From: Pseudomonas sp. Q1-7
GTDB taxonomy: Bacteria > Pseudomonadota > Gammaproteobacteria > Pseudomonadales > Pseudomonadaceae
Direction of reading: 5' to 3'
Assembly: GCF_028010285.1 (NCBI RefSeq)
Contig: NZ_CP116304.1
Coordinates: 4,294,501 to 4,358,500, forward strand
DNA: 64,000 nucleotides
Shown: piece after piece, positions 1 through 64,000 of the stretch
How the letters are laid out: each line of letters begins with the position of its first letter
How positions within the stretch are numbered: the stretch's first letter is position 1
The notes under the pieces: model-generated
Told to the model about the DNA's origin: nothing
Databases searched by the model: none
What the model saw: the letters and a program-made list of their open reading frames with translations, nothing else
Position numbers and translations under genes: made by a program

Positions 1-1
1 G

Positions 2-214
2 ATCCGCACTTTCGCAGTCGGCATCGGCACCTCGCTGTCACGCATTGGCGCGGCGGTCGGGACCTACCTCGTGCCGGTTTCCCTGCAGACCTTCGGCATC
101 GCCACAACCATGTACGCCGCCGCGGTCGTGACCTTGGTGGGCCTGCTGTTCGCCATGGTCCTGGCCCCGGAAACCCGATCGCTCAACCTGCAGCAAGCGG
201 CCTCTCTGACCTGA
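2..214 (+). CDS. MFS transporter, C-terminal end (partial)
   Basis: The window opens inside this gene; 70 C-terminal residues are visible in frame 2 before a TGA at 212-214. They contain two hydrophobic helices joined by a short loop, and the tail reads LAPETRSLNLQQ. The APETR/PETK-type ending after the last helix is common in sugar/metabolite-proton symporters of the major facilitator superfamily. It lies 76 bp upstream of a DapA-family gene and an aldehyde dehydrogenase on the same strand, so it may import the substrate they degrade. The family call rests on a short fragment. Confidence 0.6.
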   Translation: MRTFAVGIGTSLSRIGAAVGTYLVPVSLQTFGIATTMYAAAVVTLVGLLFAMVLAPETRSLNLQQAASLT

Positions 215-290
215 AGCCCACTCGCCGTGTCGCCGGGTCGAATCTGCGACGCGCCCCCCACCCAACCGTCACCCCACTGGAGAATGCATC

Positions 291-1202
291 GTGAACTTTG
301 ATGGCATCTTTACCCCGGCAATCACTCCCCTGACCGCAGAGGGAGCCATCGATAAATCCGCCTTTGCCAACGTGCTCGAGTACCTGATCGAGTCGAAGGT
401 CCACGGCATCGTCATTGGTGGCTCCACGGGCGAGTATTACGCCCATACCACCGAGGAACGCTTCGCGCTCGCCGCACAGGCCAAGGACGTCATCAATGGC
501 CGCCTACCCCTGGTGGTGGGTACCGGCGCCATCCGCACCGAGGAGTCAGTCGCTTACGCCGAACACGCCAGGACCATCAAGGCCGACGCCATCCTCGTCG
601 GCTCGCCGCCCTACGCGCTGCCCACCCAGAAGGAAATCGCCACCCACGTCCTCGCCGTCGATCGTGCCGCCGGCCTGCCAATCATGCTGTACAACTACCC
701 CGCCCGCATGGGTGTCGGCATGGGCGACGAGTTCTTCGCCGAAGTGGCCGGCTGCAAAAACATCGTTGCCATCAAGGAAAGCTCGGGCGACACCGCCCGC
801 CTGCATCGCCTGGCGGTACAACACCCGGAAATCGCCCTGTCCTGCGGCTGGGACGACCTGGCCCTGGAGTTCTTCGCCTGGGGCGCCCGCAGCTGGGTCT
901 GCGCTGGCTCCAACTTCATCCCCCGCGAGCATGTCGCCCTGTACGAGGCCTGCGTGCTGGAGAAGGACTTCGATAAGGGACGCCGCATCATGGCGGAGAT
1001 GATGCCGCTGATGGACTTCCTCGAAAGCGGCAAGTTCGTCCAGTCCATCAAGCAGGGTTGCGAGCTGAGTGGCCTGCGCGCCGGCGGCGTGCGCGCACCG
1101 ATGCAACCGCTGGAGGGCGAGGAGAAGGAGGCGCTGCAGAGCGTCCTCACCACCCTGAAGCACAACATCGCGAAAATCACCGAGGGTTCCAACCATGGCT
1201 GA
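291..1202 (+). CDS. DapA/NAL-family aldolase or dehydratase
   Basis: A 303-residue (beta/alpha)8-barrel enzyme of the dihydrodipicolinate synthase/N-acetylneuraminate lyase family, the usual length for it. The start is GTG at 291, preceded by GGAG at a normal distance. Visible family motifs are GGSTGEYY near residues 43-50 (oxo-acid binding), YNYPAR (catalytic Tyr) and AIKESSG (Schiff-base Lys). The gene overlaps the next one, an aldehyde dehydrogenase, by 8 bp. This pairing is typical of catabolic routes in which a 2-keto-3-deoxy acid or hydroxy-oxo acid is dehydrated or cleaved to a semialdehyde that is then oxidised. The true lysine-biosynthetic DapA is unlikely given this context. The substrate is unknown. 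Confidence 0.85.
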   Translation: MNFDGIFTPAITPLTAEGAIDKSAFANVLEYLIESKVHGIVIGGSTGEYYAHTTEERFALAAQAKDVINGRLPLVVGTGAIRTEESVAYAEHARTIKADAILVGSPPYALPTQKEIATHVLAVDRAAGLPIMLYNYPARMGVGMGDEFFAEVAGCKNIVAIKESSGDTARLHRLAVQHPEIALSCGWDDLALEFFAWGARSWVCAGSNFIPREHVALYEACVLEKDFDKGRRIMAEMMPLMDFLESGKFVQSIKQGCELSGLRAGGVRAPMQPLEGEEKEALQSVLTTLKHNIAKITEGSNHG

Positions 1203-2682
1203 ATTGCTGAGCAAACAGGACTACGTGGCCATTGCCGCGAAGATGAACTTCCCTACCCAGGCGTTCATTGACGGAGGTTTCCGCGATTCGCAGTCGGGCA
1301 AGACCTTCACCTCCACCAACCCGGCAACCGGGGAAGTGCTGGCTGAGATCGCCGCCTGCGATGCCACCGACGTGGATATCGCCGTGGCCAATGCGCGCCA
1401 GGCGTTCGACGATGGTCGCTGGCACAAGCGCTCCCCTGCAGAGCGCAAATCGGTGCTGCTGCGCTTCGCCCAACTCCTCGAAGACAATGCCCATGAACTG
1501 GCGGTAATGGAGAGCCTGGACAGCGGCAAACCAGTCCGCGAATGCCAGACCATCGACGTTCCCGAGACCATCCACACCCTGCGCTGGCACGCCGAACTGA
1601 TCGACAAAATCTACGACAGCACGGCTCCCGTCGGCGGCGCCGTGACCCTGGTGGTCCGCGAGGCAATCGGCGTAGTAGGCCTGGTGCTGCCGTGGAACTT
1701 CCCGCTGCTGATGCTGGCCTGGAAGATCGGTCCTTCGCTGGCTGCGGGCTGCTCCATCGTGGTCAAGCCGGCCAAGGAGACTACCCTCACCGCCCTGCGC
1801 GTTGCCGAACTCGCCCATGAGGCCGGTGTACCGGCCGGCGTGTTCAATGTGGTACCGGGCGGCGGCAAGGACGCAGGCGAACCCATCGGTCGCCATCCTG
1901 ACGTGGCCATGGTGAGCTTCACCGGCTCCACCGACACCGGCCGCCTGTTCCTCAAGTACGCCGCGGAGTCCAACCTCAAGCGCGTGGTCCTGGAGTGCGG
2001 CGGCAAGAACCCGGCCGTGGTGATGAACGACGTGGAAGACATTGATCAGGTCGCCCAGCATGTGGTCAACGGAGCCTTCTGGAACATGGGCGAGAACTGC
2101 TCCGCTTCGTCGCGCCTGATCGTCCATGCCGACATCAAGGATGCTCTGCTGGAGCGCATCGGCGTACATATGCGCAATTGGAAAATGGGGGATCCGCTGG
2201 ACCCGGCGAATCGCCTGGGCTCGATGGTCAGCAAGGCTCACTTCGACAAAGTGAACGGGTACATCGAACAGGCCCGGGACGACAAACTCACCTTCATTTT
2301 CGGCGGCACCACCGAAGACGGCATCTTTGTCGAACCAAGCGTGGTGGACAACGTACCGCCCGAAAGTCGCCTGTTCCGCGAAGAAGTCTTCGGTCCCGTT
2401 CTCGCGGTCACAAGCTTCACCAGCATCGATCAGGCCATCCTGCTCGCCAACGACACGGTCTATGGACTAGCGGCCTCGGTGTACACCGGCAACCTACGCC
2501 ACGCACTGCGGCTGTCCCGGGAGATTCGTGCCGGCATCGTCACGGTCAACTGCTTTGGCGAAGGTGACGCCTCGACACCATTCGGCGGCTACAAAGAGTC
2601 CGGCTTCGGCGGCCGCGACAAGTCGATCTGGGCCCATGACCAGTACACCGAACTCAAGACCATCTGGATCGATGCGTCATGA
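1195..2682 (+). CDS. NAD(P)-dependent aldehyde dehydrogenase (PuuC-like)
   Basis: A 495-residue class-1/2 type aldehyde dehydrogenase of normal length. Seen are PWNFPLLM (cofactor-binding region), FTGSTDTG, LECGGKNP (general-base Glu) and the catalytic Cys in MGENCSASSRL. The C-terminal FGGYKESGFGGRDKS also fits the family. Overall wording resembles gamma-glutamyl-gamma-aminobutyraldehyde/broad-range dehydrogenases. The start overlaps the 3' end of the DapA-family gene by 8 bp, so the two are probably translationally coupled. It probably oxidises the aldehyde made by its neighbour to the acid. The exact substrate cannot be read from sequence. Confidence 0.9.
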   Translation: MAELLSKQDYVAIAAKMNFPTQAFIDGGFRDSQSGKTFTSTNPATGEVLAEIAACDATDVDIAVANARQAFDDGRWHKRSPAERKSVLLRFAQLLEDNAHELAVMESLDSGKPVRECQTIDVPETIHTLRWHAELIDKIYDSTAPVGGAVTLVVREAIGVVGLVLPWNFPLLMLAWKIGPSLAAGCSIVVKPAKETTLTALRVAELAHEAGVPAGVFNVVPGGGKDAGEPIGRHPDVAMVSFTGSTDTGRLFLKYAAESNLKRVVLECGGKNPAVVMNDVEDIDQVAQHVVNGAFWNMGENCSASSRLIVHADIKDALLERIGVHMRNWKMGDPLDPANRLGSMVSKAHFDKVNGYIEQARDDKLTFIFGGTTEDGIFVEPSVVDNVPPESRLFREEVFGPVLAVTSFTSIDQAILLANDTVYGLAASVYTGNLRHALRLSREIRAGIVTVNCFGEGDASTPFGGYKESGFGGRDKSIWAHDQYTELKTIWIDAS

Positions 2683-2761
2683 CGCCTTGGTGACGTCGCC
2701 CTTCGGGGAGGTGTGAGCGCCCCCACTGCCGCGTCGCTAACGGCGTGACTGGCCCCGATAT

Positions 2762-2798
2762 GACAAGACGCCGTCCCGTCAGGGTTCGGCGTCTTGTC
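2762..2798 (+). terminator. Strong inverted repeat after the aldehyde dehydrogenase
   Basis: GACAAGACGCCG at 2762-2773 is perfectly complementary to CGGCGTCTTGTC at 2787-2798 across a 13-nt loop. It lies 80 bp after the stop codon of the dehydrogenase. There is no run of T after it, so it may act as a factor-assisted terminator or 3'-end stabiliser rather than a classical intrinsic terminator. Confidence 0.5.
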
Positions 2799-2803
2799 TC
2801 ACA

Positions 2804-3039
2804 TTCGGCTCACCCCGGCTCAGGCTCCAGTTGCGTACCCTGCTGCCGGACGACCAGCCCTGGTTCGCCGTGAGCGACCTGGGCCGGTTGATGCAGCACC
2901 CGCGCCTGGCCGAGGGCGTGGTGTGCAACCTGGCGAAGACCAGTGGCAACGCGCCTGGTTGCACTGGCAGGGCCAGGCCTGGCTGCCACTGGGCGATTGT
3001 CCGCAACTCGTGCCACGGCCCTTGCCGGTGATCGGCTAG
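2804..3039 (+). pseudogene. Decayed BRO-N/antirepressor-like gene remnant
   Basis: Two overlapping forward frames carry the two halves of one recognisable sequence. The first reads LRTLLPDDQPWFAVSDLGRL and on to GVVCNL (about 2831-2935). The second continues in a shifted frame with EDQWQRAWLHWQGQAWLPLG and ends at a TAG at 3037-3039. The join near 2935-2945 needs a single-base shift. The pattern of DDQPWFVA-like then AWLH resembles the BRO-N domain of phage antirepressors and of small stand-alone Pseudomonas proteins. There is no start codon with a ribosome site and the C-terminal half is missing. No other phage genes are nearby. Confidence 0.5.
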
Positions 3040-3173
3040 CGGGCGCCGCGGGTGCAAGTCCCGGCAGGACTTCCACCCCGTACAGGCCGACAGCCGGGGC
3101 GGCGGCCGCGCAACCAATCATCGCGGCCGCTGTCCATAATCGCGCGCTTCGTCAGTGCCTCCGGGAGGCCCAC

Positions 3174-3788
3174 GTGTTCGCTGTAACCCTTCGCTCGTTG
3201 CTTCGTCAGACCACCCTCGCGCTGTCCTTCCTCTCCACCGCCGCCCTCGCCTGCCCCGCCGGGCAATCGGAAGTGTGCGTGGTGACCTGCTTCTGCGCGC
3301 CGGGCGCCCAGGGCGACATGGCGCCGCTGCTGGAGAACGTGAACCGCATGGCCGCCACCAGCCTGCAGCAGTGGATCGTGCAATCGCGCAACAACCTGGC
3401 CGCCAGCCAGTTGCAGCCCATCCCGCTGCACATCCGCGCACAGTTGGAGCCCTGGTACGACCTGCGGGTGCTGGACAGCGCACGCTACAAGGTGGGCGTC
3501 GACGGCGAAGCCAACGCCGCCAACACCCTGATGCAGAACCCCGACGTGGAAGCCGTGACCCTGGTAGACGTGATCGTCTTCCGCAACGAGGATGACGCGC
3601 AGAACGACGTCGCCCTCTGGGCCCATGAGCTGTTCCATGTGCAGCAGTACCTGGACTGGGGCGTGACGGGATTCGCCCAGCGCTACACCCGCGACTACAA
3701 CGCCGTGGAAGCGCCGGCCTACAAGATCCAGGCTGAAGTGGCCCGGGCCATCAAGCCGACGGTGGCGAGCAACGGGCAGACGCCCTGA
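3174..3788 (+). CDS. Secreted DUF4157-like protein with HEXXH motif
   Basis: A 204-residue protein starting at GTG 3174, chosen because GGGAGG sits 5 nt upstream. The N-terminus is a clear signal peptide (LRQTTLALSFLSTAALA, then CPAGQ), so the product should be exported. Five cysteines lie close to the predicted cleavage site. Near residues 150-160 is WAHELFHVQQY, a perfect HEXXH zinc-metallopeptidase signature in the arrangement seen in DUF4157 proteins, followed by a conserved Tyr/Glu-rich segment (RDYNAVEAPAY). It could be a periplasmic peptidase or a catalytically inert relative. No operon partner is visible: the next gene begins about 90 bp later. Confidence 0.7.
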   Translation: MFAVTLRSLLRQTTLALSFLSTAALACPAGQSEVCVVTCFCAPGAQGDMAPLLENVNRMAATSLQQWIVQSRNNLAASQLQPIPLHIRAQLEPWYDLRVLDSARYKVGVDGEANAANTLMQNPDVEAVTLVDVIVFRNEDDAQNDVALWAHELFHVQQYLDWGVTGFAQRYTRDYNAVEAPAYKIQAEVARAIKPTVASNGQTP

Positions 3789-3875
3789 CTGCACAAATCT
3801 TCCAGACGCGCCGGACGCGGGGGCTAAGATGGAGCGTCGTCACTCGCCGAACCCGTGCCTTCCCACCGAGCCGTC

Positions 3876-4715
3876 ATGGATAGCCACAGCTGGATCGACC
3901 TGAAGCAGGACCCCGAAAGCGGCATCGAGACCATCCGTGCCCACTTCGAGGGGCACGCCTACGATCCCCACTGGCATGACAGCTACCTGATCGGCTTCAC
4001 CGAGCAGGGTGTGCAGCAGTTCAATTGCCGCCGGTTGCTGCACAGCAGCACGCCCGGCCAGGCGTTCCTGCTGGAGCCGGGTGAAATCCACGACGGCCAG
4101 GCACCGACGCCGGGCGGCTTCACCTATTCGACGCTGTACCTGGAACCGCGGTGGGTCGAGCAGGCCCTGCTCGGGCTGTTCGAGCACGCACCGGAGAACT
4201 GCCAGCCGAGCGTGGACCACACCCTCCCCGACGCCCCCGATCTGGTCCCCTGCATCGCCCGCGCCTTCCTCGCCCTGCAGACGCCCGAGTCGCGCATGGT
4301 CCGCCAGGCTGCGCTGGACGAACTGCTGGAACGCCTGTCGCGACAATTGCGCTGGCGCATGCGCGATGTGGCGGACCCTCGCCTGCCCTCGGTGGCCCTG
4401 CGTGCCCGCGATTACCTGCACGGCCATTTCCAGCAGGACATCAACCTCGACGATCTGGCCCGCGCCTGCGGGGTGGACCGCTTCCGCCTCACCCGCGCCT
4501 TCAAGGCGGCGTTCGGCCTGGCGCCCCACGCCTACCTGGTGCAACTGCGCCTGGCCCGCGCGCGGCGCCTGCTCGCCAGCGGCTGGTCCCCGGCGCAGGT
4601 GGCAGCGGACCTGGGGTTTGCCGACCAGAGCCACCTCGGGCGTTGGTTCCGCCGGGCCTACGGCTTTACCCCGGCGAGCTATCGCAGGTCCTGCACAAAG
4701 CTTCCAGATTGCTGA
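3876..4715 (+). CDS. AraC-family transcriptional regulator
   Basis: A 279-residue regulator with an N-terminal cupin-like AraC ligand domain (PHWHDSYLIGFTEQGVQQF near residues 22-45) and a C-terminal double helix-turn-helix. The DNA-binding part shows LDDLARACGVDRFRLTRAFK and LGFADQSHLGRWFRRAYG. ATG 3876 was preferred to the in-frame GTG at 3855; neither has a clear ribosome site. A LysE-type exporter follows 48 bp downstream on the same strand. AraC-LysE pairs are common in Pseudomonas, so this protein probably activates that exporter in response to an amino acid or related compound. Confidence 0.85.
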   Translation: MDSHSWIDLKQDPESGIETIRAHFEGHAYDPHWHDSYLIGFTEQGVQQFNCRRLLHSSTPGQAFLLEPGEIHDGQAPTPGGFTYSTLYLEPRWVEQALLGLFEHAPENCQPSVDHTLPDAPDLVPCIARAFLALQTPESRMVRQAALDELLERLSRQLRWRMRDVADPRLPSVALRARDYLHGHFQQDINLDDLARACGVDRFRLTRAFKAAFGLAPHAYLVQLRLARARRLLASGWSPAQVAADLGFADQSHLGRWFRRAYGFTPASYRRSCTKLPDC

Positions 4716-4763
4716 GGACGGGGGGCGGACAATCGGTCGGAGCCCATCACTGGAGTCCCGCCG

Positions 4764-5372
4764 ATGACCACCCTGCCCCTCGGCCAGTTGCTGCCATTCA
4801 TCCTTTTCGCCTTCGTCGCCTCCATCACGCCGGGGCCGACCAACCTGCTGGTCCTCGGCAATGCCATGCGCCATGGCCTGGCCGCCTCGCTGGCCATCGC
4901 GGTGGGCGCTGCCAGCGGTGTCGCGGGCATGCTGCTGGTGGTGGGGCTCGGACTGGGGGAAGTGCTCCTGCGTCATCCGCCGCTGCAGGCGGCGCTGGCC
5001 TGCGTGGGGATGGCGTGGATGGGCTGGTTGGCCTGGCAGCTCTGGCGCAGCCCGGCGGTGGGCGTGCAAGGCGAGGCCGGCGAGCGACGCCCCGGCGCGC
5101 TGACCGGCGCCGGTCTGCAACTGGTGAACCCCAAGGCCTGGATGATGGCACTCTCGGCCACCAGCCTGTTCGCCGGCACCGACGCCGACGGCGCCCGCTA
5201 CGGCCTTTACGCCCTGGTGTTCCTGCTGGTGGCGTTGCCCTGCCTGACGGCCTGGGCGCTGCTGGGGCGCGGGGCCGCGCGACTGCTCCCCTCACCACAG
5301 GCCGTGCAGCGCTTCAACCAGGGCATGGCGCTGTTGCTGGTGACATCGGCCGGCATGGCGTTGCTGGGCTGA
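4764..5372 (+). CDS. LysE/RhtB-family amino-acid exporter
   Basis: A 202-residue inner-membrane protein with about six hydrophobic helices and the family motif SITPGPTNLLVLGNAMRHG near residues 19-37 (GPNN-like segment). LVNPKAWMMALSA in the middle is also characteristic. Length is normal for LysE/RhtB/threonine-homoserine exporters. It is preceded by the AraC regulator on the same strand and converges with the minus-strand solute-binding gene that ends at 5398. It probably effluxes an amino acid or analogue; the substrate is not predictable. Confidence 0.9.
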   Translation: MTTLPLGQLLPFILFAFVASITPGPTNLLVLGNAMRHGLAASLAIAVGAASGVAGMLLVVGLGLGEVLLRHPPLQAALACVGMAWMGWLAWQLWRSPAVGVQGEAGERRPGALTGAGLQLVNPKAWMMALSATSLFAGTDADGARYGLYALVFLLVALPCLTAWALLGRGAARLLPSPQAVQRFNQGMALLLVTSAGMALLG

Positions 5373-5397
5373 TGCGCCCGGCATGAAGCGGATTTCA

Positions 5398-6132
5398 TCA
5401 GCGCAATTCCCGGTCCACCTTCCAGCGCGCCCTCAATTGCTGCAGGCGGCCATCCTCGCGCATGGCCTCCAGCGCCGCCTGCCAATGCTCGATCACCCGC
5501 GGGTCGGTCCGCAGGGAGAAGGCGATGTAGCTGCCCTGGGTCGACAACGGCAACTGGTAGCGCAGCATCGCGGGCGCCAGCCCCACCTCGGCGGCGAGGG
5601 TCGCGGCGGTGAGGGTGTCGGTGGCGATCAGGTCGGTGCGCCCCAGGCCGAGCAACCGCATCATCTGTTCCGGGGTGTCCACGCCGTAGAGGTTGGTGAA
5701 ACCCTGCTCCTGCAACTGGCTGTAGGCCAGCCACTTGCGCGGCGCGACGATGCGCCCCACGGCACGGGCTTCGTCCAGGGTATGGACCTGGACGGAGGAA
5801 TCGCTGCGACCGTAGAGGGCCGTTTCCAGCTCCATCAGCGGTCCTACCCAGAGGTAGCGCGACTCGCGCTCGGGCGTGCGCAGGACGGTGAACAGCCCGG
5901 TATCGGCCGCCGCACTGACGGCGGCCAGGGCACGCAGCAGGGGCTCCTGTTGGATAACGACCCGGTCGCCGTCCTGCTCCGCGAGGCTGCGCACCACGTC
6001 GACGGCAAAGCCGCAGAACTCGCCATTGCGCTCGAAATGCAGTGGCGGGTGGTTGTCGGTAAGCAGGTGCAACTCCGCCGCCCCGGCGGTGCAGGAAAGG
6101 AATAACAGCAGAGAACCGACGATACGCCTCAT
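5398..6132 (-). CDS. Periplasmic solute-binding protein, family 3
   Basis: A 244-residue exported protein. The signal peptide MRRIVGSLLLFLSCTAGAA precedes a mature part starting ELHLLTDNHPPLHF. The pattern F-CGFAVDVVRSLAEQ, then RTPERESRYLWVGP, then IVAPRKWLAYSQLQEQGF fits the SBP_bac_3 (polar amino acid/transporter substrate-binding) fold. The start was moved to the Met with the signal peptide. There is no permease or ATPase next to it, so it may work with a distant ABC system or act as a stand-alone sensor-like binding protein. Confidence 0.8.
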   Translation of the reverse strand: MRRIVGSLLLFLSCTAGAAELHLLTDNHPPLHFERNGEFCGFAVDVVRSLAEQDGDRVVIQQEPLLRALAAVSAAADTGLFTVLRTPERESRYLWVGPLMELETALYGRSDSSVQVHTLDEARAVGRIVAPRKWLAYSQLQEQGFTNLYGVDTPEQMMRLLGLGRTDLIATDTLTAATLAAEVGLAPAMLRYQLPLSTQGSYIAFSLRTDPRVIEHWQAALEAMREDGRLQQLRARWKVDRELR

Positions 6133-6515
6133 GAACCACACTCGATCGGACAACAGACGCAGCCTACTGCCCGCGCATGACAACTGTCGTGGCGGGCCTG
6201 CGATCAAGCGGAGAACCGATTGCGCCGCAGCGGCCAGTCAAGCGCCCGTGCCGAAAGATCATCGAGGCATGACGAAAAATGAAAGGCGACCAGGCTGTTC
6301 AGGGGAGGCAAGGGATGGACCGTCATGGTTCAGGCCAACGGCGACGGGGCTTCTCATCGATGGCGCGATCTTAGGGTGCCGCTATCCCGCCCGTCGCCGG
6401 GGCGGGCCAGGTGCTTGCAGGCCCAGGTCGAGGCCATTCGGCGTGGCCTGGGCATGCAGCGTGCAAATCACCGCACGGCCTCCGGTCATGCAGTCGTGCC
6501 CGGCCAGGGCGCCGC
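6133..6515. other. Intergenic stretch without a recognised gene
   Basis: About 380 bp lie between the start of the solute-binding gene and the stop of the MFS gene, both on the minus strand. It should hold the promoter of the solute-binding gene. A GC-rich inverted repeat (CCCGCC 6386-6391 with GGCGGG 6401-6406) might help terminate the MFS transcript. No convincing coding sequence or RNA gene was seen. Confidence 0.4.
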
Positions 6516-7715
6516 TCAGCCGGGCGTCGAGACCGCCGCGGCGCGCGGCTTGCGCGTCATCAGCATGAAGCCGCTGAAAGCCGTCACGGCGAACACGGCC
6601 TGCACGCCGATCATCGGCGTAGCGCTGCCGTCCTGCAGGGCGCCGAGGATCAGCCCGCTCAGGGTGGCGCCGAGCATCTGGGCGAAGCCCATCAGCCCGG
6701 CGGCGAGCCCCGCGCGGTGGGCATTGGGCATCACCACGCCGGCCACCGAGGCCGGAATCAGCATGCCGCCGCCCAGGGTCACCAGCACCTGCGGCAGCGA
6801 CAGGCCGACTACCGACAGGCCGAGGGTGGCGTACACCACCAGGGTGGCCAGGGCGCCGGTGATCACCAGGCTGACGCCGATTCCGACGATGCGCTGCGGC
6901 CCCAGCTGCATGATCTTGCGCTGGGTGAACAAGGCGCCAGCGATCAGCCCGGAGATGGTGGCGCCGAAGGCCAGGCCGTACTCCGCCGCGCTCAGTCCCA
7001 GCAGGCCGATGTAGACGGACGAAGAACCGGCCACCACCGCGAACATCGCCCCATAGGTGCCCGCCAGGGTGAAGGCCAGGGCGCGGCTGGATTTCTGCCT
7101 GAGCAGGTCAAAGTAGTCCCGCGCCAGGGTCGCCGGGTGGCCGGCCTGGGGGTCCAGGCTGGGGTTGGACTCGCGATAGAAGGCCAGCACCGCCAGCAGC
7201 GCCAGGCTGCCGATACTCAGCGAGGCGACGATGGGAGCGTGCCAGCCGCCCCACTGGGTCAGCAGGCCGCCCGCCATGGGCGCCAGGGCGATGGCGCTGA
7301 GCATGCCGATCACCGTCATGGCCAGGGCCGGCGCCGCCTGGGCCTTCCACACGTCACGCACGATGGCGCGCGCCAGCACCAGCGCGGCGCAGGCGCCGAG
7401 GCCCTGGACCACGCGACCGAGGATGAAGCCGGTCATGCTGTCGGCCAGCAGCATCCAGGCGGTGGCGGCGAGGTAGAGGCTGAGGCCGCCGATCAGCACC
7501 GGCCGGCGGCCGACCCGGTCCGACAGCGGCCCCAGCAGCAACTGGCCGATGCCGAAGGCGGCGACGAAGCCCGACAGCGCGGCGAGGCTGGCGCCATGTC
7601 CGGCGCCCAGCCCCTGCTCGATGCCGCCGAGGGCGGGGATGATCAGTTGGGTGGAGATTTCCCCCAGGGCGGTCAGCACCATGAGGATGGCCAGCAGCAG
7701 GCGGGACGGATTCAT
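6516..7715 (-). CDS. Bcr/CflA-type MFS drug-resistance exporter
   Basis: A 399-residue, 12-helix membrane protein. The start at 7715 was chosen because the Met is followed by the first hydrophobic helix (NPSRLLLAILMVLTALGEIS). Family motifs include LLGPLSDRVGRRPVLIGG after helix 2 (MFS motif A) and LGACAALVLARAIVRD with the antiporter-type helix 5 region. It is preceded by a 43-residue gene whose TGA overlaps this ATG (ATGA), so the two are co-translated. Likely role is proton-driven efflux of small hydrophobic compounds, though the specificity is unknown. Confidence 0.88.
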   Translation of the reverse strand: MNPSRLLLAILMVLTALGEISTQLIIPALGGIEQGLGAGHGASLAALSGFVAAFGIGQLLLGPLSDRVGRRPVLIGGLSLYLAATAWMLLADSMTGFILGRVVQGLGACAALVLARAIVRDVWKAQAAPALAMTVIGMLSAIALAPMAGGLLTQWGGWHAPIVASLSIGSLALLAVLAFYRESNPSLDPQAGHPATLARDYFDLLRQKSSRALAFTLAGTYGAMFAVVAGSSSVYIGLLGLSAAEYGLAFGATISGLIAGALFTQRKIMQLGPQRIVGIGVSLVITGALATLVVYATLGLSVVGLSLPQVLVTLGGGMLIPASVAGVVMPNAHRAGLAAGLMGFAQMLGATLSGLILGALQDGSATPMIGVQAVFAVTAFSGFMLMTRKPRAAAVSTPG

Positions 7716-7843
7716 TGCTCGGCTCCTGCTTCGTCGGCATCCAGCGCCAATGCCATCAATTGCCACTCCATGGCCTGCCAGTCGTCGGCGCTGACACCAG
7801 AAGGTGCGCCGCAGTTTTCTACCGTCTCGTGCTCGTGGTTCAT
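7712..7843 (-). CDS. Small acidic protein, 43 residues
   Basis: An open frame of 43 codons starts at ATG 7841-7843 with an excellent ribosome site, GGAGG, 6-7 nt upstream on the minus strand. It ends at a TGA that overlaps the ATG of the downstream MFS exporter. The product begins MNHEHETVENCGAPSG and continues with an acidic helix (DDWQAMEWQLMALALDADE). It has no signal peptide or membrane segment. The strong start and the ATGA coupling argue for a real gene: either a translational leader for the exporter or a small partner protein. No function is known to me. Confidence 0.6.
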   Translation of the reverse strand: MNHEHETVENCGAPSGVSADDWQAMEWQLMALALDADEAGAEQ

Positions 7844-7986
7844 CGCTCTACCTCCGTTGGTCGCTTTGCCCTGGGGCTGCCGATTCAGATGACGAGTGAC
7901 ATATATACATGAAATTAAATTATGCCTATCATATTTTCGACCTGCGGTAGCCCCGCCCCGCCGTCGCCGAACCCGAGGATCGCTCC
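7844..7986. promoter_or_regulatory. AT-rich divergent promoter region
   Basis: The 143 bp between the small gene/MFS unit (minus) and the RND adaptor (plus) include a markedly AT-rich core at about 7898-7940, in otherwise GC-rich surroundings. Both units are likely to be driven from here. No adjacent TetR, MarR or LysR regulator gene is present, so any control is by an unlinked factor. Confidence 0.4.
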
Positions 7987-9084
7987 ATGAATCGTCCGCA
8001 CCTTGCCCTACTTGCCCTGATTCCCGCCGCCCTGCTGACGTTGAACGGCTGCAACAGCCAGGCCGACAGCACCATCAGCGCCCCGCTGCCGCGCGCGGTG
8101 CTGGCGACGGACGTGCAGGCCGCCAGCCAGCAGGACGCGCTCTATACCGGCGTGGTGGCGGCCCGCACCGCCAGCGACCTGGGCTTTCGCGTCGGCGGCA
8201 AGGTGATCGCCCGCAAGGTCGACCCCGGTACCCGCGTGAAGCGCGGCGACACCCTGCTGGTGCTGGACAACACCGATTTCGAACTGGCCCTGCGTGCCGC
8301 GCGCAACCGTGTTACCGCCGCCGAGGCCGAGCTGCGCCAGGCCCGTGACGACGAAGCCCGCTACCGCCGCCTGGCCGGCACCGGCGCGGTATCCCGCCAG
8401 GTGTTCGACCAGGCCGCCACCCGTCTGCGCGTCGCCCAGGCCGAGCAGGCCGCCGCTACCTCGGAAGCGGCCCAAGTGGAGAACCGGCGCGCCTACTCCA
8501 CCCTCAAGGCCGACGCCGACGGCGTGATCACCGACGTGCGGGTGGACCGTGGCCAGGTGGTCGCCGAAGGGCAGATAGTCGCCAGCCTGGCTCATGACGG
8601 CGCCCGCGAGGCGGTGATCGACATCCCGGAAACCCAGCGCGGCCTGGCCAACCATACGGCCCGCGCCTACCCCTACGGCGCCTCGGGCGAAGCGGTTCCG
8701 GCCAGCCTGCGCGAACTGTCCGCCGCGGCGGATGCCATCACCCGTACCTTCCGCGCCCGCTACACCCTGGGCGGCGAGTCCAGCGCCCTGGCCATCGGCT
8801 CCACCGTCACCCTGCGCCTGGACGGCGGCGCCCGCCAGCAACAGGTGCGCGTGCCCCTGGGCGCCCTGCACGACAAGGGCCAGGGCCCCGGCGTCTGGAT
8901 CATCGGCGCGGACGGCAAGGTGCAGCTGCGTCCCGTGACCCTGGTGCGCCTGGAGCAAGAGGAGGCGGTGCTCGACGGTGGTGTGCAGCCGGGCGAGCGC
9001 ATCGTCGCCCTCGGTGCCCAGCTGCTGAACGCCGGTGACAGCGTGCGTGAACTGCCGGCGCCGTCGCTGGCCCTGGAGCAGTGA
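7987..9084 (+). CDS. RND efflux periplasmic adaptor lipoprotein
   Basis: A 365-residue membrane-fusion protein. The N-terminus is a lipoprotein signal with LTLNGC (Cys 22). Next come a lipoyl half-motif (GFRVGGKVIARKVDPGTRVKRGDTLLVLDNTDF), a coiled-coil hairpin (AARNRVTAAEAELRQ on to RVAQAEQAA) and a beta-barrel/membrane-proximal domain. It would bridge an inner-membrane RND pump and an outer-membrane channel. The pump gene starts 1 bp after its stop. No outer-membrane factor is encoded here, so it probably borrows a TolC/OprM-type channel. Confidence 0.9.
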   Translation: MNRPHLALLALIPAALLTLNGCNSQADSTISAPLPRAVLATDVQAASQQDALYTGVVAARTASDLGFRVGGKVIARKVDPGTRVKRGDTLLVLDNTDFELALRAARNRVTAAEAELRQARDDEARYRRLAGTGAVSRQVFDQAATRLRVAQAEQAAATSEAAQVENRRAYSTLKADADGVITDVRVDRGQVVAEGQIVASLAHDGAREAVIDIPETQRGLANHTARAYPYGASGEAVPASLRELSAAADAITRTFRARYTLGGESSALAIGSTVTLRLDGGARQQQVRVPLGALHDKGQGPGVWIIGADGKVQLRPVTLVRLEQEEAVLDGGVQPGERIVALGAQLLNAGDSVRELPAPSLALEQ

Positions 9085-9085
9085 G

Positions 9086-12000
9086 ATGAGCCGCTTCAAC
9101 CTCTCCGCCTTCGCGGTGCGCAACCCGGCGGTCACCCTGTTCCTGATCCTCGCCGTCCTGGCGGCCGGCGCCATCGCCTTCACCAAGCTGGGCCGCGCCG
9201 AGGACCCGTCCTTCACGGTCAAGACCATGACCATCACCGCCGCCTGGCCCGGCGCCACGGCGCGGGAAATGCAGGAACAGGTGGCCGACCGCCTGGAGAA
9301 GCGCCTGCAGGAACTGGACTTCTACGACCGGGTGGAAACCATCGCCCAGCCCGGCTTCGTCTCCATGAAGCTGCAATACCTGGACTCCACCCGCCCGAAG
9401 GATATCCAGGCGCTCTTCTACCAGACCCGCAAGAAGCTCTCCGACGAAGCCAAGCGCCTGCCCCAGGGCGTGATCGGGCCCTTCTTCAACGATGAATATT
9501 CCGACGTCTATTTCGCCCTCTATGCCCTGGAGGCCGAGCAACTGCCCCACCGCCAGCTGGTGCAGATGGCCGAGGACCTGCGCCAGGGGCTGTTGAACCT
9601 GCCCGGCGTGAAGAAAGTGAACATCCTCGGCGAACAGGCCCAGCGCATCTTCGTCGAGTTCTCCTACGAACGCCTGGCCACCCTCGGCCTCAAGCCCGAG
9701 CAGATCTTCGAGGCCCTGGCCAAGCAGAACGGCGTGGCCCCGGCCGGCTTCGTCGAAACCGCCGGCCCGCGCGCCTACATCCGCCTGGACGGCGCCTTCG
9801 ACAGCCTGAAACTGATCGAGAACGTGCCGATCAACGCCAACGGCAAGCTGCTGCGCATCGCCGACGTCGCCACGGTGAAACGCGGCTACGAGGACCCGCC
9901 CACCTACCGCATCCGCCACCAGGGCGAACCGGCGCTGATGCTCGGCGTGATCATGGACACGCATTTCAACGGCCTGGAACTGGACAAGTCCCTGCAGGCC
10001 GAGGAAGACCGCATCCATGCCGAACTGCCCCTGGGCGTGACCTTCGACAAGGTCTCCGACCAGGCGGAGAAAATCCGCATCGCGGTGAACGAGTTCATGG
10101 TCAAGTTCTTCGTCGCCCTCGGCGTGGTCATGCTCATCAGCCTGCTGGCGCTGGGCTTCCGCGTCGGCCTGGTGGTGGCCGCCGCCGTGCCGCTGACCCT
10201 GTCCATCGTCTTCGTGGTGATGCTGATGACCGGCCGCGAGTTCGACCGCATCACCCTCGGCGCACTGATCCTGTCCCTGGGCCTGCTGGTGGACGACGCC
10301 ATCATCGCCATCGAGATGATGGTGGTGAAGCTGGAAGAAGGTCTCGACCGCCTGCAGGCCGCCACTTTCGCCTGGACCTCCACCGCCGCGCCCATGCTCA
10401 CCGGCACTCTGGTGACGGTGATCGGCTTCCTGCCGGTGGGCTTCGCCAAGTCCGGCGCCGGGGAGTACGCCGGCAACATTTTCTGGATCGTCGGCTTCGC
10501 CCTGCTCGCGTCCTGGGTGGTGGCGGTGTTCTTCACGCCCTACCTGGGGGTCAAGCTGCTGCCCCGGATCAAACCGGTGCAGGGCGGCCACGACGCGCTC
10601 TACGCCACCCGCCTCTACCAGCGCCTGCGCGCGCTGGTGACCTGGTGCGTGAACCACCGCAAGTCGGTCACCGCGCTGGTGGTGCTGGCCTTCGTGCTGG
10701 CCGGCCTTGGCATGGGCGTGGTGAAAAAGCAGTTCTTCCCCAATTCCGACCGCTCCGAGCTGCTGGTGGAGGTCTACCTGCCGCCGGGCAGCGCCTTCAA
10801 GGCCACCGAAGCGGTGGTCGCCCAGGTCGAGAAGGCCCTGCTGGAAGAACCCCAGACCAGGCTGGTGGACGCCTATGTGGGGGGCGGCGCGCCGCGCTTC
10901 TTCCTCTCCCTGAACCCGGAACTGCCGGACCCGGCCTTCGCCAAGATCATCGTGCAGACCGCCGATTCCACGGCCCGCGACGCCCTGCGCGAGCGCATGC
11001 AGGCACGCATCGCCGCCGGTGAGTTTCCCTCGGCGCGGGTGCGCGTGACCCAACTGGTGTTCGGCCCGCCGGTGCCTTTCCCGGTGGTGTTCCGCGTCTC
11101 CGGCCCGCACCTCGATCAACTGCGGCACATCACGGAAGAGGTGCGCCAAGTGGTGGCGGCCAACCCGATGACCCGCGACACCTTCGTCGACTGGGGCGAA
11201 CGCGCCAGCGCCTATCGCCTGGTGCTGGACCAGGACCGCCTGCGCCTGCTCGGCTTCACCCCGAACGAGGTGAAGAGCCAGCTCAACGCCCTGCTCACCG
11301 GCAACCCGGTGACCGAAGTGCGCGAAGGCACTCGCACGGTGGCGGTAACGGTGCGCGCGCAAAACGCCCAGCGGGAGAACCTCGGCGGCATCGAGGGCCT
11401 GACCATCACCAACGCCGCCGGCGTCTCGGTGCCCCTGGAACAGGTAGGCCGCTTCCAGCCGGTGATGGAGGAGCCCATCCTCAAGCGCCGCGACCGCGAG
11501 CTGACCTTCGAAGTGCGCGCCGACATCATCAAGGGCACCCAGCCGCCGGATGTGGAAAAGGCGGTGTACGCCGAGCTGCAGCCGCTGATCGCCAAGCTGC
11601 CGGCCGGCTACAAGGTGACCATCGGCGGCCCGGTGGAAGAAAGCGCCAAGGCCAACAAGGCCCTGGCCGTGCTGTTCCCGGTGATGATCCTGCTGACCCT
11701 GGTGGTGATCATGTTCCAGGTGCGCTCATTCGGCGTCATGTTCATGGTCTTCGCCACCGCGCCCCTGGGCCTGATCGGCGCCATCCCGGCCCTGCTGCTG
11801 TTCAACCAGCCGTTCGGCTTCAACGCCATCCTGGCGCTGATCGGCATCGGCGGCATCCTGATGCGTAACACGCTGATCTTCACCGACCAGATCGAACAGG
11901 AGCAGGCCCATGGCCGCGCCCTGCGCGAGGCCATCATCGAAGCCACGGTGCGCCGCGCCCGGCCAGTGCTACTCACCGCCCTGGCCGCCGCTTTGGCCTT

Positions 12001-12160
12001 CATCCCGCTGACCTTCTCGGTGTTCTGGTCATCGCTGGCCTACGTGCTGATCGGCGGTGTCCTGGTGGGCACGGCGCTGACCCTGCTGTTCCTGCCGGCG
12101 CTCTGCGCGCTGGTGTTGCGGGAGAAGAAGCCCGTGGCGGCCGTCGTGGCGATGGCCTGA
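9086..12160 (+). CDS. RND efflux pump permease
   Basis: A 1024-residue inner-membrane proton antiporter of the AcrB/HAE1-type RND superfamily. The ATG at 9086 follows the adaptor stop directly. Features include the first transmembrane helix at NPAVTLFLILAVLAAGAIAF, two large periplasmic loops, and helix 4 with LSLGLLVDDAIIAIEMM carrying the paired acidic residues used in proton relay. The IGGVLVGTALTLLFLPALC end is near helix 12. Its closest-looking relatives are multidrug pumps rather than heavy-metal CzcA pumps, but substrate assignment is not possible from sequence. Confidence 0.92.
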   Translation: MSRFNLSAFAVRNPAVTLFLILAVLAAGAIAFTKLGRAEDPSFTVKTMTITAAWPGATAREMQEQVADRLEKRLQELDFYDRVETIAQPGFVSMKLQYLDSTRPKDIQALFYQTRKKLSDEAKRLPQGVIGPFFNDEYSDVYFALYALEAEQLPHRQLVQMAEDLRQGLLNLPGVKKVNILGEQAQRIFVEFSYERLATLGLKPEQIFEALAKQNGVAPAGFVETAGPRAYIRLDGAFDSLKLIENVPINANGKLLRIADVATVKRGYEDPPTYRIRHQGEPALMLGVIMDTHFNGLELDKSLQAEEDRIHAELPLGVTFDKVSDQAEKIRIAVNEFMVKFFVALGVVMLISLLALGFRVGLVVAAAVPLTLSIVFVVMLMTGREFDRITLGALILSLGLLVDDAIIAIEMMVVKLEEGLDRLQAATFAWTSTAAPMLTGTLVTVIGFLPVGFAKSGAGEYAGNIFWIVGFALLASWVVAVFFTPYLGVKLLPRIKPVQGGHDALYATRLYQRLRALVTWCVNHRKSVTALVVLAFVLAGLGMGVVKKQFFPNSDRSELLVEVYLPPGSAFKATEAVVAQVEKALLEEPQTRLVDAYVGGGAPRFFLSLNPELPDPAFAKIIVQTADSTARDALRERMQARIAAGEFPSARVRVTQLVFGPPVPFPVVFRVSGPHLDQLRHITEEVRQVVAANPMTRDTFVDWGERASAYRLVLDQDRLRLLGFTPNEVKSQLNALLTGNPVTEVREGTRTVAVTVRAQNAQRENLGGIEGLTITNAAGVSVPLEQVGRFQPVMEEPILKRRDRELTFEVRADIIKGTQPPDVEKAVYAELQPLIAKLPAGYKVTIGGPVEESAKANKALAVLFPVMILLTLVVIMFQVRSFGVMFMVFATAPLGLIGAIPALLLFNQPFGFNAILALIGIGGILMRNTLIFTDQIEQEQAHGRALREAIIEATVRRARPVLLTALAAALAFIPLTFSVFWSSLAYVLIGGVLVGTALTLLFLPALCALVLREKKPVAAVVAMA

Positions 12161-12170
12161 GGCAGCCCCC

Positions 12171-12192
12171 GTGCGAATTCATTCGCGATTGT
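12171..12192. repeat. Partial copy of the GAATTCATTCGC repeat
   Basis: A fragment containing GCGAATTCATTCGCGATT, the left arm of the ~99-bp palindromic element found complete at 34369, 57127, 58089 and 59978. It lies just after the RND pump stop codon. Confidence 0.55.
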
Positions 12193-12241
12193 GGAGCGCA
12201 GGATCGCCTGGCGTCGTGCGCGGCGGCAGCCCACAACGGAG

Positions 12242-12271
12242 CGGGGCCGGTAGAACGTTCAACCGGCCCCG
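12242..12271. terminator. Hairpin between convergent genes
   Basis: CGGGGCCGGT at 12242-12251 pairs perfectly with ACCGGCCCCG at 12262-12271 around a 10-nt loop. It sits between the end of the RND pump (plus) and the end of the receiver-EAL gene (minus) and could terminate both. No long T tract follows on either strand. Confidence 0.55.
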
Positions 12272-12272
12272 T

Positions 12273-13514
12273 TCAACGGGCTCCGCCCCGGCTTCCCAGG
12301 GCGCGGATACGTGCCTCGTTGGCCTGCCACCAGCCCAGCAGCTCGCCACCCGCCATAGGCCTGGCAACGAAGTAGCCTTGGGCCTCGCCACACCCCAGGC
12401 TGTGCAGCAACGACCAGTCCTCCTGGGTTTCCACCCCCTCGGCGACCACCCGCAGGTCGAGCTTGCGGGCGATGTCCAGGGCACTCTCCAACAGCACGCG
12501 CAGGTGCAGGCTGCCACTGGCGCCGTGGACGAAAGCACGGTCCACCTTCAGTTCGGTGCAGGGCACACGGGAGAGCTGGAGCATGCAGGAGAAACCGGTA
12601 CCGTAGTCATCCACCGACAGGCCGAAGCCTCGCAGGCGCAAGCGGGCCAGGGTCCCCAGCGTGGTGCTGAGATCCGTCATGATGGCGCTCTCGGTAATCT
12701 CCAGGATCACGTAGCCAGGGTCGATGCCGCTGGCCGTCACCCGGTCGATGATGGCATCGGCCAGCAGCGAGTCCGCCAGGGAGCGAGCGGACACATTGAT
12801 GGAAAAACTCAGCCGCATGCCTGCGGCATGCCAGGCACGGCAATGCCGCAGTGCGATGTCGAGCATCTGCAGGGTCATATCGGAGATGAACTGGCTGCGC
12901 TCGATCAGTTCCATGAAGCAATTGGGGGTCAGCAGGCCGTGCTCGGGATGTTGCCAGCGGGCCAGCGCCTCGACACCGTGCAGTGTGCCATCGCGCAGGC
13001 TGACCTTCGGCTGGAAGTAGGCGACGAACTCCCGGTCGCGCAACGCGCGCTGCACGTCCCGCACGCTCAGGTCGGGCCCGGCGGCGCAGCCCTCATGGCT
13101 TTCGGAGCGCAATTGGACCACCGAAAATCGGCTCAGGCTGGAGGTCAGCTGCTCCATCAGCACCGGCTTCTGAAGCACCCCCAGGAGGCGTAACCCCAGG
13201 CTCTTGCCGAGATTCTCGACCACATTGAGCAGGGTACTCTCACGGGCGCTGGCAACGATCACCGCAAGGTCCAGGCCGAGGTTGACCAGTTCGTGGAGCA
13301 CCTGCACACCATCCATGCCAGGCATTTCCAGGTCGAGGATGATCGCCTCGATCTGTGGATTGGCTTTCAGCTTGGCAATGGCCTCAAGACCGTCGCTGGC
13401 CTGCTGGACGTTCTCGATTCCCATGTCGCGACACAGCTGCACCATGAAATGCCGCTGCAAGTCGCTGTCGTCGATGACCAGCAAGTGTTCGGGAAGTCTG
13501 TCCGGCATCTTCAT
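12273..13514 (-). CDS. Response regulator with EAL c-di-GMP phosphodiesterase domain
   Basis: A 413-residue protein with an N-terminal CheY-like receiver (LLVIDDSD acidic pocket, phospho-Asp in IILDLEMPGMDG, Lys in LQKPV) and a C-terminal EAL domain. Catalytic-site residues look complete: VEALARW, the Asn in INVSARS, the Glu in EITES, the DD in VDDYGTGF, the Lys in ELKVDR, AEGVET and the Gln in AQGYF. It should therefore hydrolyse c-di-GMP under phosphorylation control, like RocR/PvrR-type proteins. It is the last gene of the chemosensory operon. ATG 13514 was chosen; an in-frame TTG at 13529 would overlap the cheB stop. Confidence 0.9.
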   Translation of the reverse strand: MKMPDRLPEHLLVIDDSDLQRHFMVQLCRDMGIENVQQASDGLEAIAKLKANPQIEAIILDLEMPGMDGVQVLHELVNLGLDLAVIVASARESTLLNVVENLGKSLGLRLLGVLQKPVLMEQLTSSLSRFSVVQLRSESHEGCAAGPDLSVRDVQRALRDREFVAYFQPKVSLRDGTLHGVEALARWQHPEHGLLTPNCFMELIERSQFISDMTLQMLDIALRHCRAWHAAGMRLSFSINVSARSLADSLLADAIIDRVTASGIDPGYVILEITESAIMTDLSTTLGTLARLRLRGFGLSVDDYGTGFSCMLQLSRVPCTELKVDRAFVHGASGSLHLRVLLESALDIARKLDLRVVAEGVETQEDWSLLHSLGCGEAQGYFVARPMAGGELLGWWQANEARIRALGSRGGAR

Positions 13515-13525
13515 GTTCGCCTCGC

Positions 13526-14587
13526 TCAACGCCAGTCCATGAGAACCTTGGGAATCTCGTCCAGGGCAATCACCTGATCGACTCCCCCCATCCTGATCGC
13601 TTCCTTCGGCATGCCGAAGACCACGCAGCTCTCTTCATCCTGGGCGCAGGTCCGCCCCCCCGCCTCCCGAAGCTCCTTGAGCCCGCGCGCGCCGTCGTCG
13701 CCCATGCCGGTCATGATCACCGCCAGCGCATTGCGCCCGGCCTGCACGGCGGCGGAACGGAACAGGACGTCCACCGACGGCCGATGCCGGCTGACCAGCG
13801 GCCCGTCCTTCACCTCCACCAGGTATTGCGCGCCGCTGCGCCTGACCAGCATGTGCTTGCCGCCCGGAGCGATCAGCGCCAGCCCCGGCAACAGGCGGTC
13901 GCCGTCGCGCGCCTCGCGTACGCCGATGGCACAGATCGAATCCAGGCGCTGGGCAAAGCTGCGGGTAAAGTGCTCGGGCATGTGCTGGACGATGGCGATG
14001 GCCGGTGCGTTCGTCGGCAACTGGCGAAGCACCTGCTCCAGCGCCTGGGTACCGCCGGTGGAGGTGCCCAGCAGGACGATGCGTTCGGTGGTGCGCAGAT
14101 TCCGCAGGCCCGGTGCCGGCAGGTCGACCAGCGCGTCAGCGCCCAAGCGTGCCTGCCGCTCCATCGGCGCAGCGGCCATGGGCCGTACCCTGGCCCTGGC
14201 GGCGGTGCGAATCGCGGTGACCAGTTCCTGGGCGCTGTCCTGGAGAAAATCGCGCAAGCCGGCGGTCGGCTTGCAGATGACTTCCACCGCTCCGGCGGCC
14301 AGGGCCTGCAGGGTGACGTCGGCCCCCCTTTCGGTCAGGGTAGAACAGATCACCACCGGTGTCGGCCGGGTCGACATGATCTGGCGCAGGAAGGTGATAC
14401 CGTCCATGCGCGGCATTTCCACATCGAGCAGAATCAGATCGGGCCAGTTTCGCGCCATCTTCTGCTGGGCGAGCAGAGGGTCCATGGCGGTACCTATCAC
14501 GTCGATATCGCGATGGGCGGCCAGCATTTGCTGCATCACCTCGCGCATCACCGCGGAATCGTCAATGATCATGACCTTGATGCTCAC
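13526..14587 (-). CDS. cheB: Chemotaxis protein-glutamate methylesterase CheB
   Basis: A 353-residue CheB with a receiver domain ([11 protein letters not shown], phospho-Asp in [13 protein letters not shown]) and a methylesterase domain. The catalytic triad is visible as Ser in [10 protein letters not shown], His in VQHMPEHF and Asp in [10 protein letters not shown]. The start is GTG 14587, chosen for the AAGGAGG seven nt upstream and the GTGA overlap with the cheD stop. It would demethylate or deamidate the operon's receptors to set adaptation after phosphorylation by CheA. Confidence 0.95.
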
Positions 14588-15090
14588 GGCAACGCCTCCT
14601 TGCCCGGCTGGACCATCAACGCGGCGCCACGGCGCACCCAGACCTCGCCACTGGCAAGGTCGAAACGGATGTACCGGCATCCCTCACCGCCCAGGTCACG
14701 CCCGACGACGCGAACACCCGCGTCCTTCATCAGGCGCTCGACGAACTGGATGTTCTGCCGGCCGATGTCGCTGCACGGTTTTGCGGCCGAGCCGGCCAGG
14801 CTGCGCGCCCCACCGAAGAGCTTGACCTCGGCCTCGGACAGCTTCAACGCATGCACCCGCGCCTGTTGCTTGAGCCAGATCCAGGCATCGCTGCCGTAAC
14901 GGCCGTCGAGATCGCGGGAATGCTCGAACACCCGTCGCGTACCGGGCAGCTGGAAATGGCACATGCCGCCCAGCCGCGCGCCGGGATACCAGAGCACGAT
15001 GGCAATGCAAGGGCCTAGCAGGGTCTCCACCGCCACCTCTCCCTTGCCGAAATGCAGCTCGCCCGGGTTCAGGAAACGCCTCGAAATCAT
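14584..15090 (-). CDS. cheD: Chemoreceptor glutamine deamidase CheD
   Basis: A 168-residue CheD. The family signature is visible: [26 protein letters not shown] near residues 24-50, containing the conserved Cys-adjacent His region (MCHF), and the later [26 protein letters not shown]. It overlaps cheR and cheB by 4 bp each. It probably deamidates receptor Gln residues, adding a third adaptation enzyme beside CheR and CheB. Confidence 0.92.
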
Positions 15091-15929
15091 CGATCCACCT
15101 TGCGGTAGATGGACGATGTCACCAATTCCAGCGGCAGCGCGGTGTCGTGCAGTGCCTCCGAATGGCCAACCATCAGCCAGCCACCGGACTTCAGCCGGTC
15201 AACCACGTTGCGCAAGACCTGCAGCTTGGTCGGAACGTCGAAATAGATGAGCACGTTGCGCAGCAGGATCAGGTCGAACAAGCCCAGCTCCGGCGCGGAC
15301 TTGATCAGGTTGCCCTGGCGAAACTCGACCCGCTCGCGCAGGTCGCGCTCCACCAGGAAATGCCCCTCGTAACGGTCCTTGCCCTTGAGGCAATAGCGCT
15401 TGAGCAGATGCATGGGAATCCGCTCGCCCCGCGCCATCACATAGAGCCCGCGACGCGCGCTGCGCAGCACCTGCTGACTGATGTCGGTGGCGACCACGCT
15501 CCAGGAGCTGTGGGGCCGACCACTGTCCAGCAGCATGGCCAGGGTGTAGGCCTCCTCCCCGGTTGAGCTGGCGGCGCTCCAGACACGAAAGTCCTCCCGG
15601 TCGACCACTTCGGGAAGGATCTTCTGCTGCAGGAATTCGAAGTGCTTGGGTTCACGGAAGAAATAGGTTTCGTGGGTGGTGATCAGGTCGATCGCCACCT
15701 CCAGCTCGTCTTCGCCCGACGGCGAGATCAGGTGCTGGTAGTAGGCCTGGTAGCTGTCCAGACCGAGGGCCGAAAGCCGCTTGGCCAGGCGCCCGCAGAT
15801 CAAGGGCTTCTTCACCGGCTGGAGCTGCAGGCCGACCCGTTCGTGGAACAGGCGCTGCATTTGCCGGAACTCCTGCTCGCTGAGCGCGATATCCAGTCCG
15901 CCACTCATTGTCACGCAGCCATCCGCCAT
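15087..15929 (-). CDS. cheR: Chemotaxis protein methyltransferase CheR
   Basis: A 280-residue SAM-dependent receptor methyltransferase. There is an N-terminal helical domain and a Rossmann-like SAM domain with VWSAASSTGEEAYTLAMLL, the NLIKSAPELGLFDLILLRNVLIYF core and GGWLMVGHSEAL. ATG 15929 was chosen because AGGTGG is 6 nt upstream, immediately after the cheW stop; a second Met lies 7 codons further in. It would methylate glutamates on the two operon receptors. Confidence 0.95.
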   Translation of the reverse strand: MADGCVTMSGGLDIALSEQEFRQMQRLFHERVGLQLQPVKKPLICGRLAKRLSALGLDSYQAYYQHLISPSGEDELEVAIDLITTHETYFFREPKHFEFLQQKILPEVVDREDFRVWSAASSTGEEAYTLAMLLDSGRPHSSWSVVATDISQQVLRSARRGLYVMARGERIPMHLLKRYCLKGKDRYEGHFLVERDLRERVEFRQGNLIKSAPELGLFDLILLRNVLIYFDVPTKLQVLRNVVDRLKSGGWLMVGHSEALHDTALPLELVTSSIYRKVDR

Positions 15930-15936
15930 GGCCACC

Positions 15937-16467
15937 TCAGGACGCCACCTGGTCGAGCGCACCAACCAGCTCCGCCAGTTCGTCGAGAGACAAGACCTGG
16001 GGAATGTTGAGGACGATGATGAATTGCTCGTTCTGCCTGAGGATGCCGGAAATGAAATCGGCCCGAATATGGGCGCCGAACGCCGGACGCGCCTCCAACT
16101 GCTGGCCGTCCACCGCCAGCACCTCGTTCACCGCGTCGACCATGATGCCGAGCAGTTGCAGGCCATCGCCCTGCTCCACCTCGACGATCACCACGCACGT
16201 GCGCCGGGCAATCGCCGTGTGTTCGCGACCGAAGCGCACCGCCAGGTCGATGACCGGTACCACGGCGCCGCGCAGGTTGATCACCCCGCGCAGGAACTCG
16301 GGCATCAGCGGAATCCGCGTCAGGCCACCGAACTCGATGATCTCGCGGATGTGTTCGATGGGCAGCGCGAACAGCTCTTCCCCCAGGGTCAGGGTGAGGA
16401 ACTGCTGCGTGGAAGACTCCGTCTGGACCCGGGTCTTGCCCGTGGCCTGGATAGGCAGGCTTGTCAT
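15937..16467 (-). CDS. cheW: Chemotaxis adaptor CheW
   Basis: A 176-residue CheW-fold coupling protein that links receptors to CheA. Seen are QQFLTLTLGEELFALPIEHIREI (first beta-barrel), INLRGAVVPVIDLAVRFG and a C-terminal FIIVLNIPQVLSLDELAEL helix. It sits between the receptor gene (11 bp gap) and cheR (7 bp gap). Confidence 0.95.
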   Translation of the reverse strand: MTSLPIQATGKTRVQTESSTQQFLTLTLGEELFALPIEHIREIIEFGGLTRIPLMPEFLRGVINLRGAVVPVIDLAVRFGREHTAIARRTCVVIVEVEQGDGLQLLGIMVDAVNEVLAVDGQQLEARPAFGAHIRADFISGILRQNEQFIIVLNIPQVLSLDELAELVGALDQVAS

Positions 16468-16478
16468 GCGGCGAGCTC

Positions 16479-18125
16479 CTAGAAACGGGTGAAGGCCGAT
16501 TCGTCGATGGGCTCATCCAGCAACGTGCGACGCGGGCGTTCCCGAGACATCACGCGCGGCGCCGGCCCGGATTGGCGATCGGAAGGCGGCGGCAGATGTC
16601 GGCTGCTGGCAAGCGAACGCTCCTTGATCTGGAAGAACTGGATCATCTCCTGCAACTGTACGGCCTGGCCGCTCATCTCCTCCGAGGTCGACGACAACTC
16701 CTCGGAGGCCGAGGCGTTCACCTGGGTGGTCTGCGCCAGTTGAGTCACCGCCAGGTTGATCTGCTCCAGGCCGGTGTTCTGCTCCCGCGACGCCGAGGCG
16801 ATCTCCTGCACCAGGTCCGCGGTCTTGCGGATCGACGGCACCATCTTCTCCAGCAGGTCGCCGGCCCGCTCGGCCAGGGTCACGCTGTCCGACGCCACCG
16901 CGCCGATTTCCTGCGCCGCCACCTGGCTGCGCTCGGCCAGCTTGCGCACTTCCGCCGCCACCACCGCGAAGCCCTTGCCGTGGTCTCCGGCCCGCGCCGC
17001 CTCGATGGCCGCGTTCAGCGCCAGCAGGTTGGTCTGGTAGGCAATGTCGTCGATGATGCCGATCTTGTCGGCGATCTGCCGCATCGCCTCGACCATCTCG
17101 CGCACTGCCGTGCCACCCTCTTCCGCATCCTTCGATGACTGGCTCGCCATACCATCGGTGATCCGCGCGTTCTCGCTGTTCTGCGCCACGGTCGCCGCGA
17201 TCTGCTCCACCGAAGCGCTGGTCTCCTCCACGTTCGCCGCCTGTTCCGAGGCGTTCTGGCTCAACGCCTGCGCCGACGCCGCCACCTGTTCCGAGGCCGA
17301 CGCCAGCGAATCCGCGGTGATGCGCACGTCGCCCATGATCGAGCGCAGCTTCAGCACCATCTGCCGCAGGCTGTAGAGCATGCTGTGCTGGTCGCCGTCA
17401 CGCAGAACGATATCCACGGTGAGATCGCCGGAGGCGACCCGTTGCAGGCATTCGGCTGCCTCGCGGGGTTCACCGCCGAGCTGGCGCAGCAGGCTGCGGC
17501 TGATCAGGGTGCAGAGCAGCCCGGCCAGTAGCAGGGCGGCAACGATGCAGACGATCACCATCATGAAAACCTGCTGGAAACGATCGTGGGCCAGGTCATA
17601 TTCATGCTTGGCGACGCGCAACTGCAGATCGACCAGTTTGCTGAAACGGTCGGTGACCGGATCGATCTTCTGGTACAGCTCGTTGGCGATGAAGTGCTCC
17701 AGCGCCATCTGGTCGCGATTGTCCAGGATACGCCCGAGTTCACTCACGGACAGGTCCGCCATCTTGAGCAGCGCGTTGAGCTCGTCCGCCAACGCACGCT
17801 CCTCGTTCACCATGCTGGTGGAGGCGTAGCGATTCCAGCCGTCGCGAATATCGCTCTCGGCGCGTTGCACGTTGCGCAAGCCCTCCTGCCAGCCCAGAGC
17901 ACCGATGCGCACCTTGTGCGTGGTGTCGACGATGTTCACTGCATAGCGATCAGATATCAGCTTGAGGTCCTTCAACGGCACCACGCGGTCGTTGTAGACC
18001 GTATCCAGTCCCTCATTGGTCGCCCGCATGCCCAGTATCCCGAGCAAGCCGATTCCCAGCAGGAAGAGGATAAGAACCCCCGCCACCACGATGAGGCGAG
18101 TCGCCACTTTCATCTTGTCCAACAT
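16479..18125 (-). CDS. Methyl-accepting chemotaxis protein with 4HB-type sensor
   Basis: A 548-residue receptor. TM1 is at about residues 10-32, followed by a roughly 155-residue periplasmic helical region of four-helix-bundle (4HB_MCP) type and TM2 at about 188-210. A HAMP-like linker and a cytoplasmic signalling hairpin follow, with its tip at [20 protein letters not shown]. The last ~45 residues form a proline/arginine-rich tail that ends AFTRF. This fits the x-aromatic-x-x-aromatic pattern of C-terminal pentapeptides that tether CheR/CheB in other bacteria. It lies between cheA and cheW. Confidence 0.92.
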
Positions 18126-18164
18126 ATTTCTCTCCCGCTCTCTTCTATGGAACCCGTGCAGGCT

Positions 18165-20363
18165 TCAGGCACCCAGGGTGCCGACCAGCCCCGCCTGGGC
18201 CTGTCTTTCCGCAGCGACACAGGCGCGCTGGATCAAGTGTGGTACATCGAGGATCAACGCCACGCTCCCGTCGCCGAGAATCGTCGAGCCACTGAGCACC
18301 TTGTTCATTGCAAAAATCTGCCCGAGGGGCTTGATCACCGCCTGAAACTCGCCCCCCAACTGGTCGACCACCACCCCGGCGCGCTCTTTCCCAAACTGCA
18401 GGACCACCAGGCTCTCCCGCTGCCCTTCCCCCGGTGCGAGGCCGAACAGTTCGCGTACCCGCACGTAGGGCAAGGGTTCGCCGCGCAGGCTGACCAGGTT
18501 GTGCCGGTTGTCCTGCTCGACCAGGTCGACGCACTCCACCACGGAGTCCAACGGCAGCACGAAGGACTCCCCGCCCACCCGCACCAGGAAACCGTCGATG
18601 ATCGCCAGCGTCAGTGGCAGGCGAATGCGCACCCTGGTGCCCTCGCCGTACTCGCTGATCACATCCACTTCGCCGCGCAACTGCTCGATATTGCGGCGCA
18701 CCACATCCATTCCCACGCCACGCCCGGAAAGGTTGGTGACCTGCGCGGCAGTGGAGAAGCCGGGCTCGAAGATGAGGCGGAAAATCTCGTTGTCGCCGAG
18801 CATCTGGTCAGGCTGCACCAGCCCCTTCTCGACGGCCTTGGCGAGAATGCGCTCGCGGTCCAGGCCGCGGCCGTCGTCACTGACCTCGATGACGATGCTG
18901 CCAGACTCGTGGTAGGCGTTCAGGCGCAGCGTGCCGCGCGCCGGCTTGCCCTTGGCATGGCGCTGCTCCGACGGCTCGATGCCGTGGTCCATGGCATTGC
19001 GCACGATATGCATCAGCGGATCGGCGAGCTTCTCCACCATGGACTTGTCCAGTTCGGTGTCGGCGCCGGTGACCAGCAGTTCGATGTCCTTGCCGAGCTC
19101 CTTGCTGATATCCCGCACCACCCGCGGGAAGCGCTGAAACACTTCGCCAATGGCCACCATACGCAAGGACAGCGAGGCATCGCGGATACGCTCGACCAGG
19201 CTGGTGACCCCCTCGTTGGCCTCGGCCATGGCCGTGGTGTCGCCCTGGCGCAGGGACAGGCTGGCGGCGGCACCGGCGATCACCAACTCGCCCACCAGGT
19301 TGATCAACTGGTCGAGCTTGCCCGCCTCGACCTTGATGAAGACCTGCTCGTGGTTGCGCTTTTCCTCTACCTGCTTCTGCTTGTGCAGGGCCGCGGTCAC
19401 CACCGGCGGCGCCACCAGACGCTCCTTCACCAGCATGGCACCCAGCTGCGCGGGGGGGTTGGCTTCGTTCTGCCGGACCAGCACCCGCTCCAGCTCGAAG
19501 GGCGTCAGCGCGCCGCTACGCACCAGGATTTCGCCAAGTCGGGCCGGGGTTTCGGGCAGGCTGGCGATCAGGCTGTTGAACGACTCGATGGCGCTGTGCG
19601 GCGGCATGATGTGTAGCCGGCAATCGTCGCGGATGAATTCGAAGGCGTCTTCGATCTCCTGCTTGCTGGCACTGGAGTCGAACGCGATTTCATAGCCGAG
19701 GTAACTGCTCTCCGGGTCGAAGCCGGTGGCCTCCGGCAGGTTGTCGGTCAGGGTGTGCAGGTAGACGATGCGCCCCAGTTTCTGCAGGTAGCGGATGAAT
19801 GACAGCGGGTCCAATCCGTTGCGCAGGACATCGGCATTGGGCCGCAGGGAGATGTGCCAAAGATCGCTGCTCACACCCTCCTGCGCGAGCACGTCGATAC
19901 GCTCCGGATTTGGCGCACGGGAGAGAACCGGACCGCTGGCGCTGTTGGCGGCCGCTGGCACCGTCGGCACAGCCGACTCAAGGTAACGGTTGAGCTGTTC
20001 GAGCAGGTACTGGCGCCGTTCCGGGTCGGGGTCGTGGGCCTCCTGCCCGTCATCCACCGCATCGAGCATCCGTCCGATGTAGTCGCCGCAGCTGAGCAGC
20101 AGCGAGAGCATCGCCGCATCCAGATCGCGTTCGTCGTTACGCACCTGGTCCAGCAGGCTTTCCACCACATGGGTGAAGCTGATCAGCGACTCCAGACCGA
20201 ACAGGCCGGCCGACCCCTTGATGGTGTGTGCGGCACGGAAGATCGCGTTGACGCGGTCGCTGCTGTAACCGATGGTTTCGATCTCCAGCAGGGCCTCTTC
20301 CATCGCGGCCAGGAGTTCGCGGCCTTCCTGCACCAGCGCGCCGCGTGCCTGATCCAGATTCAT
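18165..20363 (-). CDS. cheA: Chemotaxis histidine kinase CheA with MshEN-like repeats
   Basis: A 732-residue CheA. Domains: HPt at 1-105 with phospho-His 46 in AAHTIKGSAG; an alpha/beta regulatory (P2-like) region at 165-258; an unusual insert at 275-329; dimerisation and kinase domains at about 340-590 with HIVRNAMDHGIE (N box), DDGRGLD (G1) and GRGVGMDVV (G2); and a CheW-like P5 domain at about 590-722. The insert holds two back-to-back 24-residue units starting RLGEILVRSG and QLGAMLVKER, each ending in Gln, with the spacing of MshEN c-di-GMP-binding motifs. The gene overlaps the STAS gene by 4 bp (ATGA). Kinase activity looks intact. Confidence 0.93.
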   Translation of the reverse strand: MNLDQARGALVQEGRELLAAMEEALLEIETIGYSSDRVNAIFRAAHTIKGSAGLFGLESLISFTHVVESLLDQVRNDERDLDAAMLSLLLSCGDYIGRMLDAVDDGQEAHDPDPERRQYLLEQLNRYLESAVPTVPAAANSASGPVLSRAPNPERIDVLAQEGVSSDLWHISLRPNADVLRNGLDPLSFIRYLQKLGRIVYLHTLTDNLPEATGFDPESSYLGYEIAFDSSASKQEIEDAFEFIRDDCRLHIMPPHSAIESFNSLIASLPETPARLGEILVRSGALTPFELERVLVRQNEANPPAQLGAMLVKERLVAPPVVTAALHKQKQVEEKRNHEQVFIKVEAGKLDQLINLVGELVIAGAAASLSLRQGDTTAMAEANEGVTSLVERIRDASLSLRMVAIGEVFQRFPRVVRDISKELGKDIELLVTGADTELDKSMVEKLADPLMHIVRNAMDHGIEPSEQRHAKGKPARGTLRLNAYHESGSIVIEVSDDGRGLDRERILAKAVEKGLVQPDQMLGDNEIFRLIFEPGFSTAAQVTNLSGRGVGMDVVRRNIEQLRGEVDVISEYGEGTRVRIRLPLTLAIIDGFLVRVGGESFVLPLDSVVECVDLVEQDNRHNLVSLRGEPLPYVRVRELFGLAPGEGQRESLVVLQFGKERAGVVVDQLGGEFQAVIKPLGQIFAMNKVLSGSTILGDGSVALILDVPHLIQRACVAAERQAQAGLVGTLGA

Positions 20364-20698
20364 GGACGTACCCTCGGGTTGCTGAGCGGCAGCACCAGCG
20401 GGTCCCCCAATTCCGAGACCAGGTTGAGCAGTTCGATGACCTCGGTGACACAGGAGGAATGGTTGACCAGGCTCAAATGCTTGTCCTGCCGGCGCGCCTC
20501 GCGCTTGAGCAGCAGCAGCAGTTGCACGCCGCTGCTGTCGCAGTCTTCGACGTCGGCGAGATCCAGGTCCAGCGCGGACTGGTTGGACAAGACTGCGAGC
20601 AGTTCATCCTTCAGATGGGCCGCCTGGTAGATATTGAGTTCGCCCTGAATGGCAACGAGCGGACGGTCACCTTCGGTGAGGTAGCAGATCTTGGCCAT
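20360..20698 (-). CDS. STAS-domain protein (anti-sigma-antagonist-like)
   Basis: A 112-residue single STAS domain. The phosphorylatable-serine region is intact (LADVEDCDSSGVQLLLLLKREA), and VAIQGELNIYQAAHLKDEL is the typical first strand and helix. It is co-translated with cheA and follows cheY by 10 bp. STAS proteins bind regulators or serve as phosphoswitch partners. In a chemosensory operon it may be an output or localisation partner, but no cognate serine kinase or phosphatase is visible in the window. Confidence 0.85.
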   Translation of the reverse strand: MAKICYLTEGDRPLVAIQGELNIYQAAHLKDELLAVLSNQSALDLDLADVEDCDSSGVQLLLLLKREARRQDKHLSLVNHSSCVTEVIELLNLVSELGDPLVLPLSNPRVRP

Positions 20699-20708
20699 CC
20701 GGAAGCCC

Positions 20709-21077
20709 TCAGGGCAGGATCAGCTTGGACACTGCATCGAGCAGCACCGGTGGCTGGAAAGGCTTGACCACCCAGGCGCGAACCCCCGCGGCCTTGCCTT
20801 CGGCCTTCTTTGCCTCGCCGGCTTCGGTGGTCAACATGATCACGGGAGTGAACTTATAGGCCGGCAATTGCTTGGCGGATTTGACGAAGGTGATGCCGTC
20901 CATGACGGGCATGTTCACGTCGGACACGATCAGATTGATCTTGCGACCATCCAGCTTGCCCAGCGCATCTTTTCCGTCGCAGGCCTCCAGCACGTCATAG
21001 CCGGCACCTTTCAGCGCGATGCCGACGACCTGCCTGAAGCTCGCCGAGTCATCCACCACCAGCACGGTCTTGCCCAT
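20709..21077 (-). CDS. cheY: CheY-like single-domain response regulator
   Basis: A 122-residue receiver. Visible are the acidic pocket VLVVDDSASFR, phospho-Asp in LIVSDVNMPVMDG, the Thr in IMLTTEAGEA and the Lys in WVVKPFQPP. It resembles CheY proteins of alternative (non-flagellar F6-type) systems that start MGKTVLVVDDSAS. It lies 30 bp after the first receptor gene and is a likely phospho-acceptor for the operon's CheA. Confidence 0.93.
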   Translation of the reverse strand: MGKTVLVVDDSASFRQVVGIALKGAGYDVLEACDGKDALGKLDGRKINLIVSDVNMPVMDGITFVKSAKQLPAYKFTPVIMLTTEAGEAKKAEGKAAGVRAWVVKPFQPPVLLDAVSKLILP

Positions 21078-21106
21078 AGACTTGATTCCTGTTTCCTGAC
21101 AACGAT

Positions 21107-22240
21107 TCAGAAGAAAGTGACGGAGGATTGCTGGACACCCGCCGCGTGCTGGCCGACATGCACGCGCTGCTGCTCCAGGGTGGTGTAGCTCGCCTCCAGG
21201 TTCCGCAGCCACTCACGGCTGTCGGGAATGCCTGACTCATCCAGGCGCGCGCAAAGGCGCGCCATGTCGGAGATGACAAGGGAAGTGATCTGGCTGACTC
21301 GGTCCTGGAACTGCAGGTCCACCAGCACAGCGTTGATCGTCCGCTCGATGCCGCGATTGGTATCCTGCAGCGCCCGCAGGCGGTGTTCCTGGGTAGCCAT
21401 GCCCCGGCCCAGTTCATCCAGCACCTTGGCGACTATGCCCTCGGCCTCCTGGATGCTGGCGCTATTCATCTCGGTCATGCGCTCGGCGTTCTCCACCATG
21501 GCCTCCATGGCACGTCCCATGACCTGTACCTTCTCGGTGATCCGTGCGCCAGTGCCGCCGGACAGGGACGACAGCTTGCGCACCTCGTCCGCGACCACGG
21601 CAAACCCCCTACCGCTCTCGCCGGCGCGGGCGGCCTCTATGGCGGCATTGAGTGCCAACAGATTGGTCTGCGAGGCAATGGTGGCAACGTCTTCGGCCAT
21701 GCCATGCAGCTCGGTGACAAAGCTGCTCAGCTCACGGATTTCCACCAGGAAGCGCTCGCGTTCCTCGCGGCTGTCGCCCAGCCGCTGCACCGCCCCGGGC
21801 AACTCAACCTGGGCGCCGTGGAGCACGTCGGAGACACGCGCACCGTCCTGTTCGGCGCTCAGCTCCAACACATCACGAATCTGCCGGCTCATCTCGACAA
21901 AGCACTCGGCCAACCCGCCGGTGGCATCCCGGGTCTGGCCCTGCACCAGCTCGATGTTGCCCTGCCAGAGGGGCAGCACGCGCGCCACCAGCTCACGCAG
22001 GGCTAGCAGTTCCTCGTCGGCCTGTTGCGTCTGGAAGGCAGTGGAAGCTTCGCTCGCGTCCGGCGCGTCGATACGCGGACGCGCCAGGAACATGAACAAC
22101 CAGCCGCACAGGCCCGCCGCGCCGACCAGGCCCTGCCACCACACATCGGCCAGCATCAGGGGAATCACCAGCAGCAGGGTGCAGCCACACGCCACCCAGG
22201 CGCGTGGCGCGCTCGCCATCAGTGATGAATTCTTGGCCAT
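21107..22240 (-). CDS. Methyl-accepting protein lacking a periplasmic sensor
   Basis: A 377-residue receptor that opens the chemosensory operon. ATG 22240 has GGAGAGG 6 nt upstream. Two hydrophobic helices (about residues 12-28 and 33-47) are separated by only a few residues, so almost nothing is exposed to the periplasm. The rest is cytoplasmic helix with the signalling tip [33 protein letters not shown]. The C-terminus reads QQSSVTFF. Sensing must be intracellular, membrane-based or through a partner protein. Confidence 0.9.
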
Positions 22241-22468
22241 GCAGACCTCTCCAGACTTCTCGGAAGCATTCAAGCCCGCTTACCAAAGGGGCCACCCCGC
22301 CAGGGGAAGGGGTCGACAGGCATCGATTACCAGCCTCGCCGGCGCCTCTAGTGGCAACCTGACATATCCCGATCCAGCGAATCGAAGCTTAAGAAAATCG
22401 GGCGCAACGGCTATCAGCGATTTGGGAAGCGGGACTAGGTACTTTTACTGAATCGAGGCCCCACCCAT

Positions 22469-23110
22469 TCACTCATCCAGCTTGATGACGCCCTTGCGCA
22501 GCGCATAACGGACCAGGCCGGCAAGGTCGCGGATTCCCAGGCGCTCCATGATCTGTGCGCGGTGGGTGTCCACCGTCTTTGCGCTCAGGTTGAGGATGAA
22601 GGCGATTTCCTTATTGCTCTTGCCCCGGGCGAGCCAGTAGAGAACTTCCTGCTGACGGCTGGTGAGCTGTTCGGCTGGCGCCTCGCTAACCGGCCTGGAC
22701 AAGGCGTCGATGACCTGGCCAGCCACGCGCGGACTCAGGTAGCGGTGGCCGCCCAGTACGGACTGAATGGACAACTGCAGCTCCACCACGGCGGCATCCT
22801 TGAGCAAGTAACCGGTTGCCCCCATCTGCATGGCCTTCACCACGTAGTCGCGGGTGTCATGCATGGACAGCAGGATGACCGGGAGTTCCGGCCAGCGGGA
22901 GCGAACGATGGACAGGGCTTCGAGGCCCGAGCGACGACGCATAGTGAGGTCGAGCATGAGCACATCTGGATCATGGGACTCAACCAGCGCCTCGACCTGA
23001 TCGCCGTCGTTCCCTTCCGCCACCACTTCATATCCGGCCTCTATCAACAAGGAGCGGATACCTGCCCGGACCAACTCATGGTCATCAACCAATACAACCC
23101 TAACGGGCAT
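22469..23110 (-). CDS. NarL/FixJ-family response regulator
   Basis: A 213-residue regulator with an N-terminal receiver (VVLVDDHELVRAG, phospho-Asp in VLMLDLTMRRRSG, Lys in YLLKDA) and a C-terminal LuxR-type helix-turn-helix (LTSRQQEVLYWLARGKSNKEIAFILNLS, then KTVDTHRAQIMERLG). ATG 23110 is preceded by TAGGAGA. No histidine kinase gene is adjacent, so the partner is unlinked. It is 228 bp upstream of the chemosensory operon on the same strand; a role in expressing that operon is possible but not shown. Confidence 0.92.
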   Translation of the reverse strand: MPVRVVLVDDHELVRAGIRSLLIEAGYEVVAEGNDGDQVEALVESHDPDVLMLDLTMRRRSGLEALSIVRSRWPELPVILLSMHDTRDYVVKAMQMGATGYLLKDAAVVELQLSIQSVLGGHRYLSPRVAGQVIDALSRPVSEAPAEQLTSRQQEVLYWLARGKSNKEIAFILNLSAKTVDTHRAQIMERLGIRDLAGLVRYALRKGVIKLDE

Positions 23111-23513
23111 GCTTTCGTCTCCTAACAGGCTTACCTGCCAGATTGATCGATCAACCACTCCGTTAGTTGATTGCTGCAAGGCACTCCGGCCGAAACGTCA
23201 CCGAAGAGAACAGAAAATGCTGATGGAGTCGAAAGACGATGGCAATAAGCCATATCCCTAGTCATTTCATCAGAAGATTCAGGGACATCCACTACATTGG
23301 GACTATCACTGAGCTGGGCGAATCTAATAGCAGCAGGACGATCCACATACTCCCCTCGGCAGGGGGGACCGACACTTTGGCCGAAATGCCATGCCACGTA
23401 CGTCCTTCACCCTCCCCCGTCAGCCAGTGGACACTCTAGCGGCCTCGACTTTTCCGGCGGTAAGCAATTGCTGCCAATTTCTCAGCTTTGCATGACAAAT
23501 TCGGCCAGACCGG
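23111..23513. other. Intergenic stretch without a recognised gene
   Basis: About 400 bp separate the start of the NarL-type regulator from the stop of antR, both on the minus strand. It should contain the regulator's promoter. A small hairpin-forming run (CCCCTCGGCAGGGG near 23352) could end the antR transcript. I saw no coding sequence here that keeps Pseudomonas-like codon use. Confidence 0.4.
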
Positions 23514-24518
23514 CTAGCGGATGCGCCTGGATTCGGCGCGCTGCACCGTCATGCTTGGCGTTTCGTCGAACAACTTGCGGTATTCGCTGGAAAAGCGTCC
23601 CAGGTGATTGAAGCCCCAGGCCATGGCGATTGCGGAAATATTGCGCTGGCAGCGGTCCTCGAGAATCTCCTGACGCACGGCCGTCAGGCGGTGCTTCTTG
23701 AGAAAGGCCATAGGCGACTGGCCGAAGTATTTCTTGAAGCCTTCGAACAGCTTGAAGCGCGAGACGCCGGAGGCCCGCTCGATGTCCTCCAGGCACAGCT
23801 CCTCGCGGGCATGGGTCTGGATGAAATCGCGCGCCCGCACCAGGTAGTGGGGCAGCTTGATCTCCAGCCGCTCGCGCAGCTCGTCGGAGTAGTTGCTCGG
23901 CTGGGCGAGGATCAGCCCCTTGATCAGCACGCTCTCCAGGTCGCGGGTGAAAAACAGCTGGCCGTACAGGTCACGGCTGCGCTCCAGCTCGTCGATCAGG
24001 TGCCGCGCCATCCGCCACCAGGATGCAGCGGCGCCTTGCGTGGCATCCATTTCGGCCTGGAAGCACAACGGTGCGTCCACGCTGCGCTGAAGCAGGTCCT
24101 CCAGGGTCTTGTGCATCGCCGCGCGGGGAATGGCCACCTGCAGCTTGTGGCAGTCGCCGGCGATGGTCAGCTCCTGGTGCTCGTGGGGCGACACGATCAC
24201 CCCCCAGTCCCGGTCCGAACGCAATAGGCGCCCCGACTTGGACAGTTCCTGCTCACCAGTCAGCGGCAGGCTCAGGCTGTAGCAGTTGAGGCGGAACTCC
24301 TCACCCACGCCGATGGTGACATCGGTGCCGTACTCCACGTACCCGAGGGTGGTGGACATGGACGGCAGGACGTTCCCGCTGTGGTGGAACTGGATGCGCT
24401 CCGGCCTGGCGGCCTTGAGATGGTGGGGCCCGCAGATGTTGGACATCCAGGAGCGGGCCCCGGCCAGGTCATAGCGATCGGCGGAAATATCTTGGAAATG
24501 ATGGTTCTTCGTACTCAT
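23514..24518 (-). CDS. antR: AraC/XylS-family activator, AntR-like
   Basis: A 334-residue AraC/XylS regulator. The N-terminal part binds effector (LPSMSTTLGYVEYGTDVTIG, AraC-binding-like). The C-terminal DNA-binding domain shows LCLEDIERASGVSRFKLFEGFKKYFGQSP and FNHLGRFSSEYRKLFDETPS, typical of XylS-like catabolic activators. It is divergent from antABC across a 713-bp gap. In Pseudomonas the AraC-family AntR activates antABC in response to anthranilate, so this assignment rests on family and position. The start at 24518 has only a weak ribosome site. Confidence 0.82.
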   Translation of the reverse strand: MSTKNHHFQDISADRYDLAGARSWMSNICGPHHLKAARPERIQFHHSGNVLPSMSTTLGYVEYGTDVTIGVGEEFRLNCYSLSLPLTGEQELSKSGRLLRSDRDWGVIVSPHEHQELTIAGDCHKLQVAIPRAAMHKTLEDLLQRSVDAPLCFQAEMDATQGAAASWWRMARHLIDELERSRDLYGQLFFTRDLESVLIKGLILAQPSNYSDELRERLEIKLPHYLVRARDFIQTHAREELCLEDIERASGVSRFKLFEGFKKYFGQSPMAFLKKHRLTAVRQEILEDRCQRNISAIAMAWGFNHLGRFSSEYRKLFDETPSMTVQRAESRRIR

Positions 24519-24627
24519 CACGCGGCACCCAACACGGCAAGTGGACATGCGCGCTCTGACGGCGCGTCGGGGTGATTGAGGCAAGCTCCATGCCACGCCC
24601 TGGCGATCCATCGCTGTTCGAAACAAG

Positions 24628-24656
24628 TGGACAAGATCGGCCAATTCTCCGGATAG
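24628..24656 (+). promoter_or_regulatory. Candidate AntR site 1
   Basis: A 29-bp unit that begins TGGACA and ends TCCGGATAG with 14 bp between. It has the same layout as site 2 and shares GCCAA..T..CGGATAG with site 3. It lies about 110 bp upstream of antR, so it may serve antR itself. Confidence 0.45.
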
Positions 24657-24865
24657 GCATCTGCCCCTGAAGCCCCACGCTACAGGGCTGGGCACCCAAG
24701 CCCGCCTCAAGGCGGAGCCTGGCCGCCCCACCATGGCGCGAGACCTGAATACGCCGATGGTACGTGCTTGCGAGCTGACTGCGGAGGCCATTCGGCCCGG
24801 CCCTGCCATGAGGTGTTACCGAATCGGGCGACATATCGCACACAAAGGTTCGACACCGAATTTTT

Positions 24866-24894
24866 TGGACATCTTTTCCGTACTTTCCGGATAG
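24866..24894 (+). promoter_or_regulatory. Candidate AntR site 2
   Basis: Same 29-bp layout as site 1: TGGACA, 14 bp, then TCCGGATAG. The GGATA core resembles the GGNTA half of XylS-family operator half-sites (TGCA-N6-GGNTA). Confidence 0.45.
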
Positions 24895-25147
24895 CCCCGC
24901 CACTGCGCTTCTGCTAGCCAGGGATAAAAGCGTTACCCCACGCAGCCAGGGCCTTGGCAAGCGTTACCCCCACCCGCCGGACTCCCCGAGCCTGGGTACT
25001 CCACGACCAGCACACCTCCCGGACATCCGTTTTTTTCACCAAGGCTATCCACATCTTTTGTCCACCCGATAGTTCCTACAGCCCTTTGCGCACGGGGCCT
25101 GCGCGCCACCGCGGAAGGCACCGGGCGCCCCAAAATTTACGGCCCGG

Positions 25148-25195
25148 CTTTGCCAACTTAGCGGATAGACCGTCCCGGCCCCGGCTCCTTCTAAT
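25148..25195 (+). promoter_or_regulatory. antA promoter with overlapping candidate AntR site 3
   Basis: CTTTGCCAACTTAGCGGATAG (written in two parts: CTTTGCCAACT, TAGCGGATAG) at 25148-25168 matches site 2 at 15 of 21 positions. Its GGATAG end falls where a -35 would be for the -10-like TCTAAT at 25190-25195. XylS-family activators usually bind a site overlapping the -35, so this is the best candidate antA promoter. The start codon is at 25232. Confidence 0.5.
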
Positions 25196-25231
25196 GGCCC
25201 CCACTGTTTCGCCCGATGTGGAAGGTGCCCC

Positions 25232-26626
25232 ATGAATATTTCGAACAAGAACATTGCGCAGTGGAGAGAGTACGTCGCCGGTTGCCTGGACTTCCGCCCG
25301 GAGGACGGCGTGTACCGTATCGCCCGGGACATGTTCACCGAGCCGGAGCTGTTCGACCTGGAGATGGAACTGATCTTCGAGAAGAACTGGATCTACGCCT
25401 GCCACGAGAGCGAGATCCCCAACCCGCATGACTTCATGACGATGCGCGCCGGCCGCCAGCCGATGATCATCACCCGCGACGGCAACGGCCAGCTGCACGC
25501 GCTGATCAATGCCTGCCAGCACCGTGGCGCCACCCTCACCCGCGTCGGCAAGGGCAACCAGTCCACCTTCACCTGCCCCTTCCACGCCTGGTGCTACAAG
25601 AGCGACGGCCGCCTGGTGAAGGTCAAGGCGCCGGGCGAGTACCCGGAGGGCTTCGACAAGGCCACCCGTGGCCTGAAGAAGGCGCGCATCGAAAGCTACA
25701 AGGGTTTCGTCTTCATCAGCCTGGACGTCGCCGCCAGCGATTCCCTGGAAGACTTCCTCGGCGACGCCAGGGTGTTCTTCGACATGATGGTGGCCCAGTC
25801 CCCCACCGGCGAGCTGGAAGTGCTGCCCGGCAAGTCCGCCTACACCTACGACGGCAACTGGAAGCTGCAGAACGAGAACGGCCTGGACGGCTATCACGTC
25901 AGCACCGTGCACTACAACTATGTGGCCACCGTGCAGCACCGCCAGCAGGTCAACGCCGAGAAGGGCGGAGCCAGCGACACCCTGGACTACAGCAAGCTGG
26001 GCGCCGGCGACGCCGAGACCGACGACGGCTGGTTCTCCTTCAACAACGGCCACAGCGTGCTGTTCAGCGACATGCCCAACCCCACCGTGCGCCCCGGCTA
26101 CGCCAGCGTGATGCCGCGCCTGGTGGAGGAGTTCGGCCAGGCCAGGGCGGAGTGGATGATGCACCGCCTGCGCAACCTGAACATCTACCCCAGCCTGTTC
26201 TTCATGGACCAGATCAGCTCGCAGCTGCGCATCGTGCGCCCGCTGGCCTGGAACAAGACCGAGGTCATCAGCCAGTGCATCGGCGTCAAGGGCGAATCCG
26301 ACGCCGACCGCGAAAGCCGCATCCGCCAGTTCGAGGACTTCTTCAACGTCTCCGGCCTGGGCACCCCCGACGACCTGGTGGAATTCCGCGAGCAGCAGCG
26401 CGGCTTCCAGGGTCGCCTGGAGCGCTGGAGCGACATTTCCCGCGGCTACGGCAAGTGGGTCACCGGCGCCACGCCGAACAGCCAGACCCTGGGCATTGCC
26501 CCGGTGATGACCGGCACCGAATTCACCCATGAAGGCCTGTACGTGAACCAGCACGCCAACTGGCAGCGCTTCCTGCTCCAGGGGCTGGACCAGAAAGCCC
26601 TGAAACCGCAGGAGGTGCAGGCATGA
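25232..26626 (+). CDS. antA: Anthranilate 1,2-dioxygenase large subunit
   Basis: A 464-residue Rieske non-heme iron oxygenase alpha subunit. The [2Fe-2S] ligands are C95-x-H97 in ACQHRG and C115-x2-H118 in CPFHAW. The catalytic iron His residues are in GYHVSTVHYNY. The N-terminal text (WREYVAGCLDFRPEDGVYRI and on) matches AntA rather than BenA. With AntB and AntC it converts anthranilate to catechol, CO2 and ammonia. The antA stop overlaps the antB start by 4 bp. It is driven from the antR-antA gap. Confidence 0.93.
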   Translation: MNISNKNIAQWREYVAGCLDFRPEDGVYRIARDMFTEPELFDLEMELIFEKNWIYACHESEIPNPHDFMTMRAGRQPMIITRDGNGQLHALINACQHRGATLTRVGKGNQSTFTCPFHAWCYKSDGRLVKVKAPGEYPEGFDKATRGLKKARIESYKGFVFISLDVAASDSLEDFLGDARVFFDMMVAQSPTGELEVLPGKSAYTYDGNWKLQNENGLDGYHVSTVHYNYVATVQHRQQVNAEKGGASDTLDYSKLGAGDAETDDGWFSFNNGHSVLFSDMPNPTVRPGYASVMPRLVEEFGQARAEWMMHRLRNLNIYPSLFFMDQISSQLRIVRPLAWNKTEVISQCIGVKGESDADRESRIRQFEDFFNVSGLGTPDDLVEFREQQRGFQGRLERWSDISRGYGKWVTGATPNSQTLGIAPVMTGTEFTHEGLYVNQHANWQRFLLQGLDQKALKPQEVQA

Positions 26627-27114
26627 ATCCGCAGCTGCAATACCAGATCGAACAGTTCCTTTACGCGAAGTCCGCCCTGTGCGACGCCCAGGACTGGGAC
26701 GCCTACCTCGACCTGTTCGACGAGCAATGCGAATACCACCTGCCGCAGTGGGACTCCGAGCACGAGTACACGAAGGACCCGAAGCGCGGCATGTCGCTGA
26801 TCTACTACGCCAACCGCTCGGGCCTGGAAGACCGGGTGTTCCGCATTCGCACCGGCAAGGCCGCCTCGACCATCCCGATGCCGCGCACCCTGCACCAGAT
26901 CGGCAATGTGCGCATCGCCGAACGCGAGGACGGGCAACTGGAGGTGAAGGCCAACTGGCACACCCTCTACTACCGGCTGGGACAGAGCGAGCAGTTCTTC
27001 GGCTACGCCACCTACCACCTCAGGCCCGTCGGCGAGAGCTGGAAGATCACCCGCAAGCACATCGTGCTGCTGAACGACACCATCAACTCGGTGCTCGATT
27101 TCTACCACCTCTGA
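26623..27114 (+). CDS. antB: Anthranilate 1,2-dioxygenase small subunit
   Basis: A 163-residue beta subunit of a ring-hydroxylating oxygenase (SnoaL/NTF2-like cone fold). Characteristic text includes EQFLYAKSALCDAQDWDAYLDLF and the WKITRKHIVLLNDTINSVLDFYHL C-terminus. It packs with AntA in an alpha3-beta3 assembly and has a structural role. It overlaps antA by 4 bp and precedes antC by 19 bp. Confidence 0.93.
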   Translation: MNPQLQYQIEQFLYAKSALCDAQDWDAYLDLFDEQCEYHLPQWDSEHEYTKDPKRGMSLIYYANRSGLEDRVFRIRTGKAASTIPMPRTLHQIGNVRIAEREDGQLEVKANWHTLYYRLGQSEQFFGYATYHLRPVGESWKITRKHIVLLNDTINSVLDFYHL

Positions 27115-27133
27115 TCCACCGGATGTACGTGCC

Positions 27134-28159
27134 ATGAATCACAAGGTCGCCTTCAGTTTTGCCGACGGCAAAACCCTGTTCTTTCCCGTGAAGGGCAACG
27201 AAATCCTGCTCGACGCCGCCCTGCGCAACGGCATCAACATCCCGCTGGACTGCCGCGAGGGCGTCTGCGGCACCTGCATGGGACGTTGCGAGTCCGGCAG
27301 CTACGAAATGGACTATGTGGACGACGAAGCCCTGTCGGCCAAGGACCTGGAGCAGCGCAAGATGCTCACCTGCCAGACCCGCGTGCAGTCCGACGCCTCC
27401 TTCTACTTCGACTTCGACTCGTCGCTCTGCGGCGCGTCGAAGACGGTGCAGGAGCGCGGCGTCGTCACCCACGTGGAACAGGTCTCGCCGACCACCGCCA
27501 TCCTCCACCTGGATGCCGGCGTCGACAGCCAGCAACTGGACTTCCTGCCGGGCCAGTACGCCCGCCTGCAGGTGCCGGGCACCGACGCCAGGCGCTCCTA
27601 TTCCTTCGCCAACCGGCCCAACGCCGAGAACAAGCTGCAGTTCCTCATTCGCCTGCTGCCGGACGGGGTGATGAGCAACTACATCCGCGAACGCTGCAAG
27701 GTGGGCGACGAGATCCGCTTCGAGGCCCCGTTGGGCGCCTTCTACATGCGCCACATCGCGAAGCCGCTGCTGCTGGTAGCCGGCGGCACCGGCCTGTCGG
27801 CGTTCCTCGGCATGCTCGACGACATCGCCGCGAACGGCGGCTGCGGCCAGCCGGTGCACCTCTATTACGGCGTGCGTCAGGTTGCCGACCTCTGCGAGTT
27901 GCACCGCATCCAGGGCTACGCCGCACGCATTCCGGGCTTCAGCTTCACCCCGGTGATCAGCGACGAAGGCCAGGATTGGGACGGCAAGCGCGGCTACGTG
28001 CCCGAGCACTTCGACGCCACCGCCCTGCGCGAGGCGCCCTTCGACATGTACCTCTGCGGCCCGCCACCGATGGTCGAGTCGGTGAAGGCCTGGCTCACGG
28101 AAAACGCCATCGACAACGGCCACCTGTATTTCGAGAAGTTCACCGAGAGCACTACCTGA
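27134..28159 (+). CDS. antC: Anthranilate 1,2-dioxygenase electron-transfer component
   Basis: A 341-residue class-IB reductase. The N-terminal plant-type [2Fe-2S] ferredoxin has C40, C45 and C48 in DCREGVCGTCMG and a fourth Cys in MLTCQTR. The FAD domain follows with RRSYSFANRP, then the NAD(P)H domain with LLLVAGGTGLSAFLGML and MYLCGPPPMVESV. It passes electrons from NADH to the AntA Rieske centre. It is the third gene of the antABC operon. Confidence 0.93.
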   Translation: MNHKVAFSFADGKTLFFPVKGNEILLDAALRNGINIPLDCREGVCGTCMGRCESGSYEMDYVDDEALSAKDLEQRKMLTCQTRVQSDASFYFDFDSSLCGASKTVQERGVVTHVEQVSPTTAILHLDAGVDSQQLDFLPGQYARLQVPGTDARRSYSFANRPNAENKLQFLIRLLPDGVMSNYIRERCKVGDEIRFEAPLGAFYMRHIAKPLLLVAGGTGLSAFLGMLDDIAANGGCGQPVHLYYGVRQVADLCELHRIQGYAARIPGFSFTPVISDEGQDWDGKRGYVPEHFDATALREAPFDMYLCGPPPMVESVKAWLTENAIDNGHLYFEKFTESTT

Positions 28160-28184
28160 GGACCGCCCCAGACCCATACGCATT

Positions 28185-28272
28185 CGTAGGATGGCGCGGG
28201 CGGCGTTCCGCTAGAGCGAAGCGAAACCCATCACCGCCATCGATGGGTTTCGCGGGCTCTACCCATGCTACG
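28185..28272. repeat. GTAGGATGG-family palindromic repeat
   Basis: An imperfect palindrome that begins CGTAGGATGG and ends ACCCATGCTACG, with an inner GCGAAACCCATC/GATGGGTTTCGC pair. It is related to the two copies near 39040-39212 and a decayed copy near 41591-41645. It sits between antC and the ABC transporter genes. Confidence 0.6.
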
Positions 28273-28387
28273 ACTTCAGCGCCGTGCCCATAACCACAAC
28301 AAATCGCTCCATCCGCTTAACCAAACTGCCCACACAACAACTAAGCAGGCCGGGTCACGACGGCACTGCGCAACCAAGGCGGTAACC

Positions 28388-29551
28388 ATGAAGAAGACCC
28401 TGAACCTTGCGATGCTCGGAGCCGCTCTGGCCTCCTCCCTTCCCGCCCTGGCACAGGACCCTGTGCGCATCGGCTTCATCACCACGCTATCCACGCCCGC
28501 CGGCTACCTCGGCGAGGACGCCCGCGACGCCTTCCGCCTGGCCATGGACCAGGAAGGCGGCAAGCTGGGCGGCATACCGGTGGAACTGGTGGTGGAGGAC
28601 GATGGCCTGCAGCCCGCCAAGGGCAAGCAGATCATCGACCGCATGAGCCTGGACGGCATCTCGCTCTACACCGGCGTGATGTTCTCCAACGTCCTCGCCG
28701 CCGTGGTCAACGGCGCTACCCAGGGCGACCGCTTCTACATCAGCACCAACGCCGCGCCGTCCAACCTGGCCGGCAAGCAGTGCAAGCCGAACTACTTCGC
28801 CGCGTCCTATCAGAACGACGTGCCCCACGAGATGGCCGGCGTCGCCGCCAACGACCTGGGCTACAAGAAGATGGTCATCCTCGCGCCCAACTATCAGGCC
28901 GGCCGCGACGCCCTGGCGGGCTTCAAGCGCACCTTCAAGGGCGAAGTCACCGAGATCTACACCAAGCTCAACCAGCTGGACTTCTCCGTGGAGCTGGCAC
29001 GCATCCGTGCGCAGAACCCCGACGCGGTGTTCCAGTTCCACCCCGGCGGCGGCGGCATCAACTTCGCCAAGCAGTACGGCAGCGCCGGGCTGGGCAAGAG
29101 CATCCCGATGGTAGTGCCGGTGTTCTCCATGGACGAGCGCATGCTGGCCGCCACCGGCAACGTGGCCGAAGGCGTGAACGTGGTCAGCGGCTGGAACCCG
29201 CAGTCCGATACCCCGGCCAACCTGGCCTTCGTCAAGGCCTTCACCGAGAAGTACAAGCGCGCGCCAACCATGTACGCCGCCCAGGGCTACGACACCGCGC
29301 GCCTGATCGGCTCGGCGCTGAAGGCCACCAGCGGCAGCCTCGACGATGCCGACGCCTTCCGCGCCGCCCTGCGCGAGGCGCGCTTCGAGTCGGTGCGCGG
29401 CGACTTCCGCTTCGGCAGCAACCAGCACGCAGTGATCGACTGGCACCTGCTCAAGGTCCAGACCGGTGCCGACGGGACGCTCACCGAAGTGCCGGTGAAG
29501 ACCATCGCCAAGGCCCAGGTGGACAGCTACGCGCCCCAGTGCCCGCTCTGA
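28388..29551 (+). CDS. HAAT-type ABC substrate-binding protein (anthranilate locus)
   Basis: A 387-residue periplasmic binding protein of the branched-chain amino acid/aromatic acid family. The signal peptide MKKTLNLAMLGAALASSLPALA is followed by mature QDPVRIGFITTLSTPAGYLGEDARDAF. IDRMSLDGISLYTGVMFSN and PNYQAGRDALAGFKRTF are typical Peripla_BP_6 segments. It is followed by two permeases and two ATPases, making a complete importer. Proximity to antABC suggests anthranilate or another aromatic acid as the ligand. The 5' leader is unusually CA-rich (28290-28360). Confidence 0.9.
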   Translation: MKKTLNLAMLGAALASSLPALAQDPVRIGFITTLSTPAGYLGEDARDAFRLAMDQEGGKLGGIPVELVVEDDGLQPAKGKQIIDRMSLDGISLYTGVMFSNVLAAVVNGATQGDRFYISTNAAPSNLAGKQCKPNYFAASYQNDVPHEMAGVAANDLGYKKMVILAPNYQAGRDALAGFKRTFKGEVTEIYTKLNQLDFSVELARIRAQNPDAVFQFHPGGGGINFAKQYGSAGLGKSIPMVVPVFSMDERMLAATGNVAEGVNVVSGWNPQSDTPANLAFVKAFTEKYKRAPTMYAAQGYDTARLIGSALKATSGSLDDADAFRAALREARFESVRGDFRFGSNQHAVIDWHLLKVQTGADGTLTEVPVKTIAKAQVDSYAPQCPL

Positions 29552-29569
29552 TCCCCCGCTGATCCTCCA

Positions 29570-29591
29570 GCCCGCCGGGTTCCCGGCGGGC
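29570..29591 (+). terminator. Hairpin between binding protein and permease genes
   Basis: GCCCGCCGGG at 29570-29579 pairs perfectly with CCCGGCGGGC at 29582-29591. It is located in the 60-bp gap after the substrate-binding gene. Such a structure commonly stabilises or partly terminates the 5' message, so that the binding protein is made in excess over the membrane subunits. Confidence 0.6.
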
Positions 29592-29611
29592 CTTCACCGC
29601 AGGACTTCGCC

Positions 29612-30523
29612 ATGCTGTTGCTCGAACAACTTCTCAACGGCCTGCAGTACAGCGCCTTGCTGTTCCTGCTCGCCTCCGGCCTGACGCTGATCTTCGGCAT
29701 CATGGGCGTCATCAACCTCGCCCACGGCGCCTTCTACATGGTCGGTGCCTTCTGTGCCGCCTACACCGCCATCGCCAGCGGCTCCTTCTGGCTCGGAGGC
29801 CTGGCCGCCCTCGCCGGCGCCGCGCTCTACGGCCTGGTGATCGAGACCGGCGTCATCCGCCGGCTGTACAACCGCGATCACCTGGACCAGGTGCTGGCCA
29901 CCCTGGCCGTGGTGTTCTTCACCAACGAACTCATCACCCTGCTGTTCGGCCGCAGCCCGCCGGCCATGCCGACACCCGACTGGTACAGCGCCTTCGTGGA
30001 GGTACTGCCGGGCCTGATGTACCCGGTGAGCCGCCTGCTGTTCATCGGCGCCGGCCTGCTGGTGGCGCTCGGCATGTGGCTGCTGATCAACCATACGCGG
30101 CTGGGGATGCTGATCCGCGCCGGTGCCGACGACCACGAAATGGTCGGCGCCCTGGGTGTGAACATTTCGCGCCTGTACACCCTGGTGTTCGTCTTCGGCT
30201 GCATGCTCTGCGGCCTGGCGGGTTTCATGGCCGCGCCGCTGCTCTCGGTGGAGATCGGCATGGGCGAGAAGGTGCTGATCACCACCTTCGTGGTGATAGT
30301 CGTCGGCGGCGTCGGCTCGGTGCGCGGCGCCCTGGTCGGCGCCCTGCTGATCGGCATGGTCGACAGCCTGGGCCGTGCCTACATCCCACCGCTGCTGGAC
30401 CAGTTGCTGCCCGCCGACGTGAGCGGAGCGCTTGCCGCCGGCCTGATTTCCGCCAGCGCCTACATCGTCATGGCCCTGGTGCTGCTGGTGCGTCCGCGCG
30501 GCCTGCTGCCGGCCCGCGCCTGA
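29612..30523 (+). CDS. HAAT ABC permease, LivH type
   Basis: A 303-residue inner-membrane permease with about eight hydrophobic helices. LivH-type text includes LQYSALLFLLASGLTLIFGIMGVINLAHGAFYM and the conserved VVIVVGGVGSVRGALVGALLIG loop that contacts the ATPase. It is the first of two permeases of the importer next to antABC; the second starts 10 bp downstream. Confidence 0.92.
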   Translation: MLLLEQLLNGLQYSALLFLLASGLTLIFGIMGVINLAHGAFYMVGAFCAAYTAIASGSFWLGGLAALAGAALYGLVIETGVIRRLYNRDHLDQVLATLAVVFFTNELITLLFGRSPPAMPTPDWYSAFVEVLPGLMYPVSRLLFIGAGLLVALGMWLLINHTRLGMLIRAGADDHEMVGALGVNISRLYTLVFVFGCMLCGLAGFMAAPLLSVEIGMGEKVLITTFVVIVVGGVGSVRGALVGALLIGMVDSLGRAYIPPLLDQLLPADVSGALAAGLISASAYIVMALVLLVRPRGLLPARA

Positions 30524-30533
30524 GGAGAACCCC

Positions 30534-31553
30534 ATGTCCCGTCGAATCATCATCGACCTGGCCTGCCTGGCCACCTTCGCGCTGATGCCGCTGCTGGCGG
30601 CGCTGCTCGACGAACCCTTCCTGGTCAGCCTGTTCACCCGCCTGGCCATCTACGGCATGGCCGCCGCCAGCCTGGACCTGCTGATCGGCTATGGCGCCCT
30701 GGTCAGCTTCGGCCATGCCGCCTTCTTCGGCCTGGGCGGCTACGTGGTGGGCATCGTCGCCTTCCATACCGCCCAGGGCATGCCGCTGTGGGGCTGGGAA
30801 GGCAGCAACAATGCACTGGTGGTCTGGCCGCTGGCCCTGCTCTGCTGTGCCCTGTTCGGCCTGGTGATGGGCTACCTGTCGCTGCGCACCAGCGGCGTGC
30901 AGTTCATCATGATCACCCTGGCGTTCAGCCAGATGCTCTACTTCATCCTCGGTTCGCTGTCGCTCTACGGTGGCGATGACGGCACCCTGCTGAACGAGCG
31001 CAACAGCCTGCCTGGCCTCGACCTGAACGACGCCAACCAGTTCTATTACGTCTGCGTGGCCCTGCTGGTGGCCTGGCTGCTGTTCTGCCGGCGCCTGGTG
31101 GGATCGCGCTTCGGTTTCGTCCTGCGCGGCCTCAAGCAGAGCGAGCGGCGCACCATCAGCCTTGGCCTCAAGCCCGTGCGCTACCGCCTCACCGCCTTCG
31201 TCATCGCCGGCCTCGGCGCCGGCCTGGCCGGGGTGCTCTGGGCGAACTACGCGCTGTTCGTCAGCCCCGACATGGCGTCCTGGCAGAAGTCCGGCGAGCT
31301 GATGGCCATGGTCATCCTCGGCGGTGTCGGCAGCCTGCTCGGCCCGGTGCTGGGCGCGGCCGTCTACCTGGGCCTGGAACAACTGCTGAGCCTGTGGACG
31401 GAACACTGGCTGCTGATCTTCGGCCCGCTGCTCCTGCTGGTGGTGCTGTTCGGCCGCCAGGGCCTTTACGGCCTGTTGCTGGCCGGCCAGCGGCCGCGCA
31501 AGGCCGCCGCCAGGCCCACGCCCGTCGCCACCGCCCGCGAGGTGCATCCATGA
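30534..31553 (+). CDS. HAAT ABC permease, LivM type
   Basis: A 339-residue permease. LivM-type text includes LLIGYGALVSFGHAAFFGLGGYVVG and MVILGGVGSLLGPVLGAAVYLGLEQLL. The stop codon overlaps the ATG of the following ATPase (ATGA). It pairs with the LivH-type subunit in the membrane. Confidence 0.92.
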   Translation: MSRRIIIDLACLATFALMPLLAALLDEPFLVSLFTRLAIYGMAAASLDLLIGYGALVSFGHAAFFGLGGYVVGIVAFHTAQGMPLWGWEGSNNALVVWPLALLCCALFGLVMGYLSLRTSGVQFIMITLAFSQMLYFILGSLSLYGGDDGTLLNERNSLPGLDLNDANQFYYVCVALLVAWLLFCRRLVGSRFGFVLRGLKQSERRTISLGLKPVRYRLTAFVIAGLGAGLAGVLWANYALFVSPDMASWQKSGELMAMVILGGVGSLLGPVLGAAVYLGLEQLLSLWTEHWLLIFGPLLLLVVLFGRQGLYGLLLAGQRPRKAAARPTPVATAREVHP

Positions 31554-32299
31554 GCGCGCAACTGTCGATCCGTGGCCTGGAAAAGGCCTTCGGCGCGGTG
31601 AAGGCCACCAACGGCGCCAACCTGGAGCTGGCCGCCGGCGAGCTGCACGCCATCATCGGCCCCAACGGCGCCGGCAAGTCCACGTTGATCTCGCAGATCG
31701 CCGGGGAAATCCGCCCGGACAAGGGGCAGATCCTCTTCGCCGGCCGGGACATCACCGCCGTGCCGGCCCATGAGCGTCCACGCCTGGGCCTGGCGCGCTC
31801 CTTCCAGGTCAGCCAGCTGTACCCGGACTTCAGCCTGCTGGAGAACGTCGCCGTGGCCATCGCCGCCCGCGAGGGCAAGAGCTTCGGCATGTGGAGCCCG
31901 CTGTCCCGCGACCGCCGCCTGCTCGACCCGGCGCGCGGCTACCTGGAGCAGGTAGGCCTGGGCCCGCGCGCCGCAGACCGGGTGAGCGAGCTGTCCCACG
32001 GCGAACGCCGCCAGCTGGAACTGGCCCTGGCGCTGGCCCAGGAAGCCTCGGTGCTGCTGCTGGACGAACCCATGGCCGGCATGGGCGCGGAGGAATCCGC
32101 GCGCATGACCGAGCTGCTGATGTCGCTCAAGGGCCGCTACGCCATCCTGCTGGTGGAGCACGACATGGACGCGGTGTTCGCCCTGGCCGACCGCATCACC
32201 GTACTGGTCTACGGCCAGACCATCCTCACCGGCACCGTCGAGGAAGTCCGCAGCAACGCGCAGGTCCGCGCGGCCTACCTGGGAGAAGAACATGCTTGA
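31550..32299 (+). CDS. HAAT ABC ATPase, LivG type
   Basis: A 249-residue ATP-binding subunit. Walker A is GPNGAGKST, the signature region is LSHGERRQLELALAL, Walker B is VLLLDEPMAGMG and the switch His is in LVEHDMDAV. ATG 31550 was chosen because it overlaps the LivM stop. The 3' end overlaps the LivF start by 8 bp. Confidence 0.93.
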   Translation: MSAQLSIRGLEKAFGAVKATNGANLELAAGELHAIIGPNGAGKSTLISQIAGEIRPDKGQILFAGRDITAVPAHERPRLGLARSFQVSQLYPDFSLLENVAVAIAAREGKSFGMWSPLSRDRRLLDPARGYLEQVGLGPRAADRVSELSHGERRQLELALALAQEASVLLLDEPMAGMGAEESARMTELLMSLKGRYAILLVEHDMDAVFALADRITVLVYGQTILTGTVEEVRSNAQVRAAYLGEEHA

Positions 32300-32981
32300 A
32301 GTCAGTGGATTGCAGGCCGGCTACGGCCTGAGCCAGGTGCTGTTCGACATGCACCTGAAGATCGACCGGGGCGAGGTGGTCTCGCTGATCGGGCGCAACG
32401 GCATGGGCAAGACCACCACGGTGAAATCCATCATGGGCCTGCTCAAGCCCAGCGCCGGGAGCATCCGCATCCAGGGTACGGAAATGCGCGGCGCCACGCC
32501 CTACCGCATCGCCCAGGCCGGTCTCGGCCTGGTGCCGGAAGGCCGCCGCGCCTTCGGCAGTCTGAGCGTGAAGGAAAACCTGCTGGCCACCGCCAGCAAG
32601 GGCGGAAAATGGGATCTCAAGCGCATCTACGCGCTGTTCCCACGCCTGGAGGAACGCCAGGAGCAGTTGTCGAAGACCCTCTCCGGCGGCGAGCAGCAGA
32701 TGCTGGTGGTGGGCCGCGCGCTGATGACCAATCCGCAGTTGCTGATCCTCGACGAAGCCACCGAGGGCCTGGCCCCAGTGATCCGCGAAACCATCTGGAA
32801 CTGCCTGGCCAGTCTCAAGGCCGAGGGCGAGACCATCCTGGTGATCGACAAGAACCTCAAGGAGATGGCGCGGGTGGTCGACCGCCACCACATCATCGAG
32901 AAGGGCCGACAGGTCTGGCAGGGCACGCCGGAGCAATTGGCCGCGACACCGGAGCTGTCGCACCGCTACCTGGGCGTCTGA
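32292..32981 (+). CDS. HAAT ABC ATPase, LivF type
   Basis: A 229-residue ATP-binding subunit. Walker A is GRNGMGKTT, the signature is LSGGEQQML, Walker B is LLILDEATEGLAP. LGLVPEGRRAFGSLSVKENL is the typical LivF segment. It completes the importer: one binding protein, two permeases, two ATPases. Confidence 0.93.
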   Translation: MLEVSGLQAGYGLSQVLFDMHLKIDRGEVVSLIGRNGMGKTTTVKSIMGLLKPSAGSIRIQGTEMRGATPYRIAQAGLGLVPEGRRAFGSLSVKENLLATASKGGKWDLKRIYALFPRLEERQEQLSKTLSGGEQQMLVVGRALMTNPQLLILDEATEGLAPVIRETIWNCLASLKAEGETILVIDKNLKEMARVVDRHHIIEKGRQVWQGTPEQLAATPELSHRYLGV

Positions 32982-33109
32982 GCGACGCCTTAATTCCCGG
33001 CCCGTAGTCACGACGGACCGGCCACCCGACGCAACCGCCTCCCGCCGGCCCGCAGAGAAGCCGGCAGAGGACGGCTGCGCCTGAAAATCAGAAGAAGAAG
33101 AGTCCAGAG

Positions 33110-34363
33110 ATGATCGACAAGTCCCGTGTGTTACCCCTCCTTGTGAGCACCCTCCCCCTCAGCGCGCTGGCCGCGGAATCCAGCTTCATCGACGACGCCA
33201 GCGCCACCCTGCAGCTGCGCAACTACTACTTCAGCCGCGATTTCTCCGGCATCGTCGGGCCGAACAAGCAGTCCAGGGCCGAGGAGTGGGCGCAAGGCTT
33301 CATCCTCAACATCAAGTCCGGCTATACGCCGGGACCGGTAGGTTTCGGCCTGGACGCCATAGGCACCCTGGGCCTCAAGCTCGACAGCAGCCCCGACCGG
33401 GTCAACACCGGCCTGCTGCCGGTCAAGGAAGACGGCGAGGCGGCGGACGACTACAGCCGTCTCGGCGTGGCCGCGAAGATGCGTGTTTCCAAGACCGAAC
33501 TGAAAGTGGGCGAACTGCAACCCAACCTGCCGGTGCTGATGTTCAGCGACATCCGCCTGCTGCCGCCGAGCTACCAGGGCGCCAGCCTCGTCTCCAGCGA
33601 AATCACCGGACTGACGCTGCAGGGTGGCCACCTCACCGGCACCAGCCTGCGCAACGAGGCCGGCGACGACAAGCTCCAGGCCCAGATCGGCTACCAGCCG
33701 CAACGCCAGGCCTCCTCCGATGCCTTCAACTACGCCGGCGCCGACTACGCCTTCAATGGCAACCGCACCAGCCTGGGCGCCTGGTATGCGCAGCTGGAAG
33801 ACATCTACGACCAGCGCCTGATCAGCCTCAAGCACGCCGAGCCGGTGGGTGACTGGGTGTTGGGCGCCAACCTGGGCTTCTACGACTCCGGCGAGGACGG
33901 CAAGCACCTGATCGGCAAGGTGGACAACCAGGCGTTCTATTCCCTGCTGTCGGCCAGGCGCGGCGGCCACACCGTCTATGTCGGCTACCAGGCGATGTTC
34001 GGCGACCAGGGCTTCCCCAAGGTATTTGCCAATATCACCCCGCTGGGCAACGAGGTACCCACCTACGAATTCGCCTCGGCCGACGAGCGTTCCTGGCAGG
34101 TTCGCCACGACTACGACTTCGCCGCCCTCGGCATGCCCGGCCTGACCACCACGCTGCGCTACATCCGGGGGGACAACGTCGACACCGGCCGTGGCTTCGA
34201 AGGCGAGGATTGGGAACGCGACCTGGACATCGGTTACGTCATCCAGAGCGGAAGCCTCAAGGGCCTGGGCGTGCGCATCCGCAATGTCACCGCGCGCTCC
34301 AACTACCGCACCGACGTCAACGAGAACCGGCTGATCCTCAATTACACCCTGGCGCTGTTCTAG
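33110..34363 (+). CDS. OprD-family outer-membrane porin (anthranilate locus)
   Basis: A 417-residue outer-membrane channel. A signal peptide ([16 protein letters not shown]) precedes a beta-strand-rich barrel. OprD-family marks are [14 protein letters not shown] near the N-terminus, [21 protein letters not shown], and the C-terminal [14 protein letters not shown] ending in Phe for BAM recognition. The leader contains AAGAAGAAG immediately before the start, a possible Hfq/Crc site. It probably passes the aromatic acid used by the neighbouring ABC importer and ant genes. Confidence 0.9.
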
Positions 34364-34368
34364 GACCT

Positions 34369-34467
34369 GTGGGGGCGAATTCATTCGCGATGCAGACCGC
34401 AGGACTGCCCCTTTAGCCTCACCTGGGGGGCACTGCGTGCCCCTTTGCGATTGAAATCGCCCCCACA
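34369..34467. repeat. Palindromic repeat family A, copy 1 (99 bp)
   Basis: Outer arms are TGTGGGGGCGA and TCGCCCCCACA. Between them lie GAATTCATTCGC, an inner hairpin around GCAGACCGCAGGACTGC and a second hairpin GGGGGGCACTGCGTGCCCC. The right side carries the GATTGAAATCGC variant rather than GAATGAATTCGC. It lies between the convergent porin and hydrolase genes. Confidence 0.75.
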
Positions 34468-34486
34468 ACAAGTAGGCACCTGCGAC

Positions 34487-35350
34487 TTACAACCCCATCA
34501 ATTCCATCACCGCCCGATACAGCGGCGTCCCCGGTTGCCCCAGCTCCAGCACCACATCGAAGTGGTTCCTGCCCGGCGCTTCGACGAAGCGTCCGGCCAG
34601 GCCGCGCGCGGTCCAGGCATCGAGGAACGCGTGGCTCTGGCGAGCGAACTCGGCGGTTTCCAGGGCCCCGTAGCTGATCATCAGTTCGGCGCCCCGCGCG
34701 GGCAGGTGGAAGGCCGGGCTGTTGCGCTGCGCCGCCGCCGCGTCCATGCCCATCCAGTCGTTGATATGGGTGTCCAGCAGCGGATGCAGGTCGAACAGCC
34801 CGCTGATGGGCAGGGCGCCGCGCAGCACGTTGTCCGGTACGCCGTAGCGGGCGTGCCAGCCGCCCGCCAGGAGCATCCCGGTCAGATGCCCGCCCGCCGA
34901 GCTGCCACTGGCGTACAGCCGCTGCGGGTCGCCGCCGAACTCGGCGATGTGCCGGTGCAGCCAGGCCAGGGCGCGACGCACCTGGTCGACGATGTGGTCA
35001 AGGGTCACGGCGGGCGCCAGGTCGTAGTCCAGCACAACCACGCAGGCACCCGCGGCGGTCAGCGCTGGCGCCATGAACGCCGAATCGGCCTTGGACAGGG
35101 CCCGCCAGTAACCGCCATGGATAAACAGCAGCACCGGGGCATCCGGCCGCGCGGCAGGGAAGATATCCAGCCGCTCCCCGGGTCCCGGCCCATAGGCCAC
35201 ATCCTTGAAGCAGCGCAGCGTGGCGTGGGCGGCATCGCTCAGGGCGCGGTACTGGCGCGGATACTGGTCGAAATCCTCGACGCTGGCGCGGGCGTTGTAT
35301 TGCACGTCGAAATACGCGGCCCGTTCGGCCGGATCGCTGGGATGGGTCAT
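34487..35350 (-). CDS. Alpha/beta-hydrolase, kynurenine-formamidase-like
   Basis: A 287-residue esterase/lipase-type hydrolase. The oxyanion-hole motif is HGGYW (in LLFIHGGYWRAL), the nucleophile elbow is GSSAGG, and an acid and His are available near the C-terminus (GRNHFDVV). HGGYW, rather than the usual HGGG/HGGxF of hormone-sensitive-lipase relatives, is the hallmark of arylformamidase (kynurenine formamidase). The gene sits between the anthranilate and catechol genes, where N-formylkynurenine hydrolysis on the tryptophan-to-anthranilate route would make sense. Substrate assignment is inference. Confidence 0.72.
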   Translation of the reverse strand: MTHPSDPAERAAYFDVQYNARASVEDFDQYPRQYRALSDAAHATLRCFKDVAYGPGPGERLDIFPAARPDAPVLLFIHGGYWRALSKADSAFMAPALTAAGACVVVLDYDLAPAVTLDHIVDQVRRALAWLHRHIAEFGGDPQRLYASGSSAGGHLTGMLLAGGWHARYGVPDNVLRGALPISGLFDLHPLLDTHINDWMGMDAAAAQRNSPAFHLPARGAELMISYGALETAEFARQSHAFLDAWTARGLAGRFVEAPGRNHFDVVLELGQPGTPLYRAVMELMGL

Positions 35351-35560
35351 GGGTACCTCCGGTGGATTGTCCGAGGATTAGGCGGCAATCGGCGGCGGCG
35401 GGATATCCGGATAGTCGGGGATGGTTATCCGGGGAGTGAGACGGGATTGCTTCGCTACCTGTAAGCGCATTCATTCGCGAGAGACCGGGCGCGGGGCCAA
35501 CCACCCTCACCCCAACCCTCTGGGGTTGTCCGTGCAAACGGGTGTCTGGAGCGCACGCAT

Positions 35561-35585
35561 AAAAAAGCCGGCCAATCGGCCGGCT
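35561..35585 (-). terminator. Intrinsic terminator of catBCA
   Basis: On the minus strand a GC-rich stem (GCCGGCC pairing with GGCCGGC across a short loop) is followed by six T residues. It is about 40 bp after the catA stop codon, the expected end of the catBCA transcript. Confidence 0.88.
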
Positions 35586-35625
35586 CAAACAGCGGGGGAA
35601 CCAGCCTCCCCGCCAAGACGGTGAC

Positions 35626-36537
35626 TCAGGCTTCGGCGCGAACGCGGTCGCGGATGATTTCCTGAGCGGAGCTTTGGGCCTTTTGCAGCTGGAAGCTGAA
35701 GTCGATCTCGGCGACGCGACCTTCCACGCCGTGGAGGTTCTCGCCGAAGCGCACTTCACCCACCAGGCCATCGCGGGTGGCGTAGGCGAAGTCGTCCCAC
35801 AGGTATTCGTCGCCCGACAGGTTGATCTGGGTGGTCAGGTGACGGTAGCCCGGCGCGGAGATGAAGAAGTGGATGTGCGCCGGACGGTTGCCGTGGCGGC
35901 CCAGCAGGTTCAGCACTTCCTGGGTGGTGCCATCCGGCGGGCAGCCGTAGCCCGACGGCACGATGCTGCGGGCGCGGTAACGGCCTTCGGCGTCGGTGAC
36001 GATGCGGCGACGCAGGTTGTACTCCGACTGGGTGGTGTCGAAGTAGGAGTAGGTGCCCTTGGTGTTGGCATGCCACAGGTCGACGATGGCGCCGGCGATC
36101 GGCTGGCCTTCGCTGTCCACCACACGACCCTGGAGGAACATCGGGGTGCCCGGGTCGGTGCCGTCGTCCATGCGGGTTTCGCCTTCGGAGAGCGGTGCGC
36201 CGGCCACGTAGAGCGGGCCTTCGATGGTGCGCGGGGTGCCGCCGGTGAGGCCGGCCGCCTCGTCCTGGGCGTCCAGCAGCAGGTCGAGGTAGTGTTCCAG
36301 GCCCAGGCCCGCCACCAGCAGGCCGGCTTCGCCACGGGCGCCCATGCGGTTGAGGTAGTCCACCGCCTTCCAGAATTCCTCGGTGGTGACTTCCAGGTCC
36401 TCGATGATCCGGATGGTGTCCATCAGGATGCGGTTGACCAGCTGCTTCATGCGCGGGCTGCCCTGGTCGTTGTTGAGGCCGCTGGCTTCGTGGAAGAACT
36501 TCTGAACGCTTTCGGTACCGGACAGTTTGATAGTCAT
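35626..36537 (-). CDS. catA: Catechol 1,2-dioxygenase
   Basis: A 303-residue intradiol dioxygenase that opens catechol to cis,cis-muconate. An N-terminal helical dimerisation/lipid-binding domain is followed by the catalytic beta-sandwich. Ligands to Fe(III) are visible as Tyr in GTYSYFD, Tyr in IVPSGYGCPP, and two His in NRPAHIHFF. It is third in catB-catC-catA, 39 bp after catC. It receives catechol from both the anthranilate and indole-acetate pathways encoded here. Confidence 0.95.
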   Translation of the reverse strand: MTIKLSGTESVQKFFHEASGLNNDQGSPRMKQLVNRILMDTIRIIEDLEVTTEEFWKAVDYLNRMGARGEAGLLVAGLGLEHYLDLLLDAQDEAAGLTGGTPRTIEGPLYVAGAPLSEGETRMDDGTDPGTPMFLQGRVVDSEGQPIAGAIVDLWHANTKGTYSYFDTTQSEYNLRRRIVTDAEGRYRARSIVPSGYGCPPDGTTQEVLNLLGRHGNRPAHIHFFISAPGYRHLTTQINLSGDEYLWDDFAYATRDGLVGEVRFGENLHGVEGRVAEIDFSFQLQKAQSSAQEIIRDRVRAEA

Positions 36538-36576
36538 GGCTATTTCCTCATCTTGTTTTTATCGGTGGCGAAACGA

Positions 36577-36867
36577 TCAGCGATCGTCCGCGTGAATCGA
36601 CGACGGGTGGCGGCACAAGCCGTCGACCTCGATTTCCATGTAGGGGAACAGCGGCAGCTGCATCAGCGTATCGTGCAGCTCCTCGACGCTGGCCAGGTCG
36701 AAGATGCTGTAGTTGGCGTAATGCCCGGCGATGCGCCACAGGTGGCGCCACTTGCCCTCGCGCTGCAGGCGCTGGGCCAGTTCCTTTTCGTCGGCCTTGA
36801 GCTTGGCTGCCTTGGCCGGGTCCATGTCGACCGGAAGTTTCACGGTCATCTTCACGTGGAACAGCAT
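36577..36867 (-). CDS. catC: Muconolactone delta-isomerase
   Basis: A 96-residue small isomerase of the usual length that makes the 3-oxoadipate enol-lactone. The start MLFHVKMTVKLPVDMDP and the tail LPLFPYMEIEVDGLCRHPSS are diagnostic of CatC. It lies 16 bp after catB. Confidence 0.95.
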   Translation of the reverse strand: MLFHVKMTVKLPVDMDPAKAAKLKADEKELAQRLQREGKWRHLWRIAGHYANYSIFDLASVEELHDTLMQLPLFPYMEIEVDGLCRHPSSIHADDR

Positions 36868-36883
36868 GGGTTGATTCTCCTCC

Positions 36884-38017
36884 TTACTTGCGGCGGAAGA
36901 ACGCCAGGCGCTCTTCGTCCAGGGCCAGGCCGAGGCCCGGGGTACGCGGCACGTGCAGCTGGAAATCACGGTACACCGGCGCTTCGCTGACGATCTCCTC
37001 GGTCAGCAGCAACGGGCCGAACAGCTCGGTGTGCCAGGTCAGTTGCTTGAGGGTGACGAAGGCATGGGCCGACGCCAGGGTACCGATGGAACCTTCCAGC
37101 ATGGTGCCGCCGTACAGGGCGATACCGGCCGCCTCGGCGATCTGCGCGGTGCGCAGCACGGCACGCGGGCCACCGTTCTTGGCGATTTTCAGGGCGAAGA
37201 TGCTGGCGGCGCCATCGGCGGCCAGGCTGAAGGCGTCCTCGACACTTTCGATGGATTCGTCGGCCATGATCGGCGCCGGGCTGCGCTGGTTCAGGCGAAC
37301 CTGGCCGGAACGGTTGATGCGCGAGATGGGCTGCTCGATCAGGTCGATGCCGTTGTCGCCGAGGATGCGGCAGGCACGCAGGGCCACGGACTCGTCCCAG
37401 GCCTGGTTGACGTCGACGCGTACGCTGGCGCGGTCGCCGAGGGCCTTCTTGATGGCGATGACATGGGCCAGGTCCTTGTTCACTTCACCGGCGCCGATCT
37501 TCAGCTTGAAGATGCGGTGGCGGCGGATTTCCAGCATGTGCTCGGCCTCGCCGATGTCCTTGGCGGTGTCGCCGCTGGCCAGGGTCCAGGCCACCTCCAG
37601 ACCGTCGCGCACGCGGCCGCCGAGCAGCTCGCTGACCGGCAGGCCGAGGCGCTTGCCCTGGGCATCCAGCAACGCGCTTTCCAGGCCCGACTTGGCGAAG
37701 GTGTTGCCCTTGGCGGCCTTGTCCAGGCGCAGCATGGCGGCGTTGATGTTGCAGGCGTCCTGCCCGACCAGCAGCGGAGCGAGGTGGCTGTCGATATTCT
37801 GCTTGATGCTTTCCGGGCTCTCGTTGCCGTAGGACAGGCCGCCGATGGTGGTGGACTCGCCGAGGCCCTCGATGCCGTCGGAGCAGCGCAGGCGGATCAC
37901 CACCAGGGTCTGGTTCTGCATGGTGTGCATGGCCAGCTTGTGCGGGCGGATGGTCGGCAGGTCGACGATGATCGCCTCGACGCTTTCGATCAGGACTTGA
38001 CTCACTTCAATACCCAT
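36884..38017 (-). CDS. catB: Muconate cycloisomerase
   Basis: A 377-residue enolase-superfamily enzyme (muconate lactonising). The KLKIGAG segment holds the catalytic Lys pair region; metal-ligand acids occur in VRVDVNQAWDE, LIEQPIS and MADESIES. It lactonises cis,cis-muconate. The ATG at 38017 was chosen over an upstream in-frame start because it faces a good promoter and the CatR-type site. Confidence 0.95.
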   Translation of the reverse strand: MGIEVSQVLIESVEAIIVDLPTIRPHKLAMHTMQNQTLVVIRLRCSDGIEGLGESTTIGGLSYGNESPESIKQNIDSHLAPLLVGQDACNINAAMLRLDKAAKGNTFAKSGLESALLDAQGKRLGLPVSELLGGRVRDGLEVAWTLASGDTAKDIGEAEHMLEIRRHRIFKLKIGAGEVNKDLAHVIAIKKALGDRASVRVDVNQAWDESVALRACRILGDNGIDLIEQPISRINRSGQVRLNQRSPAPIMADESIESVEDAFSLAADGAASIFALKIAKNGGPRAVLRTAQIAEAAGIALYGGTMLEGSIGTLASAHAFVTLKQLTWHTELFGPLLLTEEIVSEAPVYRDFQLHVPRTPGLGLALDEERLAFFRRK

Positions 38018-38041
38018 CAGGTTCGTTTCATCTGGTATCGG

Positions 38042-38071
38042 ATAGTGGCCGCGACAAACAACGGGGTCCAA
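38042..38071 (-). promoter_or_regulatory. Candidate catB promoter
   Basis: On the minus strand TTGGAC (38066-38071) and CACTAT (38042-38047) are 18 bp apart, giving a predicted start near 38035. The CatR-type palindrome is then centred about 62 bp upstream, close to where CatR recognition sites lie in known catBCA promoters. Confidence 0.5.
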
Positions 38072-38088
38072 TATAGAGTTTGTCTAGC

Positions 38089-38109
38089 TCGATACCCACA
38101 GAGTATCGA
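38089..38109. promoter_or_regulatory. CatR-type LysR recognition site
   Basis: A perfect 7-bp inverted repeat, TCGATAC - 7 bp - GTATCGA, contains the ATAC-N7-GTAT (T-N11-A) pattern of LysR-family sites. It lies in the catB/catR divergent gap, 33 bp before the catR start. It is the likely site for cis,cis-muconate-responsive activation of catBCA and autoregulation of catR. Confidence 0.75.
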
Positions 38110-38142
38110 AAACGCCAGAACCGCCACCTGCCCGGAGTCCCC

Positions 38143-39030
38143 ATGGAACTTCGCCACCTGCGCTACTTCCAGGCGCTCGCCGAAACCCTCAACTTCACTC
38201 GCGCCGCAGAACGCCTGCATATCGCGCAACCCCCGCTGAGCCGGCAGATCCAGCAGCTGGAAGACGAACTGGGGGTGACCCTGCTGGAACGTGGCCGACC
38301 CCTGCGCCTGACCGAAGCCGGGCGCTTCTTCCATGAGCATTCCAGCACCCTGCTCGAGCAGTTGACCAAGGTCTGTGACAATACCCGGCGGATTGGCTCG
38401 GGGGAAAAGGCCTGGCTGGGCATCGGCTTCGCCCCGTCCACCCTCTATGGCGTGCTGCCCGACCTGATACGCCGCCTGCGCAGCGATGCCGGGCTGGAAC
38501 TGGGCCTGTCGGAAATGACCACCCTGCAACAGGTGGAGTCCCTCAAGGCGGGGCGAATCGACGTCGGCTTCGGCCGTATCCACATCACCGACCCCGCCAT
38601 CCAGCAGCAGGTGCTGACCCTCGACCCGCTGGTGGCTGCGCTGCCCGCCGGGCATCCCTTGCTGCCCGGTCCGGTGAGCCTCACCGACCTCGCCCAGGAA
38701 CCCTTCGTGCTCTACCCCGGCAATCCGCGGCCGAGCTACGCCGATCATGTGCTCTCGCTGTTCGCCGCCTACGGCCTGCAGATCGAAGTGGCGCAATGGA
38801 CCAACGAACTGCAGACCGCCATCGGCCTGGTGGCGGCCGGCATCGGCATCACCCTGGTGCCGGCCTCGGTGCAGGTGTTGCACCGCATCGACATCGGCTA
38901 CGCCACCCTGCAGGAGGCCCAGGCCACCTCGCCCATCATCATCAGCCGCCGCGCGGGCGACGCCTCGCCGGCGTTGACCCATTGCCTGGCATTGATCGAG
39001 GAGCTGGCCGAGGGGCGGATCGGAGCGTGA
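38143..39030 (+). CDS. catR: LysR-family regulator of catechol degradation
   Basis: A 295-residue LysR regulator. The N-terminal helix-turn-helix reads MELRHLRYFQALAETLNFTRAAERLHI followed by the dimerisation helix. The effector domain has the CatR/BenM-like segments GFAPSTLYGVLPDLIRRLR, VGFGRIHITDP and LPAGHPLL. ATG 38143 has CGGAG upstream. It is divergent from catBCA and should activate it with cis,cis-muconate. Confidence 0.93.
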   Translation: MELRHLRYFQALAETLNFTRAAERLHIAQPPLSRQIQQLEDELGVTLLERGRPLRLTEAGRFFHEHSSTLLEQLTKVCDNTRRIGSGEKAWLGIGFAPSTLYGVLPDLIRRLRSDAGLELGLSEMTTLQQVESLKAGRIDVGFGRIHITDPAIQQQVLTLDPLVAALPAGHPLLPGPVSLTDLAQEPFVLYPGNPRPSYADHVLSLFAAYGLQIEVAQWTNELQTAIGLVAAGIGITLVPASVQVLHRIDIGYATLQEAQATSPIIISRRAGDASPALTHCLALIEELAEGRIGA

Positions 39031-39039
39031 TGCGGAAAT

Positions 39040-39123
39040 GTAGGATGGGTAGAGGCACGAAACCCGTCGCGTCAACTGCATGGGTTTCGCTCCGCTCGCG
39101 GAACGCCGCCCGACCCATCCTAC
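39040..39123. repeat. GTAGGATGGG-family palindromic repeat, copy 1
   Basis: Ends GTAGGATGGGT and ACCCATCCTAC are perfectly complementary, with an inner ACGAAACCC/GGGTTTCG-like pair. It is followed 16 bp later by a second unit in tandem, right after catR. Confidence 0.7.
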
Positions 39124-39139
39124 GGTTGTGCAACCAGTT

Positions 39140-39212
39140 CGTAGGATGGGTTGAGCTTGCGATACCCATCAACCGTGGTCCGCATGGGTTTCGTACCTCA
39201 ACCCATCCTACG
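39140..39212. repeat. GTAGGATGGG-family palindromic repeat, copy 2
   Basis: CGTAGGATGGGTTGAG at 39140-39155 is perfectly complementary to CTCAACCCATCCTACG at 39197-39212, with inner GATACCCAT and ATGGGTTTCG. The tandem arrangement with copy 1 resembles REP doublets. Confidence 0.75.
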
Positions 39213-39216
39213 GTTC

Positions 39217-39274
39217 CGCATGTCCACCGCAGGGGCAACTGCGCTGCCCATTCGCGAATGAATTCGCTCCCACG
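39217..39274. repeat. Partial copy of repeat family A
   Basis: This stretch contains CATGTCCACCGCAGGGGCA then GCGAATGAATTCGCTCCCAC, the right half of the 99-bp element. It lies between the tandem repeats after catR and the terminator of the NIPSNAP gene. Confidence 0.5.
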
Positions 39275-39296
39275 AAAAGCAATCGCCCACCACATC

Positions 39297-39328
39297 AAAA
39301 AAAGGCCCGCAAAGGAGTGGAACGGGCC
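39297..39328 (-). terminator. Intrinsic terminator after the NIPSNAP gene
   Basis: On the minus strand GGCCCG and CGGGCC form a stem around a 13-nt loop, followed by seven T residues. It starts about 25 bp after the NIPSNAP-gene stop codon. Confidence 0.85.
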
Positions 39329-39353
39329 GAGGTAAAGCGTGAAAAAGATGCCG

Positions 39354-39977
39354 CTACTGCAATGGCGAGAAGGTCGCTGGCAGGTAGACGGTGGAATGCA
39401 TTTCGCGCAGCTGCGGCCCGGAGTTTTCCGGCGGCCAGACGCCGTCGGCCACCGCGCGGGTGCGCACGTCCAGGCGTTGCTCCAGGCTCGCGTAGGGCCA
39501 GATGTGCAGGTAGCGCGGGGTGCGGCCATCGGTGGCGTAGAAGGCCGCGTACACCTGTGAATAACGGTCCGTCGTGCGCGGCCCGACGGCCTTCTTCCAG
39601 CCCTGCAGGGTGGGGGCCAGGCCGGAGGGGATCAGGTTGTATTCGCGCAGTTCGTAGAAGGGGCCGTGGGCGCCCGGCGCCAGGGGTTCGAGGAAAGGAA
39701 AGAGGCTGTAGTTCTCCACCTTCATGTCGAGCATGAAGGCTTCGATGCCGAAGGCGTCCCGCGCCAGCAGGAAGCGTTCGCGCTCGGTCTGGCGTGCCGC
39801 CTCGTCGCTGAACCCCCGCAGCACCGCGATCTGGTTCAACGGGCCGATTTCCGAAGACCAGCAGCCGACCAGGGTGCAGCCCGGAGCCGCTTCGGCCAGT
39901 GTGGACTCCAGGCGCGCCAGGGCCGCCGCCGGAGTACGCACGCGCAGGGTGAAGGTAATGAGTTCGTAGAGTCGCAT
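39354..39977 (-). CDS. NIPSNAP-family protein
   Basis: A 207-residue protein made of two ferredoxin-like (dimeric alpha/beta-barrel) repeats. The first begins MRLYELITFTLRV and the second YELREYNLIPSGLAPTLQGWKKAVGPR, both typical NIPSNAP text. HIWPYASLEQR is also conserved. Biochemical function is unknown; such proteins often sit in aromatic-degradation loci and may bind an aromatic intermediate. It is 48 bp downstream of the second OprD porin on the same strand, so the two are probably co-transcribed. Confidence 0.8.
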   Translation of the reverse strand: MRLYELITFTLRVRTPAAALARLESTLAEAAPGCTLVGCWSSEIGPLNQIAVLRGFSDEAARQTERERFLLARDAFGIEAFMLDMKVENYSLFPFLEPLAPGAHGPFYELREYNLIPSGLAPTLQGWKKAVGPRTTDRYSQVYAAFYATDGRTPRYLHIWPYASLEQRLDVRTRAVADGVWPPENSGPQLREMHSTVYLPATFSPLQ

Positions 39978-40025
39978 CGGGGTCTCGCTCGCGGGGCCGA
40001 CCGTTTCCGGCCGGCCCTCGATGGG

Positions 40026-41303
40026 TCAGAACTTGAAGGTGTAGGTGGTGATCAGGCGGTTCTCCTGGTAGTCCGGGCCTGAGGCGCTGCCGTTGCCGTA
40101 GCGGGTCTTGACGTCGATGTTGCGCCACTCGAAGCCGACGCCCTTGAGCGGGCCGCTCTGCACCACGTAGCTGAGGTAGAGGTTGCGTTCGCTCTCCACG
40201 TTCTGGTCCAGGGCGTTGTTGCCACGGTCGATGCCGGTGCCGCGCAGGTAGCGGGTCATCAGCTTCAGGCCGGGCACGCCATAGGCGGCGAAGTCGAGGT
40301 CGTAGCGCAGTTGCCAGGAACTCTCGTTGGGCTTGACGAAGGCGACGGTGGACCAGTTCACCAGGTAGGGCTGCGGCGCATAGCCGTTCAGCGTGGGGAA
40401 GGTGCTTTCACCGAGCATGCGCTGGTAGCCGACGCCGATGGCGTGGGCCCCCTTGCGCAGGGTGGTCATGGCGCCGTAGGAACGGTTGTCGATGTCGCCG
40501 TAGAGCGCCTTGCCGTCTTCGCTGTTGTCGAAGTAGCGCAGGTCGGTCTTCAGGCCGTAGCCATTGCCCAGGTCGGCGGTGTGGGTCGCGCCCAGGTAGT
40601 GCTGCTGGTAGATGTCTTCCAGCTGGCCATAGAAGTAGCTGGCGGTCAGCGAGGGGGTGAAGGCGTAGGTGGCACCGCCGAAGTTCAGGCCATCGCTGCG
40701 ACGTTTGATGTCCGGCCCGTTGAACAGGTACATCTTCTCGCGGTTGGAGGATTCGCGGCTGCTGATCTCGGTGAAGCGCCCGCCGGTGAGGGTGAGCCTG
40801 TCCACCTCGCGGGATTCCAGCAGGAAGCCGTGGTAGGTGGTGATCAGTTGGCGGCTGTCGTCGTAGAAGGCCACCGGCAGCATCGGACGGTGCTCGCCGA
40901 CCTTCAGCTCGGTCTTGGAGTAGCGCATCTTGCCGGTCAGCGCGGCGCGGCCGTAGTCGCGCACCTGCTCACCCTTGCTGTCGTCATAGGGAATGATGGT
41001 GTCCGGGCCACGGCCACCACCGCCGTCGAGGCGATAGGCATATTGCGCTGAAACATCCAGGCCGAACTGAAAAGTGCCTTCGGTATATCCGGAGATGGCG
41101 CGAAAGTCGAAACCCTGGGTCCAACTTCCAATGCGCGACTTGGGCGCATCATCCTGTTTGAAGTCACGGTCGATATAGAAGTTTCGCAAGCCAAGGCTGA
41201 TTTGCCGATCCTTCACGAAGTCCGCCTGGGCAGACATCGGCATGAGCATCCCCATCAGGCCCGCGGCAGCGACGCCGCTGGCCAGCCAGCTTTTATGGAA
41301 CAT
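40026..41303 (-). CDS. OprD-family outer-membrane porin (auxin locus)
   Basis: A 425-residue porin. The signal peptide ends near MSAQA and the mature protein begins DFVKDRQISLGLRNFYIDRDF. The family segments [22 protein letters not shown] and the C-terminal YQENRLITTYTFKF are present. It differs clearly from the porin at 33110, so the two are not a recent duplication. It is downstream of iacG but separated by ~370 bp with its own leader. A role in indole-acetate or another aromatic acid uptake is plausible. Confidence 0.9.
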   Translation of the reverse strand: MFHKSWLASGVAAAGLMGMLMPMSAQADFVKDRQISLGLRNFYIDRDFKQDDAPKSRIGSWTQGFDFRAISGYTEGTFQFGLDVSAQYAYRLDGGGGRGPDTIIPYDDSKGEQVRDYGRAALTGKMRYSKTELKVGEHRPMLPVAFYDDSRQLITTYHGFLLESREVDRLTLTGGRFTEISSRESSNREKMYLFNGPDIKRRSDGLNFGGATYAFTPSLTASYFYGQLEDIYQQHYLGATHTADLGNGYGLKTDLRYFDNSEDGKALYGDIDNRSYGAMTTLRKGAHAIGVGYQRMLGESTFPTLNGYAPQPYLVNWSTVAFVKPNESSWQLRYDLDFAAYGVPGLKLMTRYLRGTGIDRGNNALDQNVESERNLYLSYVVQSGPLKGVGFEWRNIDVKTRYGNGSASGPDYQENRLITTYTFKF

Positions 41304-41671
41304 GGACGTGATCCTTTCTTACCTGTGCACGCAAGGCACATCGAGTGGGAGCAGATTAATTGGCAAGAAGTGCAACTTCGGCAGTTAATCCACGTATTTG
41401 TTTTTATAACCACTTACTGCAAAAAGGTCGTGGCAAGGCCCGCCACCCGAACAGGTACGGGCGCCCTCGATTTCTAGTTATGGGTACAACTTCAAAAACG
41501 GATGAATGACAACTTCATCCGACATTCCGGATTGAATCCGAAATTCTTACCATTCGAACTCCGCTTGTTGGGCTTCGCGTAGCTCAGCCACAACCTACAA
41601 AAGCGCTCGGACCGGTAGGTTGGGTAGAGCGAAGCGAAACCCAACAACACCCGTCATCCCGCAACAACGGT
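41304..41671. other. Intergenic region between iacG and the porin
   Basis: About 370 bp without a gene. It should hold the porin promoter (an AT-rich stretch lies at 41350-41420) and ends with a decayed copy of the GTAGG-type palindrome: CAACCTAC at 41591-41598 pairs with GTAGGTTG at 41615-41622, and GTTGGGT at 41619-41625 pairs with ACCCAAC at 41639-41645. Confidence 0.5.
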
Positions 41672-42172
41672 TCAACAGGCCGAACGCGACGCGTCCCCCA
41701 GGCGGTGGTAGGCGCGGTTGAAATACACCAGGCCTTCCTGGCTCTTGCCGTGGCGAATGCCCAGCACCTCGCAATAGAAGATGGTGTGGGAGCCCACTTC
41801 ATGGGCCTGGGCGATACGGCAATCGAAGCTCACCAGGGCGTCGTCCAGCAGCGGCGCGCCGCTTTCCAGGGTGCTCCAACTGGCGCGGGCGAAGCGCTGG
41901 TCGGAGTCCAGCTCGCGATTGGCGAACACGGCGGAGATGTCCTTCAGCTCGGCAGTCAGCACGTTCACGCTGAGCACGCCGTTCTGCTTGAAATGGCCGT
42001 TGGCGAAGGACGAGCGGTTCATGCACACCAGCAGCGTCGGCGGCTGATCGGTGACGCTGCACACCGCCGAGGCGGTGAAGCCGAAGCGCCCGGCGGCGCC
42101 ATCGGTGGTGATGACCGAAACGGCGCCACCCAGCAGCGCCATGGCATTGCGGAATCCAGTTGTGTCGACCAT
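41672..42172 (-). CDS. iacG: Flavin reductase, IacG-like
   Basis: A 166-residue flavin reductase of the HpaC/RutF type. FRNAMALLGGAVSVITTDG, GFTASAVCSVTDQPPTLLVCMNRSS and HTIFYCEVLGIRHG are diagnostic, and the length is normal. In known iac clusters IacG supplies reduced flavin to the IacA monooxygenase. It is the last gene of the operon, 19 bp after iacF. ATG 42172 was chosen over upstream in-frame codons that run into iacF. Confidence 0.85.
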   Translation of the reverse strand: MVDTTGFRNAMALLGGAVSVITTDGAAGRFGFTASAVCSVTDQPPTLLVCMNRSSFANGHFKQNGVLSVNVLTAELKDISAVFANRELDSDQRFARASWSTLESGAPLLDDALVSFDCRIAQAHEVGSHTIFYCEVLGIRHGKSQEGLVYFNRAYHRLGDASRSAC

Positions 42173-42191
42173 GGTCTTTGCCCCTTTGCGG

Positions 42192-43151
42192 TCAGATGTC
42201 CAGCACCAGTTTTTGCGACTTGGCCCGCGAGCAGCAGACCAGGATCTGGTCGTTGGCGGCCTTCTCGTCATCGGTCAGATAGACGTCGCGGTGGTCCGGT
42301 TCGCCTTCCAGCACGTCGCACAGGCAGGTGCCGCAGACGCCCTGTTCGCAGGAAATCTCGATCTTGATGCCGACGCCGGCCAGCGCGTCGACGATGCTCT
42401 GCCCCTCGGCCACCTGCACGGTCTTGCCGCTGCGCTGGGCGACGACTTCGAAGCTGCCGCCGCTGGGGTCCACGTCCACCTGGAAGTACTCGCGGTGGAT
42501 GTGGTCGTCGGCGTAGCCGGCCTTGCGCGCCTCACTGATCACCCAATCCATGAAGCCGGCCGGACCGCAGACGTAGACGTGCACGCCGTCCGCCGGCTGG
42601 CCGAGCACGGTAGGCAGGTCGAGCTTCTGCGCGGCGTCTTCGTCATCGAAGTGGGTGTGCACGCAGGCGGCAAAGCTGGCGCTGGCCAGTTCGTCGAGGA
42701 ACGCGGTGCGGCTGCGGGAACGGCCGCAATAGTGCAGCTCGAAGGCGCTGTCGCACGCCGTCAACTGGTGGGCCATGGCGATCATCGGGGTGATGCCGAT
42801 GCCGCCGCCGATCAGGATCGAACGGCTGGCGTCGGCGGCCAGCGGGAAGAGGTTGCGCGGTGCGCCGATGGCCACCTCGCTGCCTTCCCGCAGCAGTTCG
42901 TGGACCGCTACCGAACCGCCACGGGAGGCCGGATCGAGCAGCACGCCCAGGCGGTAGACGGCGGGGTTGGCCGGGTCCCCGCAGAGCGAGTACTGACGCA
43001 CCAGCCCGGGTTTCAGGTGGATGTCCACATGGGCACCAGCCTCGAACGCCGGCAGGGATTGGCCCGAAGGGTCGGCGAGGTCGAGGATCACCACGCCCTC
43101 GCCCTGCTCCTGCCGCTTGCGTACCACCAGGTTCAACACTTGCTCACTCAT
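42192..43151 (-). CDS. iacF: PDR/VanB-type oxidoreductase, IacF-like
   Basis: A 319-residue phthalate-dioxygenase-reductase-type protein. The flavin domain (RQYSLCGDP) comes first, then the NAD domain (ILIGGGIGITPMIAMAHQL, VYVCGPAGFMDWV), then a C-terminal plant-type ferredoxin (ISCEQGVCGTCLCDVLEGE with the last Cys in ILVCC). This order is opposite to AntC. It would supply electrons to the IacC/IacD oxygenase. It starts 111 bp after the iacE stop. Confidence 0.87.
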   Translation of the reverse strand: MSEQVLNLVVRKRQEQGEGVVILDLADPSGQSLPAFEAGAHVDIHLKPGLVRQYSLCGDPANPAVYRLGVLLDPASRGGSVAVHELLREGSEVAIGAPRNLFPLAADASRSILIGGGIGITPMIAMAHQLTACDSAFELHYCGRSRSRTAFLDELASASFAACVHTHFDDEDAAQKLDLPTVLGQPADGVHVYVCGPAGFMDWVISEARKAGYADDHIHREYFQVDVDPSGGSFEVVAQRSGKTVQVAEGQSIVDALAGVGIKIEISCEQGVCGTCLCDVLEGEPDHRDVYLTDDEKAANDQILVCCSRAKSQKLVLDI

Positions 43152-43262
43152 ACCGGCCTTCCCGCACCTTCGAGGTGCTGCTTGTTCTCGTTCGTTACAG
43201 TCCGCACGCGCGGCATTCTTTCAAGTGCCCCCGGCAGCCGATGAGCCGCCGCGGGCGGGTGT

Positions 43263-44003
43263 TCAGCGCATGAAGAGTCCGCCGTTCACATCCCAGGTCG
43301 CCCCGGTGGTGAAGTAGGCTTCCGGGCGCGCCAGTTGCACGATCAGGTCGCCGAGGAAATCGGCATCGCCCAGGCGCTTGACCGGGATATTCGCCAGCAA
43401 GCCTTCCATGCGTTCCGCCGGCACCGCCGCGCGCACCGCCGGGGACTCGATGGGCCCCGGGGCGATGGCGTTGACGGTGACACCGCCTGCCGCCAGTTCC
43501 TTGGCGAAGACCTTGGTCAGGGTGACGATGGCGCCCTTGGACGCGGCGTAGTGCGCGCCCGTGGCGGTGCCGCCGTTCTGCCCGGCGAGGGAGGCCATGT
43601 TGACGATCCGCCCGTAGCCGGCCGCCGCCATGTGCGCGCCGAACACCTGGCAGCCAACGAACACGCTGCGGGTGTTGAGGCTGAGGACGCGGTCGAACTC
43701 CTCGGGGCTGATCTGCATCACCGGCGTGGTCAGGGTCATGGCGGCGTTGTTGACCGCCACGTGCAGGGCGCCGAAGCGCGCCATCACTGCGGCCAGCGCC
43801 GCCTCGAAATCGGCTTTGCTGCTTACATCAAGCTTCAGCGCCAGGCTGCGCTGGCCACTCGGGTCGAGCCGGTCGGCGGCGGCCTGGGCGCGTTCCAGGG
43901 ACAGGTCGGTGATCACCACCGCGTAGCCGGCGGCGAACAGCCGGCTGGCGATGGCCAGGCCCAGCCCCTGGGCGGCGCCGGTAACCAGTGCTACCTGGGT
44001 CAT
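43263..44003 (-). CDS. iacE: Short-chain dehydrogenase, IacE-like
   Basis: A 246-residue SDR oxidoreductase. The nucleotide-binding motif is TGAAQGLGLA, then NNAAM, and the catalytic YxxxK is YAASK. Length is standard. In the established iac pathway IacE acts on hydroxylated indole-acetate intermediates on the way to catechol. It lies 10 bp after iacD. Confidence 0.85.
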   Translation of the reverse strand: MTQVALVTGAAQGLGLAIASRLFAAGYAVVITDLSLERAQAAADRLDPSGQRSLALKLDVSSKADFEAALAAVMARFGALHVAVNNAAMTLTTPVMQISPEEFDRVLSLNTRSVFVGCQVFGAHMAAAGYGRIVNMASLAGQNGGTATGAHYAASKGAIVTLTKVFAKELAAGGVTVNAIAPGPIESPAVRAAVPAERMEGLLANIPVKRLGDADFLGDLIVQLARPEAYFTTGATWDVNGGLFMR

Positions 44004-44013
44004 GGCGCGCTCC

Positions 44014-44490
44014 TTAGAGGATGTAACCGATACCCGCCAGGGTGTCGGTCGAGTTGATCAACTGGATCAGCTTGCGCTGGATCTTGAAGCCCTCGCCTTC
44101 GCGCTTGAGCTGGAAGGTGATGTCGGCGGTGTAGTGCTTGAGCACGTCCTTGCGGAACTCCCGCAGGTTCTGTGCGCAACGCACGGTGACCACGCCGTCG
44201 TCCTCGCCCAGCACGCGGAAGCGCGACAGTGCGCGCACGGTACGGGCGCGTGGGCTGGTGGAGATGGACTCGCCGCCGATCAGGCGCTGCACGCGGAGCT
44301 GGCGCATGTGGTGGTCGTCGTAGGCGTAGTTGAGGGTGTTCTCGAAGTCAGTTTCGTTGGGGTCGATGGGGATGATGTAGGTCCCCTTGTCGGCCCACAG
44401 GGCCAGCCAGGCATCGAACTCGCCGTGGTCGAGCATGTCCGCTTCCTGCCAGATGAAGGCGCTGACGTGGTTGAGCAATTCAAGGTTCAT
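44014..44490 (-). CDS. iacD: Ring-hydroxylating dioxygenase beta subunit, IacD-like
   Basis: A 158-residue beta subunit (NTF2-like fold). LLNHVSAFIWQEADMLDHGEFDAWLALW and GEGFKIQRKLIQLINSTDTL are typical. It is the partner of the alpha subunit encoded 13 bp upstream and is clearly distinct from AntB. Confidence 0.87.
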   Translation of the reverse strand: MNLELLNHVSAFIWQEADMLDHGEFDAWLALWADKGTYIIPIDPNETDFENTLNYAYDDHHMRQLRVQRLIGGESISTSPRARTVRALSRFRVLGEDDGVVTVRCAQNLREFRKDVLKHYTADITFQLKREGEGFKIQRKLIQLINSTDTLAGIGYIL

Positions 44491-44503
44491 GGTCGTTTTC
44501 TCC

Positions 44504-45778
44504 TCACACCGACATCATCTTTTTCCACTGCTGGTAGGCCGCGCGCATGCCGGTCTCGGCGCTCACGTCGCTGACCAGGCCGTCCTCGCTCGGCTTCTCG
44601 CCGGGCAGGCCGCGGTTGAGCATGATCCACAGGTCGGTGCCCGCCTGGGCGCCCTTCTGCACGCGCTCCCAGGCCTCGGAATCGTCCGGGGTGCCGAAGC
44701 CCATGGGGCCCTGGAAGTGTTCGTGCAGGCGCAGGCGGTAGCGGTTGGCCACGGCCGGGCCGCCGTCCATGGTGATCACCGCGTGGTGGATTTCGGTTTC
44801 GTTCACCGAGATCGGTTGCAGCACGCGGAAGAACGCCATGGAGCAGGCCACGTTGGGAAACAGGTTGAGGTTGAAGCCCGAGCCGCCCACGGCGCGGACG
44901 ATGCGGCGCACCTGCTGCTCCTCGATGCCTTCGCCGCGCAGCTCTTCAGCCAGGGCCTCGAAGCGTTCGGGGATCGGCTTGTCCAGGTCGGCTTCCAGGT
45001 CCACCAGCTCGGGGATCATCACCATCACGCTGTGGCCGTTGCCGAGGTCTTCGACGTAGCCCGGGCCCTTCACGAAGTCGAAGAGTTCCAGGGTCTGCTC
45101 GTCCACCGAGGACAGGAAGGACTTGTGCACCAGCGGGAAGTGGTAGGCGTCGGTGGTGTTTTCCAGCTGGATCTTCCAGTTGCCGGGGAAGCGGAAACGG
45201 TGCTCGCCGGACACCTTCACGCCGTAGCCGGCACCCTGCTTCATGAACAGATCGATCCACTTCTTCGCCGGGCCGAGGAAGTCCACCAGCGGCTCGATGT
45301 CGTCCTTGAAGGTGGCGAAGAGCATGCCGTTGTATTCCTCGACGCGCAGGCTCACCAGCGGCAGCTCGCCCTTGTCCAGGCAGTCGGCGTAGCTCTCCGG
45401 GTGCGGCACGCCGCGCAGGCTGCCGTCGAGGGCGTAGCTCCAGCCGTGGTAAGGGCAGACGAAGCTGTTGGTCTTGCCCTTCTTGTGCTCGCAGACGGTG
45501 GCGCCACGGTGGCGGCAACGGTTGAGCAGCACGTGCACGTCCTTCTTGCGGTCACGCACGACGATCACCGGCTGCTTGCCGATGTAGGTGCTCTTGTAGC
45601 TGCCGGCCTCGGGGATTTCGCTGGCGTGGGCGACCCAGATCCAGGTGCTGTAGAAGACCTTTTCCAGCTCTTCGTCGAACAGCCGGGGGTCGGTGTAGAG
45701 GGAGGTGTGCACGCGGTCGTGCAGCACCAGGTCGGCCGGCGAGCTGGCCAGGTTCACGGTTTCGATCAGGTTGGTCAC
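44504..45778 (-). CDS. iacC: Rieske dioxygenase alpha subunit, IacC-like
   Basis: A 424-residue Rieske oxygenase. The [2Fe-2S] ligands are C88/H90 in NRCRHRG and C108/H111 in VCPYHGW; the catalytic iron His residues are in TTDAYHFPLVH. The start is GTG 45778, chosen for GAGGAG five nt upstream; a GTG two codons earlier overlaps that site. In iac clusters this subunit participates in late ring oxidation that yields catechol. It differs strongly from AntA. Confidence 0.87.
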   Translation of the reverse strand: MTNLIETVNLASSPADLVLHDRVHTSLYTDPRLFDEELEKVFYSTWIWVAHASEIPEAGSYKSTYIGKQPVIVVRDRKKDVHVLLNRCRHRGATVCEHKKGKTNSFVCPYHGWSYALDGSLRGVPHPESYADCLDKGELPLVSLRVEEYNGMLFATFKDDIEPLVDFLGPAKKWIDLFMKQGAGYGVKVSGEHRFRFPGNWKIQLENTTDAYHFPLVHKSFLSSVDEQTLELFDFVKGPGYVEDLGNGHSVMVMIPELVDLEADLDKPIPERFEALAEELRGEGIEEQQVRRIVRAVGGSGFNLNLFPNVACSMAFFRVLQPISVNETEIHHAVITMDGGPAVANRYRLRLHEHFQGPMGFGTPDDSEAWERVQKGAQAGTDLWIMLNRGLPGEKPSEDGLVSDVSAETGMRAAYQQWKKMMSV

Positions 45779-45821
45779 GGTCACTCCTCGTCGGCGCAAC
45801 GCGCCGACTCACAGAAAAAGG

Positions 45822-46340
45822 TCATTCGCCGTTCTTGTCCGGCACCGGCAGGTGTGCGTCGCTGTTCCACGCCTCCACTGGCCGGCTGAACAGGTTTTCG
45901 GTCTGGAAATGCGCCATGCGCCAGGCGCCCTCCTCCTCGCGGAATTTCACCGTCAGGCGCGCCGCATTGAGGTGCGAGGCACCGCTGGCAAAGGTCGAGG
46001 TCTGCAACATCACCCAACTGCCGGTGGCTTCGCCGCCCTGGACGCGGATCAGCTCGGAGCAGAGGAAGTGCACGTTCAGGGCAAAGTGCGCCGGCTCGAC
46101 CCTGTAGGTGTCGAACATGGCGGCAATGGCGTCGCGGCCCTGGTAGCCGCCGAAGCTCCTGGCGTACCGGGCGCCCTTGCCTTCCCAGATGGCGTCGGCA
46201 GTGAACAGGCCAGCCAGCTCATCCAGGGGCGTGCGCGCATCCAGGGCGTCGCAGAGCTCCATGTAGCGGTTCATGCAGGCACGCACCGCGTGTTCGCTTT
46301 CCAGTTGGCGCAGGCGCGCTTCGAGGGCTTCGGTCGACAT
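45822..46340 (-). CDS. iacI: SnoaL-like protein, IacI-like
   Basis: A 172-residue NTF2/SnoaL-fold protein. HAVRACMNRYMELCDALDARTPLDELAGLFTADAIW is characteristic of the SnoaL_4 type. It sits between iacB and iacC. IacI is part of known indole-acetate degradation clusters and has been linked to processing of oxindole-type intermediates. The fold assignment is firm and the reaction uncertain. Confidence 0.8.
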   Translation of the reverse strand: MSTEALEARLRQLESEHAVRACMNRYMELCDALDARTPLDELAGLFTADAIWEGKGARYARSFGGYQGRDAIAAMFDTYRVEPAHFALNVHFLCSELIRVQGGEATGSWVMLQTSTFASGASHLNAARLTVKFREEEGAWRMAHFQTENLFSRPVEAWNSDAHLPVPDKNGE

Positions 46341-46345
46341 GGCGG

Positions 46346-46708
46346 TCACGCGCGCTGGATGATCAGTTCGCGGCCGGTACGGGCCTCGACCTTGCAGTAG
46401 CGCCACAGCTTGTAGGGGGTGTCGCCCACTACGGTGGTGCGGAACAGGTTGCAGGCGGCGTGCACGGTTTCGATGTCCGGCACGTCGGCCAGCAGGTAGG
46501 TGGTCCAGGGGTAGCCCGTGCTGGGTCCGACCATGCTCTGGTCGTCGTCCATGTTGCCGAACACCTTCACGCCGGGCAGGTCGTGGATGCCGTTCCACAT
46601 TTCGCTGAAGGCGGCCCAGACCTGCAGTTGCTCTTCGCGCGGGGCGTCGAAGAAGTTCTGGTTGATCCCCATGCAGAAGAGGACGCGCAGGGCTTTTTTC
46701 TCGCTCAT
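46346..46708 (-). CDS. iacB: IacB-like small protein
   Basis: A 120-residue protein with no signal peptide. Text such as VLFCMGINQNFFDAPREEQLQVWAAFSEMWNGIHDLPGVKVFGNMDDD suggests a small alpha/beta (dimeric alpha/beta-barrel-like) fold. It lies between iacA and iacI, where iacB is found in other indole-acetate clusters. Its role is poorly defined. The name rests on position and general resemblance. Confidence 0.72.
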   Translation of the reverse strand: MSEKKALRVLFCMGINQNFFDAPREEQLQVWAAFSEMWNGIHDLPGVKVFGNMDDDQSMVGPSTGYPWTTYLLADVPDIETVHAACNLFRTTVVGDTPYKLWRYCKVEARTGRELIIQRA

Positions 46709-46735
46709 CACAATCACCGATCAGTCAGTTGGAAT

Positions 46736-47908
46736 TCACAGGTAGCCGGGCAGCGGCTTGTTGCCGAAGAAGATCGCCCCGGCGTTCTGGTAGGTCATGT
46801 CGCCCATGAAGGCGTGCTGGGTGATCACCAGGGTGTCGTTGACGAAGCGCGACAGCGGGTTGTCGCGGTAGACGCCGGTCATGCCGGACAGCATCTGCGC
46901 GCTGCGCGCCACTTCGGCGGACACACGGGTGGCATGGGTGGAGGACAGGCGCAGCAGGTTGGTCTGTTCCACGCTCACCGGGTCGCCGGCCAACACGCTG
47001 GCCCAGGCGTTTTCCATGGCTTCGTAGAACCAGGCGCGGGCGGCACGCAGCTCGGCTTCGGCCTTGGCCATCTGCATCTGCGCCAGGGGACGATCGGCCA
47101 GGGCCGGAGCGCCGGTGACCGAGAAGCGGCCGCTGGCCATGCCGCTGAGGTAATCCAGCGCGGCGCGGGCCACGCCCAGGCCGACCACCGAAAGCACCTG
47201 GGTGGCGAAGGACAGCGAGGGGTAGCGGAACATCGGCTCGTCGAGGTTGGACGGACCGCCACGGACGAAGGTCCAGTCCTCGGGCACCACCACGCCTTCG
47301 ATCACCACGTCATGGCTGCCGGTGCCGATCAGGCCGACCACATCCCAGGTTTCCTCGATCTTCACCTTCTCGCGGGGCATCACCGCCAGGCGCGGCAGGC
47401 CGACGGTGTCGCCGTTCTTCGGGCTGATGCCGACGCCGATCAGGCTGGCGCCCATGCAGCCGCTGGAGAACTTCCAGCGGCCGTTGACTTCCAGGCCGCC
47501 ATCGACAAAGGCCGCCGGTTGCGGCGGGAAGATGCCGCCGGCGAAGACCACGTCCGGGCCGTTGGCGTAGACCTTCTCCAGGGTCGCCAAGGGCAGCGCG
47601 GCCAGGTACACCGGGTTCATGCCGAAGCTGGCCACCCAGCCGGCGGAGCCGTCGGCGGCCGAGATGTCTTCCACCATCTGGCAGAAGTCCATGGGCGAAC
47701 GCTGGTCGCCGCCGAAGCGGGTGGGCACCAGGGCGCGGTAGACGCCGAGCGCCTTGAAACGCTCGATCACGTCCTGGGAAATGAACTTCTGCCGGTCGAA
47801 TTCCTCGTGCCGGGCACGCTCGCGGATGTCGGCGAGCAGCGTCTGGAATCCTTCACTCGCGGTGATCGGGGCGGGGCGCTGGTAATCCAGCTCGCTTAGC
47901 GAAGACAT
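46736..47908 (-). CDS. iacA: Acyl-CoA-dehydrogenase-fold flavin monooxygenase, IacA-like
   Basis: A 390-residue protein of the acyl-CoA dehydrogenase/HpaH-HsaA group. Seen are ALVPTRFGGDQRSPMDFCQMVEDISAADGSAGW, VNGRWKFSSGCMGASLIGVG and a helical C-terminal domain. In known iac clusters IacA is the flavin-dependent oxygenase that starts indole-acetate (and indole) attack, using reduced flavin from IacG. The absence of CoA-ester enzymes nearby agrees with a monooxygenase rather than a dehydrogenase role. Confidence 0.87.
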   Translation of the reverse strand: MSSLSELDYQRPAPITASEGFQTLLADIRERARHEEFDRQKFISQDVIERFKALGVYRALVPTRFGGDQRSPMDFCQMVEDISAADGSAGWVASFGMNPVYLAALPLATLEKVYANGPDVVFAGGIFPPQPAAFVDGGLEVNGRWKFSSGCMGASLIGVGISPKNGDTVGLPRLAVMPREKVKIEETWDVVGLIGTGSHDVVIEGVVVPEDWTFVRGGPSNLDEPMFRYPSLSFATQVLSVVGLGVARAALDYLSGMASGRFSVTGAPALADRPLAQMQMAKAEAELRAARAWFYEAMENAWASVLAGDPVSVEQTNLLRLSSTHATRVSAEVARSAQMLSGMTGVYRDNPLSRFVNDTLVITQHAFMGDMTYQNAGAIFFGNKPLPGYL

Positions 47909-47933
47909 GGGGCTCTCCAGGTGGGCTTCTTGG

Positions 47934-49052
47934 TTATTGTCCGAGGCGCCGCAGCAGCTCGCGGGCGACTGCCAGGAGCAGTTCGTCCGCGCCCTTGGCG
48001 GCAATCAGTTGCAGGCCCACCGGCAGCTTCGCGGCGCCCTCGAAGGGGATGCTCAGCGCCGGGTGACCGGTGAGGTTGAAGGGCCGCACGAAGGCGGTCA
48101 TGCCGATGGCCGCGCGGGTATCGGCGGCGTCCACCACCCGCGCCGGGTAGTCGGGCAGGGTCGGCAGGGCGAGGATCGGGCAGCGCGCCAGGGCGGCATC
48201 CACTTCGGCGGTAAAGGCGGCGCGGACGGTTTCCGCGTTGGCCACGGCGGCATCGGTGGTGCTGCTGGCAGCCAGCAGGCGCGAGGCGACATCGGCACCG
48301 ACCAGCCCGGTTTCCACCAGGTGCCCGCAGGCGTTCCAGGTTTCCCGGTTGATGATGGCCAGGCCCGCGTCATAGGCCGCCTGCATACCGGGCAGCGGCT
48401 GGCTTTGGAGGGCGAAGCCGGAGGCTTCCAGTACTGCATCGATGACCGCCTGTACGTCCGGATTGGCCTCGACGGGGACAACGCCGATGTTGAGGTCGCC
48501 TACCGGCGGCAGCGCCTTGAAGGAGGGGTCGATGGACGCCATGGCGTCGATCAGCGCCTGGATGCTGGCCGCGAAGGGACCGACGCAGTCCAGGGAGGAT
48601 TCGGCGGGCATCACGCCAGCGCGGCTGATGCGGCCGAAGCTGGGTTTGAAGCCGAACACGCCGCAGCAGGCGGCGGGCACGCGCACCGAGCCGCCGGTAT
48701 CGGTGCCCAGGGAGAAATCGCAGAGGCCGGCGGCGACGGCGGCGGCCGAGCCGCTGGAGGAGCCGCCGGGAATGCGGCCGGGGTAGCGGGGGTTTGCCGC
48801 GGTGCCGGTCCAGGCATTCAGGCCGGTGGTGCCGAAGGCCAGCTCATGCAGACTGGTCTTGCCGGTGATGCGGCAGCCGGCGTCCAGCAGGGCCTGGATC
48901 ACATCGGCGTGACGCTCGGCGTCCGGCACCTCTTCCAGCGCGCGACTGGAGGCGCGGGTGGGATGGCCGGCGATGTCGATGGTGTCCTTCACCATCACGG
49001 TCAGGCCCGCGCCCCCCAACTCCAGCTTCTCCACCACTATCGTCATCTGCAT
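47934..49052 (-). CDS. iacH: Amidase-signature hydrolase, IacH-like
   Basis: A 372-residue amidase of the Ser-cisSer-Lys family. The Lys is in VMVKDTIDIAG, the cis-Ser in PGGSSSGSAAAVA and the nucleophile Ser in GTDTGGSVRVPA. It is the first gene of the minus-strand iac operon. IacH is a regular member of iac clusters, where its hydrolytic role is not well settled. The start is ambiguous: ATG 49052 was used, with GTG 49055 and ATG 49046 as alternatives and no strong ribosome site. Confidence 0.85.
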   Translation of the reverse strand: MQMTIVVEKLELGGAGLTVMVKDTIDIAGHPTRASSRALEEVPDAERHADVIQALLDAGCRITGKTSLHELAFGTTGLNAWTGTAANPRYPGRIPGGSSSGSAAAVAAGLCDFSLGTDTGGSVRVPAACCGVFGFKPSFGRISRAGVMPAESSLDCVGPFAASIQALIDAMASIDPSFKALPPVGDLNIGVVPVEANPDVQAVIDAVLEASGFALQSQPLPGMQAAYDAGLAIINRETWNACGHLVETGLVGADVASRLLAASSTTDAAVANAETVRAAFTAEVDAALARCPILALPTLPDYPARVVDAADTRAAIGMTAFVRPFNLTGHPALSIPFEGAAKLPVGLQLIAAKGADELLLAVARELLRRLGQ

Positions 49053-49125
49053 CACCCATTGGCGTTCTTGTTCGGTGCTGACTCGGCCACCCGAGGGGTT
49101 GCCGATCGCGTAAATCTAAAATCGG

Positions 49126-49148
49126 AAGAATTACGTGAATTGTCAATT
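49126..49148 (-). promoter_or_regulatory. Candidate iac operon promoter
   Basis: On the minus strand a perfect -35 hexamer TTGACA (49143-49148) is followed after 17 bp by GATTTT (about 49120-49125), a weak -10. The -35 lies inside the 24-bp palindrome at 49135-49158, so a bound repressor would block RNA polymerase. The iacH start is about 70 bp downstream. Confidence 0.45.
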
Positions 49149-49158
49149 GAATTATCAC
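49135..49158. promoter_or_regulatory. 24-bp palindrome, candidate IacR operator
   Basis: GTGA-N4-TCAA directly abuts TTGA-N4-TCAC, a symmetric 24-bp site with 8 matched bases on each side. It is the size and symmetry expected of a MarR-family dimer site and covers the iac -35. A wider perfect pair, ATTACGTGAA (49130-49139) and TTCACGTAAT (49189-49198), overlaps it. The likely partner is the MarR protein at 56622. Confidence 0.55.
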
Positions 49159-49613
49159 TGGAAAAAGAGTGTGTAGATTCGGTGCATTTTCACGTAATCG
49201 AGCACCAGTTCCGTGCAGATTGGTAACAGTGCAAAAAGTCTCTTTTGCGCAGCGAAAGATAAATAAAGTCTTATTTTTCAGTTACTTAAAACGCCGAATA
49301 GAATCCATTTCATTTTATCGAGCGGAAACACCGCCGATTTCAGTCGCCTTCGTCCGTTCGTTTATCGAACAGAAAAGTTGCCTTTCATCGAATTTTTTTC
49401 GCCGCTAAATAAGCAGTTTTTAACCATTAAAAATCATGCTTTTTTGCGAATAAATCCTCCCTGATCACCCCCTCGGAAAGGCCGATTGCCACTGGCATGG
49501 AGGGAATTTTCGGAAGGCGCCGACAGGGGGTTCGGATTAATCCGATTCGAGTCGCAAAGGCACGGGATGACCGGGGTCGGCCCACCCCTGCACCGGCATG
49601 GCGCGGGTTCTTC

Positions 49614-49629
49614 TGGCACGGGAGCTGCA
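49614..49629 (+). promoter_or_regulatory. Sigma-54-like promoter for the second ABC importer
   Basis: TGGCACG, 4 bp, CTGCA gives the GG-N10-GC spacing of sigma-54 (-24/-12) promoters and matches TGGCACG-N4-TTGCA at all but one base. The predicted start near 49640 leaves a ~150-nt leader before the substrate-binding gene. The required enhancer-binding activator is not encoded in the window. Confidence 0.5.
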
Positions 49630-49787
49630 CTCCGCACTCCAGCCGAACGGGATACCCGCCGGCAGCGCCACGCGGCGCCAGAACAACAAGAAGGCGGCAA
49701 GCCCTCCGCGCGCCAGTGCCCCCAGCGGCCTGGAGCGCCCTGCGGATCATTGCCTCTTGAATAGCCTTGCAACCCTCGGAGAACGTC

Positions 49788-50939
49788 ATGCTCTTCAAAC
49801 AAGCCGTGTCCACCCTGCTCCTCAGCGCCGCCTGCATCGCCATTGCCCAGGCGGACGTGAAGGTCGGCGTCATCACCTCCTCCAGCGGCCCCCTGGCCCT
49901 GGTCGGGATTCCGCAAAAGAACTCGACCCCGCTGCTGCCTACCCAGGCCGGCGACCAGAAGGTGACCTACATCCCCCTGGATGACGGCAGCGACCCCACC
50001 GCCACCGTCAAGGCGCTGAAGAAGCTGATCAGCGAAGAGAACGTCGATGCCATCATCGGCCCGAGCGGTTCGCCCAACGCCATGGGCGTGATCCAGTTCG
50101 TCGCCGAGGCTGGCGTGCCACTGCTGGCACCGGTGGGCACCGCCGCCGTGGTGCTGCCGATGAACGAGCAGAAGAAGTGGGTGTTCAAGACCACCCAGAA
50201 CGATGACCTGATCGCCAAGGCCCTGGTGGACGACATGGCCACGCGCGGCGTGAAGACCCTGGGCTTCATCGGCACCGCCGACCCCTACGGCGAGAACTGG
50301 TCCAAGGTCATGGGCGCCCTGGCCGCCGAACACGGCATCAAGCTGGTGGCCAACGAACGCTTCCAGCGCCAGGACACCTCGGTCACCGGGCAGAGCCTGA
50401 AGGTGCTTGCTTCCCGTCCGGACGCCGTGCTGGTGGCCGCGCCCGGCAGCGCGGCGGTGCTGCCGCAGACCACCCTGTTCGACCAGGGCTATCGCGGCCA
50501 GATGTACCAGACCCACGGCGCCGCCCTGCCCGATTTCCTCAAGCTCGGCGGCAAGAAGGTGGAAGGCACCATCCTCGCCGCCAGCCTGATGCTGGTGCTC
50601 GACCAGATCCCCGACGGCCACCCCTCCAAGCAGGTCGCCAGTGAGTACGTGACCGCCTACGAGAAGCTCAACGGCAGCAAGCCGGCGACGTTCGGCGCCA
50701 ACACCTTCGACGCCGGGCTGCTGCTGCAGAAGGCCATCCCCGAAGCGGCCGCCAAGGCCGCACCGGGCACGCCGGAGTTCCGCGCGGCCCTGCGCGACGC
50801 ACTGGAAGCCAGCCACGAAGTGCCGGCCACCCAGGGCGTCTACAACATGACCCCGGACGACCACAGCGGCTTCGACGAGCGCGGCCGCGAGCTGATCCAG
50901 GTGAAGAACGGCAACTGGACCCTGCTCGGCCGCAACTGA
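49788..50939 (+). CDS. HAAT-type ABC substrate-binding protein (auxin locus)
   Basis: A 383-residue exported binding protein. ATG 49788 follows CGGAG at 7 nt; the signal peptide MLFKQAVSTLLLSAACIAIAQA precedes mature DVKVGVITSSSGPLALVG. IIGPSGSPNAMGVIQFVAEAGVPLLAP is typical of Peripla_BP_6. It heads a second, complete branched-chain-type importer, divergent from the iac genes, which suggests indole-acetate or another aromatic acid as ligand. It is only distantly similar to the binding protein at 28388. Confidence 0.9.
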   Translation: MLFKQAVSTLLLSAACIAIAQADVKVGVITSSSGPLALVGIPQKNSTPLLPTQAGDQKVTYIPLDDGSDPTATVKALKKLISEENVDAIIGPSGSPNAMGVIQFVAEAGVPLLAPVGTAAVVLPMNEQKKWVFKTTQNDDLIAKALVDDMATRGVKTLGFIGTADPYGENWSKVMGALAAEHGIKLVANERFQRQDTSVTGQSLKVLASRPDAVLVAAPGSAAVLPQTTLFDQGYRGQMYQTHGAALPDFLKLGGKKVEGTILAASLMLVLDQIPDGHPSKQVASEYVTAYEKLNGSKPATFGANTFDAGLLLQKAIPEAAAKAAPGTPEFRAALRDALEASHEVPATQGVYNMTPDDHSGFDERGRELIQVKNGNWTLLGRN

Positions 50940-51119
50940 TCCGGGTCGAGCGCCGACGGTGGATGAAAAAAGCATCATCCACCCTACGCCAGGCACTGAC
51001 CTTCCCGCTCCGTAGGGTGGACATCGTTCTTCATGTCCACCTTTCGGGGCCCGGATGGAGCACCGATGGCGGATGAAGCCCCCTCTTCCGCCCTACGTAT
51101 CGCAACAAGAGTTCCCACC
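50940..51119. repeat. GTAGGGTGGA-type repeats before the permease
   Basis: This gap contains a hairpin (GGTGGATGA 50958-50966 with TCATCCACC 50975-50983) and two further CGTAGGGTGGA/CACCCTACG-like stretches reaching to CCCTACG near 51091. They resemble dispersed repeats rather than gene-specific signals. They separate the binding-protein gene from its permeases. Confidence 0.5.
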
Positions 51120-52157
51120 ATGAATTTCCAGATAGCCCTGCTGCTCGGCCAGGACGGCATCACCAACGGCGCGATCTATGCGCTGCTGGCCTTGTCGATC
51201 CTGCTGGTCTTCACCGTCACCCGCATCCTGCTGATTCCCCAGGGCGAGTTCGTCACCTATGGCGCGCTGACCATGGCCGCCCTGCAGGCGGGCCAGCCCA
51301 CCGCGCTGGTCTGGCTGCTGCTCGTCCTGACCCTGGCCGACTGCGCCATGGACCTGTTCGATGCCACCCGCAACGGACGCGGCTTCCGCTTCCCGAAATG
51401 GATAGCCGCCAAGCTCGCCTACGCCCTGGTCCTGGTCGGGCTGGTGCGCAGCCTGCCGCTGGCCGAGCTGCCGATGGCGGTGCAGGCCCTGCTCACCCTG
51501 GCCCTGGTGGTGCCGCTGGGGCCGCAGCTCTACCGCCTGGTGTTCCAGCCGCTGGCCTCCGCCAGCGCCCTGGTGCTGCTGATCGTCTCCATCGCCGTGC
51601 ACGTGGCCATGGTGGGCATCGGCCTGCTCATGTTCGGCCCGGAAGGCGCACGTACCGCGCCCTTCTCCGAAGCCGGCCTGACCCTCGGCCCGGTGACCTT
51701 CAACAGCCAGACGCTGTGGGTGATCGCGGTGTCCCTGGCGCTGATCATCGGCCTGTTCCTGTTCTTCGAGCGCAGCCTCTATGGCAAGGCCCTGCGCGCC
51801 ACCGCGGTGAACCGCCTGGGTGCGCGGCTGATGGGCATCTCGCCGACCCTGGCGGGCAAGGCCACCTTCGCCCTGGCCACCTTCATCGGTGCGCTGTCGG
51901 GCATCCTCATCGCCCCCATCACCACGCTGTACTTCGACTCCGGCTTCGTCATCAGCCTCAAGGGCTTCGTCGGCGCCATCATCGGCGGCCTGGTGAGCTA
52001 CCCGGTGGCGGCCCTCGGCGCCCTGGGCGTCGGCCTGATCGAGGCGTTCTCGATGTTCTGGGCCAGCACCTACAAGGAGATCATCGTCTTCACCCTGATC
52101 ATCCCCTTCCTGCTCTGGCGCTCCCTCACCCGCCGTCACGTGGAGGACGATGAATGA
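51120..52157 (+). CDS. HAAT ABC permease, LivH type, enlarged
   Basis: A 345-residue permease, about 40 residues longer than usual LivH proteins. The standard N-terminus (DGITNGAIYALLALSILLVFTVTRILLIPQGEFV) and the conserved FVGAIIGGLVSYPVAALGALGVGLIEA loop are present. The additional residues form extra hydrophobic/amphipathic segments at about 60-130. ATG 51120 was chosen because upstream in-frame codons lie in repeat sequence. It overlaps the next gene by 4 bp. Confidence 0.9.
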   Translation: MNFQIALLLGQDGITNGAIYALLALSILLVFTVTRILLIPQGEFVTYGALTMAALQAGQPTALVWLLLVLTLADCAMDLFDATRNGRGFRFPKWIAAKLAYALVLVGLVRSLPLAELPMAVQALLTLALVVPLGPQLYRLVFQPLASASALVLLIVSIAVHVAMVGIGLLMFGPEGARTAPFSEAGLTLGPVTFNSQTLWVIAVSLALIIGLFLFFERSLYGKALRATAVNRLGARLMGISPTLAGKATFALATFIGALSGILIAPITTLYFDSGFVISLKGFVGAIIGGLVSYPVAALGALGVGLIEAFSMFWASTYKEIIVFTLIIPFLLWRSLTRRHVEDDE

Positions 52158-53953
52158 AACCGCGCTACCTGATCCTCGCCCTGGTGGCCGTGCTCGGCGC
52201 CGCACCGCTGGTGCTGCCGCCCTTCTATGTCACCCTGCTCAACTACATCGGCCTCTACACCCTGGTGGTGCTCGGCCTGGTCCTGCTCACCGGTGTCGGC
52301 GGCATGACCAGCTTCGGCCAGGCCGCCTTCGTTGGCCTCGGCGCCTACACCAGCGCCTACCTCACCACGGCGCAGGACCTGCCGGGCTGGCTGGCCTGGG
52401 CCAGCGCCTCGCCCTGGCTGACCCTGCTGGCGGGGCTGGTGCTCACCGGCGTGGTGGCGCTGATTCTCGGCGCCCTGACCCTGAAACTCTCCGGACACTA
52501 CCTGCCACTGGGCACCATCGCCTGGGGGCTGTCGCTGTACTACCTGTTCGGCACCCTGGAATCCCTCGGCGGCCACACCGGCGTCGGCGGCCTGCCGTCG
52601 ATCTCCCTGTTCGGCTGGGAGCTGAACAAGGGCGAGGAGATCTACTACCTGATCTGGGCCGTGCTGCTGGGTGCCATGCTGATCACCCAGAACCTTCTGG
52701 ATTCCCGCGAAGGCCGCGCCATTCGCGCTCTGAAAGGCGGCCAACTGATGGCCGAATCCATGGGCGTGAACACCTTCCGCTCGAAGCTGGTGATCTTCCT
52801 CATCTCCGCCCTGTTCGCCGCCCTCTCCGGCTGGCTCTACGCCCACACCCAGCGTTTCGTGAACCCCACCCCGTTCGGCCTGCACATGGGTATCGACTAC
52901 CTGTTCATGGCGCTGATCGGCGGTGTGGCCAGCGTCTGGGGCGCACTGCTGGGCGCCGGCGTGCTGACCCTGCTCAAGCAGTGGCTGCAGGACCTGCTGC
53001 CCCATCTGTTCGGCAGTACCGGCAATTACGAAGTGATCGTCTTCGGCCTGCTCATCATCCTGCTCATGCAACGCGCCCCCGGCGGCCTCTGGCCCATGCT
53101 GCTGCGCCTGGTGCCGGACAGCTGGAAGCCACGCAAATCCGTCAAGGCGGTGGACAACGCCGCCGAACTGCCGCGTCGTGAAGCCCCCACGGCCGGCGAA
53201 GTGCTGCTGGAAGCGCGCAGCGTGACCCGTCGCTTCGGTGGCCTGGTGGCCAACAACGACATGAACCTGGAGGTCCGCGCCGGGGAAATCCTCGCCCTGA
53301 TCGGCCCCAACGGCGCCGGCAAGAGCACCCTGTTCAACCAGCTCTCGGGCGTCGACACGCCCACCTCGGGCGAGGTGCTGTTCCGTGGCCGACGCATCAA
53401 CGGCACCCCGTCCCGCGATATCGCCCGCATGGGCATGAGCCGCACCTTCCAGCACGTGAAACTGCTGGCGGAAATGAGCGTGCTGGAGAACGTCGCCATC
53501 GGCGCCCACCTGCGCGGTAACAAGGGTGTGCTGGCCGCCGCCCTGCGCCTGGACCGCGCCGAGGAAGCCGAACTGCTCAATGAGGCCCGCCGCCAACTGG
53601 AGCGCGTTGGCCTGGGCGATTACCTCCATGCCGAGGCCGGCAGCCTGGCCCTGGGCCAGCAGCGCATCCTCGAGATCGCCCGCGCGCTGTGCGCCAACCC
53701 CTGCCTGCTGCTGCTCGACGAGCCCGCCGCAGGCCTGCGCCACAAGGAAAAAGAAGCCCTCGGCATGCTGCTCAGCCGCCTGCGCAGCGAAGGCATGGCG
53801 ATCCTCCTGGTGGAGCACGACATGGACTTCGTCATGGGCCTGGTGGACCGCGTGGTGGTGATGGAATTCGGCCAGCGCATCGCCCACGGCCTGCCCGCCG
53901 AGGTGCAGAAGGACCCGGCGGTGCTGGAAGCCTATCTCGGAGGAGTTGAGTGA
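52154..53953 (+). CDS. Fused LivM permease-LivG ATPase
   Basis: A single 599-residue protein. Residues 1-325 are a LivM-type permease ([39 protein letters not shown]). A hydrophilic linker at about 325-350 leads to a LivG-type ATPase with Walker [10 protein letters not shown] at 384-392, signature LALGQ at 498-502 and Walker B LLLLDEP at 518-524. The frame is uninterrupted. The first importer at 30534-32299 encodes the same two parts as separate genes. Confidence 0.93.
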
Positions 53954-54744
53954 TGAACATGCCGATGCAAGACCTCAAGCAGCCGGAAAACCGGGTGTCC
54001 AACCCGGTGCTGGACGTCAGCGGCCTCAGCGTCGCCTACGGCAAGGTGGAGGCGCTGTCCAACGCCAGCCTCACCGTCGGCCAGGGGCAGATCGTCACCG
54101 TGATCGGCCCCAACGGCGCCGGCAAGACCACCCTGCTCTCCGCCATCATGGGCGTGCTCGGCTCCCGTGGCCGGGTCGCCTTCGACGGCAGCCTGGAAGC
54201 GGTGCCGGAAGTGGAAGTGATGGTCGCTCGCGGGCTCGGCCTGGTGCCGGAAAAGCGCGAGCTGTTCGGCAGCATGACGGTGGCCGACAACCTGCTGCTG
54301 GGCGCCTTCCAGCGCCACCGCAACGGCAAGCGCGACCACGGCGAAACCCTCAAGGAGGTCTACGACCTCTTCCCGCGCCTGTGGGAGCGCCGCGACCAGC
54401 TGGCCGCCACCCTCTCGGGCGGCGAACGGCAGATGCTCGCCGTGGGCCGTGCGCTGATGGCCAAGCCCAAGTTGCTGATGCTCGACGAACCCAGCCTGGG
54501 CCTGGCGCCGCTGATCACCCGCGAGATCTTCCGCATCATCAGCACCCTGCGCCAGCAGGGGGTGTCCATCCTGCTGGTGGAGCAGAACGCCCGCGCCGCC
54601 CTGCGCGTGGCCGACTACGCCTACGTGCTGGAGACCGGACAGATCGCCATGCAGGGCCCCGCGGCCCAGTTGGCCGACGACCCGCGCGTGATCGAGGCCT
54701 ACCTCGGCCTGGCCAGCAAGCATCAGGAGATGCTCGCCAACTAG
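53953..54744 (+). CDS. HAAT ABC ATPase, LivF type (auxin locus)
   Basis: A 263-residue ATP-binding subunit with Walker [10 protein letters not shown], signature LSGGERQML and Walker [37 protein letters not shown] is LivF text. ATG 53953 overlaps the preceding stop and has AGGAG at 7-8 nt; GTG 53950 is a lesser alternative. It completes the importer. Confidence 0.92.
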
Positions 54745-54775
54745 GCCTTGTACGAAGAGTCGTCGAGCGAAGGTC

Positions 54776-54860
54776 AGGCAAGGCGAAATCGGCCGAAGAA
54801 GCGCAGTTTACAGTTTGTAAATGAGCATTCTGAGGCCGATTTCAACACAGCATCACCGAG
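54776..54860. repeat. Nested palindromic repeat element
   Basis: GAAATCGGCC (54785-54794) pairs with GGCCGATTTC (54834-54843), and inside it TTTAC (54807-54811) pairs with GTAAA (54817-54821). Flanking text GTCAGGCAAGGC and CACAGCATCACCGAGCGCAG looks like a dispersed Pseudomonas intergenic repeat. It lies between livF and the chemoreceptor. Confidence 0.55.
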
Positions 54861-54927
54861 CGCAGACACGCTTCGTGCAAGGCCTCCGGCCCGGCTGCAA
54901 GGCCGGGCATTGTCCACGGAGGACCGC

Positions 54928-56490
54928 ATGAAACCATCCCCCACTGCGCAGGCCGCCCCGGCCTTCGCGGAGCCCCCGATTTCCCGCCTCGACCCGGAAG
55001 GCCGGGTCCTGGCCTGCAACGATGCCTACCTGGCGATGTGCGGCTACCGTCGTGAGGCGCTGCTGAACCAGCCGTTCGACCGCATCAACCACCCCGGCAT
55101 GCCGCCGCAGGTGATTGCGCGCATGTGGCAGACCCTGCGCGCCGGCGTGCCCTGGAACGGCCCGCTGATGGGCCGCCACCAGGAAGGCGGCGTGTTCTGG
55201 AGCGACCTCTACGTGGTGCCGCTGTTCGACAACGGCCAACTGGTGGCCCTGGGCACCGTCTACCACCCCATGGATCGCGCCGCCTGCCTGCGCGCCGACG
55301 CCCTCTACACGCGACTGCGCCACGGCCGGCGCGCCGAGCCGCTGGCCTCACGCGCGCTGCGGTTGCTGGGCGAACACAGCCTCGCCGCCCTCGCCGCCCT
55401 GGCGCTGGCCGTCGCCACCCTGGGCGGACAGTTGCCCTGGGGACTCGGTCTGGCATTGCTGGGCGGCCTGGGCGCCGTCAGCCTGCAGGCCAGCGACGCC
55501 CGCCGACGCGGTGTCACGGCCGGACTGGCGCGTTATCCACAGGTCTACAGCGACCCCATGCTGGCCCCGGCCTACAGCACGCGCGGCGGTGCCGACGCCC
55601 TGCTGGACATGGCCATGGGCAACCTGCAACTGCGCCTGCGCACGGTGATGGCGCGCATCCATATCAATGGCGACATCCTGCGCAACCGCGCTGGCGAGTC
55701 CTCGGACCTGGTGGCGAGCGGAGCCGGCCAACTGGAACGTCAACTGGAGGAAACCGAGCAGTCGGCGGCGGCCATCCAGCAGATGAGCAGCACCATCCAC
55801 GAGCTGTCGCGCAACCTCCAGCACAGCGCCCAGGCCACCCAGGCGGTGGACGAGCTGGCGCGGGACGGCGACCGCCTGGCCGGGCAGAGCCAGGGGTCCA
55901 TGCAGACGCTGCGCGCCTCGGTGGAAGACATCGGCGCAGCCGTCGGCCAGCTCGCCGAGTCCATCGAGTCCATCAGCGGCATTGCCGAGGTGATCCAGAG
56001 CATCGCCGAGCAGACCAACCTGCTGGCACTGAACGCCGCCATCGAGGCCGCCCGCGCCGGCGAATCCGGCCGGGGCTTCGCCGTGGTCGCCGACGAGGTG
56101 CGCACCCTGGCCTCGCGCACCCGCGACTCCACCGGGCAGATCCAGCAGTCCATCGAACGCCTGCGCAGCGGCAGCACCCAGGCCCTGGCGACTGCCCGGC
56201 GCGGCGAACAGGCGGCCCGGCAATCCAGCACGGATGTGCAAGAAGTGCGCGAAGCGTTGCGGCGCATCAGCGGCGAGGTGGGTCAGATCAGCGGCATGAG
56301 CCTGCAGATGGCCACGGCCATCGAAGAACAGGGTCAGGTGGCCGAGGCGGTCAGCCGACAGATCGCGCGGATCACCGGCCTTGCCGAACAGAGCGCCGGC
56401 CAGGCCCAGCGCAGCACCCAGATCGGCCAGGAACTGCACCAGTTGGCGCACTCCCAGCTCGATCTGGCCCAGCGTTTCCTCCAGGGTTGA
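54928..56490 (+). CDS. Aer-like PAS-domain chemoreceptor
   Basis: A 520-residue receptor. The N-terminal PAS domain (about 20-125) has [30 protein letters not shown] and the paired Trp region [14 protein letters not shown] typical of FAD-binding Aer proteins. A short hydrophobic segment at about 150-185 anchors it, with no periplasmic domain. The signalling tip is [36 protein letters not shown] 54928 has GGAGG upstream. It lies between the ABC importer and the MarR regulator, so it may report the redox effect of auxin catabolism (metabolism-dependent taxis). Confidence 0.88.
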
Positions 56491-56621
56491 GCCCCACCGG
56501 TTGCCGGCGCGGCAACCGGCGAACGCTGACCGGGGTCAAAGCGACGTCACGCGGCGGTCGACAGCCCCCGCGCAACCCCCTATAACTCTCCCCCTGTCAG
56601 CAGGAACCTTGCCCCACTCGC

Positions 56622-57098
56622 ATGAGCACCCCGAAGAAGCGCCTCAACCGTTACAACCCCGCCAGCGACGACTTCAAGAAGGAGGAATTCCCCTTCTACT
56701 GGATCGCCCGCGTCTACGGCCGCTACAACATGGCCATGGAAAAGACCCTGAAGAAGATCGACCTGGACATCCCCCGCTGGCGCATCCTCTTCATCCTCAA
56801 GGAGAACGGCCAGTCGAGCATTTCGGAAATCTCCGAGCACGCCATCGCCAAGCTCTCCACGGTCACCAAGATCGTCTACCGCATGAAGGAGGACGGCCTG
56901 GTGGACACCGCGCCCTGCAGCAACGACGGCCGCGTCACCCAGGTGACCATCACCGAGAAAGGCCGGCACATGGTGGAAGAAATCCAGGTCAACACCGCGC
57001 ACATCTTCACCAACAGCTTCAAGGACCTCAGCGAGGCCCAGATCGCCAAGCTCAACGGCACCCTGGAGAAGATCTACGCGAACCTGCCGCACGATTGA
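56622..57098 (+). CDS. iacR: MarR-family repressor, IacR-like
   Basis: A 158-residue winged-helix regulator. The N-terminus SRKRL/RYNPASDDFKKEEFPFYWIARVYGRYNMAMEKTLKKIDLDIPRWRILFIL-type text (paraphrased in parts) and the recognition helix region ISEHAIAKLSTVTKIVYRM, then the wing DGRVTQVTITEKG, are as in IacR-type MarR proteins that repress iac genes until indole-acetate binds. It is about 7.5 kb from the iac operon start, at the end of the importer/receptor group. The palindrome at 49135 is its most likely target. Confidence 0.82.
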   Translation: MSTPKKRLNRYNPASDDFKKEEFPFYWIARVYGRYNMAMEKTLKKIDLDIPRWRILFILKENGQSSISEISEHAIAKLSTVTKIVYRMKEDGLVDTAPCSNDGRVTQVTITEKGRHMVEEIQVNTAHIFTNSFKDLSEAQIAKLNGTLEKIYANLPHD

Positions 57099-57126
57099 GC
57101 CGGCACGAACCCGCCCTGCTCTCCTT

Positions 57127-57225
57127 TGTGGGGGCGAATTCATTCGCCATGCAGACCGCAGGTCTGCCCTTCGTACCTGACTTGGGGGCACTGCGTGACC
57201 CTTAGCGATTGAAATCGCCCCCACA
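57127..57225. repeat. Palindromic repeat family A, copy 2 (99 bp)
   Basis: Starts TGTGGGGGCGAATTCATTCG and ends GATTGAAATCGCCCCCACA, with inner hairpins GCAGACCGCAGGTCTGC and GGGGGCACTGCGTGACCC. It belongs to the same subtype as the copy at 34369 and likewise lies between convergent genes. Confidence 0.78.
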
Positions 57226-57235
57226 GGTTTCCGCC

Positions 57236-58054
57236 CTAGCCCCGCGCGAACGCCGCCGCCCTTTCGATCAATTCCGCCTCCGGCCGCACGCCGGTGTAGA
57301 GCGCGAACTGCTCCACCGCCTGCAACACCATGACCTCCGCCCCGGTGATCACCGGCTTGCCCAATTCGCGGGCGAGGCGGATCAGCGGGGTTTCCACCGG
57401 CAGGGCCACCACATCGAAGACCCAATCCGCCGCTGCAACCTGCGCGCGGCTGAAGGCCAGGGTGCTCGCTTGCGGACCCCCTTCCATGCCCAGCGGCGTC
57501 ACGTTGACCAGCATTTGCGGCTGCTCATCGCCCAGCTCCGCCAGCCAGGCATATCCGCAGCCCTGCGCCAACGCCAGGCCGGTTTCCGGGTTGCGCGCGA
57601 CTATCGCGCCATGGCGGTAGCCCCTGTCGCGAAACGCGCTGGCGACCGCCTTGGCCATGCCACCGCTGCCCCGTACGACGAAGCGGATGTCCCTGGGCAC
57701 CTGATGGCTTTCGAGGAGGCTGACGACAGCGCCGTAGTCGGTGTTGTACCCCTTCAGCCAGCCCTGGTCGGCGACTATGGTGTTCACCGAATCGATGGCC
57801 GCCGCGGAGGCGTCCAGTTCGTCCAGCAGTGGGATGCACGCCTCCTTGAACGGCATGGACACCGCAGAGCCGCGAATGCCCAGGGCGCGGATGCCGCCGA
57901 TGGCGGCCGGCAGGTCGGAGGTGGTGAAGGCCTTGTAGATGAAGTCCAGCTCCAGGGCTTCATACAGGTAATTGTGAAAGCGCGTGCCGAAGTTGCCGGG
58001 ACGGCCCGACAGCGACATGCACAGCCGGGTATCCCGGCTGATGGGGCGAGGCAT
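57236..58054 (-). CDS. Shikimate-dehydrogenase-like oxidoreductase
   Basis: A 272-residue AroE-family protein. Seen are MSLSGRPGNFGTRFHNYLYEALEL, the Lys in SAVSMPFKEACIPLLD, NTIVADQGWLKGYNTDYGAVVSLL (catalytic Asp) and the dinucleotide motif VRGSGGMAKAV. The usual AroE motif NVTxPxK is replaced by AVSMPFK, which points to an AroE paralogue rather than the biosynthetic enzyme. Substrate is uncertain (shikimate, quinate or a related cyclohexene acid). Confidence 0.82.
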   Translation of the reverse strand: MPRPISRDTRLCMSLSGRPGNFGTRFHNYLYEALELDFIYKAFTTSDLPAAIGGIRALGIRGSAVSMPFKEACIPLLDELDASAAAIDSVNTIVADQGWLKGYNTDYGAVVSLLESHQVPRDIRFVVRGSGGMAKAVASAFRDRGYRHGAIVARNPETGLALAQGCGYAWLAELGDEQPQMLVNVTPLGMEGGPQASTLAFSRAQVAAADWVFDVVALPVETPLIRLARELGKPVITGAEVMVLQAVEQFALYTGVRPEAELIERAAAFARG

Positions 58055-58088
58055 GGGAGTCTCCGTGGTTGAAGGGCCCCTGCTTTTC

Positions 58089-58187
58089 TGTGGGGGCGAA
58101 TTCATTCGCTATGCAGGACACAGTCCTGCCCTTGGGAATCCCATTGGGGGCACTTCGTGCCCCTCTGCGAATGAATTCGCCCCCACA
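58089..58187. repeat. Palindromic repeat family A, copy 3 (99 bp)
   Basis: Outer arms TGTGGGGGCGAATTCATTCG and CGAATGAATTCGCCCCCACA are perfect inverted repeats of about 20 bp. Inside are GCAGGACACAGTCCTGC and GGGGGCACTTCGTGCCCC. It sits between two minus-strand genes. Confidence 0.8.
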
Positions 58188-58213
58188 AGGAAAGGGAAAG
58201 CCTGTGCAGGTCA

Positions 58214-59839
58214 TCAGAAAATGTAATCCGTGGTCAGGAAATTCGACTCACGGTTGCGGATGATCTCGCTGACCAGCGCCTTGTTGTCCTCCTGGAACTT
58301 GGTCGCCACCAGGGTGCGGATGGAGAACACGCGCAGGGCGTCATGTACCGACAGCGTGCCCTCGGCCGAGTTCTTGCGGCCGTTGAAGGGGAAGGTGTCC
58401 GGGCCGCGCTGGCACTGGGCGTTGATGTTGATGCGGCCCACCTGGTTGGCGAAGGCGTCCACCAGCCGGCCGACCTCGGCCGGGTCGTTGCCGAACAGGC
58501 TGAGTTGCTGGCCGTAGTCGGAGTGCAGGACGTAGTCGACCACCTCTTGCACGTCGCGGTACGGCACCACCGGTATCAGCGGGCCGAACTGTTCCTCGTG
58601 GTACAGGCGCATGTCCGGGCTCACCGGGCTCAGCACGGCGGGGTAGAAAAAGCTCTGCCGGTGACTGCCACCGCCCGGGTTGACCACCTTGGCGCCCTTG
58701 GCCACGGCGTCCGCCAACAGCCCATTGAGGTATTCGACCTTGCCCGGTTCGGGCAGCGGGGTCAGGGCCACGCCCTCGTCCCAGGGCATCCCCGGTTTGA
58801 GCGCGGCGAGCTTGGCGCTGAACTTGTCGAGGAAGGGCTGCAGCACAGCCTCGTGAACGAAAAGGATCTTCAGCGCGGTGCAACGCTGGCCGTTGAAGGA
58901 GAGCGCGCCGGTGATGGCTTCACTCACGGCGTTGTCCAGGTCCACCTGCGGCAAGACGATGCCCGGGTTCTTCGCATCCAGGCCGAGGGCGGCGCGCAGG
59001 CGGTGGGGGCGCGGGTGCAGTTTCTTCAGGTCGCTGGCGCCCGAGTGGGTTCCAATGAAGGCGAACACGTCCACCTTGCCGCTGGCCATGATGGCGCTGA
59101 CGGTCTCGCGGCCACGGCCGTAGATGATGTTGATCACGCCCGGCGGGAAGCTGTCGCGGAAGGCCTCCAGCAGCGGACGGATCAGCAGCACGCCGAACTT
59201 GGCCGGCTTGAACACCACGGTGTTGCCCATGATCAGCGCCGGGATCAGGGTGGTGAAGGTTTCGTTCAGCGGGTAGTTATAGGGCCCCATGCACAGCGCC
59301 ACGCCAAGGGGCACGCGGCGGATCTGGCCAAGGGTGCCCTGCTCCAGCTCGAAGCGGCTGGAGCGGCGGTCCAGCGCCTTGAGCGCCTCGATGGTGTCCA
59401 CCATGTAGTCACAGGTGCGGTCGAACTCCTTCTCGGAATCCTTGAGGTTCTTGCCGATCTCCCACATCAGCAGCCTGACCACCGCCTCGCGCTGCTCGCG
59501 CATGCGCGCGAGGAATTTCTCCACGTGCTGGATGCGCTCGGCCACGCGCAGGGTCGGCCACAGGCCCTGGCCGTGGTCATAGGCCTGCACGGCTGCCTCC
59601 AGCGCGGCGAGGGCGGCGTCGGCATCCAGCAGCGGTGTACTGCCCAGCACCACCTGCTCGTCGCCCTTGTCGCTGGCCAGGAAAATCGGGCTACGTACCG
59701 CGGCCAGAGGGCCGTCCCAACGCAGCAGCTCGCCGTTCACCAGGTATTCGCGCTGCTCGATGGGCGCGCCTGGGCGGTAACGCTCGGGAATCTGCTCGGC
59801 AGTAGGGAACAGGGCATCGAGGTTGTGGTTCTGGGTCAT
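58214..59839 (-). CDS. NADP-dependent glyceraldehyde-3-phosphate dehydrogenase, GapN-like
   Basis: A 541-residue aldehyde-dehydrogenase-superfamily enzyme, longer than usual by about 40 residues. Seen are PLGVALCMGPYNYPLNETFTTL, the catalytic Cys in FNGQRCTALK, and the C-terminal FNGRKNSAEGTLSVHDALRVFSIRT. The position of the canonical ELGGK general-base motif reads LGLDAKNP. GapN enzymes oxidise glyceraldehyde 3-phosphate to 3-phosphoglycerate with NADPH formation. The next genes upstream are eda, pgl and zwf, which fits a link with Entner-Doudoroff glyceraldehyde 3-phosphate. Confidence 0.78.
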   Translation of the reverse strand: MTQNHNLDALFPTAEQIPERYRPGAPIEQREYLVNGELLRWDGPLAAVRSPIFLASDKGDEQVVLGSTPLLDADAALAALEAAVQAYDHGQGLWPTLRVAERIQHVEKFLARMREQREAVVRLLMWEIGKNLKDSEKEFDRTCDYMVDTIEALKALDRRSSRFELEQGTLGQIRRVPLGVALCMGPYNYPLNETFTTLIPALIMGNTVVFKPAKFGVLLIRPLLEAFRDSFPPGVINIIYGRGRETVSAIMASGKVDVFAFIGTHSGASDLKKLHPRPHRLRAALGLDAKNPGIVLPQVDLDNAVSEAITGALSFNGQRCTALKILFVHEAVLQPFLDKFSAKLAALKPGMPWDEGVALTPLPEPGKVEYLNGLLADAVAKGAKVVNPGGGSHRQSFFYPAVLSPVSPDMRLYHEEQFGPLIPVVPYRDVQEVVDYVLHSDYGQQLSLFGNDPAEVGRLVDAFANQVGRININAQCQRGPDTFPFNGRKNSAEGTLSVHDALRVFSIRTLVATKFQEDNKALVSEIIRNRESNFLTTDYIF

Positions 59840-59977
59840 TGCACTTTCCTCTGGGTCGGGGCCACTGGAAATGGGTTTTAACGCGATTTTTCCACCTGGT
59901 AAATCGTTTCAGCAAACCGTTTGGCGGAAGCCATTCCCGCGCTGGAGATCGGTATAGGTCAAAGGTGGTTAGAAACC

Positions 59978-60074
59978 TGTAGGGGCGAATTCATTCGCCA
60001 TGGGGCACGCAGTGCCCCTGCAAACCTTGCAGGGCAGACCTTCGGCCTGCTTGGCGAATGAATTCGCCCCCACA
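59978..60074. repeat. Palindromic repeat family A, copy 4 (97 bp)
   Basis: Begins TGTAGGGGCGAATTCATTCG and ends GAATGAATTCGCCCCCACA. The inner hairpins are GGGGCACGCAGTGCCCC, GCAAACCTTGC and GCAGACCTTCGGCCTGC-like; their order is inverted relative to copy 3. It lies between eda and the GapN-like gene. Confidence 0.75.
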
Positions 60075-60107
60075 AGGAAAGTTCGCCCACGGACGAAGCA
60101 TCTGGCC

Positions 60108-60797
60108 TCAGGCCAACAACGCCAGGGCCCTGGCGGTGGCCTCCTGGATGCGCTGCCAGTCACCGTTGCGGACCCAGTCCTTGTCCATCATCCAGGTGCC
60201 CCCCACGCACATCACATTGGGCAGGCCCATGTAGTCGCGCAGGTTGTCGGGGTTGACCCCGCCGGTGGGGCAGAAGCGGATGCCCGGGAAAGGCCCGCCG
60301 AAGGCCTTGAGGGCCTTCACGCCGCCGCAGATTTCCGCCGGGAACAGCTTGAAGCGGCGGTAGCCCAGGGCGTAGCCGAGCATGATCTCGGAGGCGCTGG
60401 CGATGCCGGGCAGCAGGGGCAGCGGGCTGTAGACGCCGGCACGCAGCAGTTCGGCGGTGCAGCCGGGGGTGACAATGAACTGCGAGCCGGCGGCCTCGGC
60501 CTCGGCCAGCATCCACTCGTCCAGCACGGTGCCGGCGCCCACGCAGAGTTCCGGGCGTTGCTCGCGCAGGGTGCGGATGGCCGACAGGCCGTGCTCCGAG
60601 CGCAGGGTGATTTCGAGGGTGTGCAGACCGCCGGCGGCCAGGGCATCGGCCAGGGGCAGGACGTCCTGCTCGCGCTCGATGGTAATCACCGGGAGGATGC
60701 GCGCGGCGCCGCAGAGGATATCGATCAGGGCGGCCTTGTCGGCCATGCTCGGCACGGCGTCGCGGTTGCTGGCCCGATTGCTGGGGAGACTGGTCAT
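60108..60797 (-). CDS. eda: 2-dehydro-3-deoxyphosphogluconate aldolase
   Basis: A 229-residue class I aldolase of the Entner-Doudoroff pathway (KDPG to pyruvate and glyceraldehyde 3-phosphate). The acid/base Glu is in LHTLEITLRS, the Schiff-base Lys in YRRFKLFPAE, and FCPTGGVNPDN is the phosphate site. The start at 60797 follows AAGGAACG. It is 16 bp after pgl, as in the zwf-pgl-eda operon of pseudomonads. Confidence 0.95.
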   Translation of the reverse strand: MTSLPSNRASNRDAVPSMADKAALIDILCGAARILPVITIEREQDVLPLADALAAGGLHTLEITLRSEHGLSAIRTLREQRPELCVGAGTVLDEWMLAEAEAAGSQFIVTPGCTAELLRAGVYSPLPLLPGIASASEIMLGYALGYRRFKLFPAEICGGVKALKAFGGPFPGIRFCPTGGVNPDNLRDYMGLPNVMCVGGTWMMDKDWVRNGDWQRIQEATARALALLA

Positions 60798-60813
60798 GGG
60801 CGTTCCTTCGGGC

Positions 60814-61527
60814 TCAGGGGCACCAGTGGATTTCCAGGGGATGGCGGAGGAAGGCGCGGATCGGCATGGCCGCCACGTCATCGCCCGCCAGGGCATCGGC
60901 CAGGGTGGCCAGCTTGGCCTGGCCCTGCACGGCCAGCAGGGTCAGGTGCGCACTGGCCAGCAACGGCAGGCTCAGGCTCAGGCGCTGGCGCGGCACGCTG
61001 GGTGCCAGCATGGGCAGGCAGCGCTGAGGGCAGTCGCCGCTCAGCGCCTGCTCCAGGTTCGGGCTGCCGGGAAAGAGCGAGGCGGTGTGGCCGTCCTCGC
61101 CCATGCCGAGCACCAGCACGTCGATCGGCCCCAGTTCGGCCAGGGTGGCGTCGGCCAGGCGAGCCGCTTCGTCCAGGCTCGGCACATTGTGGTAGAGGCC
61201 CAGAAAGCGCGCCGGGGCCGCCCGGCCCTTCAGCAGGTGACGGCGCACCAGGCCTTCGTTGCTGTCGCCATGGCTGACCGGCACGAAGCGTTCGTCGGCG
61301 AGGCTGACGGTGACCTTCGCCCAGTCCAGTGCCTGCTCGGCGAGCCGCTCGAAGAAGGCCACCGGGCTGCGCCCGCCAGAGACCACCAGCACGGCCGCGC
61401 CACGGGTGTCGAGGGCGCCGCGCAGGGCGTTGGCGACGGTGAGGGCCAGTTCGCCGGCCAGTTGTTCGGGGCTGCCGAGGCTGAGCCCGGTGACCTGCGT
61501 CGGCAGGTCGAGATTACAGATCGCCAT
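60814..61527 (-). CDS. pgl: 6-phosphogluconolactonase
   Basis: A 237-residue DevB-type lactonase. [43 protein letters not shown] and [18 protein letters not shown] are family signatures. ATG 61527 has GGAG 6-7 nt upstream and overlaps the zwf 3' end by 14 bp, indicating translational coupling. Confidence 0.95.
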
Positions 61528-62983
61528 ACCAGCTCCTGCCATCACGGGTGATCAATGCGATGGAGGCCACCGGCCCCCAGGTTCCCGCCGCGTAGGGCTT
61601 GGGCGAGTCGCCCTGCTGCCGCCAGCCGGCGATCAGCCGGTCGCACCAGGTCCAGGCGTACTCGATTTCATCCTTGCGCACGAAGAGGTTCTGGTTGCCC
61701 TTCATCACCTCCAGCAGCAGCCGCTCGTAGGCATCCGGAATCCGCGCGCTGCGGTAGGTGTTGGAGAAGCTCAACTGCAGCGGGTCGCTGCGCAGCTGCA
61801 TGCCCTTGTCCAGGCCCTGGTCCTTGGTCATCACCTGCAGGGAAATCCCTTCGTCCGGCTGCAGGCGGATGATCAGCCGGTTGCTGATCAGCGGCCGCTG
61901 CTCGGGGGCGAAGATGTAATGCGGCGGTTCCTTGAAGTGTATGACGATCTGCGACAGCTTCTGCGGCATGCGCTTGCCGGTACGCAGGTAGAAGGGCACA
62001 CCGGACCAGCGCCAGTTGCGGATTTCCGCGCGCAGGGCGACGAAGGTCTCGGTGTCGCTGTGGGTGTTGGCGTTGTCCTCTTCCAGGTAGCCGGGCACCG
62101 ATTTGCCGAGGATGTTGCCGGCCACGTACTGGCCGCGCACCACCTGCTGGCCGATCTGCTCGATACCGATCGGCGCCAGGGCCTTGAGCACCTTCACCTT
62201 CTCGTCGCGAATGCTGTCGGCGGAGAGGTCGCTGGGCGGGTCCATGGCGATCAGGCAGAGCAGCTGCAGCAGGTGGTTCTGGATCATGTCGCGCAGTTGT
62301 CCGGCCTCATCGAAGTAACCCCAGCGGCCCTCGATGCCCACCTGCTCGGCCACGGTGATTTCCACGTGGGAAATGTGGTGCTGGTTCCACTGGGTCTCGA
62401 ACAGGCTGTTGGCGAAGCGCAGGGCGATCAGGTTCTGCACCGTTTCCTTGCCCAGGTAGTGGTCGATCCGGTAGGTGCGGTCCTCCGGGAAGTGCGCAGC
62501 GACCGCATTGTTCACCGTGCGCGAGGACTCCAGGTCGTGGCCGATGGGCTTTTCCAGCACGACGCGGGTGCGCTCGGCCAATCCGGCGGCGGCCAGGCCC
62601 GAGCAGATGGCGCCGTAGACCGAAGCCGGCGTGGCGAAGTAGGCGACCAGCCGGGACACCGGGCCGACGCGGTCGGCCAGGGCCGGGTAGGCCTCGCCGT
62701 CGAAGAAGTTCATGGCCAGGTAGTCGAGCCGCGCGAGGAATCGCTGCACGACCTCCTGCTCCAGTTCGCTGGCGGCTACGTGGCGGCGCAGGTGCTCGCC
62801 GATGGCGGCGATATGGGTAGCGGGGTCGCCATCCTCCCGGGCCAGGGCGAGGAGGCGCGTCTCGGCCGGCAGCAGGCCGGCGCGATCCAGTTGATAGAGC
62901 GCGGGAAACAGCTTGCGTAGCGCAAGGTCGCCAAGGGCCCCGAACAGGGCCAGGGTGCAGGGTTCGACAGGTTGTGAGGCCAT
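61514..62983 (-). CDS. zwf: Glucose-6-phosphate 1-dehydrogenase
   Basis: A 489-residue enzyme, the normal length. The N-terminal dinucleotide region is [20 protein letters not shown] (GASGDLA-like), and the active-site signature is [14 protein letters not shown]. It oxidises glucose 6-phosphate to 6-phosphogluconolactone. It heads zwf-pgl-eda and is divergent from hexR. Confidence 0.96.
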
Positions 62984-63046
62984 GATATTTGTTCTTCTAT
63001 CAAACATGAGCTTATGAATACACCCTGATTCGCCATACAGCAAGAC

Positions 63047-63072
63047 AAAATGTAGTAATAAAACTACATTTT
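63047..63072. promoter_or_regulatory. HexR-type palindromic operator
   Basis: AAAATGTAGT (63047-63056) and ACTACATTTT (63063-63072) form a perfect 10-bp inverted repeat around AATAAA. It lies between the divergent zwf and hexR genes, where HexR represses zwf until KDPG relieves it in pseudomonads. The TGTAGT/ACTACA core matches the general form of HexR sites. Confidence 0.75.
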
Positions 63073-63157
63073 CCGATATACGAGATTACGGTGGCTCCGC
63101 CCAAGGGCGCTCAGTACGATAAGCCACCGATTGCAGGCCCCCTTTCCAGGAAACCCA

Positions 63158-64000
63158 ATGGACCGCGTGCATAACCTGCTGGAGCAGATCCAGAACCGCC
63201 TCGACGAACTCAACAAGGCCGAGCGCAAGGTGGCCGAAGTCATCCTGCGCGACCCGCAGCAGGCCACCCGCTACAGCATCGCCGCGCTGGCCCAGGCGGC
63301 GCAGGTCAGCGAGCCGACGGTGAACCGCTTCTGCCGCTCCTTCGGCGTCAACGGCTACCCCGAGCTGAAGATGCAGCTGGCGCAAAGCCTGGCCAGCGGC
63401 GCCGCCTACGTGAGCCAGGCGGTATCCGCCGACGACGGCCCCGAGGCCTACACGCGGAAGATCTTCGGCAGCGCCATCGCCTCCCTGGACAGCGCCCTGC
63501 AGAGCCTCGACCCGCAATTGATCAGCCGCGCCGTGGACCTGATGATCCAGGCCCGGCAGATCCACTTCTTCGGCCTCGGCGCCTCGGCCTCGGTGGCCCT
63601 GGACGCCCAGCACAAGTTCTTCCGTTTCAACCTGGCCGTGTCGGCCCATTCCGATGTGCTGATGCAGCGCATGCTGGCCTCGGTGGCCCACACCGGCGAC
63701 CTGTTCGTGATCATTTCCTACACCGGCCGCACCCGCGAGCTGGTGGAAGTGGCGCGCCTGGCCCGGCAGAACGGCGCCTCGGTGCTCGGCCTCACCGCCG
63801 CCCACTCGCCGCTGGCCAAGGCCAGCACCCTGAGCCTGGACATCCCGCTGCCGGAAGACACCGACATCTACATGCCGATGACCTCGCGCATCATCCAGCT
63901 CACCGTGCTCGACGTGCTCGCCACCGGCATGACCCTGCGCCGCGGCGTCGACTTCCAGCCGCACCTGCGCAAGATCAAGGAAAGCCTCAATGCCAGCCGC
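63158..64000 (+). CDS. hexR: RpiR-family regulator HexR (3' end outside window)
   Basis: 281 codons are visible and the frame is still open at the window end; HexR proteins are about 285 residues, so only a few residues are missing. An RpiR-type helix-turn-helix at about 1-77 ([30 protein letters not shown]) is followed by a SIS sugar-phosphate domain ([45 protein letters not shown]). It is divergent from zwf-pgl-eda and should repress it in the absence of KDPG. Confidence 0.95.

Follow-up and report, generated by a model that had tools for sequence, protein, structure and literature searches.

Gene organization of the locus

The window, i.e. the whole 64,000-nucleotide stretch of DNA analyzed, contains a run of chemotaxis genes on the minus strand, in the order MCP - cheY - STAS - cheA - MCP - cheW - cheR - cheD - cheB - REC-EAL. 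The features of the cluster, and those found within cheA, are the following:

21107..22273, minus strand: first MCP of the cluster (MCPsignal)
20709..21212, minus strand: CheY-like receiver
20360..20698, minus strand: STAS-domain protein, immediately upstream of cheA (STAS_2, 2.4e-17)
18165..20363, minus strand: cheA, 732 aa, comprising P1 (Hpt), P2-like, MshEN-like, P3, P4 and P5 regions (Pfam)
19605..19859, minus strand: predicted P2-like alpha/beta domain, residues ~169-253 (full-length AlphaFold2 model, elements E169-175 to E248-253)
19344..19592, minus strand: whole helical module as predicted, residues ~258-340 (AlphaFold2)
19470..19541, minus strand: MshEN motif I, residues 275-298, RLGEILVRSGALTPFELERVLVRQ
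19449..19469, minus strand: spacer between the motifs, 7 residues (299-305), from a gapless 60-residue alignment with PilB
19377..19448, minus strand: MshEN motif II, residues 306-329, QLGAMLVKERLVAPPVVTAALHKQ
19185..19340, minus strand: P3 dimerisation domain of CheA (Pfam PF02895 and model)
16479..18125, minus strand: second MCP, with a four-helix-bundle sensor (4HB_MCP_1, MCPsignal)
13526..16467, minus strand: cheW, cheR, cheD and cheB
12273..13529, minus strand: REC-EAL protein, encoded by the last gene downstream in the run (Response_reg and EAL matches)

The STAS match is shared by 77 of 80 related loci. The REC-EAL protein, judged by its domains, is possibly a c-di-GMP phosphodiesterase acting as an output of the system. 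Elsewhere in the window, at 25232-28159 and beyond an AraC-like regulator, lie candidate genes for the large subunit, the small subunit and the reductase of a ring-hydroxylating dioxygenase, judged by their resemblance to such a set.

Pfam places Hpt at residues 8-104 of CheA, H-kinase_dim at 342-393, HATPase_c at 448-585 and CheW at 591-713, i.e. the order of phosphotransfer, dimerisation, kinase and CheW-like domains by which the CheA class is recognized. Residues 104-342 give no Pfam match above the cut-offs, and the P2-like domain is not matched by a Pfam P2 model. The three nearest relatives listed are all from Pseudomonas, with 78-80% identity. In other CheAs, the site between P2 and P3 is occupied by a flexible linker.

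Two 24-residue units of MshEN type precede P3

The first-pass annotation had described two 24-residue units at this site, resembling the c-di-GMP-binding motifs of MshEN domains; they are found exactly where it had placed them, at residues 275-298 and 306-329. Motif I, which conforms to RLGxx(L/V/I)(L/V/I)xxGhhxxxxLxxxLxxQ, retains all of R1, L2, G3, L6, G10, L17, L21 and Q24. Motif II retains L2, G3, L6, L21 and Q24, and deviates at three positions: Q for R at position 1 and R for G at position 10, both already pointed out, and, additionally, V for L at position 17.

The NCBIfam model NF053729 ("cyclic di-GMP-binding domain, MshE-related") describes the tandem motif in 53 positions, and aligns end to end (positions 1-53) with CheA residues 275-329, with an E value of 2.2e-8. 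Its score is 33.8 bits, under the 38-bit cut-off, when the whole CheA is scanned by hmmscan; 39.5 bits, as a sum of partial matches, for the 82-residue linker alone; and 40 bits in the genome search, where both halves are counted together and CheA is flagged above the cut-off. When homologous linkers are analyzed (42 of 49 non-redundant ones, the other 7 being left out), all 42 match NF053729 at 1e-3, and 37 of them at 1.2e-9, a value calculated as roughly equal to the cut-off score of the model.

A profile built from the same 42 linkers was compared with the PDB. Of the 16 sequences found at E<=10, the top 14 are PilF, PilB and MshE ATPases: the best is Thermus PilF (7.4e-20), with residues 293-360 as the best domain, while MshE (5htl) scores 3e-6. 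The window linker alone finds Geobacter-type PilB (6olj, 5tsg) at 3.9e-6, in a gapless alignment of 60 residues, followed by Thermus PilF at 6.2e-6; its remaining matches, MshE not being among them, have E values of 0.1 or worse.

The frequency of such units by chance was estimated with the relaxed form of the 24-residue pattern published by Wang et al. 2016, searched in 200 shuffled versions of each of 81 linkers. Only one occurrence was found in the 16,200 shuffled sequences. The pattern fits unit 1 of the window CheA, but not unit 2; in the linkers of the 81 homologous CheAs it occurs twice in 3, once in 41 and never in 37. As a criterion, the regular expression was rejected as too strict, since 78 of the 81 CheAs fail the double motif, and, used alone, it understates the MshEN case. 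The spacer, 7 residues long in the window CheA, ranges from 5 to 18 in 78 of the 81 homologues, as measured on an automatic alignment; the three rows of that alignment which look degenerate have spacers of 1, 3 and 5 residues, once each.

The resemblance of the CheA units to MshEN motifs far exceeds chance. A fortuitous or low-complexity likeness, arising within a helical linker, would agree with the silence of Pfam model PF05157 on CheA and on the 42 linkers. It is refuted, and its probability made negligible, by the full-length match to NF053729, by the E value of 7e-20 in the PDB profile search, by the single pattern match in 16,200 shuffles and by reversed survey sequences (see below), none of which scores under E 0.5.

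PF05157, proposed in the first-pass annotation as a check, does not match the window CheA at E<=10, nor any of the 42 linkers at E<=1, so that in its literal form the check came out negative. The model itself is unsuitable for the purpose: in a MshEN-containing ATPase (L101), NF053729 lies at 32-84 and PF05157 at 85-171, and PF05157, which sits after the motifs, therefore does not describe them. Judged by sequence, CheA contains the binding subdomain alone, with no recognizable MshEN_C subdomain. This suggests that receptor inventories resting on PF05157 would overlook stand-alone binding subdomains. A separate comparison of A1 with the open reading frames of L001-L008, the PF05157 places of the same genome, gave only noise (best E 2.1).

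A second Pfam family, DUF4388 (PF14332), matches 33 of the 42 linkers at E<=1, the best at 9.5e-5. It was rejected as a rival assignment: it also falls on the MshEN motifs of L101, L106 and L112, and the matches are therefore read as a common short motif.

Predicted structure of the module

AlphaFold2 predicts five helices in the region (258-268, 276-283, 288-300, 307-313 and 319-340), the last four of which form the expected four-helix tandem; structure prediction, the other computational check proposed, thus agrees with the MshEN reading at the level of a model. In the full-length prediction, pLDDT averaged over blocks of ten residues is 85-92 over 261-330, and 73 for 331-340. For the linker modeled alone, the best model has a mean pLDDT of 85, the five models ranging from 64 to 85.

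The full-length model shows P1 helices up to residue 129, a disordered linker at 131-165 (pLDDT below 50), the P2-like domain at 169-253, the module at 258-340 and the first helix of P3 from residue 347. The last helix of the module is predicted to stop some 6 residues short of the P3 helix, with a low-confidence break at 340-342. The pTM of the model is 0.42, and the relative placement of domains is therefore not to be trusted.

A Foldseek search gave no match at E<=0.001. Ranks 1-3 are all held by the N-terminal MshEN-type domain of Xanthomonas citri PilB, with probabilities of 0.92-0.96, TM-scores of 0.54-0.55 and E values of 1.1-1.5; as these are above 1, the structural search supports an MshEN fold, but is no proof of it.

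Conservation and ligand contacts

Conservation was evaluated on a set of 81 CheAs, composed of the window protein and the best 80 of 555 relatives, and is therefore measured among near kin. A full-length alignment was made with 42 of these 81 sequences. The module is retained in 76 of the 81; the five degenerate proteins were removed before counting. In the 76 intact sequences, G3 and Q24 are invariant in both motifs (76/76 each). For motif I, the other counts are 76 for L17, 75 for L21, 72 for L2 and 63 for R1. For motif II, they are 74 for L or I at position 2, 69 for V17, 65 for L21 and 31 for G10, while position 1 is occupied by P in 42 sequences, Q in 20, R in 6, K in 4, L in 3 and H in 1.

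The tandem that had been claimed between the P2-like region and P3 is therefore borne out by NF053729, by the PDB profile search and by family conservation; profile match and conservation show the P2-P3 hinge of CheA to be an MshEN_N-type module.

Most of the positions which touch the ligand in MshE are conserved in the CheA family. In MshE, contacts are made by R1 (stacking), L2, L17, L21 and the backbone of G3 and the next residue, and Q24 contacts ribose and phosphate (PMC5013675). Position 1 of motif II, variable in the CheA family, varies in PilF as well. In its GSPII-C domain motif II starts at P335, and an affinity for c-di-GMP like that of MshE is reported (PMC11731258, PMC12002112). 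GSPII-B has K167 and L196 at positions 1 and still binds c-di-GMP at 6 nM; its motif II departs from the consensus also in missing one residue (PMC11731258). Position 1 of motif II is thus tolerant in proven binders. In a reconstructed GSPII-A domain, however, serine at this position abolished binding, and an N-terminally elongated helix 1 contributes to blocking the ligand (PMC12002112). In the CheA model, helix 1 begins at residue 276, directly at motif I.

These data bear on a reading in which CheA has kept the MshEN fold and the window copy has lost the ligand, the module serving as a docking surface or a rigid spacer. The N-terminal PilB domain of X. citri, which plays such a part for PilZ, would be its model. 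The Q1, R10 and V17 substitutions in window motif II fit such a loss, as do the top Foldseek matches, which are to that PilZ-binding domain, and the fact that in some homologues the whole module can disappear. In the X. citri domain, though, the residues that bind the nucleotide are reported to be absent (PMC8389850), whereas the window CheA and all 76 intact homologues have G3 and Q24 in both motifs; moreover, GSPII-B of PilF is a proven binder that also has no R at either position 1. Loss of the ligand is regarded as rather unlikely. Binding of c-di-GMP is predicted as likely for the CheA family, and as probable, with a little less assurance, for the window CheA itself.

Loss of the module and relation to the REC-EAL gene

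The module motifs are lost in 5 of the 81 homologues, and are thus not essential to this type of CheA. The losses are seen in L015, L018, L025 and L040 (Herbaspirillum group) and in L020 (Silvimonas), all of which keep the REC-EAL gene. In a CheA tree computed after removal of the linker (by a quick method, rooted at the midpoint, with SH-aLRT support), the five degenerate proteins and the window CheA fall in one clade of 11 members, with a support of 100. The apparent losses require two changes on this tree, in Silvimonas and in the Herbaspirillum group respectively. Against a model built without the rows of this clade, the degenerate CheAs score 9.4 bits or less, compared to 81.8-101.3 for the six intact members. 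Lineages which have lost the module and kept the rest of the cluster, such as these, provide natural controls.

It had been suggested that a kinase reading c-di-GMP and an operon-encoded EAL phosphodiesterase would make a feedback loop. The presence of a REC-EAL gene could be judged at 41 of the 80 related loci (39 were not judgeable). Such a gene lies in or beside the cluster at 28 of these 41, namely at 5 out of 5 degenerate and 23 out of 36 intact loci. At 3 of the 36 intact loci an EAL match is present without a receiver match; at the remaining 10, where DNA was read for at least 1 kb past cheB, no EAL match over 80 bits is found within the range searched, which extends at most ~6 kb to each side of cheA, so that a gene lying farther away would be missed. 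For five loci (L011, L012, L015, L018, L020), the EAL gene was assigned to the cluster by coordinates adjoining the locus, the contig numbers being not always identical in the two sources.

As a conserved arrangement, the loop is not supported by these counts: REC-EAL is present at all 5 loci without the module, and none is seen at 10 intact ones. No positive association of the module with REC-EAL emerges, and MshEN-EAL as a conserved pairing was rejected. A stricter version, in which c-di-GMP binding by CheA and the phosphodiesterase of the operon are dedicated to one negative feedback loop, can draw on the single gene run shared by cheA and REC-EAL in the window, and on the 23 of 36 judged intact loci where REC-EAL lies in or beside the cluster. 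The same version has to accommodate the five clusters which keep REC-EAL after losing the module, the ten intact ones where none is seen and the three more with an EAL match lacking a receiver, and is held to be improbable. Since the EAL output persists after the sensor is lost, and the sensor is also found with no visible EAL, the loop is not what maintains the module. Within the window lineage a feedback loop is possible.

Distribution in other CheAs and genomes

The linker profile finds a match at 1e-3 in 137 of 299 genomes of the phylum to which the window belongs. Among 30 loci listed, 12 carry a matching CheA: the window, six close relatives and five more distant ones (L096, L097, L099, L102, L108). 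By comparison with the window genes, the remaining listed loci are not CheA. NF053729 also gives matches in 9 of 14 control genomes, above the cut-off in 5.

A broader survey started from PF02895, which identifies 144 CheA-type places in 70 genomes; the best 100 of the 144 by score, excluding the window CheA, were read, two of them from short stretches (L141, L171). The reading frame was verified by a P3-like pattern, detected by script in 69 of the 100, P3 sequence being visible in the other 31. A related tandem is found directly before P3 in 21 of the 100 (E<0.01, search space 100); the same sequences, when reversed, give no tandem under E 0.01, the best being 0.57. By eye, 3 of the 21 (L225, L144, L145) have both motifs complete and a normal spacer. 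In the other 18 the tandem is compressed, at most one residue separating the motifs, and most of these 18 are without Q24 of motif I. This variant is seen in L202, L217, L201, L180, L173, L205 and others, with motif I ending near position 21-24. Ten segments, nine from the 21 survey positives and one from L096, were scanned with NF053729: 8 pass the cut-off, in several cases through two half matches added together.

The genome of the window strain consists of a single contig of 5.78 Mb. It has four CheA-type places above the PF02895 cut-off, and among them NF053729 matches the window CheA alone. In the whole genome two proteins are above the NF053729 cut-off, the window CheA and a 238-aa protein; the latter is encoded by an open frame (L226, C1:4667106-4667264) with a score of 62.5 bits. 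Further genomes from the same family also have motif-bearing open frames of 238-241 aa (L106, L110, L111). Three to five tandem matches to the MshEN motif, partly overlapping, are found in L115, L116, L109 and L113.

The distribution of the module is probably wider than its Pfam annotation suggests. A more general proposal, that an MshEN-type P2-P3 tandem is widespread and largely unannotated in alternative CheAs, and that gating of arrays by c-di-GMP (or, for the compressed variants without Q24 of motif I, by another ligand) is common, is put forward tentatively, the odds being somewhat against it.

A proposed role for the module

In the usual view, c-di-GMP lies downstream of chemosensory systems, as in WspR-type outputs, or has flagella, CheY-like proteins and receptors as its targets. 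The reading we favor, with a probability of roughly 0.6, is that the MshEN_N-type hinge of CheA binds c-di-GMP and gates the receptor output of the kinase according to its cellular level. As the conserved contacts suggest, one c-di-GMP is most likely bound across both motifs, as in MshE and PilF. Binding would order the module, and so might alter the access of P1 and P2 to the P4 kinase, or the packing of P3. It should affect the kinase because, in the model, the last helix of the module reaches within ~6 residues of the P3 helix; to this extent we infer an effect of the module on kinase output. The result might be a tuned phosphorylation of CheY, CheB and the REC-EAL protein of the cluster, with receptor output gated, in either direction, by the c-di-GMP level of the cell; in the window lineage, the REC-EAL protein could in turn feed back on that level. 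If CheA does read c-di-GMP, the second messenger would act inside the kinase, and the motile or sessile state of the cell would set the gain of the array. As a module, the P2-P3 hinge is both accessible and portable.

Comparison with known systems

The module shares with the MshEN_N subdomain of Vibrio cholerae MshE (5HTL; NF053729) the two 24-residue motifs, the G3, Q24 and leucine contact positions and, as predicted, the four helices. Unlike MshE, the window CheA has a spacer of 7 residues instead of 5, Q1, R10 and V17 in motif II and no PF05157 match, and its module is fused inside a histidine kinase. The GSPII-C domain of Thermus PilF, the best-scoring PDB domain, opens its motif II with P, as do 42 of the 76 CheA relatives; PilF, in contrast to CheA, is a pilus ATPase. 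The PilB proteins of 5tsg, 6olj and 5zfr align with the window linker without gaps, and in the first two the spacer has the same length as in CheA; they differ in the ATPase context and in an R as the first residue of motif II.

Work on the F6, F8 and ACF systems of Pseudomonas syringae serves as background (PMC11253619). SgmT of Myxococcus xanthus is a c-di-GMP-binding orphan hybrid histidine kinase (PMC3509222). Like the window CheA in the reading proposed here, it is both a histidine kinase and a c-di-GMP receptor, though it is no CheA. SgmT binds c-di-GMP through a GGDEF domain. Among the matches listed in the open-access literature, titles and the opening lines of abstracts describe no CheA as a c-di-GMP binder by way of the MshEN domain. 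CheA is, on the other hand, among the partners with which MshEN is reported to associate (Wang et al. 2016, PMC5013675). In the passages of that paper dealing with MshEN-CheA fusions, CheA is named as a partner without discussion (PMC5013675); the window CheA thus belongs to a kind already named in print.
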